Origin: Ottowia thiooxydans DSM 14619
Lineage (GTDB): Bacteria > Pseudomonadota > Gammaproteobacteria > Burkholderiales > Burkholderiaceae_C
Direction: 5' to 3'
DNA: 64,000 bases
Assembly (NCBI RefSeq): GCF_000422885.1
Contig: NZ_AUGX01000028.1
Coordinates: forward strand, 1 to 64,000
The notes under the pieces are model-generated. The model was given only the letters and a program-made list of their open reading frames with translations, was not told the DNA's origin and made no database searches. Shown piece by piece: positions 1 to 64,000 of the stretch; position 1 is the first letter of the stretch; each line of letters starts with the position of its first letter. The position numbers were made by a program, and so were the translations under genes.

Positions 1-331
1 AGACGTTGAGCGCGGCCAAGTGCTGTGCAAGCCAGGCTCGATCAAGCCACACACGCAATTCACCGGCGAAGTGTATGTGCTGAGCAAAGACGAAGGTGGC
101 CGTCATACGCCTTTCTTCAACAACTACCGTCCCCAGTTTTACTTCCGTACGACGGATGTGACCGGCTCCATCGAACTGCCAGAAGGCAAAGAAATGGTGA
201 TGCCAGGTGACAACGTGAGCATCACGGTCAAACTGATTGCTCCAATCGCCATGGAAGAAGGCTTGCGCTTCGCTATCCGTGAAGGCGGTCGTACCGTTGG
301 CGCTGGCGTGGTTGCCAAAATCATTGCTTAA
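1..331 (+). CDS. tuf: Elongation factor Tu, C-terminal part
   Basis: The open frame enters from the left edge (first full codon at base 2) and ends with TAA at 329-331. The roughly 109 visible residues are the EF-Tu C-terminal beta-barrel (domain 3), with typical segments [17 protein letters not shown] and MVMPGDNVS and the ending [14 protein letters not shown]-Tu brings aminoacyl-tRNA to the ribosome as a GTP complex; the GTPase domain lies outside the window. It sits 12 bases before rpsJ, the usual betaproteobacterial arrangement in which one tuf copy closes the str operon. Start not visible; identity is certain. Confidence 0.97.
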
Positions 332-343
332 GGCGGGCGAATC

Positions 344-658
344 ATGGCTACAAAACAAAAAATCCGCATTCGTCTAAAAGCATTCGATTACAAGCTGATC
401 GACCAATCAGCCGCTGAGATCGTTGACACTGCCAAGCGCACCGGCGCTGTGGTCAAAGGCCCAGTGCCGCTGCCCACACGCATGAAGCGTTTCGACATCC
501 TGCGTTCGCCACACGTCAATAAGACCAGCCGCGACCAGTTCGAAATCCGTACGCACCAACGTCTGATGGATATCGTTGACCCGACAGACAAGACTGTGGA
601 CGCGCTGATGAAGCTCGATCTGCCAGCTGGCGTGGACGTCGAGATCAAACTGCAATAA
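344..658 (+). CDS. rpsJ: 30S ribosomal protein S10
   Basis: A 104-residue protein, the usual S10 length, beginning [20 protein letters not shown] and containing the conserved [21 protein letters not shown] loop region. S10 binds the 3' domain of 16S rRNA in the 30S head; as NusE it also takes part in antitermination. It starts 12 bases after tuf, so it is probably cotranscribed with it. The next ribosomal gene is 304 bases away behind its own promoter, so rpsJ appears to belong more to the tuf transcript than to the rest of the S10 operon. Confidence 0.98.
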
Positions 659-686
659 ACCGCAGTTCTCGAGCGACGAAGAAATT

Positions 687-732
687 CCCTCTGCTTTGCC
701 GAACGCTACCTCAGAGGGCGCTCGGCAAAAGC
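687..732 (+). promoter_or_regulatory. Two mutually exclusive hairpin pairings after rpsJ
   Basis: CCCTCTG at 687-693 can pair with CAGAGGG at 712-718. Alternatively GCTTTGCCGA at 693-702 can pair, with one bulge, with TCGGCAAAAGC at 722-732. The two pairings overlap and cross, as in attenuators or pseudoknots. Seen directly in the sequence; the regulatory role is inferred. Confidence 0.4.
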
Positions 733-742
733 AAGCAGGGAT

Positions 743-792
743 AGTTGGGGGCTGACGGCTAGCTAACAAAGCAACGCTGTCAGCCCCCAACT
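743..792 (+). terminator. Perfect 14-bp inverted repeat downstream of rpsJ
   Basis: AGTTGGGGGCTGAC at 743-756 is exactly complementary to 779-792, with a 22-base loop. The stem is strong but no U-tract follows, so it may be a Rho-independent-like stop, a pause site or an mRNA 3'-end stabiliser rather than a canonical terminator. It separates tuf-rpsJ from the promoter at 802-830. Confidence 0.55.
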
Positions 793-801
793 ACATATGG
801 C

Positions 802-830
802 TTGCTGAAATTCCAAGCCCTCGCTATAAT
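802..830 (+). promoter_or_regulatory. Sigma70-type promoter for rplC operon
   Basis: TTGCTG at 802-807, a 17-base spacer and a perfect TATAAT at 825-830. Spacing and -10 box are ideal; the -35 box matches TTGACA at its first three bases. It would start transcription near 837 and drive rplC to rpsQ independently of tuf-rpsJ. Confidence 0.7.
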
Positions 831-962
831 CGCAGGCTTGCCCTTTTTCCCTGGTTCGGAAGAATTAGAAGAAAACGGAGCAAGTTCTATTTCAACCCTT
901 CTTTCATATACCAAACGCGCAAGCCAATTGCAGCAGGCGCGGTGAAAGTACTGGAGCAATAA

Positions 963-1649
963 ATGAGTCAAGGCAATCGATTGGGGTTGCTGGGGCGCAA
1001 GGTGGGCATGATGCGTCTGTTCACTGATGACGGCGATGCAGTGCCTGTCACAGTGGTAGATGTGTCAAACAACCGCGTCACCCAGGTCAAAACCCAGGAA
1101 AACGATGGCTACGTGGCCTTGCAGGTCACGTTTGGTGCACGCAAAGCTTCGCGCGTTACCAAGCCAGAAGCCGGTCACCTCGCGAAAGCGGGCGTGGAAG
1201 CCGGTGAAATTCTCCGTGAATTCCGCGTCGAGAGCGATGTTGCAGGCAAATACGCCGCTGGCAATACCGTTCCCGTGACCGATGTGTTCAGCGCTGGCCA
1301 AAAGGTCGACGTTCAAGGCACTTCTATCGGTAAGGGCTTCGCCGGTACTATCAAACGTCACAACTTCAAGTCGCAGCGCGCATCGCACGGTAACAGCCGT
1401 TCGCACAACGTGCCAGGCTCGATTTCGATGGCGCAGGATCCCGGTCGTGTGTTCCCCGGTAAGAAAATGACCGGCCACATGGGCGATGAAACCGTGACCA
1501 CGCAAAACCTCGATGTCGTTCGTGTAGACGAAGCGCGTCAGTTGTTGCTGATCAAAGGCGCTGTGCCTGGTTCGCGTGGCGGTTTCGTCATTGTGCATCC
1601 AGCCATCAAAGGCCAGCCAAAGGCGGCCGCGAAGGAAGGGGCTAAGTAA
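963..1649 (+). CDS. rplC: 50S ribosomal protein L3
   Basis: A 228-residue L3, slightly longer than the E. coli protein, starting [20 protein letters not shown]. The [20 protein letters not shown] and [13 protein letters not shown] segments are the conserved L3 tentacle that reaches toward the peptidyl-transferase centre. L3 is one of the two proteins that nucleate 23S rRNA assembly. It is the first gene behind the promoter at 802-830. Its stop overlaps the rplD start as TAATG, implying translational coupling. Confidence 0.98.
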
Positions 1650-2269
1650 TGCAGCTTGAATTCCTAAACGACCAAGGTCTGGCGGCGTCCAAAGTGGATG
1701 CGCCTGAGACTGTCTTCGGCCGCGATTACAACGAATCGCTGATTCATCAACTCGTGGTGGCTTATCAAGCCAATGCGCGCCAAGGTACCCGCGCGCAAAA
1801 AGACCGCGAGCAGGTCAAGCACTCCACCAGGAAGCCTTTCCGGCAAAAAGGTACGGGTAACGCCCGTGCTGGTATGACGTCCTCGCCTCTGTGGCGTGGG
1901 GGCGGTCGGATTTTCCCGAACAGCCCTGACGAAAACTTCAGCCAGAAAATCAACAAGAAGATGTATCGCGCCGGCATGGCGTCCATCTTCTCGCAACTGG
2001 TGCGTGAAGGCCGTCTGGCCGTGGTTGAGTCGATCAAGGTCGACTCGCCTAAGACCAAAGCCCTGGCTGACAAGCTCAAGGCTATGAAGCTTGATTCCGT
2101 GCTGGTGATCTCCGACGAAGTCGATGAAAACCTGTACTTGGCTTCGCGCAACCTCGGTAATGTGCTGGTCATTGAGCCGCGCTACGCCGATCCGGTGTCT
2201 CTGGTGCACTACAAGAAGGTGCTCGTTACCAAGGGCGCCATCGACAAGCTCAAGGAGATGTTCGCATGA
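1649..2269 (+). CDS. rplD: 50S ribosomal protein L4
   Basis: A 206-residue L4. The conserved [14 protein letters not shown] loop lines the exit tunnel, and [10 protein letters not shown] follows. In E. coli L4 represses its own operon at both transcription and translation; the structured leader before rplC is a possible target here. The start overlaps the rplC stop (TAATG) and the stop overlaps the rplW start (ATGA), so the three genes are translationally coupled. Confidence 0.98.
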
Positions 2270-2586
2270 GCACCGCCGCCAAAAAATACGATGAAGGCCG
2301 GTTGATGCAAGTGCTCTTGGCACCCATCATCTCGGAAAAAGCCACCATGGTGGCTGAGAAATCCAATGCAGTTACTTTCAAAGTGCTGCAAAACGCGACC
2401 AAGCCTGAGATCAAAGCTGCTGTTGAGCTGCTGTTCAAGGTTGAGGTTAAAGGCGTTTCCGTGGTCAATACCAAGGGCAAGACAAAACGATTCGGCCGCA
2501 GCGTCGGTCGTCGCGATAACGTGCGCAAAGCGTACGTCATGCTCAAGGAAGGCCAGGAGTTGAATCTTTCTGGGGAGGCCGCGTAA
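2266..2586 (+). CDS. rplW: 50S ribosomal protein L23
   Basis: A 106-residue L23. The early segment [12 protein letters not shown] is the family signature, and [16 protein letters not shown] is the basic rRNA-binding loop. L23 sits at the tunnel exit and is the docking site for trigger factor and SRP. The start overlaps the rplD stop by four bases (ATGA). rplB begins three bases after the stop. Confidence 0.98.
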
Positions 2587-2589
2587 GTC

Positions 2590-3414
2590 ATGGCTGTCAT
2601 CAAGATTAAACCGACTTCCCCTGGCCGTCGCGGTCAGGTCAAAGTCACTCGTGATCACCTGCACAAAGGTGAAGGCTACGCCCCGCTGCTGGAACCACAA
2701 TTCCAGAAAGCCGGCCGTAACAACAACGGTCACATCACTACGCGCCATCGTGGCGGCGGTCATCGCCATCATTACCGCGTTGTCGATTTCCGTCGCAACA
2801 AGGACGGTATTCCTGCCAAGGTCGAGCGTATTGAATACGATCCAAACCGCTCAGCGCACCTGGCATTGGTTTGCTACGCTGATGGCGAGCGCCGCTACAT
2901 CATCGCTCCTCGCGGTGTTGAAGTTGGAAGCCAGCTGATGAGCGGTTCTGAAGCGCCTATCCGCGCTGGCAACACGCTGCCAATCCGCAACATCCCAGTG
3001 GGTTCCACAATCCACTGCATCGAGCTCAAGGCAGGTGCTGGTGCTCAGATCGTTCGCTCGGCTGGTACTTCCGCTACGCTGCTGGCGCGCGAAGGTACTT
3101 ACGCTCAGGTGCGTATGCGCTCTGGCGAAGTCCGCAAGATTCATATCGAGTGCCGCGCCACGATTGGCGAAGTTGCCAACGAAGAGCACAGCCTGCGCCG
3201 TTTGGGCAAGGCCGGTGTCAAGCGCTGGATGGGTATTCGCCCAACGGTTCGCGGCGTTGCCATGAACCCGGTCGATCACCCGCACGGTGGTGGTGAAGGT
3301 CGCACTGGTGAAGGCCGCGCGCCTGTCGATCCATGGGGCAACCTGACCAAGGGCTATCGCACTCGCAACAACAAGCGCACCCAGGTAATGGTTGTGTCGC
3401 GTCGCAAGAAATAA
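2590..3414 (+). CDS. rplB: 50S ribosomal protein L2
   Basis: A 274-residue L2, the normal bacterial length. The C-terminal region contains the invariant [19 protein letters not shown], which includes the conserved histidine near the peptidyl-transferase centre, and the protein ends in basic [17 protein letters not shown]2 joins the subunits and supports peptide-bond formation. It lies 3 bases after rplW and 10 bases before rpsS. Confidence 0.99.
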
Positions 3415-3424
3415 GGACTAACAA

Positions 3425-3700
3425 ATGACTCGCTCTCTCAAAAAGGGTCCGTTTGTTGACCATCATCTGCTGGCCAAGGTCGACAAGGCCGTGGCCACTA
3501 AAGACAAGAAGCCCGTCAAGACCTGGTCGCGTCGCTCGATGATCTTGCCCGATTTCATCGGCCTGACCATTGCTGTGCACAACGGCAAGCAGCACGTGCC
3601 TGTGTACGTGACTGACCAGATGGTTGGCCACAAGTTGGGTGAATTTGCCCTGACGCGTACCTTCAAAGGTCACGCGGCGGACAAAAAAGCCAAGAAATAA
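3425..3700 (+). CDS. rpsS: 30S ribosomal protein S19
   Basis: A 91-residue S19 beginning [16 protein letters not shown] and containing [14 protein letters not shown] and the C-terminal [20 protein letters not shown]. It binds 16S rRNA in the head as a partner of S13 and contacts the A-site region. A GGACTAAC stretch precedes the start. Standard S10-operon position between rplB and rplV. Confidence 0.98.
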
Positions 3701-3711
3701 GGAGAAGACTC

Positions 3712-4041
3712 ATGGAAACACGTGCAGTCCTTCGTGGCGTACGCCTGTCGGTCGACAAAGGCCGTCTGGTAGCCGACCTGATCCGCGGTAAAAAAGTGGA
3801 CCAGGCCCTGAACATCCTCAACTTCACACAGAAGAAGGCAGCGCCTATCGTGCGCAAGGTGCTCGAGTCGGCAGTTGCCAACGCCGAGCACAACGATGGC
3901 GCAGACATTGACGAACTCCGCGTCAAGACGATCTACGTCGAGCAAGGCACGACGCTCAAGCGTTCAGCCGCCCGCGCCAAAGGCCGTGGTGCCCGCCTGT
4001 CGAAGCCCACGTGCCATGTGTACGTGACGGTCGGCTACTGA
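3712..4041 (+). CDS. rplV: 50S ribosomal protein L22
   Basis: A 109-residue L22 with the conserved opening [20 protein letters not shown] and the tunnel-loop region [19 protein letters not shown]. This beta-hairpin helps form the exit-tunnel constriction and is a known site of macrolide-resistance changes; nothing unusual is visible. AAGGAGAAG precedes the start as a good ribosome-binding site. Confidence 0.98.
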
Positions 4042-4063
4042 TACGGAAAGCCCGAGAAATACT

Positions 4064-4966
4064 ATGGGACAGAAAATCCATCCTACCGGTTTTCGGCTTT
4101 CCGTTAGCCGTAACTGGTCCAGCCGCTGGTACGCCAAAGACCGTGACTTCGCCGGCATGCTGGCTGAAGACATCAAGGTTCGCGAGTACCTGAAGGCCAA
4201 GCTGAAGAACGCCGCTGTGTCGCGCGTTCTGATCGAGCGTCCTGCCAAGAACGCCCGCATCACCATTTTCTCGGCTCGTCCGGGTGTGGTGATCGGTAAA
4301 AAAGGCGAGGACATCGAAAAGCTCAAGAAAGACTTGGCAGACAAGTTGGGCGTGCCAGTGGCCGTCAACATCGAAGAAGTGCGCAAGCCTGAAGTCGATG
4401 CCCAACTGATTGCTGACTCGATCACACAGCAGCTCGAAAAGCGGATCGTGTTCCGCCGCGCCATGAAGCGCGCCATGCAGAACGCCATGCGTCTGGGTGC
4501 TCAAGGCATCAAGATCATGTCTGCTGGCCGTCTGAACGGCATCGAGATCGCTCGTACCGAGTGGTATCGGGAAGGCCGTGTGCCACTGCACACATTGCGC
4601 GCTGACATCGATTACGGTACCAGCGAAGCCAAGACCACCTACGGCATCATCGGTGTCAAGGTCTGGGTCTACAAAGGCGACACACTTGGCCGCAACGACG
4701 CGCCTTCACTGGACAGCACTCCACGCCCAGAAGGCGAAGAGCGTCGCGGTCCACGTGGTCCACGTCGTGACGGTCGCGGTGGCCCTGGTGGTGACCGTGC
4801 AGGTGCAGGCCGTGGTGCTCCCCGCCGTGCTGGTGGTAGCAACGCAGCTCCAGCCGATGGAAGCGACAAACCCGCTGAGGCCGCAGGGGCCGACGCTAAA
4901 TCCGCCGTTAAGCGCGTTCGCAAAGCCGCGCCAGCTGCAGCAGCTGACGGCGCTAAAGGAGAGTAA
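4064..4966 (+). CDS. rpsC: 30S ribosomal protein S3 with long C-terminal extension
   Basis: A 300-residue S3, well above the 233 residues of E. coli. The N-terminal part carries the KH domain with [15 protein letters not shown], followed by the S3 C-terminal domain ([20 protein letters not shown]). From about residue 215 a low-complexity tail follows, first Arg/Gly/Pro-rich ([14 protein letters not shown]) and then Ala/Lys-rich. S3 helps form the mRNA entry tunnel, so the tail probably extends near it. It begins 22 bases after rplV; GGAGAGTAAAC bridges to rplP. Confidence 0.97.
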
Positions 4967-4968
4967 AC

Positions 4969-5385
4969 ATGCTGCAACCTGCACGCAGAAAATACCGCAA
5001 GGAGCAGAAAGGCCGTAACACCGGTATCGCCACTCGTGGCAATACCGTGGCCTTTGGCGACTTCGGTCTGAAATCTACCGACCGCGGCCGCCTCACGGCG
5101 CGCCAGATCGAGTCCGCACGCCGCGCGATTTCGCGCCATGTGAAGCGTGGTGGCCGTATCTGGATCCGCGTGTTCCCAGACAAGCCGATTTCTACCAAGC
5201 CGGCTGAAGTCCGGATGGGTAACGGTAAGGGTAACCCTGAGTATTACGTGGCTGAAATCCAGCCAGGTAAAGTGCTGTACGAAATCGTCGGCGTGCCTGA
5301 AGCGTTGGCTCGTGAAGCGTTCCAGCTGGCTGCCGCCAAGCTGCCACTGCGCACGACCTTCGTGACACGCATGATTGGCCAGTAA
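4969..5385 (+). CDS. rplP: 50S ribosomal protein L16
   Basis: A 138-residue L16 opening [17 protein letters not shown], with [20 protein letters not shown] and [20 protein letters not shown]. The latter loop includes the arginine hydroxylated in E. coli by the oxygenase YcfD. L16 sits near the A site and helps position tRNA. The start lies two bases after the rpsC stop and overlaps its ribosome-binding region. Confidence 0.98.
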
Positions 5386-5401
5386 GCGAGGAACATAGAA
5401 A

Positions 5402-5599
5402 ATGAAAACCGCTGAACTGCGCCAAAAAGACGTCGCCGGCCTGCAAGCTGAAGTCAAGGACCTGCAAAAGGCCCACTTCAACCTGCGTATGCAAAAGGCC
5501 ACGCAGCAACTGAATAACACCAGCCAGCTGCGTTCGACCCGCCGCGCGATTGCTCGCGCTAAGACCCTGATTGCTGAAAAGCAGTCAGCCGCCAAATAA
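5402..5599 (+). CDS. rpmC: 50S ribosomal protein L29
   Basis: A 65-residue L29: a short helical hairpin protein with [14 protein letters not shown] and the conserved [12 protein letters not shown] and [11 protein letters not shown] helices. It lies beside L23 at the tunnel exit. GAGGAAC before the start is a plausible ribosome-binding site, and rpsQ follows 10 bases after the stop. Confidence 0.97.
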
Positions 5600-5609
5600 G
5601 GACGTGACC

Positions 5610-5879
5610 ATGACGGAAGCCAAAACATCCCTCAAGCGCACGCTGGTCGGCAAGGTCGTCAGCGACAAGCGCGCTAAGACCGTAACGGTGCTGATCGAGC
5701 GCCGCGTGAAGCACCCGATCTATGACAAGATCTTGATGCGCACCAGCAAGTACCACGCTCATGACGAAAATGGCGAGTACAAACTGGGCGACGTGATTGA
5801 AATCACCGAAAGCCGTCCGCTGTCCAAGACTAAAAACTGGGTAGCGACACGACTGGTGCAAAAAGCCTCCGTGGTGTAA
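5610..5879 (+). CDS. rpsQ: 30S ribosomal protein S17
   Basis: An 89-residue S17. The ATG at 5610 is chosen because AAGGACG lies just before it and the protein then starts [20 protein letters not shown], as in the family; the frame could be read further upstream but would overlap rpm[20 protein letters not shown] is the conserved OB-fold segment. S17 binds 16S rRNA early in assembly. This is the last gene of the run; a strong terminator follows and rplN is absent. Confidence 0.97.
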
Positions 5880-5930
5880 GAACCCGCTCGGGCACCAAGC
5901 CTACTTTTCCGCGTTCTGCGCGTGAAAGTG

Positions 5931-5964
5931 AAAAGCGACTCACAATTGTGAGTCGCTTTTTTTT
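5931..5964 (+). terminator. Rho-independent terminator of the S10 operon
   Basis: AAAAGCGACTCAC at 5931-5943 pairs perfectly with 5948-5960 across the 4-base loop AATT, and the descending arm runs into a T-rich tract. Placed 52 bases after rpsQ, it ends the ribosomal operon and isolates it from the peroxiredoxin gene. Confidence 0.93.
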
Positions 5965-5989
5965 GTCTTTTTATAAGGAGATTCGTTCC

Positions 5990-6493
5990 ATGATCAAAGT
6001 TGGAGACACCCTGCCTGCCGTCACCTTGACTGAGTATTCTGAAGTCGAAGGCAATGGCTGCAGCATCGGCCCCAATCCGGTAGAAGTGGCTTCCGCCGCT
6101 GCCGGCAAGACCGTCGCCGTTTTTGCTGTTCCCGGTGCTTTTACCCCTACCTGCTCTGCCAAGCATGTCCCTGGCTATCTTGAAAACGCCGACGCACTCA
6201 AAGCGGCTGGTGTGGACGAGATCTGGTGCTTGTCCGTGAACGACGCGTTTGTCATGGGCGCCTGGGCGCGTGATCAGAAGGCAGGGGGAAAAATCCGTTT
6301 CCTCGCCGACGGTAGCGGCGAATTCGCCAAGGCGACGGGCCTGACCCTGGATTTGACCGGTCGCGGCATGGGCGTGCGCAGTAATCGCTATTCCATGCTG
6401 GTCAAAGATGGAAAGGTGAGCACGCTCAATGTGGAAGGACCTGGCAAGTTTGAAGTCAGCGACGGCGCCACCATGCTGGCCCAAGCCAAATAA
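5990..6493 (+). CDS. Peroxiredoxin of the Prx5 group
   Basis: A 167-residue thiol peroxidase that reduces H2O2 and organic peroxides, probably with glutaredoxin or thioredoxin. The peroxidatic cysteine is Cys55 in PGAFTPTCSAKHVPGY, and Cys80 lies in DEIWCLSVNDAFVM, the Prx5 pattern. The ATG at 5990 is chosen over an upstream start because AAGGAG sits at 5975-5980 and the family starts at this point. It has no signal peptide, so it is cytoplasmic. It stands alone between the S10 terminator and the tlpA-like gene. Confidence 0.93.
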   Translation: MIKVGDTLPAVTLTEYSEVEGNGCSIGPNPVEVASAAAGKTVAVFAVPGAFTPTCSAKHVPGYLENADALKAAGVDEIWCLSVNDAFVMGAWARDQKAGGKIRFLADGSGEFAKATGLTLDLTGRGMGVRSNRYSMLVKDGKVSTLNVEGPGKFEVSDGATMLAQAK

Positions 6494-6738
6494 ATTGCCG
6501 AGGCACCCTGACCACTCTGTTAACTCATGGCGGTCAGAGTCCCGGAATTGATAATAGCTTTGTGTTCTGCACTCTTTCAGTGACAGGTGGATAACTCCTG
6601 TAAGGGCGGTACGCCCAAGGCACGAAGTTTGTGAACTTGCAGGGGCAAAACCAGTCTATCTTGGGTCTGCGACCGTCGCCGGTTGCGGGGGCCTGCGCCG
6701 CGCCAAAAGCTTATTGGTCCTACAATCCGGGAATAGCC

Positions 6739-7233
6739 ATGAAACTCGCTGTTAGAACACTTCTTGTTGCTGGGACGACCGCTGTCTTGTTGACGCTGGC
6801 AGGTTGTGCCAAAGACACTGCGCCAGCATCCACTTTTGTGCTGCTGGACGGCAGCCGTACCACGACGCAAGACTTCAAGGGTAAGGTGACCCTGGTCAAT
6901 TTCTGGGCTACCAGCTGCACCACATGCGTGGCCGAGATGCCGCAGATCGTCTCCACCTACGACAAGTTCAAATCACGCGGTTACGAAACCCTGGCTGTAG
7001 CCATGGCGTACGACCCGCCGAACTACGTGGTCAACTTCGCCGAGACCCGCAAACTGCCTTTCAAGGTGGCTATCGATAACACGGGTGCGGTGGCCCAGGC
7101 ATGGGGCGAAGTCAAGTTGACGCCCACGACCTATATCGTCAACAAAAAAGGCGAGATCGTGAAGCGGTATGTGGGCGCGCCCAATTTTCCCGAGCTTCAC
7201 CAGCTGATCGAGAAGCTTCTGGCAGAAGCCTGA
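6739..7233 (+). CDS. TlpA-like thioredoxin-fold lipoprotein
   Basis: A 164-residue protein with a lipoprotein signal peptide (lipobox LAGC, Cys23) and a thioredoxin fold with the redox pair Cys60-Cys63 in NFWATSCTTCVAEMP. Conserved LTPTTYIVNKKGEIVKRYVG contains the cis-proline loop of TlpA/ResA proteins. It is probably anchored to the periplasmic side of a membrane and reduces disulfides, for example in apocytochromes c, which fits the cytochrome c' gene next door. The ATG at 6739 is chosen because it starts directly at the signal peptide; the frame is open upstream. Confidence 0.9.
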   Translation: MKLAVRTLLVAGTTAVLLTLAGCAKDTAPASTFVLLDGSRTTTQDFKGKVTLVNFWATSCTTCVAEMPQIVSTYDKFKSRGYETLAVAMAYDPPNYVVNFAETRKLPFKVAIDNTGAVAQAWGEVKLTPTTYIVNKKGEIVKRYVGAPNFPELHQLIEKLLAEA

Positions 7234-7238
7234 CGACC

Positions 7239-7263
7239 GCCTGGAGCGCTTGGCGTTCCAGGC
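7239..7263. terminator. Hairpin between convergent tlpA-like and cytochrome c' genes
   Basis: An 11-bp stem with one G-T pair (7239-7249 with 7253-7263) and a 3-base loop starts just after the TlpA-like stop. No clear T-tract follows on either strand, so termination is only a suggestion. Confidence 0.4.
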
Positions 7264-7327
7264 TCATTAGCCAGAGCGCATCGCAGGCAGGGCGCCAGGC
7301 GTCTGCAGCGCCCGACACCTACCGGAA

Positions 7328-7783
7328 TCAACGCTTGCGGAAGTCGTCGTGGCAGGCTTTGCAGCTTTGCGCCGCAGGGCCGAAGGCGCCTTTGAGGTTG
7401 TCCAGGTTGCCGGTTTTGGCTGCAGCAGCGACCTTGGTCACCTCGGCTTGCATCTTGTCGCTCAGTTCCTTGAACTTGGCCTGTTCTTTCCAGATTTCCG
7501 GTTTTGCCGCATTGGGGCGGCCAGCGTCCGTTCCCGCGCCAAACGCGTGCCATGGCAGTTTGGACGCCAGAGCCACAACATCCGCATCCATGGAAGCGGC
7601 AGCGGCGTCAAACGGAATCCGGCCTTGAACCATGCCGCCCAAATGGCCAAAGTGATTGCCGAGCAGAGTAAAGGCGGCCTGGCGATATTTGATCGCATCT
7701 TCGGGTTTAGCGAACTGAGCGCTGGCGGGCATGGCCAGGCTGATGGCGCCGAACGCCAAAACAATCGATATCAGCTTTTTCAT
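7328..7783 (-). CDS. Cytochrome c' (class II cytochrome c)
   Basis: A 151-residue periplasmic haem protein. A Sec signal peptide (MKKLISIVLAFGAISLAMPA, cleaved near ASA-QF) precedes a four-helix protein with the haem-binding CKACH at the extreme C-terminus (Cys141, Cys144, His145), the hallmark of class II cytochromes. Cytochromes c' bind NO and are linked to NO tolerance, though the exact role varies. It is transcribed away from the cytochrome b561 gene, with 195 bases between their starts, so the pair is probably co-regulated and may pass electrons from b561 to c'. Confidence 0.93.
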   Translation of the reverse strand: MKKLISIVLAFGAISLAMPASAQFAKPEDAIKYRQAAFTLLGNHFGHLGGMVQGRIPFDAAAASMDADVVALASKLPWHAFGAGTDAGRPNAAKPEIWKEQAKFKELSDKMQAEVTKVAAAAKTGNLDNLKGAFGPAAQSCKACHDDFRKR

Positions 7784-7978
7784 CGTGGTTCTTTCTTTGG
7801 TGTGGGGAAATCGAAAAAGGAAATTCTGCGCGTGATGCTGCCGGCCGTGAAGCTACTACACTGCAGTCCATGGCGATGCGCCCTTCCGGAGCATATCTTG
7901 CCTGAACTCCAATAATAATTCCGTACGGCGTGCGCTCATTTGCACGTTCGGTGCTCGAACCCCACGAAATCGTCCATC

Positions 7979-8653
7979 ATGAAAACCACCCGCATCTGGG
8001 ACCTCCCTACCCGAATATTCCACTGGCTCCTGGCGGCCGCGGTCATAGGGCTTGTGATCTCCGGCAAGGTGGGCGGCAATGCGATGAACTGGCACATTCG
8101 CTTGGGCTACGTGGTGTTCGCGCTGCTGGTATTTCGCGTGATTTGGGGCCTGGTGGGCGGTCATTGGTCCAGGTTTGCCTCTTTTTTCCCCACGCCCGCC
8201 CGCCTGGGCCGTTACTTCCGTGGAAAACCTCTGGCCCAAGACACCGCAGGCCATACCCCGCTTGGTGCGCTTTCCGTGTTTGCCATGCTGCTCGTGCTGG
8301 GCGCGCAAGTCGCAAGCGGCTTGGTCTCTGATGACGAGATCGCCTTTTCCGGGCCCTTGACCGCCCTGGTGTCTGGCGACACGGTCAATCTGGCCACGGG
8401 CTACCACAAGGATTGGGGGCAACTTCTGGTCATTGGCTTGATCGCCCTGCACATCGTGGCAGTCTTGATCTACTGGATCATCAAGAAGAACAATCTCATC
8501 AAGCCCATGCTGGCAGGTGACAAGACGCTTGCTTCGGAAGTGGTGGCGACACGGGATTCCGCCAAGACGCGTTTGGTGGCATTGGCGGTGCTTCTAGTGG
8601 CGGTAGCCATCGTTTATACGGTGATTGGTTTGGCCAGTCCTGCGCTAAACTGA
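7979..8653 (+). CDS. Cytochrome b561 family membrane protein
   Basis: A 224-residue inner-membrane dihaem cytochrome b of the bacterial b561/HupC-like group. It opens with WDLPTRIFHWLLAAAV, where the histidine of RIFHW is a typical haem ligand, and shows four hydrophobic helices with HIRLGY, GHTPLGA and LHIVAVLIYW as further conserved His regions, plus an extra C-terminal helix. The ATG at 7979 fits the family start better than an upstream one. It probably moves electrons from quinol to a periplasmic cytochrome c, plausibly the divergent cytochrome c'. Confidence 0.9.
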   Translation: MKTTRIWDLPTRIFHWLLAAAVIGLVISGKVGGNAMNWHIRLGYVVFALLVFRVIWGLVGGHWSRFASFFPTPARLGRYFRGKPLAQDTAGHTPLGALSVFAMLLVLGAQVASGLVSDDEIAFSGPLTALVSGDTVNLATGYHKDWGQLLVIGLIALHIVAVLIYWIIKKNNLIKPMLAGDKTLASEVVATRDSAKTRLVALAVLLVAVAIVYTVIGLASPALN

Positions 8654-8692
8654 AGCTGAGACTATATTTCGCGCCACGCGCGTACCACTGCA

Positions 8693-9193
8693 TTGGATAC
8701 TCCACCTCCTATAGAAATCGTCGTCGCCCACACGCCCGAGCAAATCAAGGTCATTGGCGAGTTGTTTGAAGAGTACGCATCGGGCCTTCAGGTCGATCTG
8801 GACTTTCAGGGCTTCAAAACAGAGCTGGCGCAGTTGCCTGGCGTGTATGCTGAGCCCAGAGGCGTCTTGCTGCTGGCGCTGGTCGATGGAGAAGCGGCAG
8901 GGTGTTGTGCGCTGTCTCCACTAGACGATGTGGATTACAGCAACGCCTCGGAAATGAAACGCCTGTACGTCCGCAAGGCATTCAGAGGCTTCGGACTAGG
9001 GCGGCAACTCGCCGAGGCCATTCTGGAGGCGGCAGATCGCCTGGGCTATGCAAACGTGCTGCTCGACACACTAAGCGACATGGAAGCCGCAAGAGCCTTG
9101 TACGAGGAACTGGGTTTCGTGGAAATCCCGCCCTACTATCACAACCCGGTGGCGGGGGCGCACTATCTCAAGGTGGATTTGACCGGCTGCTGA
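8693..9193 (+). CDS. GNAT family N-acetyltransferase
   Basis: A 166-residue GCN5-related acetyltransferase. The acetyl-CoA binding motif A is seen in MKRLYVRKAFRGFGLGRQLA and motif B in LDTLSDMEAARALYEELGF. The substrate cannot be told. The frame begins at a TTG (8693), the only suitable start, with no clear ribosome-binding site, so the exact start is uncertain. It follows the b561 gene by 39 bases in the same direction. Confidence 0.85.
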   Translation: MDTPPPIEIVVAHTPEQIKVIGELFEEYASGLQVDLDFQGFKTELAQLPGVYAEPRGVLLLALVDGEAAGCCALSPLDDVDYSNASEMKRLYVRKAFRGFGLGRQLAEAILEAADRLGYANVLLDTLSDMEAARALYEELGFVEIPPYYHNPVAGAHYLKVDLTGC

Positions 9194-9227
9194 GTCTGGT
9201 GGTGCAGCCCGCCAATGAGCGCCCGCG

Positions 9228-9473
9228 TTATTTTCCGGTGAACATGAAGTAGGCAAGCACGCAGACGGCCAGTGCCACGATGAGGCGAGCCAGCCACGGC
9301 GTGACCAACCAGGCTCCGAGCACGCCCAGCGCGGTGGTCCATACGCGTGGAGATTGGAGGGCGTTTGCGCTCTGGCCATTCGCGTTGAGTCTTTGTGGAT
9401 GGCCACAGGAGGGGCAAGCGGTAGCTTGAGTGGAAATGGTGTGCCCGCACTCCGGGCATTGGATCAGTGCCAT
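9228..9473 (-). CDS. Small zinc-ribbon membrane protein
   Basis: An 81-residue protein with an N-terminal zinc ribbon (CPECGH and CPSCGHP, four cysteines in two CxxC pairs) and one or two hydrophobic helices at the C-terminus ending MFTGK. Such proteins are usually annotated only as zinc-ribbon domain proteins. It starts two bases after the OmpA-like gene stop, so it is probably the last gene of the surface-structure operon, though its role there is unknown. Confidence 0.7.
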   Translation of the reverse strand: MALIQCPECGHTISTQATACPSCGHPQRLNANGQSANALQSPRVWTTALGVLGAWLVTPWLARLIVALAVCVLAYFMFTGK

Positions 9474-9475
9474 GG

Positions 9476-10183
9476 TCAGTTTTTTTGTCCCGCTTCGATC
9501 AGAATCTGCACCCGCCGGTTGAGTTGCCGGCCCTCTGGGTTGTCCTTGCCGTCTTTCGTCTGGTTTGCAGCAACCGGCTCACGCCGCCCTAATCCCTGGG
9601 TGGCCGCCTTGCGCCCTGTGCGTTCCTGAAGCGCCAATGCCACGGTCAGCGCCCTGCGTTGGGACAGGCGATCATTGTAGGCGTCGCTTCCTTTCGCGTC
9701 CGTATGCCCCCGAACGAGCAGTGGCGCGGCCGGGTAGCCCTGAATCAACTCGGCCGCCTGGTCCAGAGAAGAGCCTGCGTCGGCGCGGAGTTCGAATTTG
9801 TCGAAATCGAAGAGAACATCGGCTGGCAAGTCAATCGAGATGGCCTTCGACGGCGTGGGCTGCGCCTTCAGTTCCTTAAGCAACGCGCGCGTTCGCTCCA
9901 GTCGCTCGGGTGGCACCTCGGCCGTCCGCAAAAGAGTATCAGGAACCGCCGTGGACTTGAGCGACGTTGAAGGATAGCCGGGGCTCAAATCGTCAGGCGT
10001 CTGCTGGCGCCGGAGGCTGGTTTGCGGCGCGTTCGCGGCAGGTGCCAGCCGGGACGGTTCTCCAGACAGTGCGCGATTGGAGCGGGTGATGTCCGTGGCA
10101 CCTGCGGCGGAACCTGCCAGCACGGTGCCCACCATCAGCCCGGCAAGACATGCAGACCGAAGGTGGCGCACGCGGCGATGCAT
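9476..10183 (-). CDS. OmpA-family peptidoglycan-binding protein
   Basis: A 235-residue secreted protein: signal peptide to about residue 28, a Pro/Ser/Thr-rich linker, and a C-terminal OmpA-like domain from about residue 115. That domain has LFDFDKFELRADAGSSLDQA, VRGHTDAKGSDAYNDRLSQR and NRRVQILI, the motif that binds diaminopimelate in peptidoglycan. There is no N-terminal beta-barrel, so it is a periplasmic anchor rather than a porin. Its start overlaps the preceding lipoprotein stop (ATGA), showing coupling. In this locus it may fasten the secretion complex to the cell wall. Confidence 0.88.
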   Translation of the reverse strand: MHRRVRHLRSACLAGLMVGTVLAGSAAGATDITRSNRALSGEPSRLAPAANAPQTSLRRQQTPDDLSPGYPSTSLKSTAVPDTLLRTAEVPPERLERTRALLKELKAQPTPSKAISIDLPADVLFDFDKFELRADAGSSLDQAAELIQGYPAAPLLVRGHTDAKGSDAYNDRLSQRRALTVALALQERTGRKAATQGLGRREPVAANQTKDGKDNPEGRQLNRRVQILIEAGQKN

Positions 10184-10809
10184 CAGCCCCCCTGCAGCGG
10201 CAGGTCCATCGTCAGGCCCGGCGCGACGATGTTGTCATCCGGATTGCCTTCATTGAATACCAGGCGCAGGGTGCGCGCTGAGGCCGGTACAGCCCCCATG
10301 AACACCAGCCGGCCGTCCAGCGTTTCGCCAGTATGGACGGAAAGATTGCGGTTGTCCTGCGGACGCTTGATCTGCAAGCGGGCACCGTTCTCCACTTCGA
10401 GGAACGTGTCCGTGAGGGCCATCATGGTGCTGTTGGTGATTCGGTTGGAAAACGAAATGCTCACATCCAGGACTGTGGCGTCGGTACCAATCTCTATGTT
10501 CTTCACACGAACCGTGGCACCGGCAGCTGAAACCCCCTGAACACTCAGCGCCATTTTCTTGGGTTCGGTAGCGACCAGGGATGAGACGCCGGACTGCGGC
10601 GTGGCCTGCGGCGCGGCCACCGGCGCGGGCTCCGCAGTTGCAGGAGCAGCAGGAACGGTAGGGGCGGCGGCAGGTGGGTTCGCCGAGGCCGGGACTTGGG
10701 CATAAGGTGCCTCTGCAGGCCTGTCTTTGCAGCCAGCCAACAGGACGCCCAGTACCAGTGCGCACGCCGCGAGTGCGCCAGATCCATGATTGGCTTTTCT
10801 GATCTTCAT
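10183..10809 (-). CDS. Lipoprotein with DUF4352-like Ig fold
   Basis: A 208-residue lipoprotein (lipobox LLAGC, Cys27) with an Ala/Pro-rich linker to about residue 75. A beta-rich domain follows with a pattern typical of Ig-like DUF4352 proteins (VRVKNIEIGTDATVLDVSIS, LVFMGAVPASARTLRLVF). The ATG at 10809 is chosen because GAGGAG lies 8 bases before it and the signal peptide starts there; the frame is open further upstream. It is translationally coupled to the OmpA-like gene. Function unknown; probably an envelope component of the CsgG-like locus. Confidence 0.7.
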   Translation of the reverse strand: MKIRKANHGSGALAACALVLGVLLAGCKDRPAEAPYAQVPASANPPAAAPTVPAAPATAEPAPVAAPQATPQSGVSSLVATEPKKMALSVQGVSAAGATVRVKNIEIGTDATVLDVSISFSNRITNSTMMALTDTFLEVENGARLQIKRPQDNRNLSVHTGETLDGRLVFMGAVPASARTLRLVFNEGNPDDNIVAPGLTMDLPLQGG

Positions 10810-10891
10810 TGTGGTGACTCCTCGAAATGGCATGAATGGATGCTTCCGTCCGATGGGGTGCGCCCTCATGGGCTGCAACGTGCTGAGTGAA

Positions 10892-11293
10892 TTATCTGAT
10901 CGTGATGCTGTTGATCTGGACAGGCGCTTGCCTGGACCCACCGTGCGGGACGGGACAGTCGATATCTTTGGGGGAGACCACATTTCCATCCTGAATGATC
11001 ACGGTTCGCCCCTTGAGGCTTGCACCATCGATGTTCACGCTGTTGACAGACCCAGATCCGCCGCCTGCACAGCGCACGCCCGAGACCGAGTTGCCTGTGA
11101 TTTCGATCCGGTTGCCGGACTGCTTGGGCACCGAGGCCTGGCCAGCAGGACTCGAACCGGGCGTGGTGCCCGCGGCCTGGGCGCCGCTGGCATGCGCCAC
11201 CCCAAACAGCAATCCCGCACAGAGTACCCGCCACCTGAGTGGCCCACGGGAATTGACAGCAGCAAACTTGGGAGTGTGTGGATGCAGGTTCAT
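10892..11293 (-). CDS. Small secreted protein with Asn-Ser-Val repeats
   Basis: A 133-residue protein with a signal peptide (hydrophobic LCAGLLFGVAHASGA, cleavage near AQA-AG). The mature part carries roughly two copies of the repeat seen in the giant protein of this locus: RIEITGNSVSGVRCAGG and GSVNSVNIDGASL with GRTVIIQDGNVV. Two cysteines (in VRCAGG and DIDCPV) could form a disulfide, unlike the cysteine-free repeats of the larger protein. It may be a minor subunit, nucleator or cap. No known family recognised. Confidence 0.65.
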   Translation of the reverse strand: MNLHPHTPKFAAVNSRGPLRWRVLCAGLLFGVAHASGAQAAGTTPGSSPAGQASVPKQSGNRIEITGNSVSGVRCAGGGSGSVNSVNIDGASLKGRTVIIQDGNVVSPKDIDCPVPHGGSRQAPVQINSITIR

Positions 11294-11306
11294 TGGTCAG
11301 GGCGCC

Positions 11307-12164
11307 CTAAGGCGTACGAGGTGCAGGAACACCGGGTAGAACGGTTCCCGGGGTGGAGCCTCCGCTGCCAGTGGGCGGCGGCATGGGCGCGTGTGGCAAA
11401 CCGGGCACCCGGTTGTCCGCCCTGGGCAGGAGCTGCGCCGGGCTCGTCCCTGGCTCCAACGTGGGCGCCTGTCCGTCCTCGCGCCTGATCTGCTGCGTCA
11501 ACTGGGTCGCAAAGCGTTCTGCCAGCGCCATCTCTTCCACCGCCATTTCATCGCCCAGTTCGTTGATGATGGACAGTACGTCGGCCTTGGCTCCGGCACC
11601 CGGCAGCGACATTCGCTGCGCCAGCCTTGCATAGCCCAAGGCTTTGACGTTGTCCCTGGGTACGCCCGCGCCGGCGCGGTTCATTTCCGACAGGCGTTGC
11701 ATGGCTTGCGGATCGCCCCGGACTGCGGCCATCAGGTACCAGCGATAAGCCTGGCCCATGTCGCTGAAGCCGGACCTGGGATTGCGATAGGCATCTCCGA
11801 CGAACGACAGAAGGCCCGGGTTCTGCGTGGTGATGGCCTCAGTCTTGAGCCGCTCCAATTCATTGCGATAGATGGGCGCCTGACATCCAGCGTCGACAAT
11901 GCCTCGCTTGAGCGCGTCATTGCAGTTCTCAATGAACCGCGCCGCGGTGGACGAGTTGACCTGCTGTGGCGCTTGTGGCGATGGCGTCGCCTGAGCCTGG
12001 GTGGCTTGTGACTGGATGGCCTGCGCCTGGGAAGGTGCGGTGGCTGTTTGAGCCAGTGCCCATGAAGGCAGCGCCAGCGCGATGGCCGCCAGGGCTGCCA
12101 ACGCACCACCACGACCTGCTTTTACTGACAGGCCTGGCAAGCGATCATGAGTGTGTTCGCTCAT
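11307..12164 (-). CDS. Secreted Sel1-like repeat protein
   Basis: A 285-residue exported protein. A signal peptide (hydrophobic LAALAAIALALPSWA, cleavage near ALA-QT) is followed by a Gln/Ala-rich linker, a helical region with Sel1-type motifs (DMGQAYRWYLMAAVRGDPQA, NVKALGYARLAQRM) and a Pro/Gly-rich tail. Sel1 repeats mediate protein contacts. AAGGAAGGA precedes the ATG at 12164, which lies 4 bases after the CsgG-like gene stop, so the two are tightly coupled. Probably a periplasmic adaptor of the secretion system; this is inferred from position only. Confidence 0.7.
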   Translation of the reverse strand: MSEHTHDRLPGLSVKAGRGGALAALAAIALALPSWALAQTATAPSQAQAIQSQATQAQATPSPQAPQQVNSSTAARFIENCNDALKRGIVDAGCQAPIYRNELERLKTEAITTQNPGLLSFVGDAYRNPRSGFSDMGQAYRWYLMAAVRGDPQAMQRLSEMNRAGAGVPRDNVKALGYARLAQRMSLPGAGAKADVLSIINELGDEMAVEEMALAERFATQLTQQIRREDGQAPTLEPGTSPAQLLPRADNRVPGLPHAPMPPPTGSGGSTPGTVLPGVPAPRTP

Positions 12165-12168
12165 GCGC

Positions 12169-13323
12169 TCATCCTTCCTTGGTCGCGGCAACTGCCTGAA
12201 CCGGCACGCCTGCCTTGGCCTCCCGCGGCAGCAGAGTTCCATCCCAGGCCATGGGCACGCCAAAGAATAGAGGCTCGAAGCCTTTCCATTGCATGACATC
12301 GACGGTCCCCAAGTCCGAATAGCGTTCCGAAAACACCTTCTGCAGAGCTTCCTGTGTGGGCGCATCCAGCTGCTGTGTCACTTGCAAGGGCTGGCCATAC
12401 TTGCGCAAGGTCACCTGTATGAGGCCGAGCTTGAGTTCAGGCGTCAGGGACTCATAGGCAGATCTCATGTTGTTGACCACCACCGGATCGGGTTGACCGC
12501 CCGGAATGCAGCGCCAGTAAGGCGTGTTGGTAGCCTTGCCGATCAGTTCCAGAACACTGAGGTCCACCAGAGTGCGAATGGCTGAATGTCTGCCTTGCAG
12601 GTACTTTCCCTCCAGCTTGAATCCGAATGCATCACCATAAAAGCCAATGCTCGCGTTGTCTTCGGAACTGAAGTTGAGCACCTTGATGGCGTTCGAGGCC
12701 TGAATGCGCGGCACCATCTGCTGCGTGGAAAAACTCACCAGATTCAGGTCCAGCGCGAGTGCAGAGAAGATCGCTGTGCGCTTGATGTCCCCGCCAAGCT
12801 CGACCTTGCCTTTGCCACCCCCAAACTGCAGGCCAAGCGAGTTCGAGCGGCCTGCGCCAGAAATGGCGCGGTCAAACTCCGTCAGCGCTCCTGTGATCAG
12901 GAAGTCCGGCATGGTGACCCCGAATTTGGCTCCTAACTGTGCTTGAGACACCAGATAGTCGGGGTGATAGGGCACATAGACCACGCGTGCGCCAATGCGG
13001 TTGACGGCAGTGCGCACCATCTCGGTAATGTCGCCCGGAATCTCTGCGCCCACCAGCGGATTGGACAGGTTGGTTGCATCCATGATGCTGCGTGTCTGCA
13101 TGTAGATGACAGGATCGCCATCCTTGTAGATGTCCAGCATCTGGCCAAACCGCAAGAGCGATTGCGCATACGGACTCAGATTGGCCACAGGCTGCAGTTT
13201 GTCGCCCTCCCTTTCTGCCATCAGCTTGGTCGCATCGCTGAGCGCGTTTTCCGTAGTGGCACACCCCATCAAGGACGCTGCAGCCAGTGCCAGCGCCACC
13301 CTCCGAATAATCTTTTTATGCAT
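12169..13323 (-). CDS. CsgG/HfaB-like outer-membrane secretion lipoprotein
   Basis: A 384-residue lipoprotein (lipobox LMGC, Cys21). Its middle resembles the CsgG pore domain by eye: DFLITGALTEFDRAISG matches the CsgG strand before the glycine-rich constriction, ALALDLNLVSFSTQQMV matches the region reading VNLRVVNVSTGEIL in E. coli CsgG, and HSAIRTLVDLSVLELIGK matches its C-terminal helix. CsgG exports curli subunits across the outer membrane; HfaB is the relative in Caulobacter holdfast anchoring. About 60 extra C-terminal residues exceed CsgG length. Flanking secreted repeat proteins are its likely cargo. Family assignment is by eye, not by search. Confidence 0.75.
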   Translation of the reverse strand: MHKKIIRRVALALAAASLMGCATTENALSDATKLMAEREGDKLQPVANLSPYAQSLLRFGQMLDIYKDGDPVIYMQTRSIMDATNLSNPLVGAEIPGDITEMVRTAVNRIGARVVYVPYHPDYLVSQAQLGAKFGVTMPDFLITGALTEFDRAISGAGRSNSLGLQFGGGKGKVELGGDIKRTAIFSALALDLNLVSFSTQQMVPRIQASNAIKVLNFSSEDNASIGFYGDAFGFKLEGKYLQGRHSAIRTLVDLSVLELIGKATNTPYWRCIPGGQPDPVVVNNMRSAYESLTPELKLGLIQVTLRKYGQPLQVTQQLDAPTQEALQKVFSERYSDLGTVDVMQWKGFEPLFFGVPMAWDGTLLPREAKAGVPVQAVAATKEG

Positions 13324-13338
13324 AGGTCTGGTCGAGTT

Positions 13339-13851
13339 TCAGCGTGGAGAATTCAACACCGTGATGTTTTCGACGCCTCTTCCTTCGACGAAGAGAGTGA
13401 CGCTGCCGTTCACGTTGCCCTGAATCACGGGACTGGCGATGCGCAGGCTGCCGTCGGTGCCCCGCCTCACATCTGAATAGTCCGTACGGATCACGATGTT
13501 CTGCTGGTTGTCCGGCAGCTTCAGGGTGCCATCGGGCTGCACGAGCGCGCTTTGATCCACCAGCGAATTCCTGGAGATGGCGTGGTTCACCCGCGCCTTG
13601 GCACTCACCGATGGAAACACACCGTCATTCAGGCGCACGCCCGACTGCGACTGGTCCTTGTAGCTGGACAGTTGCTCGCCGTAATTCACCATTTGCGCCT
13701 GAGCACTCAGGGCGCACCATGCGAGTGCGCAACTCACGCCAAGGCATCGGATCGTGTTCCGGACGGCGCCGTTTGATTCAGAGGTCTGGTCTCTCATTTC
13801 ATTGCCCTTTCTTTGAAATGCGGAAAAAAGCGGTTGACTCTTGATTCGCAC
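13339..13851 (-). CDS. HfaA-like secreted protein
   Basis: A protein of up to 170 residues; an internal ATG beginning MRDQTSESNG is equally possible as start. A hydrophobic export signal (LGVSCALAWCALSAQA) is followed by QMVNYGEQLSSYKDQSQSG and a C-terminal beta-rich part with IQGNVNGSVTLFVEGRGVEN. Size, order and position directly before a CsgG/HfaB-like gene recall hfaA-hfaB of Caulobacter, where HfaA is a secreted holdfast-anchor subunit. It shares a loose GN-x-N-G-S-V pattern with the giant protein. Identity as an HfaA relative is tentative. Confidence 0.6.
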   Translation of the reverse strand: MRIKSQPLFSAFQRKGNEMRDQTSESNGAVRNTIRCLGVSCALAWCALSAQAQMVNYGEQLSSYKDQSQSGVRLNDGVFPSVSAKARVNHAISRNSLVDQSALVQPDGTLKLPDNQQNIVIRTDYSDVRRGTDGSLRIASPVIQGNVNGSVTLFVEGRGVENITVLNSPR

Positions 13852-13857
13852 ATGCTA

Positions 13858-16800
13858 CTAGTTGCTGATGACGTTGAATGCAGGCACCACGGTCACTGAG
13901 TTGTTCACCACGCCCATCGACGGTGTGGAATACGTGTAGCCAGGGTTGGATGCATAGGCCGCGTTGCCTGCGACCCCGGCCGAGCCCACGATGGCGCCGC
14001 CCATGTTGCGCACGCTGCCTGAAGTGATTCCCGCTGCCGCTGCGGTCCGGTTGCCCACGATGGCCACTTTGCCGGTGATCACGCCGTGATTGATGACCGA
14101 GTTGGAGGTGCCTCCCGACATGGAGCGCCCTTCATTGCCGGAGATCACCACGTTGCCGCTCATGACGCCGCGGTTGACCAGCGAATTCACCGTGCCGCCC
14201 ATGGTGGCAGTACCTCTGTTGGCTGAGATGAGAACCTGGCCGCTCAATTGGCCGCGGTTGTCCACACTGTTGACCAGACCGCCGCCCGAGGCTCTGCCTT
14301 CGTTGCCGATCAGGGCGATCCTGGCGCCAGTGATGCTGCCTGAATTCTTCACGCTGTTCACGGTCCCGCCCTGGCTGGTGCTTCCGGTGTTGTCGATGAT
14401 GGAGATCTGGCTGCTTCTGATGGGTCCGTTGCCGGTGATGCTGTTGACCGTTCCACCGCCTGAGACGTTCCCGCGGTTGTTGAGCAGGGCCAGTTGCGAC
14501 CCGGCGATGTTTCCGCTCACGGCCACGCTGTTGGCGGTGCCTTTGTCTGCACTGCCACTGTTGCCAAGTATGGTGATGTTGCCGCCTGAAATCTGGCCCT
14601 CGCCAATCACGCTGTTGATGACTCCACCGCGGCTGGCCGTACCCTGGTTGCCCAGCACCGTGATCTGGCTGCCGCGCAAACTGTCCTTCACATCGACGCT
14701 GTTGGCCGTGCCTGCATCGGCGCGTCCCCGGTTGACAGCCATGTTGACGGAAGAGTCGGATATGCGAGCTCGTTTCCTGGTCCGCACGCTGTTGATGATC
14801 CCGTCTTCTGACGAGGCCTGCGCGCTGCCCTGGTTGCCCGTCATCTGCACCGATAGATTGGTCATCTCTCCCTCGGCGTGGATACTGTTCACCAACGCAG
14901 TGCGACCACCGTCGGCGCGCGTCTGCTCCGCCGTGTTGGTGGCAAGCGTGGCGGTCAAGCGTTCGAGGCGTCCTTCGTCACCCTGCGTAATGCTGTTGGC
15001 CGATGCCAGCCCTTCTGTGGCGGAGACGCTGTTGGCAGTGTTGCCGATCAATTGCAAGCTGGCCCTGCGCATGGCGGACAGCACTTGAACAGTGTTGGCA
15101 TTGGCCTGGCCGACCCCTCTGCCGAAAGCCGCGAATCCGGCGACGGTTCCTTCGGTGCCTTCGCTGTGCAAGCCGCCAGCTGTATTGCCGATCAGACTGG
15201 CGGTGCTGTTTTCTATGCTGCCGCGGCCGTTGATGGACACCGAGTTGGCATTGATGCGGCCGCCCTGGGCGTTCAACTGACGCGCGGTATTGCTCACGAT
15301 CTGCAAGGGGGTGTCGGTCAGGCGGTTGGGTTCGGACCCGTCCAGGTACAAACTGTTGGCGGCCAGCACGCCATTGCTGTTGGATCCCACGCCCGCCACC
15401 TGAGAGCTTCCACCAGTGGCCCGAATGTCATCGCCTCTGTTGTTCAGGATAGTGACCGGGCTGGCATGAATTCGCGCCCCGCGGTACGCCGCCAGCGCAT
15501 TGACCAATGCCGTGCCGCCGTCGACATGCACCTGGCGGGCATCGTTCAGCCCGATCAGCCAGTTGGAAGACTCGTCGATTCTGGCGTCATCATGCAGCAC
15601 CAGCGCGTTGGCTGCAGCCCGAGCACGGCTGTCACTTCGTGCCAGGCCTGCGACAGCAGAGCTTGACTTGGCGGCGGAGCTCAGGTCGCTGGCGGTGTTG
15701 TTCACCAAGGTTCCGGACGCCGATAACTGGGAGCTGGCGCCCCCGCCATCTTCCAAAGAGATGCTGTTGGCCATCAGGATGCCTCCCCTGGCGGCCAGGT
15801 TGGTGGCCTGGTTGCCTGTGAAAGTGAGGCTTTTGGCGTCCATCTGGGAGCCGGTGACGGCCAGCGCATTGGCCAACGCAGCAGATTGCTGCCCGGCAGA
15901 ATAGAGCAGGCCGCCGCCCGCCTGAGCGGCATAGCCGGTCGACTGCACTTGCTGTGCGCGGTTGTTCAGGAAAGTCACCGTGGACTTCTGAATGCGCCCT
16001 TCGCTGACGGTGGCCGAGTTGGCGCTGGCGAAACCGCCGGTGCCCGTAATGCCACGCCCTTCGTTGGACTGTAGATAAAGTGTGCTCTGGTCCAGAGTGG
16101 ATTGACGATCGATCGCTACCGAGTTGCTGAGCGCACGGCCATTGCGGTCGACTGAGGCCACGATACCCGCCCCGATGCTGCCCGAAGCGCCCGTCGTGCG
16201 CACCTGCTCCGATCGGTTGCCATCGAGCTGTATGGAGCCTCCGTTGACGGTGGCTTCGTCAATCCAGATGCTGTTGGCCGATGCCGCCCCGCCAGTTGCC
16301 ACCACATCTACCGCGCGGTTGTTGGCCAGCGAATGGGTGGGCGCTTGTGCCAGCTGTCCTTTCTGCACGGAAATCGCGTTGGCCAGGGCCGACGCCGACA
16401 TTCGGACATCGGCCAGTGCACCACCCAAAATGCTGCCTTCGCCACCGAAGGCCTGCACGTTGGTGGCGGTATTGCTGCGCAGATGGGCGGTGTATCCTGC
16501 GCCGCCGGTCAACTGATGTTCGGTGAAGCTGATGCTGTTGGCGAGCGCGCTGCCCCCCGTGGAAGTCAGTTGAGAGGCCGTGTTGTCTGACAGGCTCAAC
16601 CTGGCGCCTGCAAGCCCGCTGGAGGTAACCGCTACCGTGTTGGCTGCCGCCACCCCGGTGAGATCCACTTGCGCCAGCATGCCGCGGCCCAGCCCTGAAC
16701 TGCCGCCCCCTGCACGAATATCTGTAGCGCGATTGCCTGAGCTCTGGATCTGCGTGTTGCGCAACTGGCTCTGCGCACCTGTCAGGGCATTGGCCAGTGC

Positions 16801-17430
16801 CGCCCCCCCCATGGAGACAATGCCGTCCGCCTGGTTTCGTGTGAGGGTGGTTTGAGAGTCGTGCACTTCAGTGGCGTCCAGCAGCACGCTGTTGGCTGTG
16901 GCCCTGCCCGGCAATTGCAGTGAACCGGTGCCCAGCAACACAGAGGACTTGGCACCGAATGCGTCTATCTGCGAAGCCTGGTTGTTCATTACCGTGAGGC
17001 GGCTTGACGACAGAGGCTTTCTTCCGGAGCCGCTGGCCGTGAGAACCATGTTGGCCGTAGCGGCACCGCCGAGCGCATTCACCAGGCCCGTGACCTGGTT
17101 GTTCAGAACCTGCAACTGAGTGCTGCGTACCGACATCGAAGAAATCCCGATACCGTTGGCCTGCGCCGTGCCCGCCAGATCGACACTCATGCCGATATTG
17201 GCCAGCGCCGAACCCTTACCTCCAGAGGAGGTCACGGGTCCCTGCGACGTATTGCCCTGAACCCGCACCTGTGAGGAGCTGTCCATTTCCGTGCCGGCGC
17301 TGTTCTTGTGCCAACCGAGGCCGCCCAGCATGGATTCCTGGGCACTCACGCCCTGCGTCCAGGAAGCCATGGCCGCGGTGACGACTGCCCAGGCAAGCCA
17401 ATTCGGTGGTGGCGTTAGCGTCTTGCGCAC
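13858..17430 (-). CDS. Giant secreted repeat protein, probable surface fibre or adhesin
   Basis: About 1190 residues with a signal peptide (PNWLAWAVVTAAMASWTQG, cleavage near VSA-QE). The GTG at 17430 is preferred: AGGGGAA lies just upstream and the signal peptide follows at once, although the frame is open to 17583. The rest is about 30 imperfect repeats. Each has a strand pattern like QITVLGNQGTAS, then Gly-Gly, then A/V-N-S-V. Units are about 38-45 residues in the first two thirds and about 31 in the last third. Cysteine is absent from the repeats. This suggests a beta-solenoid or functional amyloid exported through the CsgG-like pore. No known family recognised. Confidence 0.72.
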   Translation of the reverse strand: MRKTLTPPPNWLAWAVVTAAMASWTQGVSAQESMLGGLGWHKNSAGTEMDSSSQVRVQGNTSQGPVTSSGGKGSALANIGMSVDLAGTAQANGIGISSMSVRSTQLQVLNNQVTGLVNALGGAATANMVLTASGSGRKPLSSSRLTVMNNQASQIDAFGAKSSVLLGTGSLQLPGRATANSVLLDATEVHDSQTTLTRNQADGIVSMGGAALANALTGAQSQLRNTQIQSSGNRATDIRAGGGSSGLGRGMLAQVDLTGVAAANTVAVTSSGLAGARLSLSDNTASQLTSTGGSALANSISFTEHQLTGGAGYTAHLRSNTATNVQAFGGEGSILGGALADVRMSASALANAISVQKGQLAQAPTHSLANNRAVDVVATGGAASANSIWIDEATVNGGSIQLDGNRSEQVRTTGASGSIGAGIVASVDRNGRALSNSVAIDRQSTLDQSTLYLQSNEGRGITGTGGFASANSATVSEGRIQKSTVTFLNNRAQQVQSTGYAAQAGGGLLYSAGQQSAALANALAVTGSQMDAKSLTFTGNQATNLAARGGILMANSISLEDGGGASSQLSASGTLVNNTASDLSSAAKSSSAVAGLARSDSRARAAANALVLHDDARIDESSNWLIGLNDARQVHVDGGTALVNALAAYRGARIHASPVTILNNRGDDIRATGGSSQVAGVGSNSNGVLAANSLYLDGSEPNRLTDTPLQIVSNTARQLNAQGGRINANSVSINGRGSIENSTASLIGNTAGGLHSEGTEGTVAGFAAFGRGVGQANANTVQVLSAMRRASLQLIGNTANSVSATEGLASANSITQGDEGRLERLTATLATNTAEQTRADGGRTALVNSIHAEGEMTNLSVQMTGNQGSAQASSEDGIINSVRTRKRARISDSSVNMAVNRGRADAGTANSVDVKDSLRGSQITVLGNQGTASRGGVINSVIGEGQISGGNITILGNSGSADKGTANSVAVSGNIAGSQLALLNNRGNVSGGGTVNSITGNGPIRSSQISIIDNTGSTSQGGTVNSVKNSGSITGARIALIGNEGRASGGGLVNSVDNRGQLSGQVLISANRGTATMGGTVNSLVNRGVMSGNVVISGNEGRSMSGGTSNSVINHGVITGKVAIVGNRTAAAAGITSGSVRNMGGAIVGSAGVAGNAAYASNPGYTYSTPSMGVVNNSVTVVPAFNVISN

Positions 17431-17541
17431 TCGAAATTCCCCTGATACAAAAAAAACGTCCCCGGCGACTTCTGGCGCAGCGAGGGCTCTTGTCTCCAGG
17501 GTATAGGCCGAGGCTTTGGCTCTCGGCCCGGAGACACCAGC

Positions 17542-17570
17542 AAAACCCCGGCCCTCATTTCGGCTGGGGC
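17542..17570 (-). terminator. Hairpin with T-run upstream of the giant gene
   Basis: On the minus strand an 8-bp GC-rich stem with one mismatch (17563-17570 side pairs with 17546-17553) is followed by TTTT at 17542-17545. It lies between the small repeat gene and the giant gene and could let part of transcription stop, so that the small protein is made in excess. Confidence 0.45.
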
Positions 17571-17655
17571 GTGTCAATCGCACGCTTGGCGAACTGCTTG
17601 CACTTGGACTGATGTGTTCAGGCGGACCGGATGGCTGACCTGGTTCACCATGGCC

Positions 17656-18015
17656 TTAGTTGATGTTCACGGAGTTCACGTTGGCCGTGCCGCCGATGGC
17701 GTTGATATTTTTGGCTTCGTTGTTCATCAGGGTGATCTCCGAGTCCCTGATCTTGGAGCCGGTGATGTTCACGGTGTTGACGTTGGCCACGCCTTCCATG
17801 GAGACCTCGGCGACCTTGATGCCTGCCTTGCCGCCGCCGGCTGTCACATCTGTGGCCTTGTTGCCCGACAGGATGATCTTGCTGTTGGTGATTTCCGAGC
17901 CAGCTGACCCTTTGCCAGAGAACAGGCCGGGAATCGTGACGTTGCCATTTTGGGCAAATGCCGTGCCGCAGGTCAATGCGAGAACGGTGATGGCGGCTGT
18001 AGCAATTTTTCGCAT
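17656..18015 (-). CDS. Small secreted repeat protein, possible major subunit
   Basis: A 119-residue protein with a clear signal peptide (MRKIATAAITVLALTCGTA, cleavage AFA-QN). The 98-residue mature chain consists of the same repeat as the giant protein: EITNSKIILSGNKATDV, ANVNTVNITGSKIRDSE and TANVNSVNIN. It is rich in Asn, Ile, Val and Gly and has no cysteine, like curli subunits. It is the first gene of the minus-strand set, directly behind the AT-rich control region and ahead of a possible attenuating hairpin, consistent with the most abundant product. Function inferred. Confidence 0.7.
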   Translation of the reverse strand: MRKIATAAITVLALTCGTAFAQNGNVTIPGLFSGKGSAGSEITNSKIILSGNKATDVTAGGGKAGIKVAEVSMEGVANVNTVNITGSKIRDSEITLMNNEAKNINAIGGTANVNSVNIN

Positions 18016-18391
18016 AATCGTGATCCTTCGAGGTTGGAGGTTGAAAACTGAAAGAGAATTGCAGCCGCATTCGGCTTGCGGAAGTGATTCTCGTCAACAG
18101 CTGGCATGGTGTACGTAAAGAAAAGTTCCGTAAGTAATCTGACACAGCCGCGTCATAAAATCATTTTTTCACGGCAATCCTTGCTGTAAAGCTATAATAT
18201 TAATAGCGTAGCGTGTCTGCATCAGCTGAATTTAGGTAAACATGCTTACGATAGGAATCAATTGAAATCAAATGAGAGGTTTAAATAAATTTGGTAACTT
18301 TTAAATATTCTTAGTCTATTTGGGAATTTATCTCTGAGCTTATATGATTCACTGAAAAGCTAATTTTCAATATTCACAAGTGCGGAGATCC
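18016..18391. promoter_or_regulatory. AT-rich divergent control region
   Basis: 376 bases between the first gene of the CsgG-like locus (minus) and a lipoprotein gene (plus). From about 18120 to 18375 the sequence is strikingly AT-rich for this genome, with TATAATATTAATA at 18193-18205 and several A/T tracts. Such DNA is typical of H-NS-like silencer binding and of promoters of surface-structure genes. Exact promoter boxes could not be fixed. Confidence 0.55.
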
Positions 18392-19024
18392 ATGCATATT
18401 GCATTCACAAAACTGAGATATTTATTGAATATAGGAGTCATGGTTTCAGCTGCCGGCGTGCTGAGTGCATGCTCACCTGGTTCCTCTGATGGACGGAACA
18501 TCACCTATCCGAGTGACGGACAGATCAGTGCCGCTCTGGATGCGCAGTTAGCCGGTGACCCTAATAGTGCTTCCGCGCGTGAATTGATACAGTCTCTGGG
18601 AGGCGAGAAGGGCAAGCTGAAGTATTCCATCCAGCAGGTGATCTATCGCGAACCTGCTTTTGAGGTTCACTATGACGCCGCTCTTGTCATGGCCCAGGCC
18701 GGTGAGCAGAGTCTGGAGGCGCTCTATTCGCGCATGATCCCCGAGGAGGTGAGAGCCAAGCTGCCGAATTCGACGCTGGCTGCCTACACCGATTGGCTCA
18801 ACAACCACGCGCAGGAGCTTCTGAAAGACCCCGCCCAGAAAGCGCAGGGCGCCGCGCTGACCAGCACCATGACTGCTCTGGGCAAGTGTTACGGTGGCGT
18901 CAAACCCGGCGAAGAAGTTGTCGTGATGAAAGGTCTCGGAGCGCATCTTCTGCCTGAGCGCAAAGGGCTGTTTGCAGAAAAGCTTGCCATGCCGAATGCG
19001 ACTGTGAACTGCCTGCCGATCTGA
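18392..19024 (+). CDS. Lipoprotein of unknown function
   Basis: A 210-residue lipoprotein (lipobox VLSAC, Cys27). The ATG at 18392 is used; an in-frame GTG four codons upstream at 18380 is possible, but GGAGA at 18384-18388 fits the ATG. The mature part looks helical (REPAFEVHYDAALVMAQAGE, YTDWLNNHAQELLKDPAQK) and has two cysteines (GKCYGG and NCLPI). No family recognised. It is divergent from the small repeat gene across the AT-rich region, so it may belong to the same system. Confidence 0.65.
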   Translation: MHIAFTKLRYLLNIGVMVSAAGVLSACSPGSSDGRNITYPSDGQISAALDAQLAGDPNSASARELIQSLGGEKGKLKYSIQQVIYREPAFEVHYDAALVMAQAGEQSLEALYSRMIPEEVRAKLPNSTLAAYTDWLNNHAQELLKDPAQKAQGAALTSTMTALGKCYGGVKPGEEVVVMKGLGAHLLPERKGLFAEKLAMPNATVNCLPI

Positions 19025-19180
19025 GCGAGCCTGCGCCGCGCGGCCCTGTTTCGTTGTTTCTAGCGCACCGAGAGTTTGCCAGGGCTATCGCTGGCAGGCC
19101 CCCCCGGCCCTGGATTCGGCTGTTTCTCTGGGCCGCCAAGCTTCCAGGAAATATCAGCTGCCAGAACCCTGCCCGTGAGT

Positions 19181-20416
19181 TCAGATTACCCCTTGGTCCC
19201 GCAACTGATGCATGCGCTTTGCATCGCAATCGAGCAGCTGTTGCAACACTTGCTCGGTATGCTCTCCCAGCAGAGGAGGCGGCAGATCGGTGCGGACCGG
19301 GGTCTTCTCCAGCTTCAACGGGCTGCTGACCAGGGGCAAGTCCCCACGCAGCGGGTGTTTCCAGTGGGTGACCATGCCGCGTGCCTGAATGTGGGGGTCG
19401 GCAAACACTTCAGCCAGGTTGTTGATCGCACCGCATGGCACCTTGGCGGCTTCCAGCGCCCCCAACCAGTCGGCTTTGGCGCGGGTCTTCATGATCTCTG
19501 TCAGAACGGGCACCAGCTCGGCCCGGTGCCGCACTCGGTCCTGGTTGCGGACATAACGCGGATCAGTGGCAAGGTCTGGCCGGCCTGCCACTTGGCAAAA
19601 CTTGGCATACTGGCCGTCGTTGCCCACCGCCAGGATGATGTGGTCCGCACTGCCGTCGGCCTTGGACGCGACTTCGAAGACCTGGTAGGGCACGATGTTC
19701 TGATGGGCATTGCCCATTCTTCCAGGCGGCTTGCCGCTCACCAGGTAGGTGGCGCCCAGGTTGGCCAACATCGCTGCCTGGGTATCGAGCAGGGCCATGT
19801 CGATAAACTGGCCCTCGCCGTGGCGTTCGGCATGACGCAGTGCCGCCAGAATGCCGACCGTGGCGTACATGCCGGTAAAGAGGTCCGACACCGCAACGCC
19901 CACTTTCTGCGGGCCTCCGCCCAAGTCGTCTCGCTCGCCAGTCACGCTCATGAGGCCCCCCATGCCCTGGATGGCATAGTCGTATCCAGCGCGGTCGGAA
20001 TACGGCCCTGTCTGGCCAAAACCAGTGAGGCTGCAATACACCAGGCGCGGGTTGATGCCCTTCAGGGTCTCGTAGTCGAGCCCATAGCGAGCCATGTCGC
20101 CGACCTTGAAATTTTCTATGAAGACGTCGCAGTGCTGGATCAGCTCCCGGATCAGCGCCTGGCCTTCAGGTTTGGCGATATCGCACGTGACGGAGCGCTT
20201 GTTGCGGTTGGCGCCAAGATAGTAGGCCGCCTCCTGAGATTCCTTGCCATCGTCTCCCGTCAGGAAGGGCGGCCCCCAGGTGCGCGTATCGTCGCCGGTG
20301 CCAGGCCGTTCGATCTTGATGACGTCAGCCCCTAAATCTGCCAAAGTTTGCGTGCACCAGGGGCCAGCCAGAACACGTGAAAGGTCGAGAACGCGAATGC
20401 CGTCGAGTGAATTCAT
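19181..20416 (-). CDS. CaiB/BaiF family CoA transferase
   Basis: A 411-residue family III CoA transferase, which moves CoA between carboxylic acids through an aspartyl-CoA intermediate. Typical segments are LDGIRVLDLSRVLAGPWCTQ, LGADVIKIERPGTGDDTR and KRSVTCDIAKPEGQALIREL; the conserved acidic residue lies in SDLFTGMYATVGILAAL. The ATG at 20416 starts at the conserved MNSLDGIRVLD; seven more codons are open upstream. It stands alone with no catabolic neighbours, so the acid substrate is unknown. Confidence 0.92.
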   Translation of the reverse strand: MNSLDGIRVLDLSRVLAGPWCTQTLADLGADVIKIERPGTGDDTRTWGPPFLTGDDGKESQEAAYYLGANRNKRSVTCDIAKPEGQALIRELIQHCDVFIENFKVGDMARYGLDYETLKGINPRLVYCSLTGFGQTGPYSDRAGYDYAIQGMGGLMSVTGERDDLGGGPQKVGVAVSDLFTGMYATVGILAALRHAERHGEGQFIDMALLDTQAAMLANLGATYLVSGKPPGRMGNAHQNIVPYQVFEVASKADGSADHIILAVGNDGQYAKFCQVAGRPDLATDPRYVRNQDRVRHRAELVPVLTEIMKTRAKADWLGALEAAKVPCGAINNLAEVFADPHIQARGMVTHWKHPLRGDLPLVSSPLKLEKTPVRTDLPPPLLGEHTEQVLQQLLDCDAKRMHQLRDQGVI

Positions 20417-20478
20417 TCCGCCATTGTGCACGCACATTCCAGACTGAGTGAAGACTCAGGGCATCGATAATCCACACC

Positions 20479-21036
20479 ATGTCTTTGATTTTTATGCGTA
20501 CTCCCCGGAACCGATGGACGGGCATACTTTTGTTGGCCCTGCTGAGTGCGGCCTGTAGCCCAACCCTGAATTGGCGGGACGCGCGCCTGGGCGATTCTGC
20601 GGTGGTGGCACTGCTGCCCTGCGAACCGGATCACGCGCAGCGCATCGTGCCGCTGGGAGGGGTGCCCAGGAATTTGACCATGGCAGGGTGCGAAGCCGGG
20701 GGAGCCACTTTTGCAGTCATGCTGGCCGAAGCACCCGCATCGCAGGCCAACGAGCTCCTGGCAGGCTGGCGCAGCGCAACATTGGCTAATATGAAGGCCG
20801 AGGACGTTCAAAAGCAGCCTTTCCTGCCGCGTGGAGCGCTCGCCTTGCCAGAATCGGTGCGTATCTCGGCCCGCGGTCATCGTGCAGGCGGGGAGGCAGT
20901 GCAGGCGCAAGCAGTCTGGCTGTCACGGATTGGCCCGGGCGGCCAAAATGCGCAGCTTGTGCACTTGGTGATGTATTCAGAGCGTCCCATGCCCGAAGCT
21001 GCAGATACGTTCTTCAGCGGCCTCAAGCTTCAATGA
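20479..21036 (+). CDS. Lipoprotein of unknown function
   Basis: A 185-residue probable lipoprotein (hydrophobic ILLLALLSAAC, Cys26). The mature part has LPCEPDHAQRIVPLGG and a later VVW-free beta-rich region (AVWLSRIGPGGQNAQLVHLV). No family recognised. It is divergent from the CoA transferase, with 62 bases between starts. The stop is followed immediately by a CACG tandem repeat. Confidence 0.6.
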   Translation: MSLIFMRTPRNRWTGILLLALLSAACSPTLNWRDARLGDSAVVALLPCEPDHAQRIVPLGGVPRNLTMAGCEAGGATFAVMLAEAPASQANELLAGWRSATLANMKAEDVQKQPFLPRGALALPESVRISARGHRAGGEAVQAQAVWLSRIGPGGQNAQLVHLVMYSERPMPEAADTFFSGLKLQ

Positions 21037-21074
<38 letters not shown>

Positions 21075-21215
21075 TGCCGGCGGAAGTTGCTTTTTCCCAA
21101 TGGCGCATGAAGTCTTGCCGTATCTGCTCGCACACGGCGGATAATCAGGTTCCATGAGTCACGTGCTTTCCTTCATCTTGCCTTTCAGCCGCTACGGTCG
21201 GCGCCCGGCCCCGGC

Positions 21216-21665
21216 ATGAACGGCATTCTGTTGATTGCGCACTCGCCGCTGGCCAGTGCCCTGCGGCAATGTGCTCTCCACGTATTTCCTGACGCGGAGT
21301 CCAGCATTGCCGCGCTGGACGTGCACCCCAATACACCACCTGATGAGACGCTGGCCGCCGCGCGCCTTATGCTGGAGCAGCTTCAAACCAAAAGTACACT
21401 GGTTCTGTCCGACGTGTTCGGCGCGACGCCCTGCAATGTGGCGCAACGACTGGTGGAAGGCAGCCCCAGTGTGCGGCTGATGGTTGGCGTCAACCTACCC
21501 ATGTTGCTGCGTGCCGTGTGTTACCGCCAGGAGCCCTTAGATGCGCTGGTGGTACGCGCACAAGCCGGCGGCACGCAGGGCATCATGTCTGTGGCGACCA
21601 CAGCACCGCAGAACCAGCCCCGAAGAGCAACCAATGATCAAGAACGATACGACCATCAGCAATAA
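21216..21665 (+). CDS. Mannose-type PTS EIIA component
   Basis: A 149-residue EIIA of the mannose/fructose family (PF03610). The early NGILLIAHSPLASAL contains the phosphorylated histidine (His9), and LVLSDVFGATPCNVAQRL is the conserved core. No sugar permease is near, as in many betaproteobacteria where this EIIA-HPr-EI set is thought to be regulatory, for example in carbon storage. The HPr gene starts inside it (32-base overlap), so the pair is coupled. A weak promoter-like pair (TTGCCG at 21115, GATAAT at 21140) lies upstream. Confidence 0.9.
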   Translation: MNGILLIAHSPLASALRQCALHVFPDAESSIAALDVHPNTPPDETLAAARLMLEQLQTKSTLVLSDVFGATPCNVAQRLVEGSPSVRLMVGVNLPMLLRAVCYRQEPLDALVVRAQAGGTQGIMSVATTAPQNQPRRATNDQERYDHQQ

Positions 21666-21903
21666 GCTCGGCCTGCATGCCCGGGCCTCGGCCAAACTAA
21701 CCAAGCTTGCAGGCAGTTTTCCTTGTGAAGTATGGCTTTCCAAGGGCGAACGCCGTGTCAACGCCAAGAGCATCATGGGTGTGATGATGCTCGCAGCCGG
21801 CGTGGGCAGTGTCATCACTGTGGAAACCGACGGCGCGCAGGAGCAGGAAGCGATGGACGCCTTGCTGGCGTTGATAGCCGATAAATTCGGCGAAGGACAA
21901 TGA
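21634..21903 (+). CDS. ptsH: HPr phosphocarrier protein
   Basis: An 89-residue HPr. His15 in NKLGLHARASAKL takes phosphate from EI, and Ser46 in NAKSIMGVMMLAAG is the position phosphorylated by HPr kinase where that enzyme exists. The ATG at 21634 is chosen on family length; the frame is open upstream to 21541. It overlaps the EIIA gene by 32 bases and precedes ptsI by 13 bases. Confidence 0.95.
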   Translation: MIKNDTTISNKLGLHARASAKLTKLAGSFPCEVWLSKGERRVNAKSIMGVMMLAAGVGSVITVETDGAQEQEAMDALLALIADKFGEGQ

Positions 21904-21916
21904 CGGAGAGCAACAG

Positions 21917-23665
21917 ATGACCTTTGCCGTCCATGGTCTGGCCGTTGCCCGTGGCATTGCCATTGGGCGGGCGGTACTGGTGGCCTCCAGTCGGGTGGAT
22001 GTCACGCACTACTTCATCCAGGCAGATCAGATCAAAAGCGAGTTGAAGCGACTTGGCGTGGCGCGCGATGCCGTGATCGAGGAGCTGCAGCGCTTGCAAA
22101 CCGACATGCCCAAGGACGCGCCGGTAGAGTTGGCGGCGGTGCTCGACGTGCATCTGATGCTGCTGCAAGACGAGACGCTGGTCGCAGGCGTGCGTCAGTG
22201 GGTGACGGAGCGACTCTATAACGCCGAATGGGCTCTGACGACGCAACTGGACATCATCTCCCGCCAGTTTGACGAGATGGAAGATTCGTACTTGCGAGAG
22301 CGCAAGGCAGATCTTGAGCAGGTGGTCGAGCGCGTGCTGCGGTATCTGAAGGGCGCGGCGCAGCCGGTGGCGGCACCGCCACCGCGCGCACCGCGTCAGC
22401 AGGATCTGTTGCTGGACGACACGCTGGATGTACCCCTGGTGCTCGTGGCACATGATTTGTCGCCAGCCGACATGCTGCAGTTCAAGAAGAGCCTGTTTGC
22501 CGGCTTTGTGACCGATGTGGGCGGCAAGACCAGCCACACCGCCATCGTGGCGCGCAGCATGGATATTCCCGCTGTGGTGGGCGCGCGCTCAGCCAGCTAT
22601 CTGGTGCGCCAGGACGACTGGGTGGTCATTGACGGCGACGCCGGGGTGATGATTGTCGACCCTTCGCCCATCATCCTGGCGGAATATGGATTCAAGCAGC
22701 GCCAGGGCGAACTGGAGCGCGGCCGCCTGGCGCGCCTGAAGAACACGCCATCGGTCACGCTGGACGGCCAGAAGGTGGAACTGCTGGTCAATATCGAACA
22801 ACCAGAGGACACTGCCGGCGCACTGGCGGTAGGGGCGGTGGGGGTAGGACTCTTCCGCAGCGAATTCCTGTTCATGGGCCGTGAAGGCCGCTTGCCAGAC
22901 GAAGAAGAGCAGTACCAGGCCTATCGGCAGGCCGTGGAAGGCATGAACGGTATGCCGGTGACCATTCGCACGGTGGACGTCGGGGCCGACAAGCCCCTGG
23001 ATAGCCGCCATGATGCGGCCCACCTCAACCCCGCACTGGGGCTGCGAGCCATCCGCTGGAGCCTGTCCGAGCCAGCCATGTTCCTGTCGCAGCTGCGTGC
23101 CATCCTGCGAGCGGCGGCGCACGGCCAGGTGCACCTGCTGATCCCGATGTTGGCGCATGCCAACGAAATTCGACAGACGCTGGAGCTGATCGAGAGAGCG
23201 CGCGAGCAGCTCGACAAGCGGGGAGAAGTCCATGGGCCCATGAAGATTGGCGCCATGATCGAAGTGCCCGCCGCTGCCATGAGCTTGCCGCTGTTTTTCA
23301 AGTATTTCGACTTCCTGTCCATCGGTACCAATGATCTGATCCAGTACACGCTGGCCATTGATCGCGCCGACGAGTCTGTCGCGCATCTGTACGACCAGTT
23401 GCATCCGGCAGTGTTGCGCCTGGTGGCGAATACGATCGCCGCTGGCCAGGAAAAAGGCCGGCCGGTGAGCGTATGCGGCGAAATGGCGGGTGATCCCACC
23501 ATGACCCGTTTGCTGCTGGGTTTGGGGCTGCGCAGCTTTTCCATGCACCCGTCGCAAATCCTTGCGGTCAAACAGGAAATTCTGCGCGCCGATGCCGGCA
23601 AACTGCAAGCTTGGGCGCAAGCGGTGCTGGAAAGCGAAGAGCCGTCGACGCTGCTGCTGGAGTAA
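21917..23665 (+). CDS. ptsI: PTS enzyme I (PEP-protein phosphotransferase)
   Basis: A 582-residue enzyme I, full length. It transfers phosphate from PEP to HPr. The swivel domain carries GGKTSHTAIVARS with active His207, and the C-terminal TIM barrel has the PEP/Mg site (GLFRSEFLFM, PVTIRTVDVGADKPL, LSIGTNDLIQYTLAIDR) and VSVCGEMAGDP with the catalytic cysteine. It ends the EIIA-HPr-EI operon; an IS630-like element lies 17 bases past its stop, so the natural terminator was probably displaced. Confidence 0.96.
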   Translation: MTFAVHGLAVARGIAIGRAVLVASSRVDVTHYFIQADQIKSELKRLGVARDAVIEELQRLQTDMPKDAPVELAAVLDVHLMLLQDETLVAGVRQWVTERLYNAEWALTTQLDIISRQFDEMEDSYLRERKADLEQVVERVLRYLKGAAQPVAAPPPRAPRQQDLLLDDTLDVPLVLVAHDLSPADMLQFKKSLFAGFVTDVGGKTSHTAIVARSMDIPAVVGARSASYLVRQDDWVVIDGDAGVMIVDPSPIILAEYGFKQRQGELERGRLARLKNTPSVTLDGQKVELLVNIEQPEDTAGALAVGAVGVGLFRSEFLFMGREGRLPDEEEQYQAYRQAVEGMNGMPVTIRTVDVGADKPLDSRHDAAHLNPALGLRAIRWSLSEPAMFLSQLRAILRAAAHGQVHLLIPMLAHANEIRQTLELIERAREQLDKRGEVHGPMKIGAMIEVPAAAMSLPLFFKYFDFLSIGTNDLIQYTLAIDRADESVAHLYDQLHPAVLRLVANTIAAGQEKGRPVSVCGEMAGDPTMTRLLLGLGLRSFSMHPSQILAVKQEILRADAGKLQAWAQAVLESEEPSTLLLE

Positions 23666-23691
23666 GGGGCTTCCAGCTTATTATTCCATTT

Positions 23692-24348
23692 CTAATTCAC
23701 AAGTGAATTTAAGAAGGCATCCCTGATCCAAGGCCAAGACACGATGGAGCGGACGGTGCTGGGGTTTTCTTCCAGAGTCTTCAGCGCCAGTTCGAGTTGA
23801 TCTTCCAAGGCCTCAAGACTGTTGAAAGCCCGGTTGTGGAAGAACTTCTCGCGCAGTTCATCCCAGACATGCTCGATCGGATTGAGCTCCGGTGCATACG
23901 CGGGTAATTTGAGCAGCAAGATGTTGTGTGGCGCCTTGAGTGCATCGCTGCGATGCCATCCCGCCCCGTCGATGACCATCACGATGTGCTTGTCGCGATG
24001 GCGTGCGGCGACTTCATCGAGAAACACCTGCATGCACTCGGTGTTCACGTGCGGCAAGATCAGACTGTCGAGCTCACCGGTGCACACATCCACTGCTCCG
24101 TAAGCGTACGTGTATTCATGCGTCAGCATGCCTTGGCACAGTGGGCGCACCGGCCTTGGCGCCCAGCACCGACGCACGTCCGAGATACGCCCAAAACGCG
24201 CCTCGTCCTGGAACATCAGCTTGAAGTCTTTGCCTTGGGCCCAGCCTTGCTTGATTTCGGCGAGCGTTTCGGGGAGTTTTTTTTCCACGCCTGCTGCGCT
24301 TGAGGATCGCTTTGTGGATGACGCTTGTCTGGACTCAGCTTTCTCCAA
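23692..24348 (-). CDS. IS630 transposase, C-terminal frame (DDE catalytic)
   Basis: The catalytic half. Read from the frameshift at about 24283 it has the DDE triad: first Asp in KLMFQDEARFGRI, second in VMVIDGAGWHRSD, and Glu in PAYAPELNPIEHVWDELREK. Intact with no internal stop, so the element may be active provided frameshifting works. The stretch upstream of the shift site up to 24348 is probably not translated on its own. Confidence 0.85.
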   Translation of the reverse strand: MEKAESRQASSTKRSSSAAGVEKKLPETLAEIKQGWAQGKDFKLMFQDEARFGRISDVRRCWAPRPVRPLCQGMLTHEYTYAYGAVDVCTGELDSLILPHVNTECMQVFLDEVAARHRDKHIVMVIDGAGWHRSDALKAPHNILLLKLPAYAPELNPIEHVWDELREKFFHNRAFNSLEALEDQLELALKTLEENPSTVRSIVSWPWIRDAFLNSLVN

Positions 24349-24776
24349 CCGTGACGGTGCAGCAAGTTGTAGGCCGATGCCAGCGCGACTTTGCGACCCA
24401 GGCGCTCATCTAGCGCGGCCTTGATCTGCCCCACCACCAGTACCCCGCCCAGTGCTGCTTGCTCAAGAAACGGCGCCAGAAACTCGCGCTCTTGCTCCTC
24501 GCTCATGTTCTGGCGCTTTCGCCCACCGGGGCCAGGCGCATCGGCGGCTCCGGCAATCTGGCCTTGCATGAAGCGCCTGCGCAATTGGCAGGCCCAGCCA
24601 GGCGAGACACCCAGCACCTGAGCCGTCTGATGCAAGCTCAGCCCACAGTCCAAAGGCAGCACCACTGACTGCGCCTGGCGTAGCTGCTCGATAGTCTTGG
24701 CTGCCCCAATGGCCTCGCGGGCCATCACCAACACCGCTTCATCTCCACTGGGTGGACGTGACATCACTCTCTCCAT
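24216..24776 (-). CDS. IS630 transposase, N-terminal frame (DNA-binding)
   Basis: 186 residues in the first transposase frame. It contains helix-turn-helix regions (LSLHQTAQVLGVSPGWACQL and the winged-helix part LGRKVALASAYNLLHRHGW) as in IS630 transposases. At 24276-24284 the minus strand has A8 followed by C, giving the classic slippery heptamer A-AAA-AAC in this frame. A -1 shift there joins the downstream DDE frame and gives a protein of about 360 residues; without it translation ends at 24216. Confidence 0.85.
   Translation of the reverse strand: MERVMSRPPSGDEAVLVMAREAIGAAKTIEQLRQAQSVVLPLDCGLSLHQTAQVLGVSPGWACQLRRRFMQGQIAGAADAPGPGGRKRQNMSEEQEREFLAPFLEQAALGGVLVVGQIKAALDERLGRKVALASAYNLLHRHGWRKLSPDKRHPQSDPQAQQAWKKNSPKRSPKSSKAGPKAKTSS
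24276..24284 (-). promoter_or_regulatory. Programmed -1 frameshift site
   Basis: Minus-strand A8C run containing A-AAA-AAC in the zero frame of the upstream transposase ORF. A -1 slip leads from TGG-AAA-AAA-AAC into GAA-AAA-AAA-CTC, the downstream frame. The alternative is a simple indel that broke the gene. Confidence 0.65.
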
Positions 24777-24917
24777 CGGTTGGAATGGTGAGATATTAAT
24801 ACATTAATGAAATGGAAATGGAATTAGGTAAAAACGAACTGAGCGACATGTCGTCGCTCAGTTCATGGGTAAAAGTCTGAGGTTTAATTTTGTCAGGGCG
24901 CCCAGCCGTGCAGCGTC

Positions 24918-25283
24918 CTAGCGGTTTTCCATCAGCACCGCCAACTCTCTGGTCAGCTTTTGCCATTGACTCCAGTCAGTGCTTGAGTGGTGGCCAGTCA
25001 ACGCGAGAAGCATCATGCCCTTGCCACAAGGCAGCAAGGTCAGGCGCCCCTTTTTGTGGATCATGACAGATGCTCTGAGACTTCCCAGCGTGTCGAATTG
25101 AGGGGCCAGTCGGTGGTACAGGCGCCAGTAGTCTGTGGCAGCTTCGGCAAAGGTGTGCACTTCGTCGATGGCGCCAGCGTGGCCCCAGACCATGCCAGCA
25201 TCAATCTCCACCAAGGCGCAACCGTCGACACCGGGCATGCTTGCCATGGTTTCCAAGGCCTGCTGCAAAAGCGCTTCCTTCAT
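24918..25283 (-). CDS. Roadblock/LC7-like protein
   Basis: A 121-residue protein with a roadblock-type layout: helix, then VDGCALVEIDAGMVWGHAG, then RASVMIHKKGRLTLLPCGKG. Such small proteins act as partners or GTPase-activating proteins for Ras-like GTPases. Its start overlaps the stop of the next roadblock gene (ATGA), so it is coupled to it. Less typical than its neighbour, so the family call is moderately sure. Confidence 0.65.
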   Translation of the reverse strand: MKEALLQQALETMASMPGVDGCALVEIDAGMVWGHAGAIDEVHTFAEAATDYWRLYHRLAPQFDTLGSLRASVMIHKKGRLTLLPCGKGMMLLALTGHHSSTDWSQWQKLTRELAVLMENR

Positions 25284-25678
25284 GCGGCCGCCAGGTTTTT
25301 TGCAAACTGAGCGACTTGGTAGGCCACTTGACCAAGAATCGCGTCTTCCCCAGCGATGACGCTGATCACGAGGTCAGCATCGTCGCGATAGATACTGTGG
25401 ACAATCACAAATCCCTGGTCTGTGTCGATCGTCACGCTTCGGCTGCGACCCAGATGGGCCTCGCTGGACACGACACCGCTGATGGCAAAGATGGAACTGG
25501 CCATGGCAGCCACACGTGTAGGGTCTCCGTGCTTCATGGCTGAGCCCACATCAAAGCCATCCACAGTGGCAACCACGACGGCGCTCACCCCTGAGATTTC
25601 TTGGAGTAGACGCTCTGACTCTTGCAAGATGAACGCTTTGGCGCTGGATGGCAATTCAAACGTCTTTCCCAATTTCAA
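25280..25678 (-). CDS. Roadblock/LC7 domain protein (MglB-like)
   Basis: A 132-residue roadblock protein: GVSAVVVATVDGFDVGSAM and RVAAMASSIFAISGVVSSEA are characteristic, followed by VTIDTDQGFVIVHSIYRDD. MglB, of the same fold, is the GAP of the polarity GTPase MglA. The start is a TTG at 25678 overlapping the GTPase stop as TTGA, an unusual start that suggests translation only as a coupled product of the GTPase gene. Confidence 0.85.
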   Translation of the reverse strand: MKLGKTFELPSSAKAFILQESERLLQEISGVSAVVVATVDGFDVGSAMKHGDPTRVAAMASSIFAISGVVSSEAHLGRSRSVTIDTDQGFVIVHSIYRDDADLVISVIAGEDAILGQVAYQVAQFAKNLAAA

Positions 25679-26211
25679 ACTCCGTATAGATTGGCTTCGA
25701 GCTGTGCAAGCAGCGTATCGATCAACAGGACGACGTCCGCACGCTGACGTACGTCCACCTCCAGAACCGGCAATATGAGATTGCGCGCGGCCAACTCATC
25801 CAGATAGTCTTCAAGGCCCGGCGTAGGGTGGGCCGGCAATCTGCCTACGCCGATGACGCAGGGCAGTTGCTTGAGTTCTTCCTCGAAGCCGCTCAGATAT
25901 ACGCGCAGGTCTGCAAGCGGGTCAGCACTTGAGTTGTCGACCAGGATGATCAGACCGAGGGCATTTTTAGCGAGAATCTTCCATAAAAAATCAAATCGAG
26001 CCTGACCAGGCGTGCCGAACAGGCGCACCCGGTCGCCGCTCGGCAAGGTGAGCTGGCCAAAATCCAGGCCTACGGTGGTGTGGCTTTTGCTGTGGGAGTT
26101 GTCGGTGTTCACCACATCGGTGACCACCGGAGGGGTTTCACTGACGGCCCCGATGGCGGTGGTCTTGCCCGCTCCCATCATTCCCGTGAAAAGAATCTTG
26201 TATTCGTTCAT
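25675..26211 (-). CDS. Small Ras-like GTPase (MglA-like group)
   Basis: A 178-residue small GTPase. Walker A is FTGMMGAGKTT at the N-terminus (residues 8-18). Switch I carries TTVGLDFGQLTLPSG, switch II is RLFGTPGQARFDFLW (DxxG replaced by GTPG), and IILVDNSS lies in the core strand. This G-domain type is widespread with roadblock partners and may control polarity, motility or envelope processes. The ATG at 26211 is chosen over an upstream TTG at 26232. Operon with two roadblock genes and an unknown gene. Confidence 0.87.
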   Translation of the reverse strand: MNEYKILFTGMMGAGKTTAIGAVSETPPVVTDVVNTDNSHSKSHTTVGLDFGQLTLPSGDRVRLFGTPGQARFDFLWKILAKNALGLIILVDNSSADPLADLRVYLSGFEEELKQLPCVIGVGRLPAHPTPGLEDYLDELAARNLILPVLEVDVRQRADVVLLIDTLLAQLEANLYGV

Positions 26212-26307
26212 TGATTGCGAAAAAGTGAACAAGGCACAGTGTCAAACAAGACACGCGCGCGGGCTGATCTTAGGGCCAGGCGCAACTGACTTCTCTGAAT
26301 CACGGAA

Positions 26308-27135
26308 TCAGAGGCCAAGCCGCTTGCGGAGCCCGGAAATTAGGCTGGACGTGAAACTTTGCTTCACGGGTCGAGATTGAGCGTTAGAGCCAGCCTTGCC
26401 TTGGGCTGCCACGGGTTGCAAGGGAAGCAACAAGCTTGAAGCGTGCAGCACTTGCATGAAGACTTGGCATTCGTGAGGGGAAAACCCCGTCAAATTGACC
26501 AGGTCACGCGAGTTAAGTGCACGGCGTGTCAACAGGGTAGCCATGCGAATGCGCCCGGGGTCACCACGTAAGATGCCTTGCCGGGGCCAACGTTGAAGCC
26601 GATAGCGTGGCTCATTCTCAGAGGGGAGTGCCTCCTCAGGGAAAGGACGAGAGACGCCATGATCTTCAGGTTCTGACTCTTCGCGAGCCTGCACGGGAGC
26701 GAGGGGAGAAGGGGTGGCTGCGGGCATCTCCACGGTGGGTGTTTCCACGGTGGGCGTTTCTGCCAGAGACGTCTGGGTTTTAGCAGTTTCTGCCGCCAAA
26801 ACCGTTGTTTCGGTGGGAGCAGCCAACGCACTCTCCACCCCATCCAGCCATTCACGCAGCTTTTGGGAGCAAAGCGGCCTGGGAAGTGCGTCCTTCATGT
26901 CCTCATCGATCTGGTCGCGGGTGAGCCGCAACACGCGCTTGGCGATTTGGTCCGGACTCTCTTGTGGAAGGGCTACATTGCCGGAGGACGCATCCACCAA
27001 CAGAACATCGTAAGGCGGGGCTTCGACATAGGTCCACCTTGATTTCCCCCCGTGTGCATAAAGTCGCAACAACATCCGTATCAGCGCTACTTCGGTAGCG
27101 TTGAGTGAATGGGATCCGAGCTTCAAGCAAGACAT
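26308..27135 (-). CDS. Unknown protein of the GTPase-roadblock operon
   Basis: 275 residues, no signal peptide. The N-terminal part (to about residue 95) includes YDVLLVDASSGNVALPQ, somewhat like a receiver or effector fold. A Pro/Thr/Glu-rich linker with short repeats (TVETPTVEMP) follows at about 120-175. The C-terminal part (YRLQRWPRQGILRGDPGRIR, LVNLTGFSPHECQVFMQVL) resembles the winged-helix-like tail of other GTPase-operon partners. No family recognised. It is the first gene of the operon, 96 bases before the GTPase. Confidence 0.6.
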   Translation of the reverse strand: MSCLKLGSHSLNATEVALIRMLLRLYAHGGKSRWTYVEAPPYDVLLVDASSGNVALPQESPDQIAKRVLRLTRDQIDEDMKDALPRPLCSQKLREWLDGVESALAAPTETTVLAAETAKTQTSLAETPTVETPTVEMPAATPSPLAPVQAREESEPEDHGVSRPFPEEALPSENEPRYRLQRWPRQGILRGDPGRIRMATLLTRRALNSRDLVNLTGFSPHECQVFMQVLHASSLLLPLQPVAAQGKAGSNAQSRPVKQSFTSSLISGLRKRLGL

Positions 27136-27663
27136 AAGATGTCAGAAGATCGAGGTCTCAGGCGAGACGGGAGGTTGAAGGTGAAGCGATGAATTCAGTA
27201 TATAGGCGATTTGAAACAAAAGATTCAATCTGGCGATAAAACATAACAAACCTGTCGAAAGATTGAAAACTTTCAACCGCCACCGGTCCGCAAGCCCGCG
27301 CGGGCCTGCCAAGTGTTTTTTGGCGACGAAAGATATACCCTACGCTCTTCCAGCCACGTTTGCATGCTCAATACTAGAACTAAATGAGCCCTGTATCTGA
27401 AAGCCCATGTTTCACCTGAGCGGGCGCTTCAATCGCTAGGGAAAACCATGAACTGGAAGAAGCGGTAGACATGCTCACATGTTGCGGCTCTGCAACCGTT
27501 GATTCGATCCACTTCAAGCGTGCCATCGTGACTTCAAAACGGCAGTTGCTCAGCTTCCGCCGGCCTCGCTATCGAAGGCGGAAAGAAGCGGATTCAGCGC
27601 CTCCCATGGCGCAGCAGAGGCGGTGGTCTGACATGGCCGTGTGATTGCCCGCGTCAGCCCGGT
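27136..27663. other. Intergenic region between GTPase operon and lipA
   Basis: 528 bases without a convincing gene. The part near 27195-27280 is AT-rich and probably holds the promoter of the GTPase operon. It includes TTGAAA-AC-TTTCAA at 27263-27276, a perfect palindromic pair that may be an operator. GCCCGCGCGGGC near 27294-27305 is a GC-rich palindrome. The lipA-proximal half shows nothing recognisable. Confidence 0.5.
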
Positions 27664-28674
27664 TCAGCTGGTTGGCAGGCCGGCCGCTTGTGCCTGTTTG
27701 TCCGCGTGGTAGCTTGAACGCACCATGGCGCCCACGGCTGCATGGGTGAAGCCCATTTTGTAGGCCTCATCCTCGAACATCTTGAAGGTGTCAGGATGCA
27801 CATAGCGCTGCACCGGAATATGCGCTGAAGACGGGGCCAGATACTGACCAATCGTGAGCATTTCCACGCCGTGTTCGCGCATGTCGCGCATCGCCTGCAG
27901 AATTTCCTCGTCAGTTTCACCCAGGCCGACCATCAGGCCGCTTTTGGTAGGAACGGATGGGTGAAGGGCTTTGAACTTCTTGAGAAGATTGAGTGAGAAC
28001 GCGTAGTCGCTGCCCGGGCGTGCCTGCTTGTACAGGCGTGGCACCGTTTCAAGGTTATGGTTCATCACATCTGGCGGAGCAGCTTTCAGGATTTCCAGCG
28101 CCCGGTCGTCACGGCCACGGAAATCCGGCGTGAGAATTTCGATCTGCGTGCCCGGTGATTTTTCGCGCGTGGAGCGGATGCAGTCTACGAAGTGCTGGCT
28201 GCCGCCGTCTCGAAGGTCATCGCGGTCCACGCTGGTGATGACGACATATTTGAGCCGCAGCTGCGCAATGGTATTGCCCAGATTGGCCGGCTCATTGGCA
28301 TCCAGCGGGTCAGGCCTGCCGTGGCCGACATCGCAGAACGGACACCGCCGCGTGCATTTGTCTCCCATGATCATGAACGTGGCCGTGCCATGCCCAAAGC
28401 ATTCGCCGATATTCGGGCAACTGGCTTCCTCGCACACCGTCACGAGGTTGTTCTTGCGCAAGATATCCTTGATCTCGTAGAAGCGAGTGCTCGGGCTACC
28501 GGCCTTGACTCGGATCCAGTCAGGTTTTTTCAGCGCCGGGCCGTCGTTTTGAACTTTGATCGGAATGCGGGAAAGCTTGGCGCCGGCTTTTTGCTTGGCT
28601 GTTGCGTCATAGGCGCCAGCGGGCTGTGCTTCGCGCACGACGGGTGCGTTGGGGCCGAGGGTGGTGGTGGTCAT
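27664..28674 (-). CDS. lipA: Lipoyl synthase
   Basis: A 336-residue radical-SAM enzyme that inserts two sulfurs into protein-bound octanoyl chains. The auxiliary cluster motif is [12 protein letters not shown] and the radical-SAM motif [13 protein letters not shown]; the C-terminal SSYHAD includes the family's conserved RSSYHA serine. The ATG at 28674 begins [15 protein letters not shown]; the frame is open 28 codons upstream but would overlap lipB. It follows lipB by 13 bases in the same operon. Confidence 0.97.
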
Positions 28675-28687
28675 GAGACTTTTCTTT

Positions 28688-29380
28688 CTAACCCTGCAAT
28701 AGGCGGGTGAGCTGCTTGGCCAGTTCGTGGGCGGCATCGTCACAGCTGGCAGATACACCGATTGTAGAAAGATCTACGGTGGTCAAGCTTGGGTAGCCGC
28801 AAGGGTTGATACGCGAAAAGGGTTCCAGGTCCATTGCTACGTTCAGAGACAAGCCATGGTAGGCGCGGTGATTGCTCACTTTGATCCCCAAGGCGGCAAT
28901 TTTCCCCAATCCAGTGAAATCCGGTTTCGGCGCGGGAGAGCCCGGTACGCGATGCTGCGGGCGCTGGGTGAGCATGGCGTGGCTGAAAGGGTCGTCCAGA
29001 CGGACATAAATACCAGGGGCACCAGCCAGTCGATGTCCTGTGACCCCAAAACTGGCCAAGGTGCGAATCGCCGCTTCTTCCAGCCGGTGTACGTATTCCT
29101 TGACGAAGATGGCGCGAGATTTCAGGTCAATCAGCGGATAGGCCACGACTTGCCCGGGGCCGTGATAGGTCACCTGGCCTCCCCGGTCCGTGGGTACGAC
29201 CGGAATGTCGCCAGCCGCCAGCACGTGTTCGGGTTTGCCTGCCAAGCCGAGGGTAAACACACCGGGGTGCTCGCAAAGCCAGAGCTGGTCGGATGGGGCA
29301 TCCGCCGCCGAAGCCGTGAACTGCTTCATGGCTTCGAATGTGGGGGCGTATTCAACCCGTCCCAGGTAAGTGACGTTCAT
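28688..29380 (-). CDS. lipB: Octanoyltransferase
   Basis: A 230-residue LipB that moves octanoate from acyl carrier protein to lipoyl domains. Signature [20 protein letters not shown] is present, as is the catalytic region [22 protein letters not shown] (lysine of the conserved GxK), with Cys in [14 protein letters not shown] as the acyl acceptor. It lies between the DUF493 gene and lipA, the usual proteobacterial order. Confidence 0.96.
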
Positions 29381-29457
29381 GCGCGAATGCCTGTTCTAGG
29401 TCCTGGCGGCTGCGGGCGCTAGTCCTTGGGATTGCAAACGCAGTTTCACAGTTCCCC

Positions 29458-29802
29458 TTACAGCACCCACTTGGCGGAAGGATGGGTCGACAATGTGCGA
29501 TACAGCTCATCAAGTTGGTCCCGGCTTGTCGCGGTGACCGTGATGGTGACGCCGAGATATTTGCCGCCGCCGCTTTCACGGAGTTCTATATTGGTGGCGT
29601 CGAAAGCCGGATCAAATTGTTTGGCAATATGTGTGACGGCGTGCACGAAGCCTTCCTCATTGACGCCCACCACTTTGATGGGGAATGCGCTGGGGTATTC
29701 GATGAGCGACTCGCGCGCTTCAGGCGTCAGCTTGATGTCTTCCGGCGGCAACTCCGCCGATGGGCCGGCGCCCTCTTGAGGTGGGGACGAAGGATTGGTC
29801 AT
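29458..29802 (-). CDS. YbeD-family protein (DUF493)
   Basis: A 114-residue protein of the DUF493/YbeD family with IEYPSAFPIKVVGVNEEGFV and GGGKYLGVTITVTATSRDQL, an ACT-like regulatory fold. The ATG at 29802 gives an N-terminal Pro/Ser-rich extension (MTNPSSPPQEGAGPSAELPP). It is consistently found upstream of lipB, which suggests a role connected with lipoate, but its function is not settled. Confidence 0.92.
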   Translation of the reverse strand: MTNPSSPPQEGAGPSAELPPEDIKLTPEARESLIEYPSAFPIKVVGVNEEGFVHAVTHIAKQFDPAFDATNIELRESGGGKYLGVTITVTATSRDQLDELYRTLSTHPSAKWVL

Positions 29803-30288
29803 GTCGTTCTTTCGTGAAGGATAGAATGGCTCATGCTGCGGACGGTGGGCTGAGCTGCACAGCGATTGTCTTACAGTGTGGCGCCCCAAATGGCCTCATG
29901 CCCCCATTGCGGATGTTGACCATGCACCCAAGTTGGTGCTTGCCCGCGCAATGTCTCGAATTGGCGTCGCCTCGCTCAAAAATGGTGCTCTCCAAATGGA
30001 GCTCCCTATATAGAGATGGCATGAGAGTTCTGGTGAATGAGAGGGGCGATCACTGGGCATGGCTAAGGCTCTTGCAGAGGGGTGTTTGAATCGAAAACGC
30101 ACTCTCTACCCGCTGGGCCCATGCCCGAGTGTTCCGGAAAGTGTTGCGGCAAGTTAACCGTTTTTCAGGAAACCGACGGATTACCTTCGGACTAACCCTA
30201 TAATAAGAGGCTTTGCAGTCGCAGCGGAAGATTGCAGTCAATTGTGGGTAACCGCAAGAAATCGGCTGTCATTTGCTCGAAAGCGGAA
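29803..30288. other. Divergent region between DUF493-lipBA and atp operon
   Basis: 486 bases with no convincing gene. Short open frames here lack start signals and family resemblance. The right end holds the likely atp promoter (TATAAT at 30199-30204); the promoter for the lip genes on the minus strand was not pinned down. Confidence 0.45.
30199..30204 (+). promoter_or_regulatory. Candidate -10 box of the atp operon
   Basis: A perfect TATAAT 85 bases before the atpI start. No convincing -35 hexamer lies 16-18 bases upstream, so this rests on the -10 box and position only. Confidence 0.4.
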
Positions 30289-30804
30289 ATGGTCACAATA
30301 GCACCCGTCAAGGCGCGGCCCCTGCCTGCAGAAAATGCAGATGGAGTCACCCCGGAGGATTTCAAGCCTCTGAGTGCCGAAGAAGCTCGCCAATGGCGTG
30401 CTGAGCATCCTCCTTTGTCTCCCTGGCCGGTGGTCTGGGTTCAGGCGGGGTTGGGTCTGATGGTTGTGGTGGTGGCCTGGTTTGTGTCCAAGGGTGCTGT
30501 GTCCGTGGTTTGGTCCGCTGGGTACGGTGTCTTGGCTGCGTGGTTGCCTGCGGTGCTGTTTGCCCGCATGGTGTCTCGCCGGATGCGAATCGAATCCAAT
30601 GCTGCAAGTGCCTTGACGGCGCTGATGGTGTGGGAGGGGATCAAAATTGTATTAACGCTGGCTTTGCTGCTGGCGGCGCCAAAGATTTTGGCGCAGGTGC
30701 AATGGCTGGCTTTGCTGGCCGGATTTGTGGTGACTATCAAGGCCGCTTGGGCGGCTATGTGGTTGATGTCGGTGAAACGCCGGTCAACTGTGCCGATGAA
30801 CTGA
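30289..30804 (+). CDS. atpI: ATP synthase subunit I
   Basis: A 171-residue membrane protein with an N-terminal soluble extension (to about residue 45) and four hydrophobic helices, including WPVVWVQAGLGLMVVVVAW and LTALMVWEGIKIVLTLALLL. AtpI helps assemble the c-ring and Mg2+ uptake is also suggested for it. The ATG at 30289 is chosen over an upstream TTG at 30232. First gene of the atp operon; longer than typical AtpI of about 130 residues. Confidence 0.85.
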   Translation: MVTIAPVKARPLPAENADGVTPEDFKPLSAEEARQWRAEHPPLSPWPVVWVQAGLGLMVVVVAWFVSKGAVSVVWSAGYGVLAAWLPAVLFARMVSRRMRIESNAASALTALMVWEGIKIVLTLALLLAAPKILAQVQWLALLAGFVVTIKAAWAAMWLMSVKRRSTVPMN

Positions 30805-30825
30805 CCTTTGGATAAGTGGTAACGT

Positions 30826-31704
30826 ATGGCTGCTGAAGGCGCGCAAGGGCAGACTGCTGGTGAATATATCCAGCATCACCTGCAACACTTGCAGTTAAAT
30901 TTCAATCTCGAGCCCGTGAAGCAGAAGTCGATCATCGACTTCAGCCTGTTCAACGCGGACTCGGTGTTCTGGTCTGTTCTTCTGGGTGTCGTGGGTTGCT
31001 GGCTCTTATGGCTGGCTGCTCGCAAGGCCACTTCTGGTGTGCCTGGGCGCTTCCAGGCGGCGGTGGAAATCCTGGCTGAGCTGGTGGAAAACCAGGCCAA
31101 GGGCGTGATTCACAATGCCAAGAGCCGTAAGCTGGTGTCGCCTCTGGCATTGACGGTGTTCTTCTGGATTTTCATGATGAACGCCATGGATCTGCTGCCA
31201 GTGGATCTGTTGCCTTTGGGTTATCAGGCTGCGGTTGGCGATAGCCATGCTTATCATCGCGTGGTCCCTACTGCCGACCTTTCCACAACGCTTGGCTTGT
31301 CCCTGAGCGTGCTGGTGGTGTGCCTGTTCTACAACCTCAAGATCAAAGGTCTGGGCGGCTGGTCTCATGAACTGGTGACGGCGCCTTTTGGTGCACACCC
31401 TGTGCTGTGGCCCATCAACCTGTTGATGCAGATCATTGAATATGTCGCCAAGACCGTCTCGCACGGCATGCGATTGTTCGGCAACATGTTTGCCGGCGAA
31501 CTCGTCTTCATGTTGATCGCCTTGATGGGCGGCGTATGGGCCTGGCAATTCAACCCCCTTACGGGCGGTTTCTGGCTGGGTATCGGGCACGTGATTGCGG
31601 GTTCTGTGTGGGCAATCTTCCACATCCTGATCATTACGCTGCAGGCGTTCATCTTCATGATGCTGACGCTGATTTACGTGGGTCAGTCGCACGACGCTCA
31701 CTGA
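30826..31704 (+). CDS. atpB: F0F1 ATP synthase subunit a
   Basis: A 292-residue integral membrane subunit that forms the proton half-channels against the c-ring. The conserved arginine lies in [20 protein letters not shown], and [16 protein letters not shown] is the last helix. It contains an inserted hydrophilic loop ([20 protein letters not shown]) typical of proteobacterial subunit a. It follows atpI by 21 bases. Confidence 0.97.
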
Positions 31705-32028
<324 letters not shown>

Positions 32029-32063
32029 GCGGCTGGCCTTTCTAGACTGAAAGGAGTCGAACC

Positions 32064-32534
32064 GTGAATATCAACGCGACACTGTTCCTGCAGGCCGTTG
32101 TCTTCGCGATCCTGGTTTGGTTCACGATGAAATTCGTGTGGCCACCGATCACGAAGGCACTGGATGAGCGGGCTCAGAAAATCGCCGACGGCCTCGCTGC
32201 CGCCGACAAAGCCAAAACCGAACTCGCCGCAGCCAATTCGCGCGTCGAGCAGGAGTTGGCCAGTTCGCGCAATGAGACTTCGGCACGTTTGGCTGACGCC
32301 GAGCGCCGTGCGCAGCACATCATCGAAGAAGCCAAGGTGCGAGCCAATGAGGAAGCCAGCAAGATTGTTGCTGCTGCCCAGGCTGATGCCGAGCAACAGG
32401 TGGTGCGAGCCCGTGAGGCTCTGCGCGAGCAGGTGGCTGTTTTGGCCGTTAAAGGCGCCGAGCAGATTCTTCGCAAGGAAGTCAATCCGACTATCCATGC
32501 CGATCTGCTGACACGCCTGAAGACCGAGCTCTGA
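32064..32534 (+). CDS. atpF: F0F1 ATP synthase subunit b
   Basis: A 156-residue peripheral-stalk subunit: one N-terminal membrane helix ([19 protein letters not shown]) followed by a long Ala/Glu-rich coiled coil. It starts with GTG at 32064 behind a perfect AAGGAG (32051-32056); no better ATG exists. It links the membrane part to delta and alpha3beta3. Standard place between atpE and atpH. Confidence 0.96.
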
Positions 32535-32564
32535 TTCTCAAAGCTCGCCCAAAGGAAAACGTCT

Positions 32565-33095
32565 ATGGCAGAACTCGCCACCATTGCAAGACCCTACGCC
32601 GAAGCCCTGTTCCAGGTCTCGCGCGCCGATCTGGCCGCGACACAGTCCTGGCTTGATGGGCTGGCGGGCGCGGCGGCCAGCGATGAGCTGCTGCAGTTCG
32701 CCGCTGATCCTCGGGTCAATGCCCGTCAGGTGTTCGAAGTCGTCACTGGCGTGCTCAAGAATTCGTTGCCCGAGCGTGGCGCGAATTTCCTGCGCGCCAT
32801 CATCGATAACTCACGCCTTGCTGCGCTGCCCGAAGTGGCACGCCAGTTCCGTGATCTGGCCAATGCGGTCAGCGGCAGTTCGGACGCACTGATTCAAAGC
32901 GCCTTCCCGATCGATGATTCTGAGCTGAACAGCTTGGTTACTACGCTCGAAAAGCGTTTTGGCCGCAAGCTGCAGGCCCAGGTGCAGATCGATCCGGCGC
33001 TGATCGGTGGCGTACGCGTCACGGTGGGTGACGAGGTGCTGGACACCTCGGTGAAAGCCCGCCTGGAACAAATGAAGATGGCTCTGACGGCCTGA
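32565..33095 (+). CDS. atpH: F0F1 ATP synthase subunit delta
   Basis: A 176-residue stalk subunit with [16 protein letters not shown] at the N-terminus and the conserved C-terminal signature [20 protein letters not shown]. It clamps the top of alpha3beta3 to subunit b. GGAAAACG precedes the ATG, and atpA starts 56 bases after the stop. Confidence 0.97.
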
Positions 33096-33151
33096 TGAAA
33101 GCATCAGGCGCCAGGCTCCTCGATACAACCCTTTAGGACAAGGAAAGAGTC

Positions 33152-34711
33152 ATGCAACTCAATCCCGCAGAAATTTCAGAACTGATCAAGAGCCGCATCG
33201 AGGGCCTGGGTGTCAGCGCCGACGTGCGCAACCAGGGCACCGTGGTGTCGGTGACCGACGGCATCGTGCGCATTCATGGCCTCTCTGATGCCATGCAAGG
33301 CGAGATGTTGGAGTTCCCTCCCACAGCCGCTGGTGTTCCCACTTTCGGTCTCGCCCTGAACCTCGAGCGCGACTCTGTCGGCTCCGTGATCCTGGGTGAA
33401 TACGAACACATCTCCGAAGGCGACGTCGTCAAGTGCACGGGCCGCATTCTGGAAGTGCCCGTCGGTCCTGAGCTGATTGGCCGCGTGGTGAACGCACTGG
33501 GTCAGCCTATTGACGGCAAAGGCCCCATCAACGCCAAGATGACCGACGTGATCGAGAAGGTCGCGCCTGGCGTTATTGCGCGTCAATCGGTGAGCCAGCC
33601 TGTGCAAACCGGCCTGAAGTCCATTGACTCCATGGTTCCCGTGGGCCGTGGTCAGCGCGAGCTGATCATTGGTGACCGCCAAACTGGTAAGACGGCTGTC
33701 GCAATCGACGCCATCATCAACCAGAAGGGTCAGAACATGACCTGCGTGTACGTCGCCATCGGCCAGAAGGCGTCGTCCATCAAAAACGTGGTGCGCTCCC
33801 TGGAGCAAGCTGGCGCGATGGAATACACCATCGTCGTGGCAGCGTCCGCATCCGAATCGGCAGCCATGCAGTACGTGTCGGCCTATTCCGGCTGCACCAT
33901 GGGTGAGTACTTCCGTGATCGTGGCGAAGACGCTTTGATCATCTATGACGATCTGTCCAAGCAAGCTGTGGCTTACCGCCAGGTTTCGCTGTTGCTGCGC
34001 CGTCCTCCAGGCCGTGAAGCCTACCCTGGCGACGTGTTCTATCTCCACTCGCGTCTGCTGGAGCGTGCTGCTCGCGTGAACGCCGATTACGTCGAAGCCT
34101 TCACCAAAGGTGAAGTCAAAGGCAAAACCGGTTCACTCACCGCACTGCCCATCATTGAAACGCAAGCGGGCGACGTGTCGGCATTCGTTCCAACCAACGT
34201 GATCTCGATCACCGACGGCCAGATCTTCCTGGAAACCAGCTTGTTCAACGCAGGTATCCGCCCCGCCATCAACGCCGGTATTTCGGTGTCCCGCGTGGGT
34301 GGTGCAGCTCAGACCGATCTGATCAAGAAGCTCTCCGGCGGTATCCGTACCGACTTGGCGCAGTACCGTGAGCTGGCGGCTTTCGCCCAGTTCGCATCCG
34401 ATCTCGATGCCGCCACTAAAAAGCAGCTCGACCGCGGTGCACGCGTGACCGAATTGCTCAAGCAAGCCCAGTACAGCCCACTGCCTATCAGCTTGATGGG
34501 TGCGACGCTGTTCGCGGTGAACAAAGGCTTCATGGATAACGTGGAAGTTGCCAAGATCCTGTCTTTCGAGTCAGGGCTGCACAGCTACCTCAAGGACAAG
34601 CATGCTGATCTGCTCAGCAAGATGGATGCCGGCAAGGCGCTCGACAAGGACAAGGAGCTGGAAGCAGCTCTGACGGCCGCCATCGAAGCCTTCAAGAAAA
34701 CCTTCGCTTGA
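33152..34711 (+). CDS. atpA: F0F1 ATP synthase subunit alpha
   Basis: A 519-residue alpha subunit, full length. The P-loop is [11 protein letters not shown], and [20 protein letters not shown] is the ATPase alpha/beta signature region. It forms the non-catalytic nucleotide sites of the F1 head. AAGGAAAGAG precedes the start. An acidic SINKING motif typical of alpha is replaced by normal family sequence; nothing odd seen. Confidence 0.98.
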
Positions 34712-34735
34712 TCCTTCCTCGAAAGGACTAACGCA

Positions 34736-35614
34736 ATGGCAGTCGGTAAGGAAATTCGCGGCAAGATCAAATCGGTGGAAAACACCAAGAAGATCACCAA
34801 AGCCATGGAAATGGTGTCCGCCTCTAAGATGCGCAAGGCGCAGGATCGCATGTGGGCGGCCCGGCCTTACGCTGAGAAAGTGCGTAACATCGCAGCTCAC
34901 CTGGGTCAGGCCAATCCTGATTACGTTCATCCCTTCATGAAGGTCAATGACGTCAAGAAGGCTGGCGTGATCGTGGTGACGACAGATAAGGCTATGTGCG
35001 GGGGTTTGAACACCAACGTACTGCGCGCTGTGACGGCCAAGTTGCGGGAGCTGCAAAGCGCCGGCGACGAAGTCGACGTGACTGCCATCGGCAGCAAGGG
35101 CTTGGGCTTTCTGACCCGCATCGGGGCCAGAGTGGTCTCGCAGGTCGTACAGTTGGGCGATACGCCGCATCTGGAAAAGCTCATCGGCCCCGTCAAGGTG
35201 CTGCTCGACCAGTACGAGAAGGGCGAGTTGAACGCAGTCTATATTGCGTACACCCGCTTCATCAACACCATGAAACAAGAGGCGGTGCTTGAGCAGTTGC
35301 TTCCGCTGTCGAATGGCAAGATGCAGGAAGAAACGCGTGCCAGCGGCACGCAGCATGACTGGGACTACATCTACGAGCCCGACGCACAGACCGTCATCGA
35401 CGAGCTTCTGGTGCGCTACGTCGAGTCGCTGGCTTATCAGGCTGTAGCCGAGAACATGGCTTCTGAGCATTCTGCCCGCATGGTGGCCATGAAGGCCGCT
35501 ACCGACAACGCAGGTAACGTGATTAGCGAGCTGAAACTGGTCTACAACAAGACCCGCCAGGCAGCGATCACCCAGGAATTGTCCGAGATCGTGGCGGGCG
35601 CTGCGGCGGTCTGA
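34736..35614 (+). CDS. atpG: F0F1 ATP synthase subunit gamma
   Basis: A 292-residue central-shaft subunit. The N-terminal coiled coil starts [20 protein letters not shown] followed by [13 protein letters not shown], and the C-terminal helix has [14 protein letters not shown]; both form the rotating axle. [14 protein letters not shown] is the conserved globular segment. It starts 24 bases after atpA behind GAAAGGA. Confidence 0.98.
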
Positions 35615-37081
<1,467 letters not shown>

Positions 37082-37173
37082 TTTTTAATCAGCGTTCGGC
37101 ATCGGGCGCCCGGCCCACTGGAGAGCATGTTTCTCTCCATGGTCCGGGGCACTGTGTTTAACCAGGAGATAAC

Positions 37174-37593
37174 ATGGCCAACACCATTCACGTCGACGTG
37201 GTCAGCGCCGAGGAGTCCATCTTCTCGGGCGAGGCCACGTTCGTTGCCCTCCCAGGCGAAGCTGGCGAATTGGGTATTTACCCACGCCACACACCGCTTA
37301 TTACGCGCATCAAGCCCGGCTCCGTGCGCATCAAGACGGTGGGCGGAGAAGAAGAGTTTGTATTCGTGGCTGGCGGCATCCTTGAGGTGCAACCCAACCA
37401 CGTCACCGTGCTGTCCGACACCGCTATCCGCGGCAAGGATCTGGACGATGAGAAGGCCAATGAGGCCAAGCTTGCTGCAGAAGAAGCGCTGAAGAACGCC
37501 AAGAGCGAGATTGACATGGCTCGCGCCTCGTCAGAGCTTGCTGTGCTGGCGGCTCAGATTGCTGCGCTGCGCAAGTACCGTCAAAAGCGCTGA
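37174..37593 (+). CDS. atpC: F0F1 ATP synthase subunit epsilon
   Basis: A 139-residue epsilon subunit with an N-terminal beta-sandwich ([20 protein letters not shown]) and a C-terminal helical hairpin that can inhibit ATP hydrolysis. CAGGAGATAAC precedes the ATG. Last gene of the complete atpIBEFHAGDC operon, followed by a terminator. Confidence 0.97.
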
Positions 37594-37973
37594 GCCCGCT
37601 AACATGCCCAAGCCGTTAACCGGTCTGGGCGGCTTCTTCACCCAACGGTGAGCGAAAGAGTCCCTCCAGATATATTCTGCAGGGGCTTTTTTGTTGGCAG
37701 GCCGATCCCAAATTCCCGCTAGTCAACCGACCCCATCGACCTAGGCTAACTAATTTTGCTCGGTACGGCAGTAGGCGGCAGGTTACCAAAGGTCATCAGA
37801 TGCTGGGCTACTCCATATACGACGGTGCGCACCTGAGCGGATAGCATCGAACGCGGCGCGCTGGTGGATCACACCTGCAATGCCGTTCTGGTCGACATCG
37901 GCGCAGACCTAAACCAATGGCTGGCGCAAGGTGAAAAGCGCCAGAATCCATAGCGCCTACGACGCTGCCTCTC
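37594..37973. other. Gap after atpC, possible degraded DNA
   Basis: 380 bases with no intact gene. Beyond the atp terminator the sequence has scattered stops in all frames and looks like worn coding or insertion-sequence DNA, but no fragment could be assigned to a family. It marks the junction between the core atp operon and the catabolic cluster. Confidence 0.4.
37659..37692 (+). terminator. Terminator of the atp operon
   Basis: An imperfect GC-rich stem (about 37659-37670 with 37676-37686, 5-base loop TATAT) is followed by TTTTTT at 37687-37692, 66 bases after atpC. Confidence 0.75.
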
Positions 37974-38522
37974 TCACGATCCCGGAAGCGCTACTGGCGT
38001 TACAGAAACGGCGTTGAGCGCTCCGACAGCCTTCGAAAGCAGGCGAATCAGATGCTTACGTTCATCTGGCTCTAGGCCCGCCAGCAATTGCTCAGAAACG
38101 TTATGAGCGGCTTCCTCGGCAATGGCGACGAGTTGGCGTCCCGCTAAAGTCAATGTCACAATCTTGCGCCTTGCATCACGCTCATCTGCGTTGCGCTCCA
38201 CCAAGCTGCGCGCCTCCAGTCGCCGAATAACTTCGCCCACAGTGGCACGGTCCATACCGAGGGCCTTGCCGAGCGAGATCTGGTCCATCGCAGACCATCG
38301 ATTCAGCGCAATTAAACAAACGTGCTGAGGCGCCGTCAATCCAATTTTCGCCGTCTCTTGTTCAGCGATATTTGCAACCAACTGACCGGCGCGACGAAAC
38401 AGAAAACCTGGGCGCATATGAAGCTCCGCTAATGCAGAGACGTCCTTCGCTTCGCCAACTGACGGCCTATCCTGCGCTCGAACCCCCGAAGCGAGAGGGC
38501 CAGTCGCTTCGTTCTTTTTCAT
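37974..38522 (-). CDS. MarR family transcriptional regulator
   Basis: A 182-residue winged-helix regulator. The DNA-binding part reads SLGKALGMDRATVGEVIRRL with wing NADERDARRKIVTLTLAG, preceded by a helical dimerisation region. The ATG at 38522 is preferred since GGAAG lies five bases before it; an in-frame ATG at 38534 adds four residues. It diverges from the amidohydrolase gene and probably represses it until an aromatic ligand binds. Confidence 0.9.
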   Translation of the reverse strand: MKKNEATGPLASGVRAQDRPSVGEAKDVSALAELHMRPGFLFRRAGQLVANIAEQETAKIGLTAPQHVCLIALNRWSAMDQISLGKALGMDRATVGEVIRRLEARSLVERNADERDARRKIVTLTLAGRQLVAIAEEAAHNVSEQLLAGLEPDERKHLIRLLSKAVGALNAVSVTPVALPGS

Positions 38523-38540
38523 ATTAGCTTCCATGTAGTC

Positions 38541-38586
38541 TTGAAATCAACCTTTAAGTGATATAGTATGTACGCTTACAAACATA
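38541..38586 (+). promoter_or_regulatory. Promoter and possible MarR operator of catabolic cluster
   Basis: TTGAAA at 38541-38546, a 17-base spacer and TAGTAT at 38564-38569 make a fair promoter for the amidohydrolase gene. TGTA-CGCT-TACA at 38569-38580 and the wider TATGT...ACATA (38567-38586) are inverted repeats over the expected start site, suitable for a dimeric MarR repressor. Confidence 0.4.
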
Positions 38587-38608
38587 AAATCCTCTGCTAA
38601 GAAGAATT

Positions 38609-39487
38609 ATGACCATTCCCCACTGCCTTGGACCGGCAGTCTCAAACCGTCCACCCTCTTGGACTCCACCCAAAGGGGCTTGGGATACACACTTTCACGT
38701 GCTAGGCCCCCAATCTCGGTTCCCTTACGCCCCAGATCGAAAGTACAGCCCTCCCGACGCACCTCTCGAAGTTTGTATGCGTATGCATGACGTACTTGGC
38801 ATCGAGCGAGGGTTTGTTGTGCATGCGAACACGCATGGGTTCGACAACACAGTCGATCTGGACGCAGTCGCCAATTCTGGAGGCCGCTATCTGGCGGTGG
38901 TCCGCCTCGATGCCACAGCCACCCGGGATAAGTGCAAGGTCATGCATCTGGCAGGAGCGCGCGGCGTAAGATTTGCATTTAATCCGCAGCACGGCGGCTC
39001 GCTGGATCTAGCCGTGTTCAACCACGTAATGCAGTGCATTGAAGGACTCGGCTGGTTCGTCGAGCTCCACTTTGACGGTGCTGCCCTCCCAGATCTGCAG
39101 TCCTGGATCGCTAAGATTCCCGCGCCCGTCGTGATCGACCACTTCGGACGGATCGATGCGGGCCTCGGAATTAATCACCAAGCTTTCCGGGCCCTATCGG
39201 AACTGGCCGCTTACCAACATGTCTGGATCAAGCTCACGGGAGCCGACAGAATCTCGCAGCTCGGCCCCCCATATGCTGACATCCAGCCGTTCGCTCAGCG
39301 GCTCGTCGTGATCGCCGCAGATCGATTGCTGTGGGGTAGTGATTGGCCTCACACCGGCTACTTTGATGCAGATCGAATGCCGCAGGCAGGCCAACTGCTG
39401 GATGCCCTGTGCGCTTTCGTACCTCAGCCTCATCTCAGAGACCGCATCCTCGTAGACAACCCCCTGCGCCTGATTGGCAACGCTTAA
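38609..39487 (+). CDS. Amidohydrolase family protein (PDC-hydrolase-like)
   Basis: A 292-residue TIM-barrel metal hydrolase of the amidohydrolase_2 group. The metal motif WDTHFHVLGP gives the HxH pair, IDHFGRIDAGL lies on a core strand, and LLWGSDWPHTGYF carries the catalytic aspartate. The nearest well-known relatives hydrolyse lactones such as 2-pyrone-4,6-dicarboxylate (LigI-like). The true substrate is unknown; the neighbours, a solute receptor and a maleylacetate reductase-like enzyme, point to aromatic breakdown. Confidence 0.88.
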   Translation: MTIPHCLGPAVSNRPPSWTPPKGAWDTHFHVLGPQSRFPYAPDRKYSPPDAPLEVCMRMHDVLGIERGFVVHANTHGFDNTVDLDAVANSGGRYLAVVRLDATATRDKCKVMHLAGARGVRFAFNPQHGGSLDLAVFNHVMQCIEGLGWFVELHFDGAALPDLQSWIAKIPAPVVIDHFGRIDAGLGINHQAFRALSELAAYQHVWIKLTGADRISQLGPPYADIQPFAQRLVVIAADRLLWGSDWPHTGYFDADRMPQAGQLLDALCAFVPQPHLRDRILVDNPLRLIGNA

Positions 39488-39519
39488 CCCCCATACCTAT
39501 TTAGCCCAAGGAGACCAAC

Positions 39520-40503
39520 ATGAAGAACGTTTCTAGACGCACGGCCCTTACCTGCATGGCGACAGGCCTACTCGCAACTGCGCAACCTACGTTATCGGCT
39601 AATCTTTATCCTGAGAAGCCAATCCGGCTCGTAGTTCCCTTTCCATCGGGCCAAGGTGCAGATATCCTTGCCCGTCTGATAGGCCAGCAATTGGCCGTTG
39701 AGCTTGGACAACCGGTCGTCGTGGAGAACAAGGTCGGCGCAGGCGGCATGATCGGGACCACGTTCGCCGCAAAGGCTGCGCCCGACGGCTATACGCTCTA
39801 TATGGGATCCAGCGGGCCGCTGGCGATCGGCCCCCATGTTTATAAGACAGTGGGCTTTGACACGCTAAAGGACTTCTCTCCTATCTCCAACATTGCGTCT
39901 GTGACACAGGTGCTGGTGGCAGCGCCAGCTTCACAACTAAGATCTGCCAAGGACGTTGTAGAGCGGGCCAAATCACAACCGGGGATGCTTTTTTATGGGT
40001 CGGCGGGCAATGGGACCACTAGCCATCTCACTATGGAGTTGTTCACACAGATGAGCGGCATATCTCTCCAGCATGTTCCATACAAGGGAAGCTCTTCCTC
40101 CATGGTCGACGTCATGTCAGGTCGTGTTCCACTTATGTTTGACTCTCTCCCTGGGGTACTGGCAAACGTTAAATCGGGATTGTTGCGCGCGATCGCAGTC
40201 TCTTCGTCCCAGCGGGACCCGTTGTTGCCCGATGTCCCGACCGTCGCGGAGTCGGGCATCCCGGGATTTGCAACCATGGGATGGATCGGACTGCTTGCGC
40301 CGGCACGCACGCCAACCTGGATCGTGGAACGCCTACACAAAGCAGTGGCCAAAATTCTAAAAAATGAAATTGTGATGGCGCGTATGACCGAACTCGCTTT
40401 CACGCCCATCGGAAACTCGCCTGCCGAATTTCAAAAATTCCTTACCAGGGAAGTAACGCTCTGGGGTAACGTCGCGACCAAGGCAGGAATCGAAAAGGAA
40501 TAG
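39520..40503 (+). CDS. Bug/TctC-family periplasmic solute receptor
   Basis: A 327-residue receptor with a Tat- or Sec-type signal (NVSRRTALTCMATGLLATAQ). YPEKPIRLVVPFPSGQGADI and VVVENKVGAGGMIGTTFAAK are hallmarks of Bug proteins, which bind carboxylates or aromatic acids. No TctAB membrane genes are adjacent, so it is an orphan receptor that would use a distant transporter or act as a sensor. AAGGAGACC precedes the start. Confidence 0.93.
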   Translation: MKNVSRRTALTCMATGLLATAQPTLSANLYPEKPIRLVVPFPSGQGADILARLIGQQLAVELGQPVVVENKVGAGGMIGTTFAAKAAPDGYTLYMGSSGPLAIGPHVYKTVGFDTLKDFSPISNIASVTQVLVAAPASQLRSAKDVVERAKSQPGMLFYGSAGNGTTSHLTMELFTQMSGISLQHVPYKGSSSSMVDVMSGRVPLMFDSLPGVLANVKSGLLRAIAVSSSQRDPLLPDVPTVAESGIPGFATMGWIGLLAPARTPTWIVERLHKAVAKILKNEIVMARMTELAFTPIGNSPAEFQKFLTREVTLWGNVATKAGIEKE

Positions 40504-40508
40504 CTCCG

Positions 40509-41591
40509 ATGCGGCCATTCATCTATTCTGCCCCTGCAAGTCGAGTAATCTTCGGTCCGGGAGTGCTTTCATGTCTCCCAGAAACACTTGATCGCCTAGG
40601 CCTTACGCGCACACTTGTGATCGGTACGCCAAGCGCACTGAGCGCCGTCCGTTCTATGCTTGTCCAGCTCGGAGCCCGAGTGGCAGGGCTGTTCGACCGT
40701 CCTGTGTCGCATGTTCCGTTGGTGCTCGCAGAAGAAGCGCGTCGAATGGCTCAAGCGCTCGGCGCTGACAGCTGCCTCGTTATCGGCGGAGGATCCGCGA
40801 TTGGTCTCGGCAAAGCTGTTGCTCTCACGAGCGGGCTTCCAATCGTTGCGGTGCCTACGACATACTCCGGGTCGGAGATGACGTCCGTCTACGGTATTAC
40901 TGACGGTGGGAAGAAATGCACGGGCCGCGATCCACGAGTTCTACCGTCCGCAGTCCTCTATGACCCGACATTGACCGTTTCCCTCCCGCCGGCTCTGTCT
41001 GCCAGCAGTGGCATGAACTCCATCGCGCATTGTGTTGAAGCGTTGTACGCGCAAGATGGCAATCCCGTCGTATCGTTGATGGCGGAAGAAGGTATCCGGG
41101 CCTTGGCGAGCGCCTTGCCGAGCATAGTTGCCTGCCCAAGCGATGAGGAGTCACGAACGCTCGCACTCTATGGTGCTTGGCTGGCAGGCATGTCGCTAGG
41201 TTCCACGACCATGGGCCTGCACCATAAAGTGTGTCATGTGCTGGGCGGGAGTTTCGATCTTCCCCATGCCGCGATGCACTCGATCGTCCTGCCTCACGCA
41301 GCGCAATACAACAGCGGCGCTGCACCAGAAGCGATGGCACGTATCGCTCGAGCCTTGGGTACTGACTGTAGCTCTACGGGACTCTATCGACTCGCTGAGC
41401 AGCTTCGCATTCCGCTTTCACTTGCTGAGATTGGCATGCCACAAGATGGTCTTGAAGACGCGGCTCGGCAGATTACTGCAGAACCCTACCCAAACCCGGC
41501 TCAGGTGAGCTTTTCTGGCGTCCTCTCGCTACTGCAGTCAGCCTATGCAGGCGCAGTCCCAGCGGCAGAACGTCCGAGCATTACCTCGTAA
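40509..41591 (+). CDS. Maleylacetate reductase-like dehydrogenase
   Basis: A 360-residue iron-type alcohol dehydrogenase family protein closest in look to maleylacetate reductases, which convert maleylacetate to 3-oxoadipate with NAD(P)H. The dinucleotide site is LVIGGGSAIGLGKAVAL, followed by PTTYSGSEMTSVYGIT. The histidine cluster LHHKVCHVLGGSFDLPHAAM occupies the metal-site region. It follows the receptor gene by five bases, so the three form one operon, probably the end of a hydroxyquinol- or resorcinol-type route. No ring-cleavage dioxygenase is present here. Confidence 0.88.
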   Translation: MRPFIYSAPASRVIFGPGVLSCLPETLDRLGLTRTLVIGTPSALSAVRSMLVQLGARVAGLFDRPVSHVPLVLAEEARRMAQALGADSCLVIGGGSAIGLGKAVALTSGLPIVAVPTTYSGSEMTSVYGITDGGKKCTGRDPRVLPSAVLYDPTLTVSLPPALSASSGMNSIAHCVEALYAQDGNPVVSLMAEEGIRALASALPSIVACPSDEESRTLALYGAWLAGMSLGSTTMGLHHKVCHVLGGSFDLPHAAMHSIVLPHAAQYNSGAAPEAMARIARALGTDCSSTGLYRLAEQLRIPLSLAEIGMPQDGLEDAARQITAEPYPNPAQVSFSGVLSLLQSAYAGAVPAAERPSITS

Positions 41592-41634
41592 ACCTCCTTC
41601 TCAATGGCGCCGTTGAAAGAGCCGGACATTCCGT

Positions 41635-42165
41635 TCAGACAGCAGGGCCGTCGAGAAGGCGTCCACGGCCAAGCGGTTTCCGACCGGATAGCAAGGTGAA
41701 TTCCCTGGCAATTAGAAGTTTGGGCAGTGCCAGTTCTGGTCGGACGAACTCCAATTGCAGAGGCTGCGGCGCCTCGGGTACGGGTACTTCGTCTCGGGGA
41801 ATCTGCAGGCGGGCACTGAAACCCTCGTTTTCCAACACCACCAGGCACGGAAAGAGACCAGCAGGCACCGGACGGCTTTCGGCGGGCACGGCCGCAGGAA
41901 AAAGCGTGAGTTCAATCCATGCAGAAGGCACAAAGGCAGCATCTGGAGAAAAGCCGGGTGGCATCACTTTGGGAGCGCGGGCCCGGCCCATGAGCCAGCC
42001 GATAATATTGCCAACGATAGGCAACCACAGAACCAGCAGCAGCGTACCCAGGTCGCGCGCGAGAGAGGGCGGAGGAACCAGCCAGCGAACCAGCCCGCCA
42101 CCGACGGCCAGGATCAGCAGTACGGCGGTGAAAAGTTGTCGGCGCGACGAGATGTTGAGTTTCAT
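41635..42165 (-). CDS. Conserved inner-membrane protein, unknown
   Basis: A 176-residue protein with two hydrophobic helices at the N-terminus (LFTAVLLILAVGGGLVRWLV and LGTLLLVLWLPIVGNIIGWL) and a beta-rich C-terminal part (WIELTLFPAAVPAESRPVPA). The ATG at 42165 starts MKLNISSRRQLF; an upstream in-frame ATG at 42189 is possible. No family recognised. It lies downstream of the TPM genes in the same direction. Confidence 0.7.
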   Translation of the reverse strand: MKLNISSRRQLFTAVLLILAVGGGLVRWLVPPPSLARDLGTLLLVLWLPIVGNIIGWLMGRARAPKVMPPGFSPDAAFVPSAWIELTLFPAAVPAESRPVPAGLFPCLVVLENEGFSARLQIPRDEVPVPEAPQPLQLEFVRPELALPKLLIAREFTLLSGRKPLGRGRLLDGPAV

Positions 42166-42219
42166 GCGTCTATTAGAACGCGCTATCAATCTGGAACGCG
42201 CTATTTTTCACCCGGCAAT

Positions 42220-42774
42220 TTATCGCAAGACAGGCGCGTCTGGAAGTTGATTGATGCGCCCTGCCGCAGATGGCAGATCGGCATCTGGCGTTTTGGGGAA
42301 GTGTTCCACCAACACTGCGGAGACTTCTTCAAGCGCCTGTGTCAAACCGTCTTCGAACCGCTTCTCGCGCATGGCTGTGCCCAGGCGGTCCACCATGGCT
42401 TTCCATTCGCTTGCCGGAACAAGCCGATTGACTCCGCGGTCTGCCACCAACTCGATCGAATGTTCTGCCAGCAGGAGATAGATCAACACGCCGTTGCTGT
42501 GCGCTGTATCCCACATGCGCAGCTTGGAGAACATCATCACCGCGCGCTCTCGAACGATCTGCTCGATAGGCAATTTGTCCCGGAAATGGCGCCACAGATA
42601 ACTGAGCGGCAGTGAGCCCTCGACATAGATGCGCACTTCACCGGTGTGACGGCGTTCGCTGGCGGACACCCGGCGGTGCAATCTTTCCAGGAGCTCGGGT
42701 GGCAATGCGCGGTGGGCGTCAGCTTCGTCCATCCAGCGATGACGCAGCACGCGGTTAAAAGCAGATATCCTCAT
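42220..42774 (-). CDS. TPM domain protein
   Basis: A 184-residue protein with a TPM (TLP18.3/Psb32/MOLO-1) domain: ASERRHTGEVRIYVEGSLPL, RMWDTAHSNGVLIYLLLAEH and VADRGVNRLVPASEWKAMVD. No signal peptide, so it is cytoplasmic, unlike its neighbour. It starts just after the membrane TPM gene stop and belongs to the LemA-TPM-TPM operon. Molecular role unknown. Confidence 0.87.
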   Translation of the reverse strand: MRISAFNRVLRHRWMDEADAHRALPPELLERLHRRVSASERRHTGEVRIYVEGSLPLSYLWRHFRDKLPIEQIVRERAVMMFSKLRMWDTAHSNGVLIYLLLAEHSIELVADRGVNRLVPASEWKAMVDRLGTAMREKRFEDGLTQALEEVSAVLVEHFPKTPDADLPSAAGRINQLPDAPVLR

Positions 42775-42783
42775 AGGCTGTTC

Positions 42784-43713
42784 CTACCAGCTGCCACTGG
42801 CGCCACCGCCACCGAAGTTACCACCACCACCAGAGCTGAACCCGCCGCCCCCGCCGCCGAAGCCACCGCCGCCCCTGCCGCCTCCCCAGCCACCACTCGG
42901 TGGCAGAAAGATGGGGCCGCCGCCGCGGCCAGCTGAGCGAGGAAGGCCAGACACTGCGCTGGCGAAGAAAGCGAGGAGAAGGGCCGCCACTCCGGCCCCA
43001 ATGCCTATGACCAGGCTGGCAGTGATCACGAATGCCACGCCACCTACACCTGCCCCGGTGACCAACGCGCCCAACTTGCGGCCGAAAATCCCGCGCGTGA
43101 AGGCACTGATGATGGGGACTGCGACGAATAGAAAGATGGCTCCTTCGACCCAGCTGAAGCCGCCTTGATCACCTCGCCCTGCAGGTTGCGCATCGATCAC
43201 AACGGGCGGTAGCGCCTCTCCCCGGATGCGCGCGGCCAATTGGTCAACGCCCGCGTTCACGCCGCCAGCATAGTCGCCCTGACGGAAGAACGGCGTGATC
43301 GCCTCATTGATGATGTGGCTGGCGGCGATGTCTGGCACGGCGCCTTCCAGTGTCTTGGCCACTTCAATACGCACCCGCCGGTCTTTGACCGCCACCAGAA
43401 GGATAAGGCCATCGCCCACATCCTTGCGGCCGATCTTCCAGGTATCGCCTACGCGATGGGCGTACGCTGCAATGTCTTCTGGCGCCGTGGTGGGCACCAT
43501 TAGCACGACAACCTGAGAGCCCTTCTCCTCTTCCAGGCTCTTGAGCTTGGATTCCAGTGCGGCTTTCTGCGCATCGTCCAGGGTGCCGGAGGTGTCCACG
43601 ACACGTGCAGTCAGCGCTGGCACCGCTTGCAGTTGCTGTGCACTGACAAACCCGCTCATGCCCAGTACCAAGACCAGCGCGAGCAAATGTCGGAGCATCA
43701 AGGAAAAGGACAT
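42784..43713 (-). CDS. TPM domain membrane protein with Gly-rich tail
   Basis: A 309-residue protein: signal peptide (LLALVLVLGMSGFVSA-QQ), TPM domain to about residue 190 (EKGSQVVVLMVPTTAPEDIA, GLILLVAVKDRRVRIEV), two or three membrane helices, and a C-terminal glycine-rich tail. The TPM family includes putative phosphatases and envelope proteins. The ATG at 43713 begins MSFSLMLRHLLAL; longer frames upstream would run into lemA. Together with LemA and a second TPM protein it forms a common but poorly understood set. Confidence 0.88.
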   Translation of the reverse strand: MSFSLMLRHLLALVLVLGMSGFVSAQQLQAVPALTARVVDTSGTLDDAQKAALESKLKSLEEEKGSQVVVLMVPTTAPEDIAAYAHRVGDTWKIGRKDVGDGLILLVAVKDRRVRIEVAKTLEGAVPDIAASHIINEAITPFFRQGDYAGGVNAGVDQLAARIRGEALPPVVIDAQPAGRGDQGGFSWVEGAIFLFVAVPIISAFTRGIFGRKLGALVTGAGVGGVAFVITASLVIGIGAGVAALLLAFFASAVSGLPRSAGRGGGPIFLPPSGGWGGGRGGGGFGGGGGGFSSGGGGNFGGGGASGSW

Positions 43714-43744
43714 GTCCGGATCAGGGGTTGGCGTGGAAGCTGGC

Positions 43745-44365
43745 TTATCTGGAGGCTGGTGCTGATGGCGAGGTGCCGAAGTCAACTTTCGGCGCATTCG
43801 AAATCTGCGCTTCATTGGCGACCGTGAAATTTTCCTTGGGCTTGTAGCCAAAGATCATGCCCGTCAGATTGGTGGGAAAGCTGCGCGCCAGTACGTTGTA
43901 TTCCTGCACAGCCTTGATATAGCGGTCACGGGCCACTGCAATGCGGTTTTCCGTGCCTTCCAATGCCACGCGCAGGTCGGAAAAGGCTTTGTTGGCCTTC
44001 AGGTCCGGGTAGCGTTCCACCGACACCAGCAGACGGCTGAGCGCACCAGACAACTCGCCTTGCGCAGCCTGGAACTGCTTGAAGGCTTCGGGGTTGTTCA
44101 GCGTTTCAGGTGTGACCTGGATGCTGGTGGCCTTGGCGCGCGCCTGAATCACCTGATTGAGGGTGTCTTGCTCGAACTTGGCTTCACCTTTGACGGTGTT
44201 GACCAGGTTGTCGATCAGATCCGCGCGGCGCTGGTACTGGTTCACCACTTCGCTCCAGGCGGACTTTGTGCCTTCGTCCAGGCGCTGAAAGTCGTTATAG
44301 CCGCAGCCGGTCAGGCTCAGCAGCAGGGTCAGGGCAGCAATGGCCTTGAAGAGCCAGTTTCTCAT
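43745..44365 (-). CDS. LemA family lipoprotein
   Basis: A 206-residue LemA protein with lipobox LTGC (Cys21). The coiled LemA core is YQRRADLIDNLVNTVKGEAK through to ENRIAVARDRYIKAVQEYNV and ends with GYKPKENFTVANEAQI. The ATG at 44365 has GAGGAC upstream. LemA proteins are membrane-anchored helical bundles of unknown role, regularly next to TPM genes as here. Confidence 0.92.
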   Translation of the reverse strand: MRNWLFKAIAALTLLLSLTGCGYNDFQRLDEGTKSAWSEVVNQYQRRADLIDNLVNTVKGEAKFEQDTLNQVIQARAKATSIQVTPETLNNPEAFKQFQAAQGELSGALSRLLVSVERYPDLKANKAFSDLRVALEGTENRIAVARDRYIKAVQEYNVLARSFPTNLTGMIFGYKPKENFTVANEAQISNAPKVDFGTSPSAPASR

Positions 44366-44531
44366 GATGAAGTCCTCTCTCGCCAAAAAATGGAGCATCG
44401 GAGAAGCTATCATAGGTCAAGGATTCTGTTTGTGGGACAACGCCGTCCATGGGACAAATTCCACACATCTGGCCTGAATATGCGCAAGCCAAGCATTCAC
44501 GGCACAATCGCAGCACTTTTCCATTCCTGCC

Positions 44532-44978
44532 ATGCCCAAGCCACGCTACCGGCCCGCCGAGATGGCGGCCTCTCCCGATGACGTTGAAGCGGCCTTCTAC
44601 GAAGCGCTGCACGCGGGCGACATTGAGCAGTTGATGGCCTGCTGGGCAGATGAAGACGACATTGTCTGTGTGCATCCAGCGGGCTCGCGTCTGGTGGGAG
44701 CTGCAGCTATCCGCTCGTCTTTCGAATCCATGCTCACAGGAGGCAGAATCCGTGTCACGGTGGAGCGCACGCGCAAAGTCGAGTCGCTCTCGGCCAGCGT
44801 TCATAGCGTGCTCGAGCGCGTTGACGTTCAAACAGCGGAGGGGCCACAGCACGCATGGGTGGTCGCAACCAATGTTTTTCTGAAGACGGCTCACGGCTGG
44901 CGTCTGGTAGCGCACCACGCCAGTCCGGGACGCGCCGAGGTGGCAGAAGCCACGGTGCCAGGACAGTTGCTTCATTAG
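44532..44978 (+). CDS. SnoaL/NTF2-like protein
   Basis: A 148-residue protein of the NTF2-like superfamily (SnoaL_3/DUF4440 type): DDVEAAFYEALHAGDIEQLM, WADEDDIVCVHPAGSRLVGA and FLKTAHGWRLVAHHASPG. Cone-shaped folds of this kind bind small molecules; no catalytic residues can be assigned. Divergent from lemA. A helix-to-sheet pattern and length fit. Confidence 0.87.
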   Translation: MPKPRYRPAEMAASPDDVEAAFYEALHAGDIEQLMACWADEDDIVCVHPAGSRLVGAAAIRSSFESMLTGGRIRVTVERTRKVESLSASVHSVLERVDVQTAEGPQHAWVVATNVFLKTAHGWRLVAHHASPGRAEVAEATVPGQLLH

Positions 44979-44999
44979 GTTTGTTTTGGTTCCGACATC

Positions 45000-45998
45000 T
45001 TGAAGAGCTACCGCGCACCGACCTGGTTACCAGGCGGCCATCTGCAAACCATCTGGCCGGCACTCTTTGGGCGCCGCGTGGCCGGGCCGCCCGTGGTGTA
45101 TCAGCGACAGCGCTGGGATACGCCAGACGGTGATTTTGTGGATGTGGATTTTCTTGAGCACGGTTCTTCCACGCCCGGCATGCCTTTACTCGTCATGTTC
45201 CATGGGCTGGAAGGTTCCTCTCGAAGCCACTACGCAGAAGCTTTCGCTGAATGGGCCCGTGACCACGGGCTTGCATTTGCTGCGCCCCATTTTCGGGGCT
45301 GCTCTGGCGAGATCAATCGGGCGCCCCGCGCCTACCATTCGGGCGATGTTGAAGAGATCGGATGGATCCTTGCTCGGCTGCGCACCTGGCATACCGCGCG
45401 TGGCGGGGGGGCCACACTGGCGGTGGGCGTGTCCCTTGGCGGCAATGCACTGCTGCGCTGGGCGGGTGAGGTTGGCCTCTCGGCTGCCAGCAGTGTGAGC
45501 GCGGTCGCGGCCGTGTGCTCACCGCTGGACCTTGCTGCGGGTGGGCACGCCATAGGGCGAGGCTTCAATCGGCAGGTCTACACCCGCATGTTTTTGCGCA
45601 CCATGAAGGCCAAGGCCTACGACAAACTGGCACAGCATCCGGGTTTGTTCGATTCGGCGCGCCTGCGTTCAGCGCGTGACCTGTACGCCTTTGATGACCT
45701 GTTCACGGCACCGCTGCATGGCTTTGCAGGAGTTGAGGATTATTGGCGGCGCGCGTCAGCCAAACCGCATCTGGCAGATATTCGGGTGCCGGCCCTCGCC
45801 CTGAATGCAAAGAATGATCCTTTCGTACCTGCTTGCAGCTTGCCAGGGAAAGACGAAGCGGGCGCTTATGTCACGCTTTGGCAACCGGATGAAGGCGGCC
45901 ATGTCGGTTTTCCTGAGGGCTCGGTGCCGCCTGGCAACGTATTCTGGCTTCCAAAGGCCGTGGGCGGCTGGCTTCTGGGGCAACTGACAAGCGCATAA
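45000..45998 (+). CDS. YheT-like alpha/beta hydrolase
   Basis: A 332-residue hydrolase of the YheT/EMB8 group, starting SYRAPTWLPGGHLQTIWPAL. The oxyanion-side VMFHGLEGSSRSHYAEAF, the nucleophile elbow VGVSLGGNALLRWAG (Ser in GVSLGG) and a late His in DEGGHVGFPEG complete the triad. It starts at a TTG with no upstream ATG, 21 bases after the NTF2-like gene. Substrate unknown, probably an ester. Confidence 0.9.
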   Translation: MKSYRAPTWLPGGHLQTIWPALFGRRVAGPPVVYQRQRWDTPDGDFVDVDFLEHGSSTPGMPLLVMFHGLEGSSRSHYAEAFAEWARDHGLAFAAPHFRGCSGEINRAPRAYHSGDVEEIGWILARLRTWHTARGGGATLAVGVSLGGNALLRWAGEVGLSAASSVSAVAAVCSPLDLAAGGHAIGRGFNRQVYTRMFLRTMKAKAYDKLAQHPGLFDSARLRSARDLYAFDDLFTAPLHGFAGVEDYWRRASAKPHLADIRVPALALNAKNDPFVPACSLPGKDEAGAYVTLWQPDEGGHVGFPEGSVPPGNVFWLPKAVGGWLLGQLTSA

Positions 45999-46038
45999 GG
46001 ACTACATCCGATCTCTCAGCTGCAGTCTATGATGGATC

Positions 46039-46575
46039 ATGGACGACATCGTGAAACAGGCCATGGTCAAGTGGCCCAATGTGCCGAACTGTTTTGGCTG
46101 GTTGGGGTTGGATGCCCGCGGCAACTGGTACATGCGTGATGATCAGGCTCAGGCACTTGGCAGCTTTACCAGCGGTGCGGAAGGCGCCAAAGGATCGCTG
46201 TTGCAGCATGAGAAGCTGATTGGCTTTATTGAACGCAACTACGAGGTCGATCCAGATGGCCGGTGGTTTTTCCAGAACGGCCCTCAGCGCGTCTATGTGG
46301 AGCTCGAAGCGGCACCCTGGGTCTGGCGGGTGCAAGAAGATGGATCGGTGCAATCGCACACGGGGCAATCCGTGCAAGTCAATCAAGCCTTAACGGACGA
46401 ATCTGGCCGCGTATTTCTGGTGACTGACAGAGGCCTGGGCCTGGTCCATACGCAAGACGTGTTGCATGCTGCCGAAGCTGTCGAGCGCGGCGACTGGATG
46501 CCCGAGTCCGTGCGGGCAGGGGAGTTGCCGGCGCGCTACGGCTATGTGCTCAGCCCTGAGGCTGAGACTCGCTGA
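46039..46575 (+). CDS. Conserved protein of unknown function
   Basis: A 178-residue soluble protein with many aromatic residues (NCFGWLGLDARGNWYMRDDQ, GRWFFQNGPQRVYVELEAAP). The pattern looks well conserved and cytoplasmic, but I cannot name the family. It begins MDDIVKQAMVKWPNVP and lies 40 bases after the YheT-like hydrolase in the same direction. Confidence 0.75.
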   Translation: MDDIVKQAMVKWPNVPNCFGWLGLDARGNWYMRDDQAQALGSFTSGAEGAKGSLLQHEKLIGFIERNYEVDPDGRWFFQNGPQRVYVELEAAPWVWRVQEDGSVQSHTGQSVQVNQALTDESGRVFLVTDRGLGLVHTQDVLHAAEAVERGDWMPESVRAGELPARYGYVLSPEAETR

Positions 46576-46587
46576 AGCGTTCGCTTC

Positions 46588-46809
46588 TTACTGCTCTTCA
46601 GAGGCAGTGCGGGCGGGCACCATAGCCGCTTCTACTGCCTGGCGAAACTGCTGCTGAGCCTGTTGGCTTTGCATACGTACGGATTCACCTTGAGCAGACG
46701 AGGCGGGTTGGCCCAGCGCTTTGCTCGCGCTGCCCATTTGTTGTTTGACGACGGTGACGACGATTGCCAGCGCAACAAGCAAGCCCAACAAACCAAATAT
46801 TGCCTTCAT
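46588..46809 (-). CDS. Small single-pass membrane protein
   Basis: A 73-residue protein with one N-terminal helix (LGLLVALAIVVTVV) and a Gln/Ala-rich tail. The start has GAGGAC upstream on the minus strand. Convergent with the preceding gene. No family known; coding potential is supported by the start signals and helix. Confidence 0.6.
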   Translation of the reverse strand: MKAIFGLLGLLVALAIVVTVVKQQMGSASKALGQPASSAQGESVRMQSQQAQQQFRQAVEAAMVPARTASEEQ

Positions 46810-46887
46810 GTGGCAGTCCTCTCCATGGCCTTACCTAACGGCCATCTCCATGATTGTGCCGCAGATGTGCAGGCCTGAAGCCGGGGA

Positions 46888-47015
46888 CATGGCCCCCCCT
46901 GAGGCGCTACGCGCCATCCCCCCGGGGGGACGCAGCCGGCGGCCTGGCAAAGCCAGCTCCGCGGCTACTCACGTGGGGGCTGCTCGGCGGCCTTCTGATT
47001 TTTTCGGCCCATCTG
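46888..47015. repeat. GC-rich repetitive extragenic element
   Basis: A GC-rich palindromic stretch with runs of C and G: CCCCCCTGAGGCGCTACGCG then ATCCCCCCGGGGGG, followed by GGCCTGGCAAAGCC. It resembles interspersed REP-like elements common in Comamonadaceae. No coding capacity; it fills the gap between a small membrane protein and a marR gene. Confidence 0.55.
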
Positions 47016-47020
47016 TTCGA

Positions 47021-47557
47021 CTACTCAGGTAGGGTCCGCTCTGCGGACATCTGTGGTGCATCTTCGGCGATCAAACGCAGGCATTTGACGAAAAGCCCTC
47101 TGTACTCTTGAGGCAAGCACGTCAGCAGACGATCTTCTACGGACGCATCACGCGGCATGATCAGGTTGAGCAATTCAATTCCCCGAGGCGCTACATAGAG
47201 TTCATAGGCGCGTGCGTCGGCAGGGGATGCCCTGCGTTCAATCAGTTCACTACTGCACATGCGGCGCACCATATCCGCGACGGTGTTGCGGTCCATGGCC
47301 AGGCGCGCAGACAGTGCGTTCTGGTTGAGCCCCGGCTCTTGATGAAGAAGCACCAGCGTGGCTTTTTGCCGGGGCGTGACGCCTTCGTCTGAGAACGTAT
47401 TCGCGAAAATTTCCTCTGCCTTGAAATGGGCACGTCGCAGCAGATGAGATGGCACATCTTCGAGCCGGAAGCTGTCTAGCAGTGATTGAACTTCTTTCGT
47501 CGCACCGCGAGGCGGGCTAGGGGAAGGCGTTTTTCGTGGTGTGCGGGGGCGGGGCAT
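47021..47557 (-). CDS. MarR family transcriptional regulator
   Basis: A 178-residue regulator: NQNALSARLAMDRNTVADMV is the recognition helix region and RRASPADARAYELYVAPRG the wing. The N-terminal extension is Pro/Arg-rich. It is divergent from the Bug receptor gene (222 bases apart) and probably controls it, as for many catabolic receptor genes. Confidence 0.88.
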   Translation of the reverse strand: MPRPRTPRKTPSPSPPRGATKEVQSLLDSFRLEDVPSHLLRRAHFKAEEIFANTFSDEGVTPRQKATLVLLHQEPGLNQNALSARLAMDRNTVADMVRRMCSSELIERRASPADARAYELYVAPRGIELLNLIMPRDASVEDRLLTCLPQEYRGLFVKCLRLIAEDAPQMSAERTLPE

Positions 47558-47779
47558 GCGGTCGAACCCAGGCTGGGCAGATGATTGAGTATTAGGTAGG
47601 GTCCTAGCATATTAGATGCCCGGCGCAGCACTGCAATTTTCCTGAAAGCCCGATTCGTCGGTGTGGTTATAGAGATTGTGTAGGGGTTGATACCTATTTC
47701 AGCTGAGATGCAGGGTCCCGCATAGTACGTGTTCGTCGTATTTTCGCCAATTTGAGCTTTCATAACGGAGGAGTGGTCT

Positions 47780-48757
47780 ATGTCTCTTTCTCGCAGAGTC
47801 CTCATTCAGGGCATGGCCGGGACGGCCGCGCTTTCCAGCATTCCGGTGTGGGCACAGCCTAGCCCGAGTCGCATCAATGTCGGCTTTGCGGCCGGCGGTA
47901 CGCTGGACGTGATTGCTCGCCGACTGGCCGATCAATTCAAGGGTCGCTATGCTGAGACCGTGATCGTAGAGTCCAAGGTGGGCGCTGGTGGACGCATTGC
48001 CAATGAGGCTGTGAAGAACGCTGCACCCGACGGCGGAACGATGGTGTTGTCGCCATCGTCACCGATTGTGATTTTTCCGCATGTCTACAGCAAGCTCTCC
48101 TACGATCCACAGAAGGATCTGAAGGGTGTCACGCCCATCTGCTCCAACGCGCAGGTGTTCGTGGTGGGCCCCAGCGTACCGGAATCAGTGCGGAGCTTGA
48201 GCCAATTCATTGATTGGGCCAAGGCGAATCCTTCGGCTGGTTCTTACGGCACGCCGGCCGCAGGGTCCATCATGCATTTCCAGGGCCTGGTATTTCAGAA
48301 GCAAGCGGGCATTCAACTCACGCATGTGGCCTATAGAGGCATGGCCGCCGTCGTACCGGATCTCATCAGTGGGAACCTGCCCAGTTCGATGGCGGTGATG
48401 GGCGACGTCACACAGTACATTGCCAACGGAAGGCTGCGTGCATTGGCTGTGACCAGCGAAAAGCGCTCGCGCTTTCTTCCTGCGGTGCCTACTTTCGCAG
48501 AGCTGGGGTTCGGGGAGGTGACCGGCGTGGATTGGTATGGCCTTTTTGTTCCCGCCAAAACACCGCAGTCCATAGTCGACAAGCTTCACGCCAGTGCGGT
48601 CGCCGCCGTCAAGGAACCGGTGGTCGCAGAGTCACTGGAAAAAGCGGGCTTTGATCCCTACACCCTTGACCAGGCAGAGTTTGCCAAGCGGATACAAGCC
48701 GAGACGCTGCGATGGGGGCCAGTGGTCAAGGCATCCGGATTCACCCCCGAAAGCTGA
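47780..48757 (+). CDS. Bug/TctC-family periplasmic solute receptor
   Basis: A 325-residue receptor with a signal peptide (SLSRRVLIQGMAGTAALSSI, twin-Arg-like). RINVGFAAGGTLDVIARRLA and VIVESKVGAGGRIANEAVKN are the Bug-family ligand loops. It is an orphan receptor with no TctAB nearby, divergent from a MarR gene. The ligand, likely a small carboxylate or aromatic acid, is unknown. Confidence 0.92.
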   Translation: MSLSRRVLIQGMAGTAALSSIPVWAQPSPSRINVGFAAGGTLDVIARRLADQFKGRYAETVIVESKVGAGGRIANEAVKNAAPDGGTMVLSPSSPIVIFPHVYSKLSYDPQKDLKGVTPICSNAQVFVVGPSVPESVRSLSQFIDWAKANPSAGSYGTPAAGSIMHFQGLVFQKQAGIQLTHVAYRGMAAVVPDLISGNLPSSMAVMGDVTQYIANGRLRALAVTSEKRSRFLPAVPTFAELGFGEVTGVDWYGLFVPAKTPQSIVDKLHASAVAAVKEPVVAESLEKAGFDPYTLDQAEFAKRIQAETLRWGPVVKASGFTPES

Positions 48758-48817
48758 TCGCCCTAGGCCATTCGGCGCTTCAGTCCCAACAGAGCGCTGA
48801 ACTGAACAAGCCCACGG

Positions 48818-50524
48818 TCATGCGACGACATCGACCAACTGCATCATCCCCATGTCTTCGTGGTCGAGCGCATGGCAGTGCCAGACGAACTTCCCCTTGA
48901 AGTCTGAGAATCGCATGCGGAACGTCACGTTCCCAGTTGGCGGCACTGGAATTGTGTCTGCCCAAAACGGGGTGACAGGCAGGCCGTTGACCCTGACGAT
49001 GTAGCTGTCATTCACATGTATGTGAAACGGGTGGGGATACCCATTGAGGCTATGGATGGTCCATTCCTCGACGGCGTCGAGGGCCACCGTCTGAGTGACC
49101 GTGAGTGACGACTGGAACGGCACGAGCTTGGCCCCCACTGCACCGGCCGAAAAGACCGTATTCGCCATGAAGCCTTCTTCGGGAGGTGCGAACCAATTTT
49201 CGCCTTCCGGAATAGGTTTCAGGATCCGGTCATCGTCCTTGTTGAGCACTGCAAGTACCAGATTGCGCTGTTTGCCTCCATTGGCCGCCAACTCCTGGTC
49301 GGTGATCGCCACGTGGTCTTTATATCTGGGCAGGTCCGATGCGGAAGGCAGCGGAGTATTTATGGGCGAGCCTTCCACCACGATGCGCGCCACGATTTCT
49401 TCGTCAACCTCACTTGAGGGGGCCTTCACGGCACGCAACAAATACGTCCCGGGTTTGTCGCTGGCTTTCACCACAATGGAATGGCGGTTACCAGGATAGA
49501 GTGCATTGCCGGGCCAGTTAGCGTCAGTGAACTGGTTGGCGTTCCCGGCGTTGATCGGCTTGAACTGACGATCGTAGACGTTTCCATCCTTGGCGTAAGC
49601 CCAGAACGTGTGATCATCCAGTACGGGGTTGAACGGGTAGAACGAAGATGAGTTGATCAGGTGCCAGTTCTGTACTTCGCCCGGCCGCATCACAATGGTC
49701 GGCTGGTAGGCACCATTGAGCATGAAGGCGGATGTTGGCGCGTTGACGGAATCTTTGAAAGAGTCAGTGCGCCCCGCCTCGTTCAAACTCACCTTGTGTA
49801 CAAAGATGACGCGTTCACGGATGTCTGGCGAGGTGATGAACCGATCTGACAGGTCGCGAATAATGATGGCGCCGAACATGCCGCTGGAGACCTGTCCGTT
49901 TGACGAGCCATGCAAGTGCGGGTGATACCAGTAGATTCCGTTTTGGTGGTCCGAACGAATGGCCAACTCATGCTGCCTGCTCTGCCCAGGCAATACACCG
50001 CCGTCCGCTGTGTCGACCACGTAGTCCCCAAACACGCCAGGGCGGATCTCGCGGGGGTCTACATGCAGGCCATGGAAGTGAAGGTTCGTGCTGTTTTGGA
50101 AGTTGAGATATTCCACGCCGGTTTGCCGGGTATTGGCAGGCAACCGGTTGTTGAGCAGGATTCTGAGAGTGTCACCCTGGTTGACTATGAGCGTAGGGGC
50201 CGCGTATTGGCCATTGAAACTGCGCAGATGGGTCTGGGTTGGCGTCGCCTTGCCAGGGTAGGCCGGAGGCTGAGCTTGCGCAATGTCCAGAGTTTGCGTG
50301 GTGTATTGTGCGTTGAGCTCCAGCTCCAGCTTGCCGTTAACGGAGGTCAGAACTTGCGGTTCGGGCAAGGTGTCTTCGGTGCCGTCGTCCACTCCGCTGC
50401 CGCAGCCTGCGAGCGGCAACACCGCTGTCCCAGTCGCCATCCCGAACATCCATTGAAGAGTTGCACGCCGGCTTGGTTGGTTGATCGGAGTACGGGTGTC
50501 GTCAGTTGAACTTGATTCGATCAT
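48818..50524 (-). CDS. Multicopper oxidase, Tat-exported lipoprotein
   Basis: A 568-residue three-domain multicopper oxidase. The export signal has a twin-Arg stretch (SRRATLQW) and a lipobox LAGC (Cys41). Copper motifs are LHFHGLHVDP, IYWYHPHLHGS, HPFHIHVND and VWHCHALDHEDMGMM; the last gives the Cys-His-Met type-1 site. Such enzymes oxidise metals (Cu, Mn) or phenols with O2. The ATG at 50524 is taken from the ribosome-binding stretch AAAGGCAGCACC. The RCC1 gene lies only 11 bases upstream. Confidence 0.93.
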   Translation of the reverse strand: MIESSSTDDTRTPINQPSRRATLQWMFGMATGTAVLPLAGCGSGVDDGTEDTLPEPQVLTSVNGKLELELNAQYTTQTLDIAQAQPPAYPGKATPTQTHLRSFNGQYAAPTLIVNQGDTLRILLNNRLPANTRQTGVEYLNFQNSTNLHFHGLHVDPREIRPGVFGDYVVDTADGGVLPGQSRQHELAIRSDHQNGIYWYHPHLHGSSNGQVSSGMFGAIIIRDLSDRFITSPDIRERVIFVHKVSLNEAGRTDSFKDSVNAPTSAFMLNGAYQPTIVMRPGEVQNWHLINSSSFYPFNPVLDDHTFWAYAKDGNVYDRQFKPINAGNANQFTDANWPGNALYPGNRHSIVVKASDKPGTYLLRAVKAPSSEVDEEIVARIVVEGSPINTPLPSASDLPRYKDHVAITDQELAANGGKQRNLVLAVLNKDDDRILKPIPEGENWFAPPEEGFMANTVFSAGAVGAKLVPFQSSLTVTQTVALDAVEEWTIHSLNGYPHPFHIHVNDSYIVRVNGLPVTPFWADTIPVPPTGNVTFRMRFSDFKGKFVWHCHALDHEDMGMMQLVDVVA

Positions 50525-50535
50525 GGTGCTGCCTT

Positions 50536-51630
50536 TCAAGCAAATGCCACGAGGTTGGGACGAGGCTGAACCTGTATCGATGGGAAGTCGCCGCAGGCTG
50601 AGCAACGGTTGTTGCCCCATGCATGCACACCTTGGTCGCTGAGTGCCAGAACATGCCCGACTCCAGCAGACAGCTGCGTGACCCGTCGCAGGCTGGCCAG
50701 ACGCACTGGACGTGCAGAGGCCGGAGGCGCTTCAGCGCCCAATTGCCCCAGGCCGTTCCAACCCCACGCGAAAACATCGCCATGAACTGAGGTGGCCACC
50801 GTGTAGAACATGCCGCCGTCAATCTGGGCGACCGGAAATCGGGTTCCTACGCGGGTGGGACGCGTGAGATGGCGTGCACTGACATCTCCGGCTTGCCCGT
50901 GGTGGTTGGAGCCCCAGGCCCAGAGCCGAGCGGCTTCGTCGACCGCGAGGCTATGGGTGTCGCCAGCCGCAATGCGCTTGATGCGCGCGGGTAAGTTCAG
51001 TTTGCGCGGCAGAGATTTTTCCAGCAGATCGCCCTGGCCCAGCTGTCCTGCAGCGTTGGCTCCCCAGGTCCATACGTTGCCCTTCCGGTCTAACGCCATG
51101 ACATGGCTATGGCCAGCAGCCAGCAAGGCAATGGGAGGCAGCGCTTCAATGCGGGCGGGCTGAGCCACCAGTGCTTCACTAACGCGCCCCAGCTGGCCTT
51201 GCACACGCATCCCCCAAGACCAGACGGTGCCATCGGCATACATCGCGATGGTTGCCGATTCTGTCTGCACAACCTGTGTGGGCGATGCAGGCACACCAGC
51301 GATGGGTGCACGCTGTATACCGTTTTCAGGCGACACCACCGGGCGACAAGACAATACTGGTCCTTCCCGGCGTACAGCGACCGTGTCCGCATGGCCGTCA
51401 GCGATCAGGGCGAATGGGAGGCTTGTGGGATTCAAGCGCTGCGGTACAGGCTGCGCATACCGGTTATGACCGATCTCTGTGGGGTTGGATAGGCACAAAT
51501 CAGCGGGGTAGCCCGGCGGCAACTTGGCGCCCAGTACCTTGACGCTTCCCCAGCCCCACGCTTGCCCACTGCTGTCAAGCGCGATGGAGCGGTCTCGCCC
51601 GGCGCTGACCTGTTCGATCTTCACTGTCAT
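50536..51630 (-). CDS. RCC1-repeat (beta-propeller) protein
   Basis: A 364-residue protein of about seven RCC1 repeats, for example IKRIAAGDTHSLAVDEAARL, VWTWGANAAGQLGQGD and FAWGWNGLGQLGAEAPP. No signal peptide is evident, so it looks cytoplasmic. The C-terminus has a cysteine pair (NNRCSACGDFPS). AGGAGG precedes the ATG. It is cotranscribed with the multicopper oxidase. RCC1 propellers bind proteins; whether it serves the oxidase, for instance before Tat export, is inference. Confidence 0.88.
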   Translation of the reverse strand: MTVKIEQVSAGRDRSIALDSSGQAWGWGSVKVLGAKLPPGYPADLCLSNPTEIGHNRYAQPVPQRLNPTSLPFALIADGHADTVAVRREGPVLSCRPVVSPENGIQRAPIAGVPASPTQVVQTESATIAMYADGTVWSWGMRVQGQLGRVSEALVAQPARIEALPPIALLAAGHSHVMALDRKGNVWTWGANAAGQLGQGDLLEKSLPRKLNLPARIKRIAAGDTHSLAVDEAARLWAWGSNHHGQAGDVSARHLTRPTRVGTRFPVAQIDGGMFYTVATSVHGDVFAWGWNGLGQLGAEAPPASARPVRLASLRRVTQLSAGVGHVLALSDQGVHAWGNNRCSACGDFPSIQVQPRPNLVAFA

Positions 51631-51892
51631 GATCTGCCGTCCTCCTGTACGGGATGCATTTGCATCTCGATGTAACGGATTCTGACATTAATACCGCCTT
51701 CGGTGTTAAGTTTGCTGGTTTGATGTAAACCAATTGCTTAAACGCCCGTATGGGAGGGGCCGGCAAATGGACGCTGCCTACGAAGCCGGCGATATCCGGC
51801 CTACGGCGGTGCGCCCTCACCGTCAAGGCGTGCGAGTTCTTCACAAGCACGGGTAACGACCCCCCGCTTGCGTGCATGTCAATGTGGCGTGC

Positions 51893-53509
51893 TTACGCGG
51901 CTTTGCTCAGCACTTTGAAGGGTGCTTCACCGCCGGTTTTCTCAAGCTGGGCCACCAAATCCAGCTCCCACTGCAAATAGGTGCGGAAGTCGTGGTCGCG
52001 CTCCGCCAGATCGGTGGACAGATAGCCGGTGAAGGGCCAGTCGTCGTTCTCGGAGAGAATGCCTTCGCGTCCTTTTTCAGTGGGCAATTCGGCTTCGAAC
52101 CACGCTTTATTGCCGCCCAGAATGGCCCTTGCATCGGCGCCTTGTGCACTTAAGGCCGCCGCCAGTATTTGCGCGAGCACACCATCCCGCGAGGTGAGCA
52201 GGACAGGGGTGCCGGCTGCTAAACCGCTCACCACCTCAAACACTCGGCTCGGTGCCACAAAGCGCGCACCGGCTATGTGGCGTTTGCCGTAAGCGTGGTT
52301 GTGGTCCACATCGAAAACCTGCGCCTTGGTAGTTTGCTGCAAGCCAATCACTTCATGCACGGAGACCGAAGGCGCAGCGGGGTACTGCGGATCCTGCAGC
52401 AGACGGTAGCTCGGGTCTCCAGTTTCCAGCGTGGCCTGAGCGCTGGGTTGATAGAGGTAGACCTCATACGCACCGAGCTGCACCAGCCAGGCGGCCGTGC
52501 TGTGTGCACGCACGCCATCCCAATCGGCCAGCACCACGCGGGCATGGCGTGTACCAACGTAGGCGTCAGTGGCTTGAACCAACTGGCCACCAGGCGCCCA
52601 GCGCCAACCGGGTAAGTGGCCAGAGCGGTATTCGTCGATGGTGCGGATGTCCAGGCGATAAAGATTGCGGCTGTCGTCTTCCGCAAAGCTGGCCAGTTGC
52701 GCATCGTCAATGGTTTGCACACCAGAGCGCTGCGACAACGCCCGTGCCTGAACACGTGCGGCCTCCAAGTGGTGCGCGCTGGGTTCTGGCAAAGCGGTGC
52801 GGCGGCCGTGTTTGAGCTCATGGCCTGCCATGAGCCAGGCCATGGTGCCATCTTGCAGCGACACCACCGGGTTGGGAATGCCTGCATCCAGCAAGGTCTG
52901 GGCACCGATGATGCTGCGGGTACGACCCGCGCAATTCACCACGACCAGAGTATCTGGCTCAGGAGCCAGTTCGCGGATGCGGTAGGGGAGTTCCGCATTG
53001 GGTACGCTGTGAGCGCCCGGCAGGCTGAAGTTGTAGAACTCCTCCGGCGTGCGGCCATCGACGATCACCAGTTTTTCACCAGATTTCAACTTGGCGTTCA
53101 GTGCGGCGACGTCGATATGGGGTGTCTTCGTCTCTACCTCGATCACTTCGCCGAGTGCCTTGCTTGGCACGTTGTCGCCGCTGAACAGCTCGTAGCCTGC
53201 AGCCTCCCAACCCAAAGTGCCGCCCTCGAGCAGGCTCACTTGGGTGTAGCCCAGGCGTTGCAGCTTCTCGGCAGCAGCTTGCAGCAAGCTGCCGTCGAGA
53301 TCGACCAGCACGATAGGCGTGGAGCGGCGCGGCACCAGTTCATCAATACGTTGCCGCAAACGCCAGAACGGTGCGGAGACTGCGAGCAGCAAATGCTTCT
53401 CGGCAAACAGGCCGGCTTCGCGCACGTCTATGACGGCGATCTCGTCGCGGGTAGACAAACGGTCACGCAAAGCGGCCGCGCCGAGGGTTGCAAATGGAGT
53501 GTGAGACAT
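51893..53509 (-). CDS. Four-domain rhodanese-like protein
   Basis: A 538-residue protein of four tandem rhodanese folds (about 1-110, 130-235, 265-370, 380-490). Only domain 2 keeps the catalytic cysteine, Cys193 in VVVNCAGRTRSI. The equivalent loops in domains 1, 3 and 4 read VLVDLDGS, VLADWDGV and LLTSRDGV. The ATG at 53509 starts MSHTPFATLG. It sits 17 bases past the tctA stop, so it is probably cotranscribed. A sulfurtransferase role linked to the transported compound is possible. Confidence 0.85.
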   Translation of the reverse strand: MSHTPFATLGAAALRDRLSTRDEIAVIDVREAGLFAEKHLLLAVSAPFWRLRQRIDELVPRRSTPIVLVDLDGSLLQAAAEKLQRLGYTQVSLLEGGTLGWEAAGYELFSGDNVPSKALGEVIEVETKTPHIDVAALNAKLKSGEKLVIVDGRTPEEFYNFSLPGAHSVPNAELPYRIRELAPEPDTLVVVNCAGRTRSIIGAQTLLDAGIPNPVVSLQDGTMAWLMAGHELKHGRRTALPEPSAHHLEAARVQARALSQRSGVQTIDDAQLASFAEDDSRNLYRLDIRTIDEYRSGHLPGWRWAPGGQLVQATDAYVGTRHARVVLADWDGVRAHSTAAWLVQLGAYEVYLYQPSAQATLETGDPSYRLLQDPQYPAAPSVSVHEVIGLQQTTKAQVFDVDHNHAYGKRHIAGARFVAPSRVFEVVSGLAAGTPVLLTSRDGVLAQILAAALSAQGADARAILGGNKAWFEAELPTEKGREGILSENDDWPFTGYLSTDLAERDHDFRTYLQWELDLVAQLEKTGGEAPFKVLSKAA

Positions 53510-53526
53510 AGTTAAGACCTTAAAAA

Positions 53527-55041
53527 TCAAACGGCTTCGGCAAGCGCTTCGTCTTTGCGGCGGCGAAGCGTTGGAACCAGCGTGGCAATCACCAATGCCA
53601 TGGCCACCAGCAATAAGCCCAGAGACAGCGGACGGTTATAAAACACACTGAAATCGCCTCGTGACACCATCAGCGTGCGGCGGAAACTGGTTTCCAGCAT
53701 AGGCCCCAATACGAACCCCAGCAACAGGGGAACTGGCGAGACCTTCAGCTTCAACATGGCATAGCCGAACACACCAAAAAGACTCAGCAAAGCCACATCG
53801 AAAGTGGAGCTCTGCACAGAATAGGCACCGATGGCGCAGAAGACAAGGATGGCGGGATACATGAAACGATAAGGCACGCTCAGGAGCTTGATCCAGACGC
53901 CAATCATGGGCAGGTTGAGAACGATCAGCATGGCATTGCCTATCCACATCGAAGCAATCAGGCCCCAGAACACCTGTGGATGACTGCTGATCGCCTGCGG
54001 GCCTGGCTGAATGTTCTGGATGATCATGGCCCCCAGCATCAGCGCCATGACAGCGCTGCCCGGCACGCCGAGCGTCAGCAGAGAAATGAAGTTGGTCTGG
54101 GCTGCCGCGTTGTTGGCTGCCTCCGGGCCTGCCACGCCTTCAATCGCACCTTTGCCAAGTTCATGTCTGTATTTTGAGAACTTCTTTTCCACCGTGTAGC
54201 CGGCAAAAGAAGCGATAGTGACACCCGCTCCCGGCAAGATACCCAGTATTGAGCCGACTCCAGTACCGCGCAAGATGGAAGGAACCATGCGCCGCCAATC
54301 TTCACGGGTGGGAATGAGCCCGTTCACTTTGGCGATCGGGCTGCTTTCATCTACTCTTCGGCGCTGCTCCTCCAGGTTGGCGACGATTTCGCCAATGCCG
54401 AACAATCCCATCGCGATGGCGGTGAACTCAATACCGGTCATCAGCTCCATCACATCAAAGGTGTAGCGTGTGGCGCCGGAGTTGACGTCGGTGCCCACTA
54501 GGCTCAGAAGAACGCCCACCACCATCAATCCCAAAGATTTGTCGATCGAGTCCGGTGACATGGCGACGGCGCCCACCAAGCCCAGCACCATCAGCGAAAA
54601 ATACTCAGCCGGGCCGAATTTGAATGCAATTTCGGTGAGCGGCATCGCTAACGCAGCGACCAGCAGGGTACCGACGCTTCCTGCGAAGAACGAACCAATG
54701 GCTGCAGCGGCCAGTGCTGGCCCGCCTCTGCCTTGTTTGGCCATTTCATGGCCATCAATGGTGGTGACCACCGAGGATGATTCCCCGGGAATTTTCATCA
54801 AGATAGCCGTGGTTGAACCGCCGTACTGCGCACCGTAGTAGATGCTGGCAAGCATGATCAACGATGAGGTGGGTGGCAGCGTATAGGTGACCGGTAGCAG
54901 CATGGCAATGGTCGCTACCGGGCCCAGGCCTGGCAGTATCCCCACCAGCGTACCTACCAGGCAGCCTGCCAAAGCGTAAAGCACGTTCTGCAATGTCAGG
55001 GCCGTGGAGAACCCCAACGCCAGATGATCGATCAGCTCCAT
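53527..55041 (-). CDS. tctA: Tripartite tricarboxylate transporter, large permease TctA
   Basis: A 504-residue membrane protein with about 12 helices. The family signature GLGPVATIAMLLPVTYTLPP and GGSTTAILMKIPGESSSVVT is near the N-terminus. The ATG at 55041 has GGAG just upstream; a second ATG at 55053 is possible. It moves substrate bound by the TctC receptor. In operon with tctB and tctC. Confidence 0.95.
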   Translation of the reverse strand: MELIDHLALGFSTALTLQNVLYALAGCLVGTLVGILPGLGPVATIAMLLPVTYTLPPTSSLIMLASIYYGAQYGGSTTAILMKIPGESSSVVTTIDGHEMAKQGRGGPALAAAAIGSFFAGSVGTLLVAALAMPLTEIAFKFGPAEYFSLMVLGLVGAVAMSPDSIDKSLGLMVVGVLLSLVGTDVNSGATRYTFDVMELMTGIEFTAIAMGLFGIGEIVANLEEQRRRVDESSPIAKVNGLIPTREDWRRMVPSILRGTGVGSILGILPGAGVTIASFAGYTVEKKFSKYRHELGKGAIEGVAGPEAANNAAAQTNFISLLTLGVPGSAVMALMLGAMIIQNIQPGPQAISSHPQVFWGLIASMWIGNAMLIVLNLPMIGVWIKLLSVPYRFMYPAILVFCAIGAYSVQSSTFDVALLSLFGVFGYAMLKLKVSPVPLLLGFVLGPMLETSFRRTLMVSRGDFSVFYNRPLSLGLLLVAMALVIATLVPTLRRRKDEALAEAV

Positions 55042-55072
55042 CGTGATCTCCATTCCATTTTTTGTGTATGAC

Positions 55073-55543
55073 TCAGGAAGTCAGGAATGACGGCCATATC
55101 GCAAAGGGCAAGCCCAGGAAGTAGATGAACAGTCCCAGGTTGAGCGCGATCTGCACCGCTGCATTGATGAGCGTGCCTTTCCAGGTGAACTCATGGCTGG
55201 CCAGGCTAGACACAATGATCAACATCGCCAGCGACAGCACCAGTCCCAGTGGCTTCAAGGCAAACGAGAACAACAGCAAGGAGCCGACCATCCAGAGCAG
55301 CGAACGCAAGTCCCAGCGTGCGAGCGCCGTACGCTCTGAGTTCTTGCTCAGTGCCCGCAACAAGACCGTGGTGCCGAGCAGGCACAGGATCACACCGAGG
55401 ATGAGTGGGAAGTACCCGGGCCCCATCCTGTTGGCTGTACCCAGCTCGTATCGGCTGGCCGCAATGACTGCTGCGGCCGCTCCTATCAAGATGTAGAACG
55501 ACCCGATGACGAAGTCGTTTTGATTCCTGATCTTGCGAGACAT
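55073..55543 (-). CDS. tctB: Tripartite tricarboxylate transporter, small permease TctB
   Basis: A 156-residue protein with four hydrophobic helices; the family feature GPGYFPLILGVILCLLG is present near residue 40. It forms the membrane complex with TctA. It follows tctC by two bases and precedes tctA by 31 bases, a complete tctCBA order. Confidence 0.93.
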   Translation of the reverse strand: MSRKIRNQNDFVIGSFYILIGAAAAVIAASRYELGTANRMGPGYFPLILGVILCLLGTTVLLRALSKNSERTALARWDLRSLLWMVGSLLLFSFALKPLGLVLSLAMLIIVSSLASHEFTWKGTLINAAVQIALNLGLFIYFLGLPFAIWPSFLTS

Positions 55544-55545
55544 GA

Positions 55546-56547
55546 TTACTTCAGCTTGATCCCGGTCTCAGCCAGGATCTTGTTGTAGCGGTCAAACTCA
55601 TCACGCAATGCCTGATCGACTTCTGCCGGTTTGCTGTTGCTGACCACGGTGAAGCCGAAGCCTTCCAGCTGCGTGCGCACCTCTGGCTGCTGCAGCACGC
55701 TGTTGATATCGCGGTTCAGCTTATCGATGACGGCTTTCGACGTGCCCTTGGGTGCGACGAAACCCTGCCACGTATCGACCACATAGCCTGGAACGCCTGA
55801 TTCGGCAATGGTCGGTACATCCGGAAGGGCTGGTGAGCGAGTGGCGGTAGACACGCCCAGGCCTATCAGCTTGCCCGAACGGACATGATCGGTCACGGCT
55901 GCCAGCGTGATGTACTGACCATCAATATGGCCGCCGAGCACGTCTAGCGTAGCGGGGCCACCACCGGGGTACGGGATGTAGTTCGGGCTGGCGCCGACCT
56001 GCTTGGAAATGATCTCGTGCGCGAGATGCTGCAAACCACCTATGCCGTCAGGCAAACCAATGGTGACTTGCCCAGGCCGTTTTTTCAAAAGCGCTACATA
56101 TTCCTGAAAGGTCTTGACCCCGAGTTTCGGGCTGACTGCAATGAGCTGTGGGCTGATAGCTGCCTTCACGACGCCAGTGAAGTCCTTGATGGTGTTATGC
56201 GGCAGATCCTTGTGGTGCAAAGCACTCAAAACATTGCCTGTGCCAGACAACAACAGGGTGTAGCCATCAGGGGCTGCGCGCGCTGCAGCAGCTACGGCCA
56301 AGGTGCCTCCGGCGCCGGAAATGTTCTCAACCACCACCGTTTGACCCCAGCGCTCGCTGAGCTTCTGGCTCAGTGCGCGTGAAAGCTTGTCGGCGCTGCC
56401 ACCCGGTGCAAAGCCTACGAGGATGCGTACAGACTTCGTTGGAAATGGCGGATCTGCCGCCAGGGCTGTCGTGCTGCTGATCGCTGTGAAAGACAGCGCG
56501 GCAGCCAGAGTAAGAACGCTGGATTGGATGAAATTTCGTTTACGCAT
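55546..56547 (-). CDS. tctC: Tripartite tricarboxylate transporter receptor TctC
   Basis: A 333-residue periplasmic receptor. A signal peptide (NFIQSSVLTLAAALSFTAIS, cleavage near ALA-AD) precedes FPTKSVRILVGFAPGGSADK and VVENISGAGGTLAVAAAARA. The ATG at 56547 starts MRKRNFIQSSV. First gene of a tctCBA-rhodanese operon. Ligand unknown; the sulfur-transfer neighbour may hint at a sulfur-containing acid. Confidence 0.94.
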   Translation of the reverse strand: MRKRNFIQSSVLTLAAALSFTAISSTTALAADPPFPTKSVRILVGFAPGGSADKLSRALSQKLSERWGQTVVVENISGAGGTLAVAAAARAAPDGYTLLLSGTGNVLSALHHKDLPHNTIKDFTGVVKAAISPQLIAVSPKLGVKTFQEYVALLKKRPGQVTIGLPDGIGGLQHLAHEIISKQVGASPNYIPYPGGGPATLDVLGGHIDGQYITLAAVTDHVRSGKLIGLGVSTATRSPALPDVPTIAESGVPGYVVDTWQGFVAPKGTSKAVIDKLNRDINSVLQQPEVRTQLEGFGFTVVSNSKPAEVDQALRDEFDRYNKILAETGIKLK

Positions 56548-56943
56548 GATTGAACTCGAAACCAAATAGGAACAGAACAGCCGACTCGAGCCAGCCACGC
56601 TCCGAATGGGCGGGTGGTGCTGTGAGCGAGTAAGAAGAGGCTGAAGGGGAAAGCGGAATTTGCTGAGGAAGGCGCGTCAACAACAAGTGTTGTGTGATGC
56701 GATGGACCTTGCCCGCGACATAGCTCCAAGCCCGGTGTTCGTAAAAACAGAGGGCAGGGCGTCTTCAGGCGCAGTCAGCGAGCGGGTCCACAACATGAGC
56801 CAAATTCTCCAGGGATTCGGGCGCGCTGAATGTTCTATTTATGAGTTTGAATATCTGAAAACTGAGTTAACTCGAGCTCGATCGAGTCTGTAGAAACCAC
56901 GCTGGCAACTTGGATCGTGTGAGCAAGTTCTCCACTGCTTCGT
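56548..56943. other. Gap between tctC and ubiD
   Basis: 396 bases. It should hold the tctC promoter on the minus strand and the 3' end signals of the ubi operon. GAGTTAACTC at about 56870 is a small palindrome. Short open frames here show no family resemblance. No clear terminator was found. Confidence 0.4.
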
Positions 56944-58431
56944 CTACAAACCAAGTGTTTCAGCCAGTGCATTCATGCGGCTTTGCACCGTCCCGTCCAT
57001 GTGCATGGTGCTGCCCCATTCCCGCTGAGTCTCACCTGGCCATTTGTTGGTGGCGTCCAGCCCCATCTTGCTGCCCAGGCCAGCCACCGGCGAGGCAAAG
57101 TCCAGGTAATCGATAGGCGTGTGCTCAATGGTGAAGGTGTCGCGCACCGGGTCCATGCGGGTGGTGATGGCCCAGATCACATCTTTCCAGTCACGCACGT
57201 TGACATCCTCATCCACCACCACGATGAACTTGGTGTACATGAATTGGCGCAGGTGGCTCCACACGCCCATCATGATGCGCCGCGCGTGGCCGGCATAGGC
57301 CTTGCGAATGCTCACCACCGCCATGCGATAGCTGCAGGCCTCGGGCGGCAGGTAGAAGTCCACCACCTCGGGGAACTGCTTTTGCAAGAGTGGGATGAAA
57401 AGCTCATTCATGGCCAGACCCAGCACGGCGGGTTCGTCTGGAGGCTTGCCGGTGTAGGTGCTGTGATACAGCGCGTCTTTGCGCAGGGTGATGCGGTCGA
57501 TGGTGAGTACAGGAAACTCTGCGCGTTCGTTGTAGTAGCCAGTGTGGTCGCCGTAGGGGCCTTCAAGCGCATGCTGCCAGCCACTGGCATGGCCCGAATC
57601 GGGCTGGATATGGCCTTCAAGCACGATCTCGGCCATGGCTGGAACCGTGAGCGGCACACCCAAAGCGGGTGCCACTTCAGTACGGGTGCCGCGTAGGAGG
57701 CCAGCAAACTGGTACTCCGAAAGGCTATCAGGCACTGGGGTGACGGCGCCAAGCAGCGTGGCTGGGTCTGCGCCAATGGCGACAGCCACCGGGTAAGGCT
57801 GACCGGGAGACATGGCACGGTGGTCGGCAAAATCCAGTGCGCCACCCCGGTGCGCCAGCCAGCGCATGATGACCTGGTTGCGCGTGATGATTTGTTGGCG
57901 GTAGATGCCCAGGTTCTGCCGCGCCTTGCGCGGACCGCGCGTGATGGTGAGGCCCCAGGTGATCAGTGGCGCGATATCCCCCGGCCAGCAGTGCTGCACG
58001 GGTAGGCGACCCAGATCCACGTCCGGGCCCTCCCATATCTCGTACTGGCAGGCAGGGCGACCTCCCACATGGTGGGGTGCCATGTTCCAAAGCCTCTTGA
58101 GTAGATGACCCATGCCAAGTACGTCCTTCAAACCGCGAGGCGGTGCGGGCTCCTTGAGGGCAGCCAACATCTCGCCAAAGGCGCGTACTGCGGTCAGATC
58201 GGCCACGCCCATGGCACGAGCTACGCGTGCGGGGGTTCCGAAGAGGTTGGTGAGCACAGGCAGCTGGTGCCCAGCAGGTTGTTCAAACAGAAGCGCTGGT
58301 CCACCGGCGCGAAGCACGCGATCGCTCAAGGCCGTCATTTCCAGGTACGGTGAGACGCACTCGCCCACTCTGCGCAACTCGTTGGTGGTTTCGAGTTGAG
58401 TCAGAAACTCGCGCAGATCACGGTAGCTCAC
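56944..58431 (-). CDS. ubiD: UbiD family decarboxylase
   Basis: A 495-residue UbiD, the same length as E. coli UbiD. It opens [20 protein letters not shown] and has [20 protein letters not shown]; the prFMN-site region includes [20 protein letters not shown] and [20 protein letters not shown]. The enzyme decarboxylates polyprenyl-4-hydroxybenzoate with the cofactor made by UbiX. The start is GTG at 58431; no Shine-Dalgarno is evident. It is the last gene of the ubiUV operon, which ties it to ubiquinone synthesis. Confidence 0.93.
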
Positions 58432-58479
58432 GGCAAAGGGAGGAGGGGTAAACGACGGTCTGCGACGATGCGCAATGGC

Positions 58480-58899
58480 TCAGCCATGGGTAGGCTCTTT
58501 AGTTTTCGAAGAACAGGTGAGTGGGTGAGCGTGCTGATCTGCTTTGATTTCTTCCAGCACCAGCTTGGCCTGCGCGGGATCGAAGTCCTGATGGGTGCGT
58601 TTTTTAACGCCGTACTGATGCAGCTGGTAATGCCGTGCTGGCGCGATGCCGTGGCGTGCCAGCGTACTTTTCACGCAGGCCAGCGGGCAGCCGTCCAGCG
58701 CAATGATGGGGCGTCCTGAGCGAGCCGTCTTCATCAGATGCGGCACGTCACCGCCTACCCCTGCGATGCAGGACATCTCTGCGACACCGTTCCGGTCGAG
58801 CTGTAGTGCCACGTGGTTGGCCAGTTGAGCGGCGCTGGAACATCCTGAGCACGAGTAGACCAGTGGGAGGTTTTGGGATTCGGCGCTTCCTGAAGACAT
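58480..58899 (-). CDS. DGC-domain putative zinc-binding protein
   Basis: A 139-residue protein of the DGC family (PF08859). Cysteines are found in YSCSGCSSAAQLAN, SCIAGVGGD and the signature IIALDGCPLACVKSTL. Proteins of this family are predicted to bind zinc and are of unknown function. The ATG at 58899 begins four bases after ubiT. It lies inside the ubi operon, so it may aid Fe-S or metal handling there; this is inferred. Confidence 0.82.
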   Translation of the reverse strand: MSSGSAESQNLPLVYSCSGCSSAAQLANHVALQLDRNGVAEMSCIAGVGGDVPHLMKTARSGRPIIALDGCPLACVKSTLARHGIAPARHYQLHQYGVKKRTHQDFDPAQAKLVLEEIKADQHAHPLTCSSKTKEPTHG

Positions 58900-58903
58900 G
58901 GTG

Positions 58904-59428
58904 TTAACTGCGAGGTTTGACCCTGCGACCACGCAGGCGTTCCATGACGTGGCGAGGAGTCCACTGGCGTGGATCAAGCACAGGGAGTTCCATGGCGTCC
59001 AATGCGTTCTTCACGACGAGGCCCAGTTCGGTGTCGCCCTCCATGGACAGACGGCGATGAAAGAACAAGGTGTCCGGATCCTGCTGGCGCTGGGCCAACA
59101 ACAGAAAGTCGTGTGCACTGGCGCTGAGTGTGAGGTCAGCTCCCGATGCATCTTCCAGTGGAGATCGGGGCACGAATCGATGCCCCATCCAGGTGAAGTC
59201 GAACGTCAAGCGAGCATCACGCACCTGAATGCGCATCTTCTTGCCGGTCAGCAGGTGTGCTACATCTGCGGGCAGATGGCGCCGGAGCGCCATATTGAGC
59301 GCAGTGACCAGTAACAGGGAGCCTGGGTAGGCGGGTAGATGCGCCAGCAAGGCACCCAAGGGGGCAGGGACTACGAACTTCTCGGGCGTTGATGCGCAGG
59401 GGTGCGATGAAGAGGTGGTTGAATCCAT
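58904..59428 (-). CDS. ubiT: UbiT-like SCP2 lipid-binding protein
   Basis: A 174-residue protein with a sterol-carrier-protein-2 fold (LTGKKMRIQVRDARLTFDFT, GADLTLSASAHDFLLLAQR, DTLFFHRRLSMEGDTELGL). E. coli UbiT (YhbT) carries ubiquinone intermediates in O2-independent synthesis. The ATG at 59428 begins MDSTTSSSHP; the frame upstream overlaps the hemolysin III gene. Neighbours ubiU and ubiV make the call firm. Confidence 0.88.
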   Translation of the reverse strand: MDSTTSSSHPCASTPEKFVVPAPLGALLAHLPAYPGSLLLVTALNMALRRHLPADVAHLLTGKKMRIQVRDARLTFDFTWMGHRFVPRSPLEDASGADLTLSASAHDFLLLAQRQQDPDTLFFHRRLSMEGDTELGLVVKNALDAMELPVLDPRQWTPRHVMERLRGRRVKPRS

Positions 59429-59444
59429 GATGTGGCGGATGCCT

Positions 59445-60062
59445 TCAGGCAACGTAGAAAAGCACAGTAAGGAAATGGCAGGTGCTGCCGCCCAGCACGA
59501 ACAAATGCCAAAGCCCGTGGGCGTGCCGCATACGTTCATCCAATGCGTAGAAGACGATGCCCAAGGTGTAGAAAGCGCCCCCGGCCAGCAGCCAGCCGAA
59601 GCCACCCGGTGTAAGCGCACGCCATAAGGGTCCCACGGCTACCAGGGCGAGCCAACCCATCAGCAGGTAAAGCACCAGCGACAACACGCGCGCGCCGCGT
59701 GCCAGCCATAGCTCCTGCACGATGCCCACCAGCGCCAGAGTCCACACCACACCGAAAAGTGTCCAGCCCCAGGGGCCCCGTAGTGACACCAGGGCGAAGG
59801 GCGTATAGCTGCCTGCGATCAATAGATAGATGCTGCAATGATCCAGCTTGCGCAGCACCACCTTGGCTCTGCCGCTCATACTGTGATAGGCCGTGGATGT
59901 GACATACAGCGCCACCAGCATGGCGCCGTAGACGCTGAATGCGACGATCTTCCACGGGTCGCCCAACTGAGCGGCCAAGGTGATGAGCACAGCCGCTCCA
60001 GCTGTGGCTAGAAAGGAACCCACCAGGTGGCTGATGCTGTTGAAACGTTCTCCTGCGTACAT
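59445..60062 (-). CDS. Hemolysin III / YqfA family membrane protein
   Basis: A 205-residue protein with seven membrane helices of the HlyIII/PAQR superfamily: MYAGERFNSISHLVGSFLAT, YVTSTAYHSMSGRAKVVLRK, LDHCSIYLLIAGSYTPFALV and the C-terminal HAHGLWHLFVLGGSTCHFLT. The conserved His and Asp residues suggest a metal-dependent hydrolase site. GAGG precedes the ATG at 60062. The name hemolysin is historical. Its place between ubiV and ubiT is unusual. Confidence 0.9.
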   Translation of the reverse strand: MYAGERFNSISHLVGSFLATAGAAVLITLAAQLGDPWKIVAFSVYGAMLVALYVTSTAYHSMSGRAKVVLRKLDHCSIYLLIAGSYTPFALVSLRGPWGWTLFGVVWTLALVGIVQELWLARGARVLSLVLYLLMGWLALVAVGPLWRALTPGGFGWLLAGGAFYTLGIVFYALDERMRHAHGLWHLFVLGGSTCHFLTVLFYVA

Positions 60063-60072
60063 GCCAGAAACC

Positions 60073-61014
60073 TCAATGGCCCGCCGGAGCTTGCTGCTCC
60101 AGGCCGGGGCGACCGAACCAGTAGCCATCGCAGGGTGCGTCCGGAAGAAACGGGCGCAAGGTTTCGGCGTAGGTTGCGCCCAGCGTCCCACGCCGGGATG
60201 AGTCAAACGTGGCGATCACCTCTGTCATGTGCCGGGATTGTGGAGATAGGCGCACCACATCCACGCCGAGCATGCGCATGGCGCTGAGTTCGTCAATGAG
60301 GCTGTAGACCCGTGCCGACTGTGTCTGAATGCCGTTGAGCACCAGAAAGTCTTCTTGTTCGCGCGTGCGCAGTAGCAGGCCATCAGGATGCTGGAGACAA
60401 CTGAACTGGCAGTCGTCCTTGGGAAGATTGCGTTGGCGCGCGGTGAAGCAACGGGCCGAGTAGGCTAAAGGCATTCGGCCGTAGGCGAAAACCTCCGTCT
60501 CGAGCCCCTGCGGGCGCTGGTGGAGCAAGACGGCCAGCGCATCGCGTGACATTTCCAGGGGCATCACCCAGCGCTGCGCCCCCAGCCCAGCCATCCACTG
60601 CAGGGCGTCTGCGTTGTAGAGGTTCAGATGCGGGCCCGCCACGAAATTGCGGGCGTTGTCGTGCTTACCAGCAGAGAGGCAGCGCACGGCACCCATGTCA
60701 TTGGCCTCCACCAGGAAGTCTTGATTCGCTGCAATCTTGTGCAGCACGGTTACGTCAGCACCTGACTCGATCAGTACCTGGGTGGATAGAACCGCTTGCT
60801 TGCCGGCGTCCCGCAGCATGCAGGCCACATCCAGCCAGTCGGACAGGCGCAGCTCGTGGCGCCGCGAGCACACGGTTTCGCCCAGGTAGACCACATCGAT
60901 GGGTGTGGCAGCCATGGCCTCGTAGAAGTCAAAAACCGCGCTGCGGCTCCAGTAATACTGCAGGGGTCCCAAGGAGAGTTTCATGGCAGGGATGCTGGGA
61001 ATATCGGCGCTCAT
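60073..61014 (-). CDS. ubiV: UbiV, O2-independent ubiquinone hydroxylation subunit
   Basis: A 313-residue U32-peptidase-like protein that forms a complex with UbiU. The 4Fe-4S cysteines seen are Cys49 (GETVCSRR), Cys189 ([10 protein letters not shown]), Cys202 and Cys206 ([10 protein letters not shown]), matching the UbiV pattern. Together with UbiU it hydroxylates the ubiquinone ring without O2. The ATG at 61014 begins [18 protein letters not shown]. It starts 13 bases after ubiU. Confidence 0.93.
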
Positions 61015-61027
61015 TTCTCGCTCATTT

Positions 61028-62092
61028 CTATTTCCAAGGCCTGTGATAGGCGCCCAGCGTGTGTTGCTGGCCTTCAGCCACCTGGTCCAGGCTGGCCATC
61101 CAGGTCGTGCGTGGGGCGTAGCGGTGCGGGTTCGCCAGGCACTGATCAATGGCTTCGCGCCAGACCTGTGTCACCTGGGCTACGTAGGCCGGGCTGCGTT
61201 GCCGACCCTCTATCTTGATGGCGCGCACGCCCATCCTGGAAAGCTGAGGTAGCAGCTCCAGGGTGTTCAGGCTGGTGGGTTCTTCAATGGCGTAGTAGTT
61301 TTCGTCTTCACCCACGTCGAAGCGTCCCTTGCATAGTGTGGGATAGCCAGCGCTTTCCCCGGGCGCATAGCGATCGATGAGCACGCCGTTCAGGCGCGAC
61401 TCGCGGCCGGCCGGCGTTTCATGCCAACGAACTGCCTTGGGCGGCGAGCAGACCCCAAAGGTGTTGGGTGATTCGCCTGTGACATAGGAAGACAGCGCGC
61501 ACCGACCTTCCACCATCACGCACAGGCTCCCGAAACCGAACACCTCGATCTCCACTGTAGTCTTGCCAATCACCTGGCGCACTTGTTCCAACGACAGCAC
61601 CCGGGGCAACACGGCGCGCACGATGCCGAACTGCTCACGATAGAAATTGATCGCCTCGTAGTTGGTGGCGGAGCCTTGCACAGAAAGGTGAAGGCGCAGT
61701 TGTGGATGGTGCCGCACTGCATATTGCATGAGTCCGGGATCTGCCAGGATGACGGCGTCTACGCCCATCGCTACTGCCTTGTCCACCGCACTGCGCCAGG
61801 GTGCGGGGTTCTGCGCCTGTGGGTAAGTGTTGAGCGCCATGAAGATTTTGCAACCACGCTCATGGGCATACCGTATGCCATTGGCGATGGCGGCTTCGTC
61901 AAAGTTCAAGCCGGCGAAGTTGCGTGCGTTGGTCGCATCGCGCAAACCCAGGTAGACGCAATCGGCACCATGGTCCACCGCAGCCTTCAGTGCAGGCAGG
62001 CTGCCGGCCGGGCACACAAGCTCCAGCACAGGTCCGCTTGCAGGCGAATCAGCATGTGTGTTTTCAACGTGTGTGTTGTATGAGCGTGGCAT
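61028..62092 (-). CDS. ubiU: UbiU, O2-independent ubiquinone hydroxylation subunit
   Basis: A 354-residue U32-family protein. The N-terminal [20 protein letters not shown] is typical, and the Fe-S cysteines are Cys191 ([13 protein letters not shown]), Cys198, Cys215 (TFGVCSPP) and Cys254 (YPTLCKGRF). The ATG at 62092 has AAGGGGG upstream and adds a 20-residue extension relative to E. coli UbiU; an in-frame ATG at 62119 is also open. First gene of the six-gene operon. Confidence 0.94.
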
Positions 62093-62171
62093 CTCAATCC
62101 CCCTTGCTCCATGCGTCACTTTGGCGGCAGAGGGCGGCTCTGAATCCTATGTACGTAGCAGCGTGGGCTTT

Positions 62172-62195
62172 CCCTCTCCCGTGTGCGGGAGAGGG
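62172..62195. repeat. REP-like hairpin
   Basis: A perfect 10-bp inverted repeat with loop TGTG (62172-62181 with 62186-62195), followed by TAGGGTGAGGG, a layout of a common extragenic repeat. No T-tract, so termination is unlikely. Confidence 0.65.
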
Positions 62196-62341
62196 TAGGG
62201 TGAGGGTCAGCGGCGCCCATACGGCTCGCCACCTTTCATTTGACATCCACATGGTCAGTTTCATCTCGGTGCTAAAGCGCCAGATCCGCGCAAGGGATGA
62301 GGCAGGTGGGTGCACCTTAACCAGCCCGCTCTGCATAAAGG

Positions 62342-62355
62342 CTGATCCTTATCAA
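62342..62355. promoter_or_regulatory. FNR/ANR-type binding site
   Basis: CTGAT-CCTT-ATCAA matches the FNR consensus TTGAT-N4-ATCAA at nine of ten conserved bases. On the minus strand a -10-like TAAGGT at 62314-62319 would put a start near 62307 and the site at about -41.5, the position for class II activation of ubiU. A plus-strand use for the gene at 62466 is also possible. E. coli ubiUV is known to be FNR-activated. Confidence 0.6.
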
Positions 62356-62465
62356 CGCCTGCGCACAATGCTGGGCCTGATATCGCTGGTACTTGATGTG
62401 AGCCAGCTCTGTATCACTTTTCGAGAAGCATCTTTGACCAAAAGATTGCTGTTAGGCTCGCAAGG

Positions 62466-62825
62466 ATGTTCACATCCACCTTCACTTTCTCACCGGGCGA
62501 CTTCACCGACGAGTTCCATCGTCTGGACCAGCGCATCGCCGAAGTTGCCAAGTCCATCCCCGGTTACCTGGGGGAAGAAGCGTGGGAAAACCCTTCTACG
62601 GGATTGGTGTCGAACGTGTATTACTGGGAGTCCATGGAAGCTCTCATGCAGCTGGTGCACCACCCCTCGCACCAGATCGCGAAGGCTCGCCAGGAGGAGT
62701 GGCTCAAGGGCTACCAAGTGGTGATTGCTGAAGTCCTGCGTACGTACGGAGACCAGCGCGTCGCGCATCCATTGAGGGGGAAAGGCGCACCTCCCGTCAC
62801 CAGCTTGGATGCGTCCCAGGCCTGA
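62466..62825 (+). CDS. Antibiotic biosynthesis monooxygenase-like (ABM) protein
   Basis: A 119-residue dimeric ferredoxin-like protein of the ABM group (TFTFSPGDFTDEFHRLDQRI, YYWESMEALMQLVHHPSHQ). Such proteins oxidise quinone-like compounds or bind haem, but the role here is open. It is divergent from the ubiU operon. AAGG lies directly against the ATG, so the exact start is uncertain. Confidence 0.75.
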   Translation: MFTSTFTFSPGDFTDEFHRLDQRIAEVAKSIPGYLGEEAWENPSTGLVSNVYYWESMEALMQLVHHPSHQIAKARQEEWLKGYQVVIAEVLRTYGDQRVAHPLRGKGAPPVTSLDASQA

Positions 62826-62930
62826 GACGGCGGTCGCGGCTTCAAGCCATGAGCAAGAGCTGAGGTTGCTCCTCAGCGCAAATGCTCAACGGCCTGAAGG
62901 AAAAGCGGAAACCGAGAAGAAAAGCGCTTC

Positions 62931-64000
62931 TTAGAACAAGGTTTTCACAGTAAACGCGAACGTTCTGGGGTCACCCAATGCCAGGTTGTTAGACCAATAA
63001 ACCACATCCGTAATGTTCTGAACGGTGAAGTTGAACGTGGTGGCATGGTTTCCAATGCGAGTGGTGTACCGCAGGCCGGCGTCAAACAATGTGTAGGCTG
63101 GAATGATGTCTGTGTTGGCCGCGTTGCTGTATTTGGTGCCGGTGTAGTAGATGCCGCCCGACACAGACAGGCCTGGAATCCCAGGGATTCTGTACTCTGC
63201 CGTGATCTTGGCCAACTTCGAAGCGGCGCTGGTTGGTTTCTTGCCTTCCAGCGATTTGTCTGTGGCTTTCTTGATCCCCAAGTCCATCCAGGTGCCACCG
63301 GCCAGGATGGTCAGGTTGTCCGTGACCTTGCCTGTGATCCCCACTTCAATGCCTTGGTGAACCTGTTTGCCATCTTGCGATAGCGTTGGTTTGGGCGTGG
63401 TTCCGATCTCGTAAGAGTTGGCTTTTTCAATCCTGAACAGCGCCACATTCAGTAGTGCTCTGTCACTCAAAGCGTACTTGGCTCCAATCTCGTATTGCTT
63501 GCTGATGTAGGGGGCTAGCACCTGGTTTTCATTCATGTAGCCATTGCCCACGATGGAGCCTGCTTCCAGGCTCTCGATGTACGTGGCATAAGTGGTCAGC
63601 CTGTTGACTGGCTTGTAGATGAGCGACAAAGTGGGCGTGAACGCTGATTTGCTGTAGTTGACGTTTGTCCGGTAGTTCAAGCTTTTGGTGGTGGCGTAGT
63701 TGCCGCCGATCAACGCAGACCATTGGTCATTGAACTTGATGTCGTTGCCGATCAGGATGTTGTCGAAGGTGGTCTTGGTGCTGGCGGTTCTGGGTGTGAG
63801 ACCCACGTTACCCCAGCCCGCTGGTTGAGCGAAATTTCTGAAGGCTTCAAGACTCATGTCGGCGGTGGTGTAGTAGCTCTTTGAGTTGTCCGTGCTGCTA
63901 TAGATCTTGTCTGACGACGTGGAGTAACCCACAGTCAGCGTGTTGGAAATGCCGAAGATATTGAACTTGGAGTCAAGGTATACGTTGAGCCCGTTCTTCG
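62931..64000 (-). CDS. TonB-dependent siderophore receptor, C-terminal part
   Basis: Partial: the gene enters from the right edge and stops at 62931. The 355 or so visible residues are alternating beta-strands of an outer-membrane barrel (FNFTVQNITDVVYWSNNLAL, SASKLAKITAEYRIPG, IPGLSVSGGIYYTGTKYSNA), ending in the aromatic FAFTVKTLF. The pattern is that of ferri-siderophore receptors (FhuE/FpvA-like). The plug domain, TonB box and signal peptide lie outside the window, so the ligand cannot be told. Confidence 0.88.
   Translation of the reverse strand, partial: KNGLNVYLDSKFNIFGISNTLTVGYSTSSDKIYSSTDNSKSYYTTADMSLEAFRNFAQPAGWGNVGLTPRTASTKTTFDNILIGNDIKFNDQWSALIGGNYATTKSLNYRTNVNYSKSAFTPTLSLIYKPVNRLTTYATYIESLEAGSIVGNGYMNENQVLAPYISKQYEIGAKYALSDRALLNVALFRIEKANSYEIGTTPKPTLSQDGKQVHQGIEVGITGKVTDNLTILAGGTWMDLGIKKATDKSLEGKKPTSAASKLAKITAEYRIPGIPGLSVSGGIYYTGTKYSNAANTDIIPAYTLFDAGLRYTTRIGNHATTFNFTVQNITDVVYWSNNLALGDPRTFAFTVKTLF

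Follow-up and report, generated by a model that had tools for sequence, protein, structure and literature searches.

The genes at positions 9228 to 19024 of the window, the 64,000-nucleotide stretch of Ottowia thiooxydans DSM 14619 DNA analysed here, raise the question of whether they encode one dedicated surface-structure machine, and whether such a machine would belong to the curli type, to the Hfa type or to neither. The block comprises ten genes, nine on the minus strand from 18015 down to 9228 (A to I, in this order) and one divergent gene, and the minus-strand genes named in the initial annotation are all present between 9228 and 18015. Gene A (17656–18015) encodes a secreted protein of 119 aa, 97 aa when mature, which holds about one module of ~85 residues and is our proposed fibre subunit. 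Gene B (13858–17430) encodes a giant repeat protein of about 1190 aa, counted from a GTG at 17430 that was picked from ortholog lengths, the longest ORF (1241 aa) reaching 17583. C (13339–13797) encodes a small secreted protein of 152 aa that is conserved between B and D, and D (12169–13323) encodes a 384-aa lipoprotein of predicted CsgG/HfaB fold, the proposed outer-membrane export pore. The remaining minus-strand genes encode a secreted protein with a Sel1-type repeat (E, 11307–12164), a secreted 133-aa protein combining an A-type repeat with cysteines (F, 10892–11293), a lipoprotein that has a Pro/Ala-rich linker and, at its C-terminus, a conserved domain unnamed in Pfam (G, 10183–10809), a secreted protein with an OmpA domain (H, 9476–10183), and a small zinc-ribbon protein with a hydrophobic stretch at its C-terminus (I, 9228–9473). 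The starts of B, C, E and G, as well as the signal peptides and lipoboxes, were read from the sequence and from ortholog lengths.

The OmpA domain of H, of the peptidoglycan-binding type (PF00691, 63.1 bits), and the zinc ribbon of I (33.9 bits) exceed the Pfam cut-offs, and the Sel1 match of E (27.9 of 30.7 bits) and the CsgG match of D (12.3 of 20.8 bits) fall under them. Matches of F and G are weak and under cut-off, and window A, B, C and the divergent gene product have no match at E up to 1. In the C family, weak matches to G8 (E=0.0015) and DUF7305 (E=0.0022) each occur in two of nine members, window C having none. Short, strand-like tails containing Asn (NSVNI, NSITI, NSVTV and NITVL) are found at the C-terminal ends of A and F and, in looser form, of B and C, and they might act as a signal for assembly or export. 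The block is headed by the divergent lipoprotein gene (18380–19024, plus strand, about 214 aa), and the AT-rich region between the divergent genes (18016–18379), where GC drops to 0.43–0.45 in the segments covering it and where the promoter-like sites are consensus matches only, is a probable promoter region.

The block is kept together as a unit and sits at several genomic places. A search with D in 150 genomes of the same family gave a match in 33, with a best match of at least 64% identity in nine (the own genome included) and of only 22–34% in the other 24. The ten genes occur in the same order and orientation in seven of the eight ortholog loci (19 kb each; protein identity 31–85%), the eighth being without gene I only. 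A scan of named genomes, which relied on either of two short conserved peptides and is thus geared to close relatives, yielded 33 loci, 25 with all ten genes in order and four without I only (L069, L075, L076 and L077); L059, L062, L067 and L072 end at the edge of the available DNA, and the genes that fit stay in order. Gene I is absent from four of the 29 complete named-genome loci. The record titles read Acidovorax, Diaphorobacter, Pseudacidovorax, Xylophilus, Xenophilus, Variovorax, Vandammella or a higher rank, all of these genera being Comamonadaceae; one locus is in Acidovorax radicis N35. Since five of the eight first contigs recur among the 33, the two sets make up 36 distinct contigs besides the window, some of them from the same strain.

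The flanking genes of the window are not kept with the block. None of the CoA transferase, GNAT and cytochrome b561 genes is present in the eight 19-kb ortholog loci, and the 33 named-genome loci contain no match to the latter two and a 43–44% match to the CoA transferase in five, all Pseudacidovorax, a few kb upstream. When 21 loci were compared, eight (five Acidovorax and three further) had upstream neighbours in common, the loci of other genera shared flanking genes with a few others at most, and three (L046, L066 and L071) had no flanking gene in common with other loci on either side. Within the genus of the window, an ortholog of D was found only in the own genome (one of 29), ten others having only low-identity matches. 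Preservation of the block as a unit while it sits at several places suggests block transfer between genomes. Plasmid carriage was rejected, with a single weak match among 72,556 records. The genes are therefore linked, as the order kept in seven of eight and 25 of 33 loci documents, and not scattered in related genomes.

A structural model of D places it close to CsgG. In a structure comparison of this model, the eight best-ranked entries were all CsgG, the top one with an rmsd of 6.8 Å; the model has a middling pLDDT of 69.6, and 102 of 365 residues, parts of the hairpins among them, lie under 50. The long strands of the model (residues 122–136, 155–178, 184–209 and 212–221) would suit two membrane hairpins. 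Furthermore, profile comparison shows that D is homologous to HfaB across most of its length: the D family with distant relatives (26 rows) matched eight HfaB-family proteins (five score above the NCBIfam HfaB cut-off, three below it) at a probability of 98.9 (E=3.9e-17), and the D orthologs alone did so at 97.2 (E=4.4e-11). D does not qualify as an HfaB equivalog (NF037935; 23.2 bits, cut-off 300), it was not retrieved by the Pfam CsgG model PF03783 in its own genome at E 0.001, and CsgG chains in the PDB reached E=0.07 at best against D by sequence profile. A lipobox-like cysteine is present in six of nine aligned D rows, namely those that start upstream of its position. Taken together, a CsgG fold with long barrel hairpins and the sequence-profile homology support a CsgG/HfaB fold for D and place it in the CsgG/HfaB pore superfamily; the earlier description of a CsgG/HfaB-like lipoprotein of 384 residues is borne out by model and HfaB profile match, and D does not model to an unrelated fold. 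On the strength of the modelled fold, we propose D as a ring-shaped outer-membrane export pore. Elsewhere in the same genome, a separate ORF (L001; G000:C25:11721-12218) is the sole match to the Pfam CsgG model, over cut-off at 31.5 bits, and adjoins an ORF with internal repeats.

The candidate cargo is defined by a repeat. A has a repeat in common both with B (hhalign probability 97.8, E=1e-12; A residues 15–96 on B residues 187–271) and with F (probability 96.0, E=4e-9), and the direct comparison of F with B is weak (probability 14.7). The expectation that the giant protein and both small proteins carry one repeat therefore holds for the pairs A-B and F-A, and weakly for F-B. Specifically, A consists of about one module followed by the first strand of a next module (C-terminus ...ANVNSVNIN), and F ends similarly (NSITIR). 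Because of these C-terminal ends, we propose that A could stack end to end. In window B, the A profile finds nine consecutive matches at mature residues 5–783, spaced ~86 residues apart (E 9e-17 to 0.0099), followed by weaker matches and then by repeats of 28–29 residues. Among 41 B rows (the window and orthologs, some contigs counted twice), 26 have nine modules; six have eight, leave a gap of one module at position seven and were tallied as nine; six, comprising five Pseudacidovorax (mature length 1015) and L072, have eight without such a gap; and three, L075 and L039 (one contig) and L077, have ten. The idea that nine modules match a nine-fold pore was dropped, the count being eight in five Pseudacidovorax loci and ten in Vandammella.

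B has no cysteine, and its 55 invariant Asn columns in nine sequences, together with the 28–29-residue spacing, suggest a beta-solenoid. Neither the A nor the B family (nine members each) has a significant Pfam match, and a sequence search of the PDB with B gave nothing at E up to 0.1. When the A profile was run against 274 genomes of the class, a sample with few close relatives, only the own genome was returned, and C showed no similarity to B in a profile comparison. Between A and B, a hairpin followed by TTTT is present at window positions 17546–17569. A hairpin of -10 kcal/mol or better occurs at this place in five of 34 rows, the mean for shuffled rows being 3.5% (the other eight of the 42 rows lacked a recognisable end motif and were left out, and L039 and L075 are one contig); a transcriptional attenuator between A and B is thus not generally conserved and was rejected.

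A search with D in 399 genomes of the order revealed one ortholog-like match outside the family (G503, 378.6 bits), and its locus, L130, represents a minimal form that rests on this one genome. In gene order, L130 has an OmpA-like protein (42% over 77 residues, E=6e-7), two small proteins, the first A-like (107 aa; profile probability 95, E=3.4e-8) and the second C-like (148 aa; probability 59.5, E=9e-5), and then a D sharing 44% identity with window D. No B, E, F, G or I was found by tblastn at E up to 1, a search that small diverged genes could escape and that also missed the A- and C-like genes, which were recognised by eye and by profile; the ORFs listed for L130 include no giant repeat ORF. 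Judged by this single example, the core of the system would consist of A, C, D and an OmpA-like protein, with B as an apparent elaboration of A. At the place of window E, after D, L130 has a gene (9063–9785) for a 240-aa secreted beta-type protein, presumably a DUF2807-type beta protein.

The same genome contains a second CsgG-like locus (L043; G000:C10:195000-210911, genes at 6199–13287), which we term type 2. Six type 2 loci, drawn from the low-identity D matches, all of the same family and L043 included, follow the same plan and gene order as the window locus, with a repeat protein first, then a small secreted protein, then the CsgG-like lipoprotein and last a Sel1 protein in all six. The repeat protein has SGTSTQ and QNxASN motifs, and that of L043 has a curlin-like look. 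Type 2 differs from the window locus in its repeat and small protein, in the DUF4384 domain on the CsgG-like protein (52.5 bits in L043, over cut-off, with a weak PG_binding_1 match besides) and in its neighbours, a response regulator in six of six loci and a sensor kinase in five of six; in L043 the regulator and kinase genes are divergent. D and the type 2 CsgG-like proteins are 24–30% identical. The A repeat has no profile similarity to the type 2 repeat. A homology of C to the type 2 small protein, tried since their positions correspond, was not found by profile, nor was similarity of the type 2 small protein to HfaA. As far as sequence comparison reaches, the window locus and type 2 share a plan and a pore family and no recognisable cargo. 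Low-identity CsgG-like matches occur in more genomes of the family than the window-type locus, and in other families of the order the CsgG-like gene alone was matched, in four of four loci.

We consider it probable that the block is a dedicated surface-structure machine with D as pore and the repeat proteins as exported fibre, a reading of the genes as one unit and one machine that is supported by the fixed gene order beside flanks that differ between most genera. In this machine, D would form a ring-shaped outer-membrane pore, and A, B, F and possibly C, exported by Sec, would pass through it to the surface. A would be the basic subunit, its extra C-terminal strand could pair with the next copy, and an open-ended stack could result. 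B, which joins mostly nine A-like modules and shorter repeats into one rod, could serve as base, tip or nucleator of near-fixed length, and F, a cysteine-containing variant, may cap or lock the fibre. This subunit logic is drawn from the module common to A and B, the near-constant count in B, the module common to F and A, and the lack of B in L130. Judging from their domains, E may be a periplasmic helper, and H with G may anchor the assembly to peptidoglycan. We thus infer that D forms a pore, that A, B, C and F are exported and that polymerisation takes place, and a likely role would be adhesion or biofilm matrix.

A further step, which we advance tentatively and hold to be somewhat less probable than its negation, is that the locus represents a third class of CsgG-dependent surface fibre, neither curli nor Hfa, in which single-module A polymerises and pre-joined B, with mostly nine modules, sets the length or starts growth, type 2 being a further class with the same plan and other cargo. 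If so, CsgG-type pores would be a general export platform for unrelated beta-repeat fibres, the window locus and type 2 would be two concrete candidates with fixed gene sets, and a block that encodes a module both as a single subunit and as a covalent array would be an unusual natural design for control of fibre length or nucleation. The best-ranked literature matches, among which subscription papers are thinly covered, include no published description of this locus.

Other readings give D, or the whole block, a different part. D could be a CsgG-fold ring lipoprotein, periplasmic or in the outer membrane, that does not export, with A, B, C and F forming an envelope or periplasmic scaffold together with H and G; we regard this as unlikely. 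Less likely still is an Hfa-like, holdfast-type anchor that fixes exopolysaccharide to the cell. According to a study in Caulobacter, outer-membrane placement of HfaA and HfaD needs HfaB, their presumed pore (PMC6707917). D is a relative of HfaB, and a small secreted protein gene (C) followed by the pore gene recalls hfaA-hfaB, but D remains far under the HfaB equivalog cut-off (23.2 of 300 bits), and neither HfaA nor HfaD similarity is detectable. Specifically, C was rejected as HfaA, as which it had been labelled, at a probability of 0.4 against four candidates chosen by position upstream of HfaB (two near-identical), and B was rejected as HfaD at a probability of 0.2 against four candidates chosen by position downstream of HfaB, both with shallow alignments of low power; the NCBIfam matches of the locus include no HfaA-named model, of which NCBIfam may have none. 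Furthermore, the window locus has A, E, F, G, H and I in addition, and Pfam finds no polysaccharide-synthesis (hfs-type) domain in any of the ten conserved proteins.

A diverged curli system (csgBAC-csgDEFG, type VIII secretion), in which A would be CsgA, is, in our view, highly improbable. Up to an E of 1, Pfam gives none of A, B, C and F a curlin match, and the A, B and C families, with nine members each, have none either. The curli core motif QxGxxN is lacking in A, C and F, and the 1241-aa ORF of B contains two copies. By this measure, the A/B/F repeat appears to be a new cargo, unrelated to curli. The ten proteins also contain no CsgE or CsgF domain by Pfam, although both proteins may be missing from alphaproteobacterial curli systems as well (PMC3521004). 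The initial annotation, which saw no csgA/B/E/F or polysaccharide genes here, was accurate for the ten proteins, and by content the block is neither a csg nor an hfa locus. Compared with curli CsgG, D adds a C-terminal helical part, and in nine aligned D proteins Tyr, Phe and Trp are all lacking from the loop that corresponds to the aromatic constriction. What the proposed surface-structure machine has in common with curli is the CsgG fold of D and a small repeat protein, potentially amyloid-forming, as the candidate subunit.
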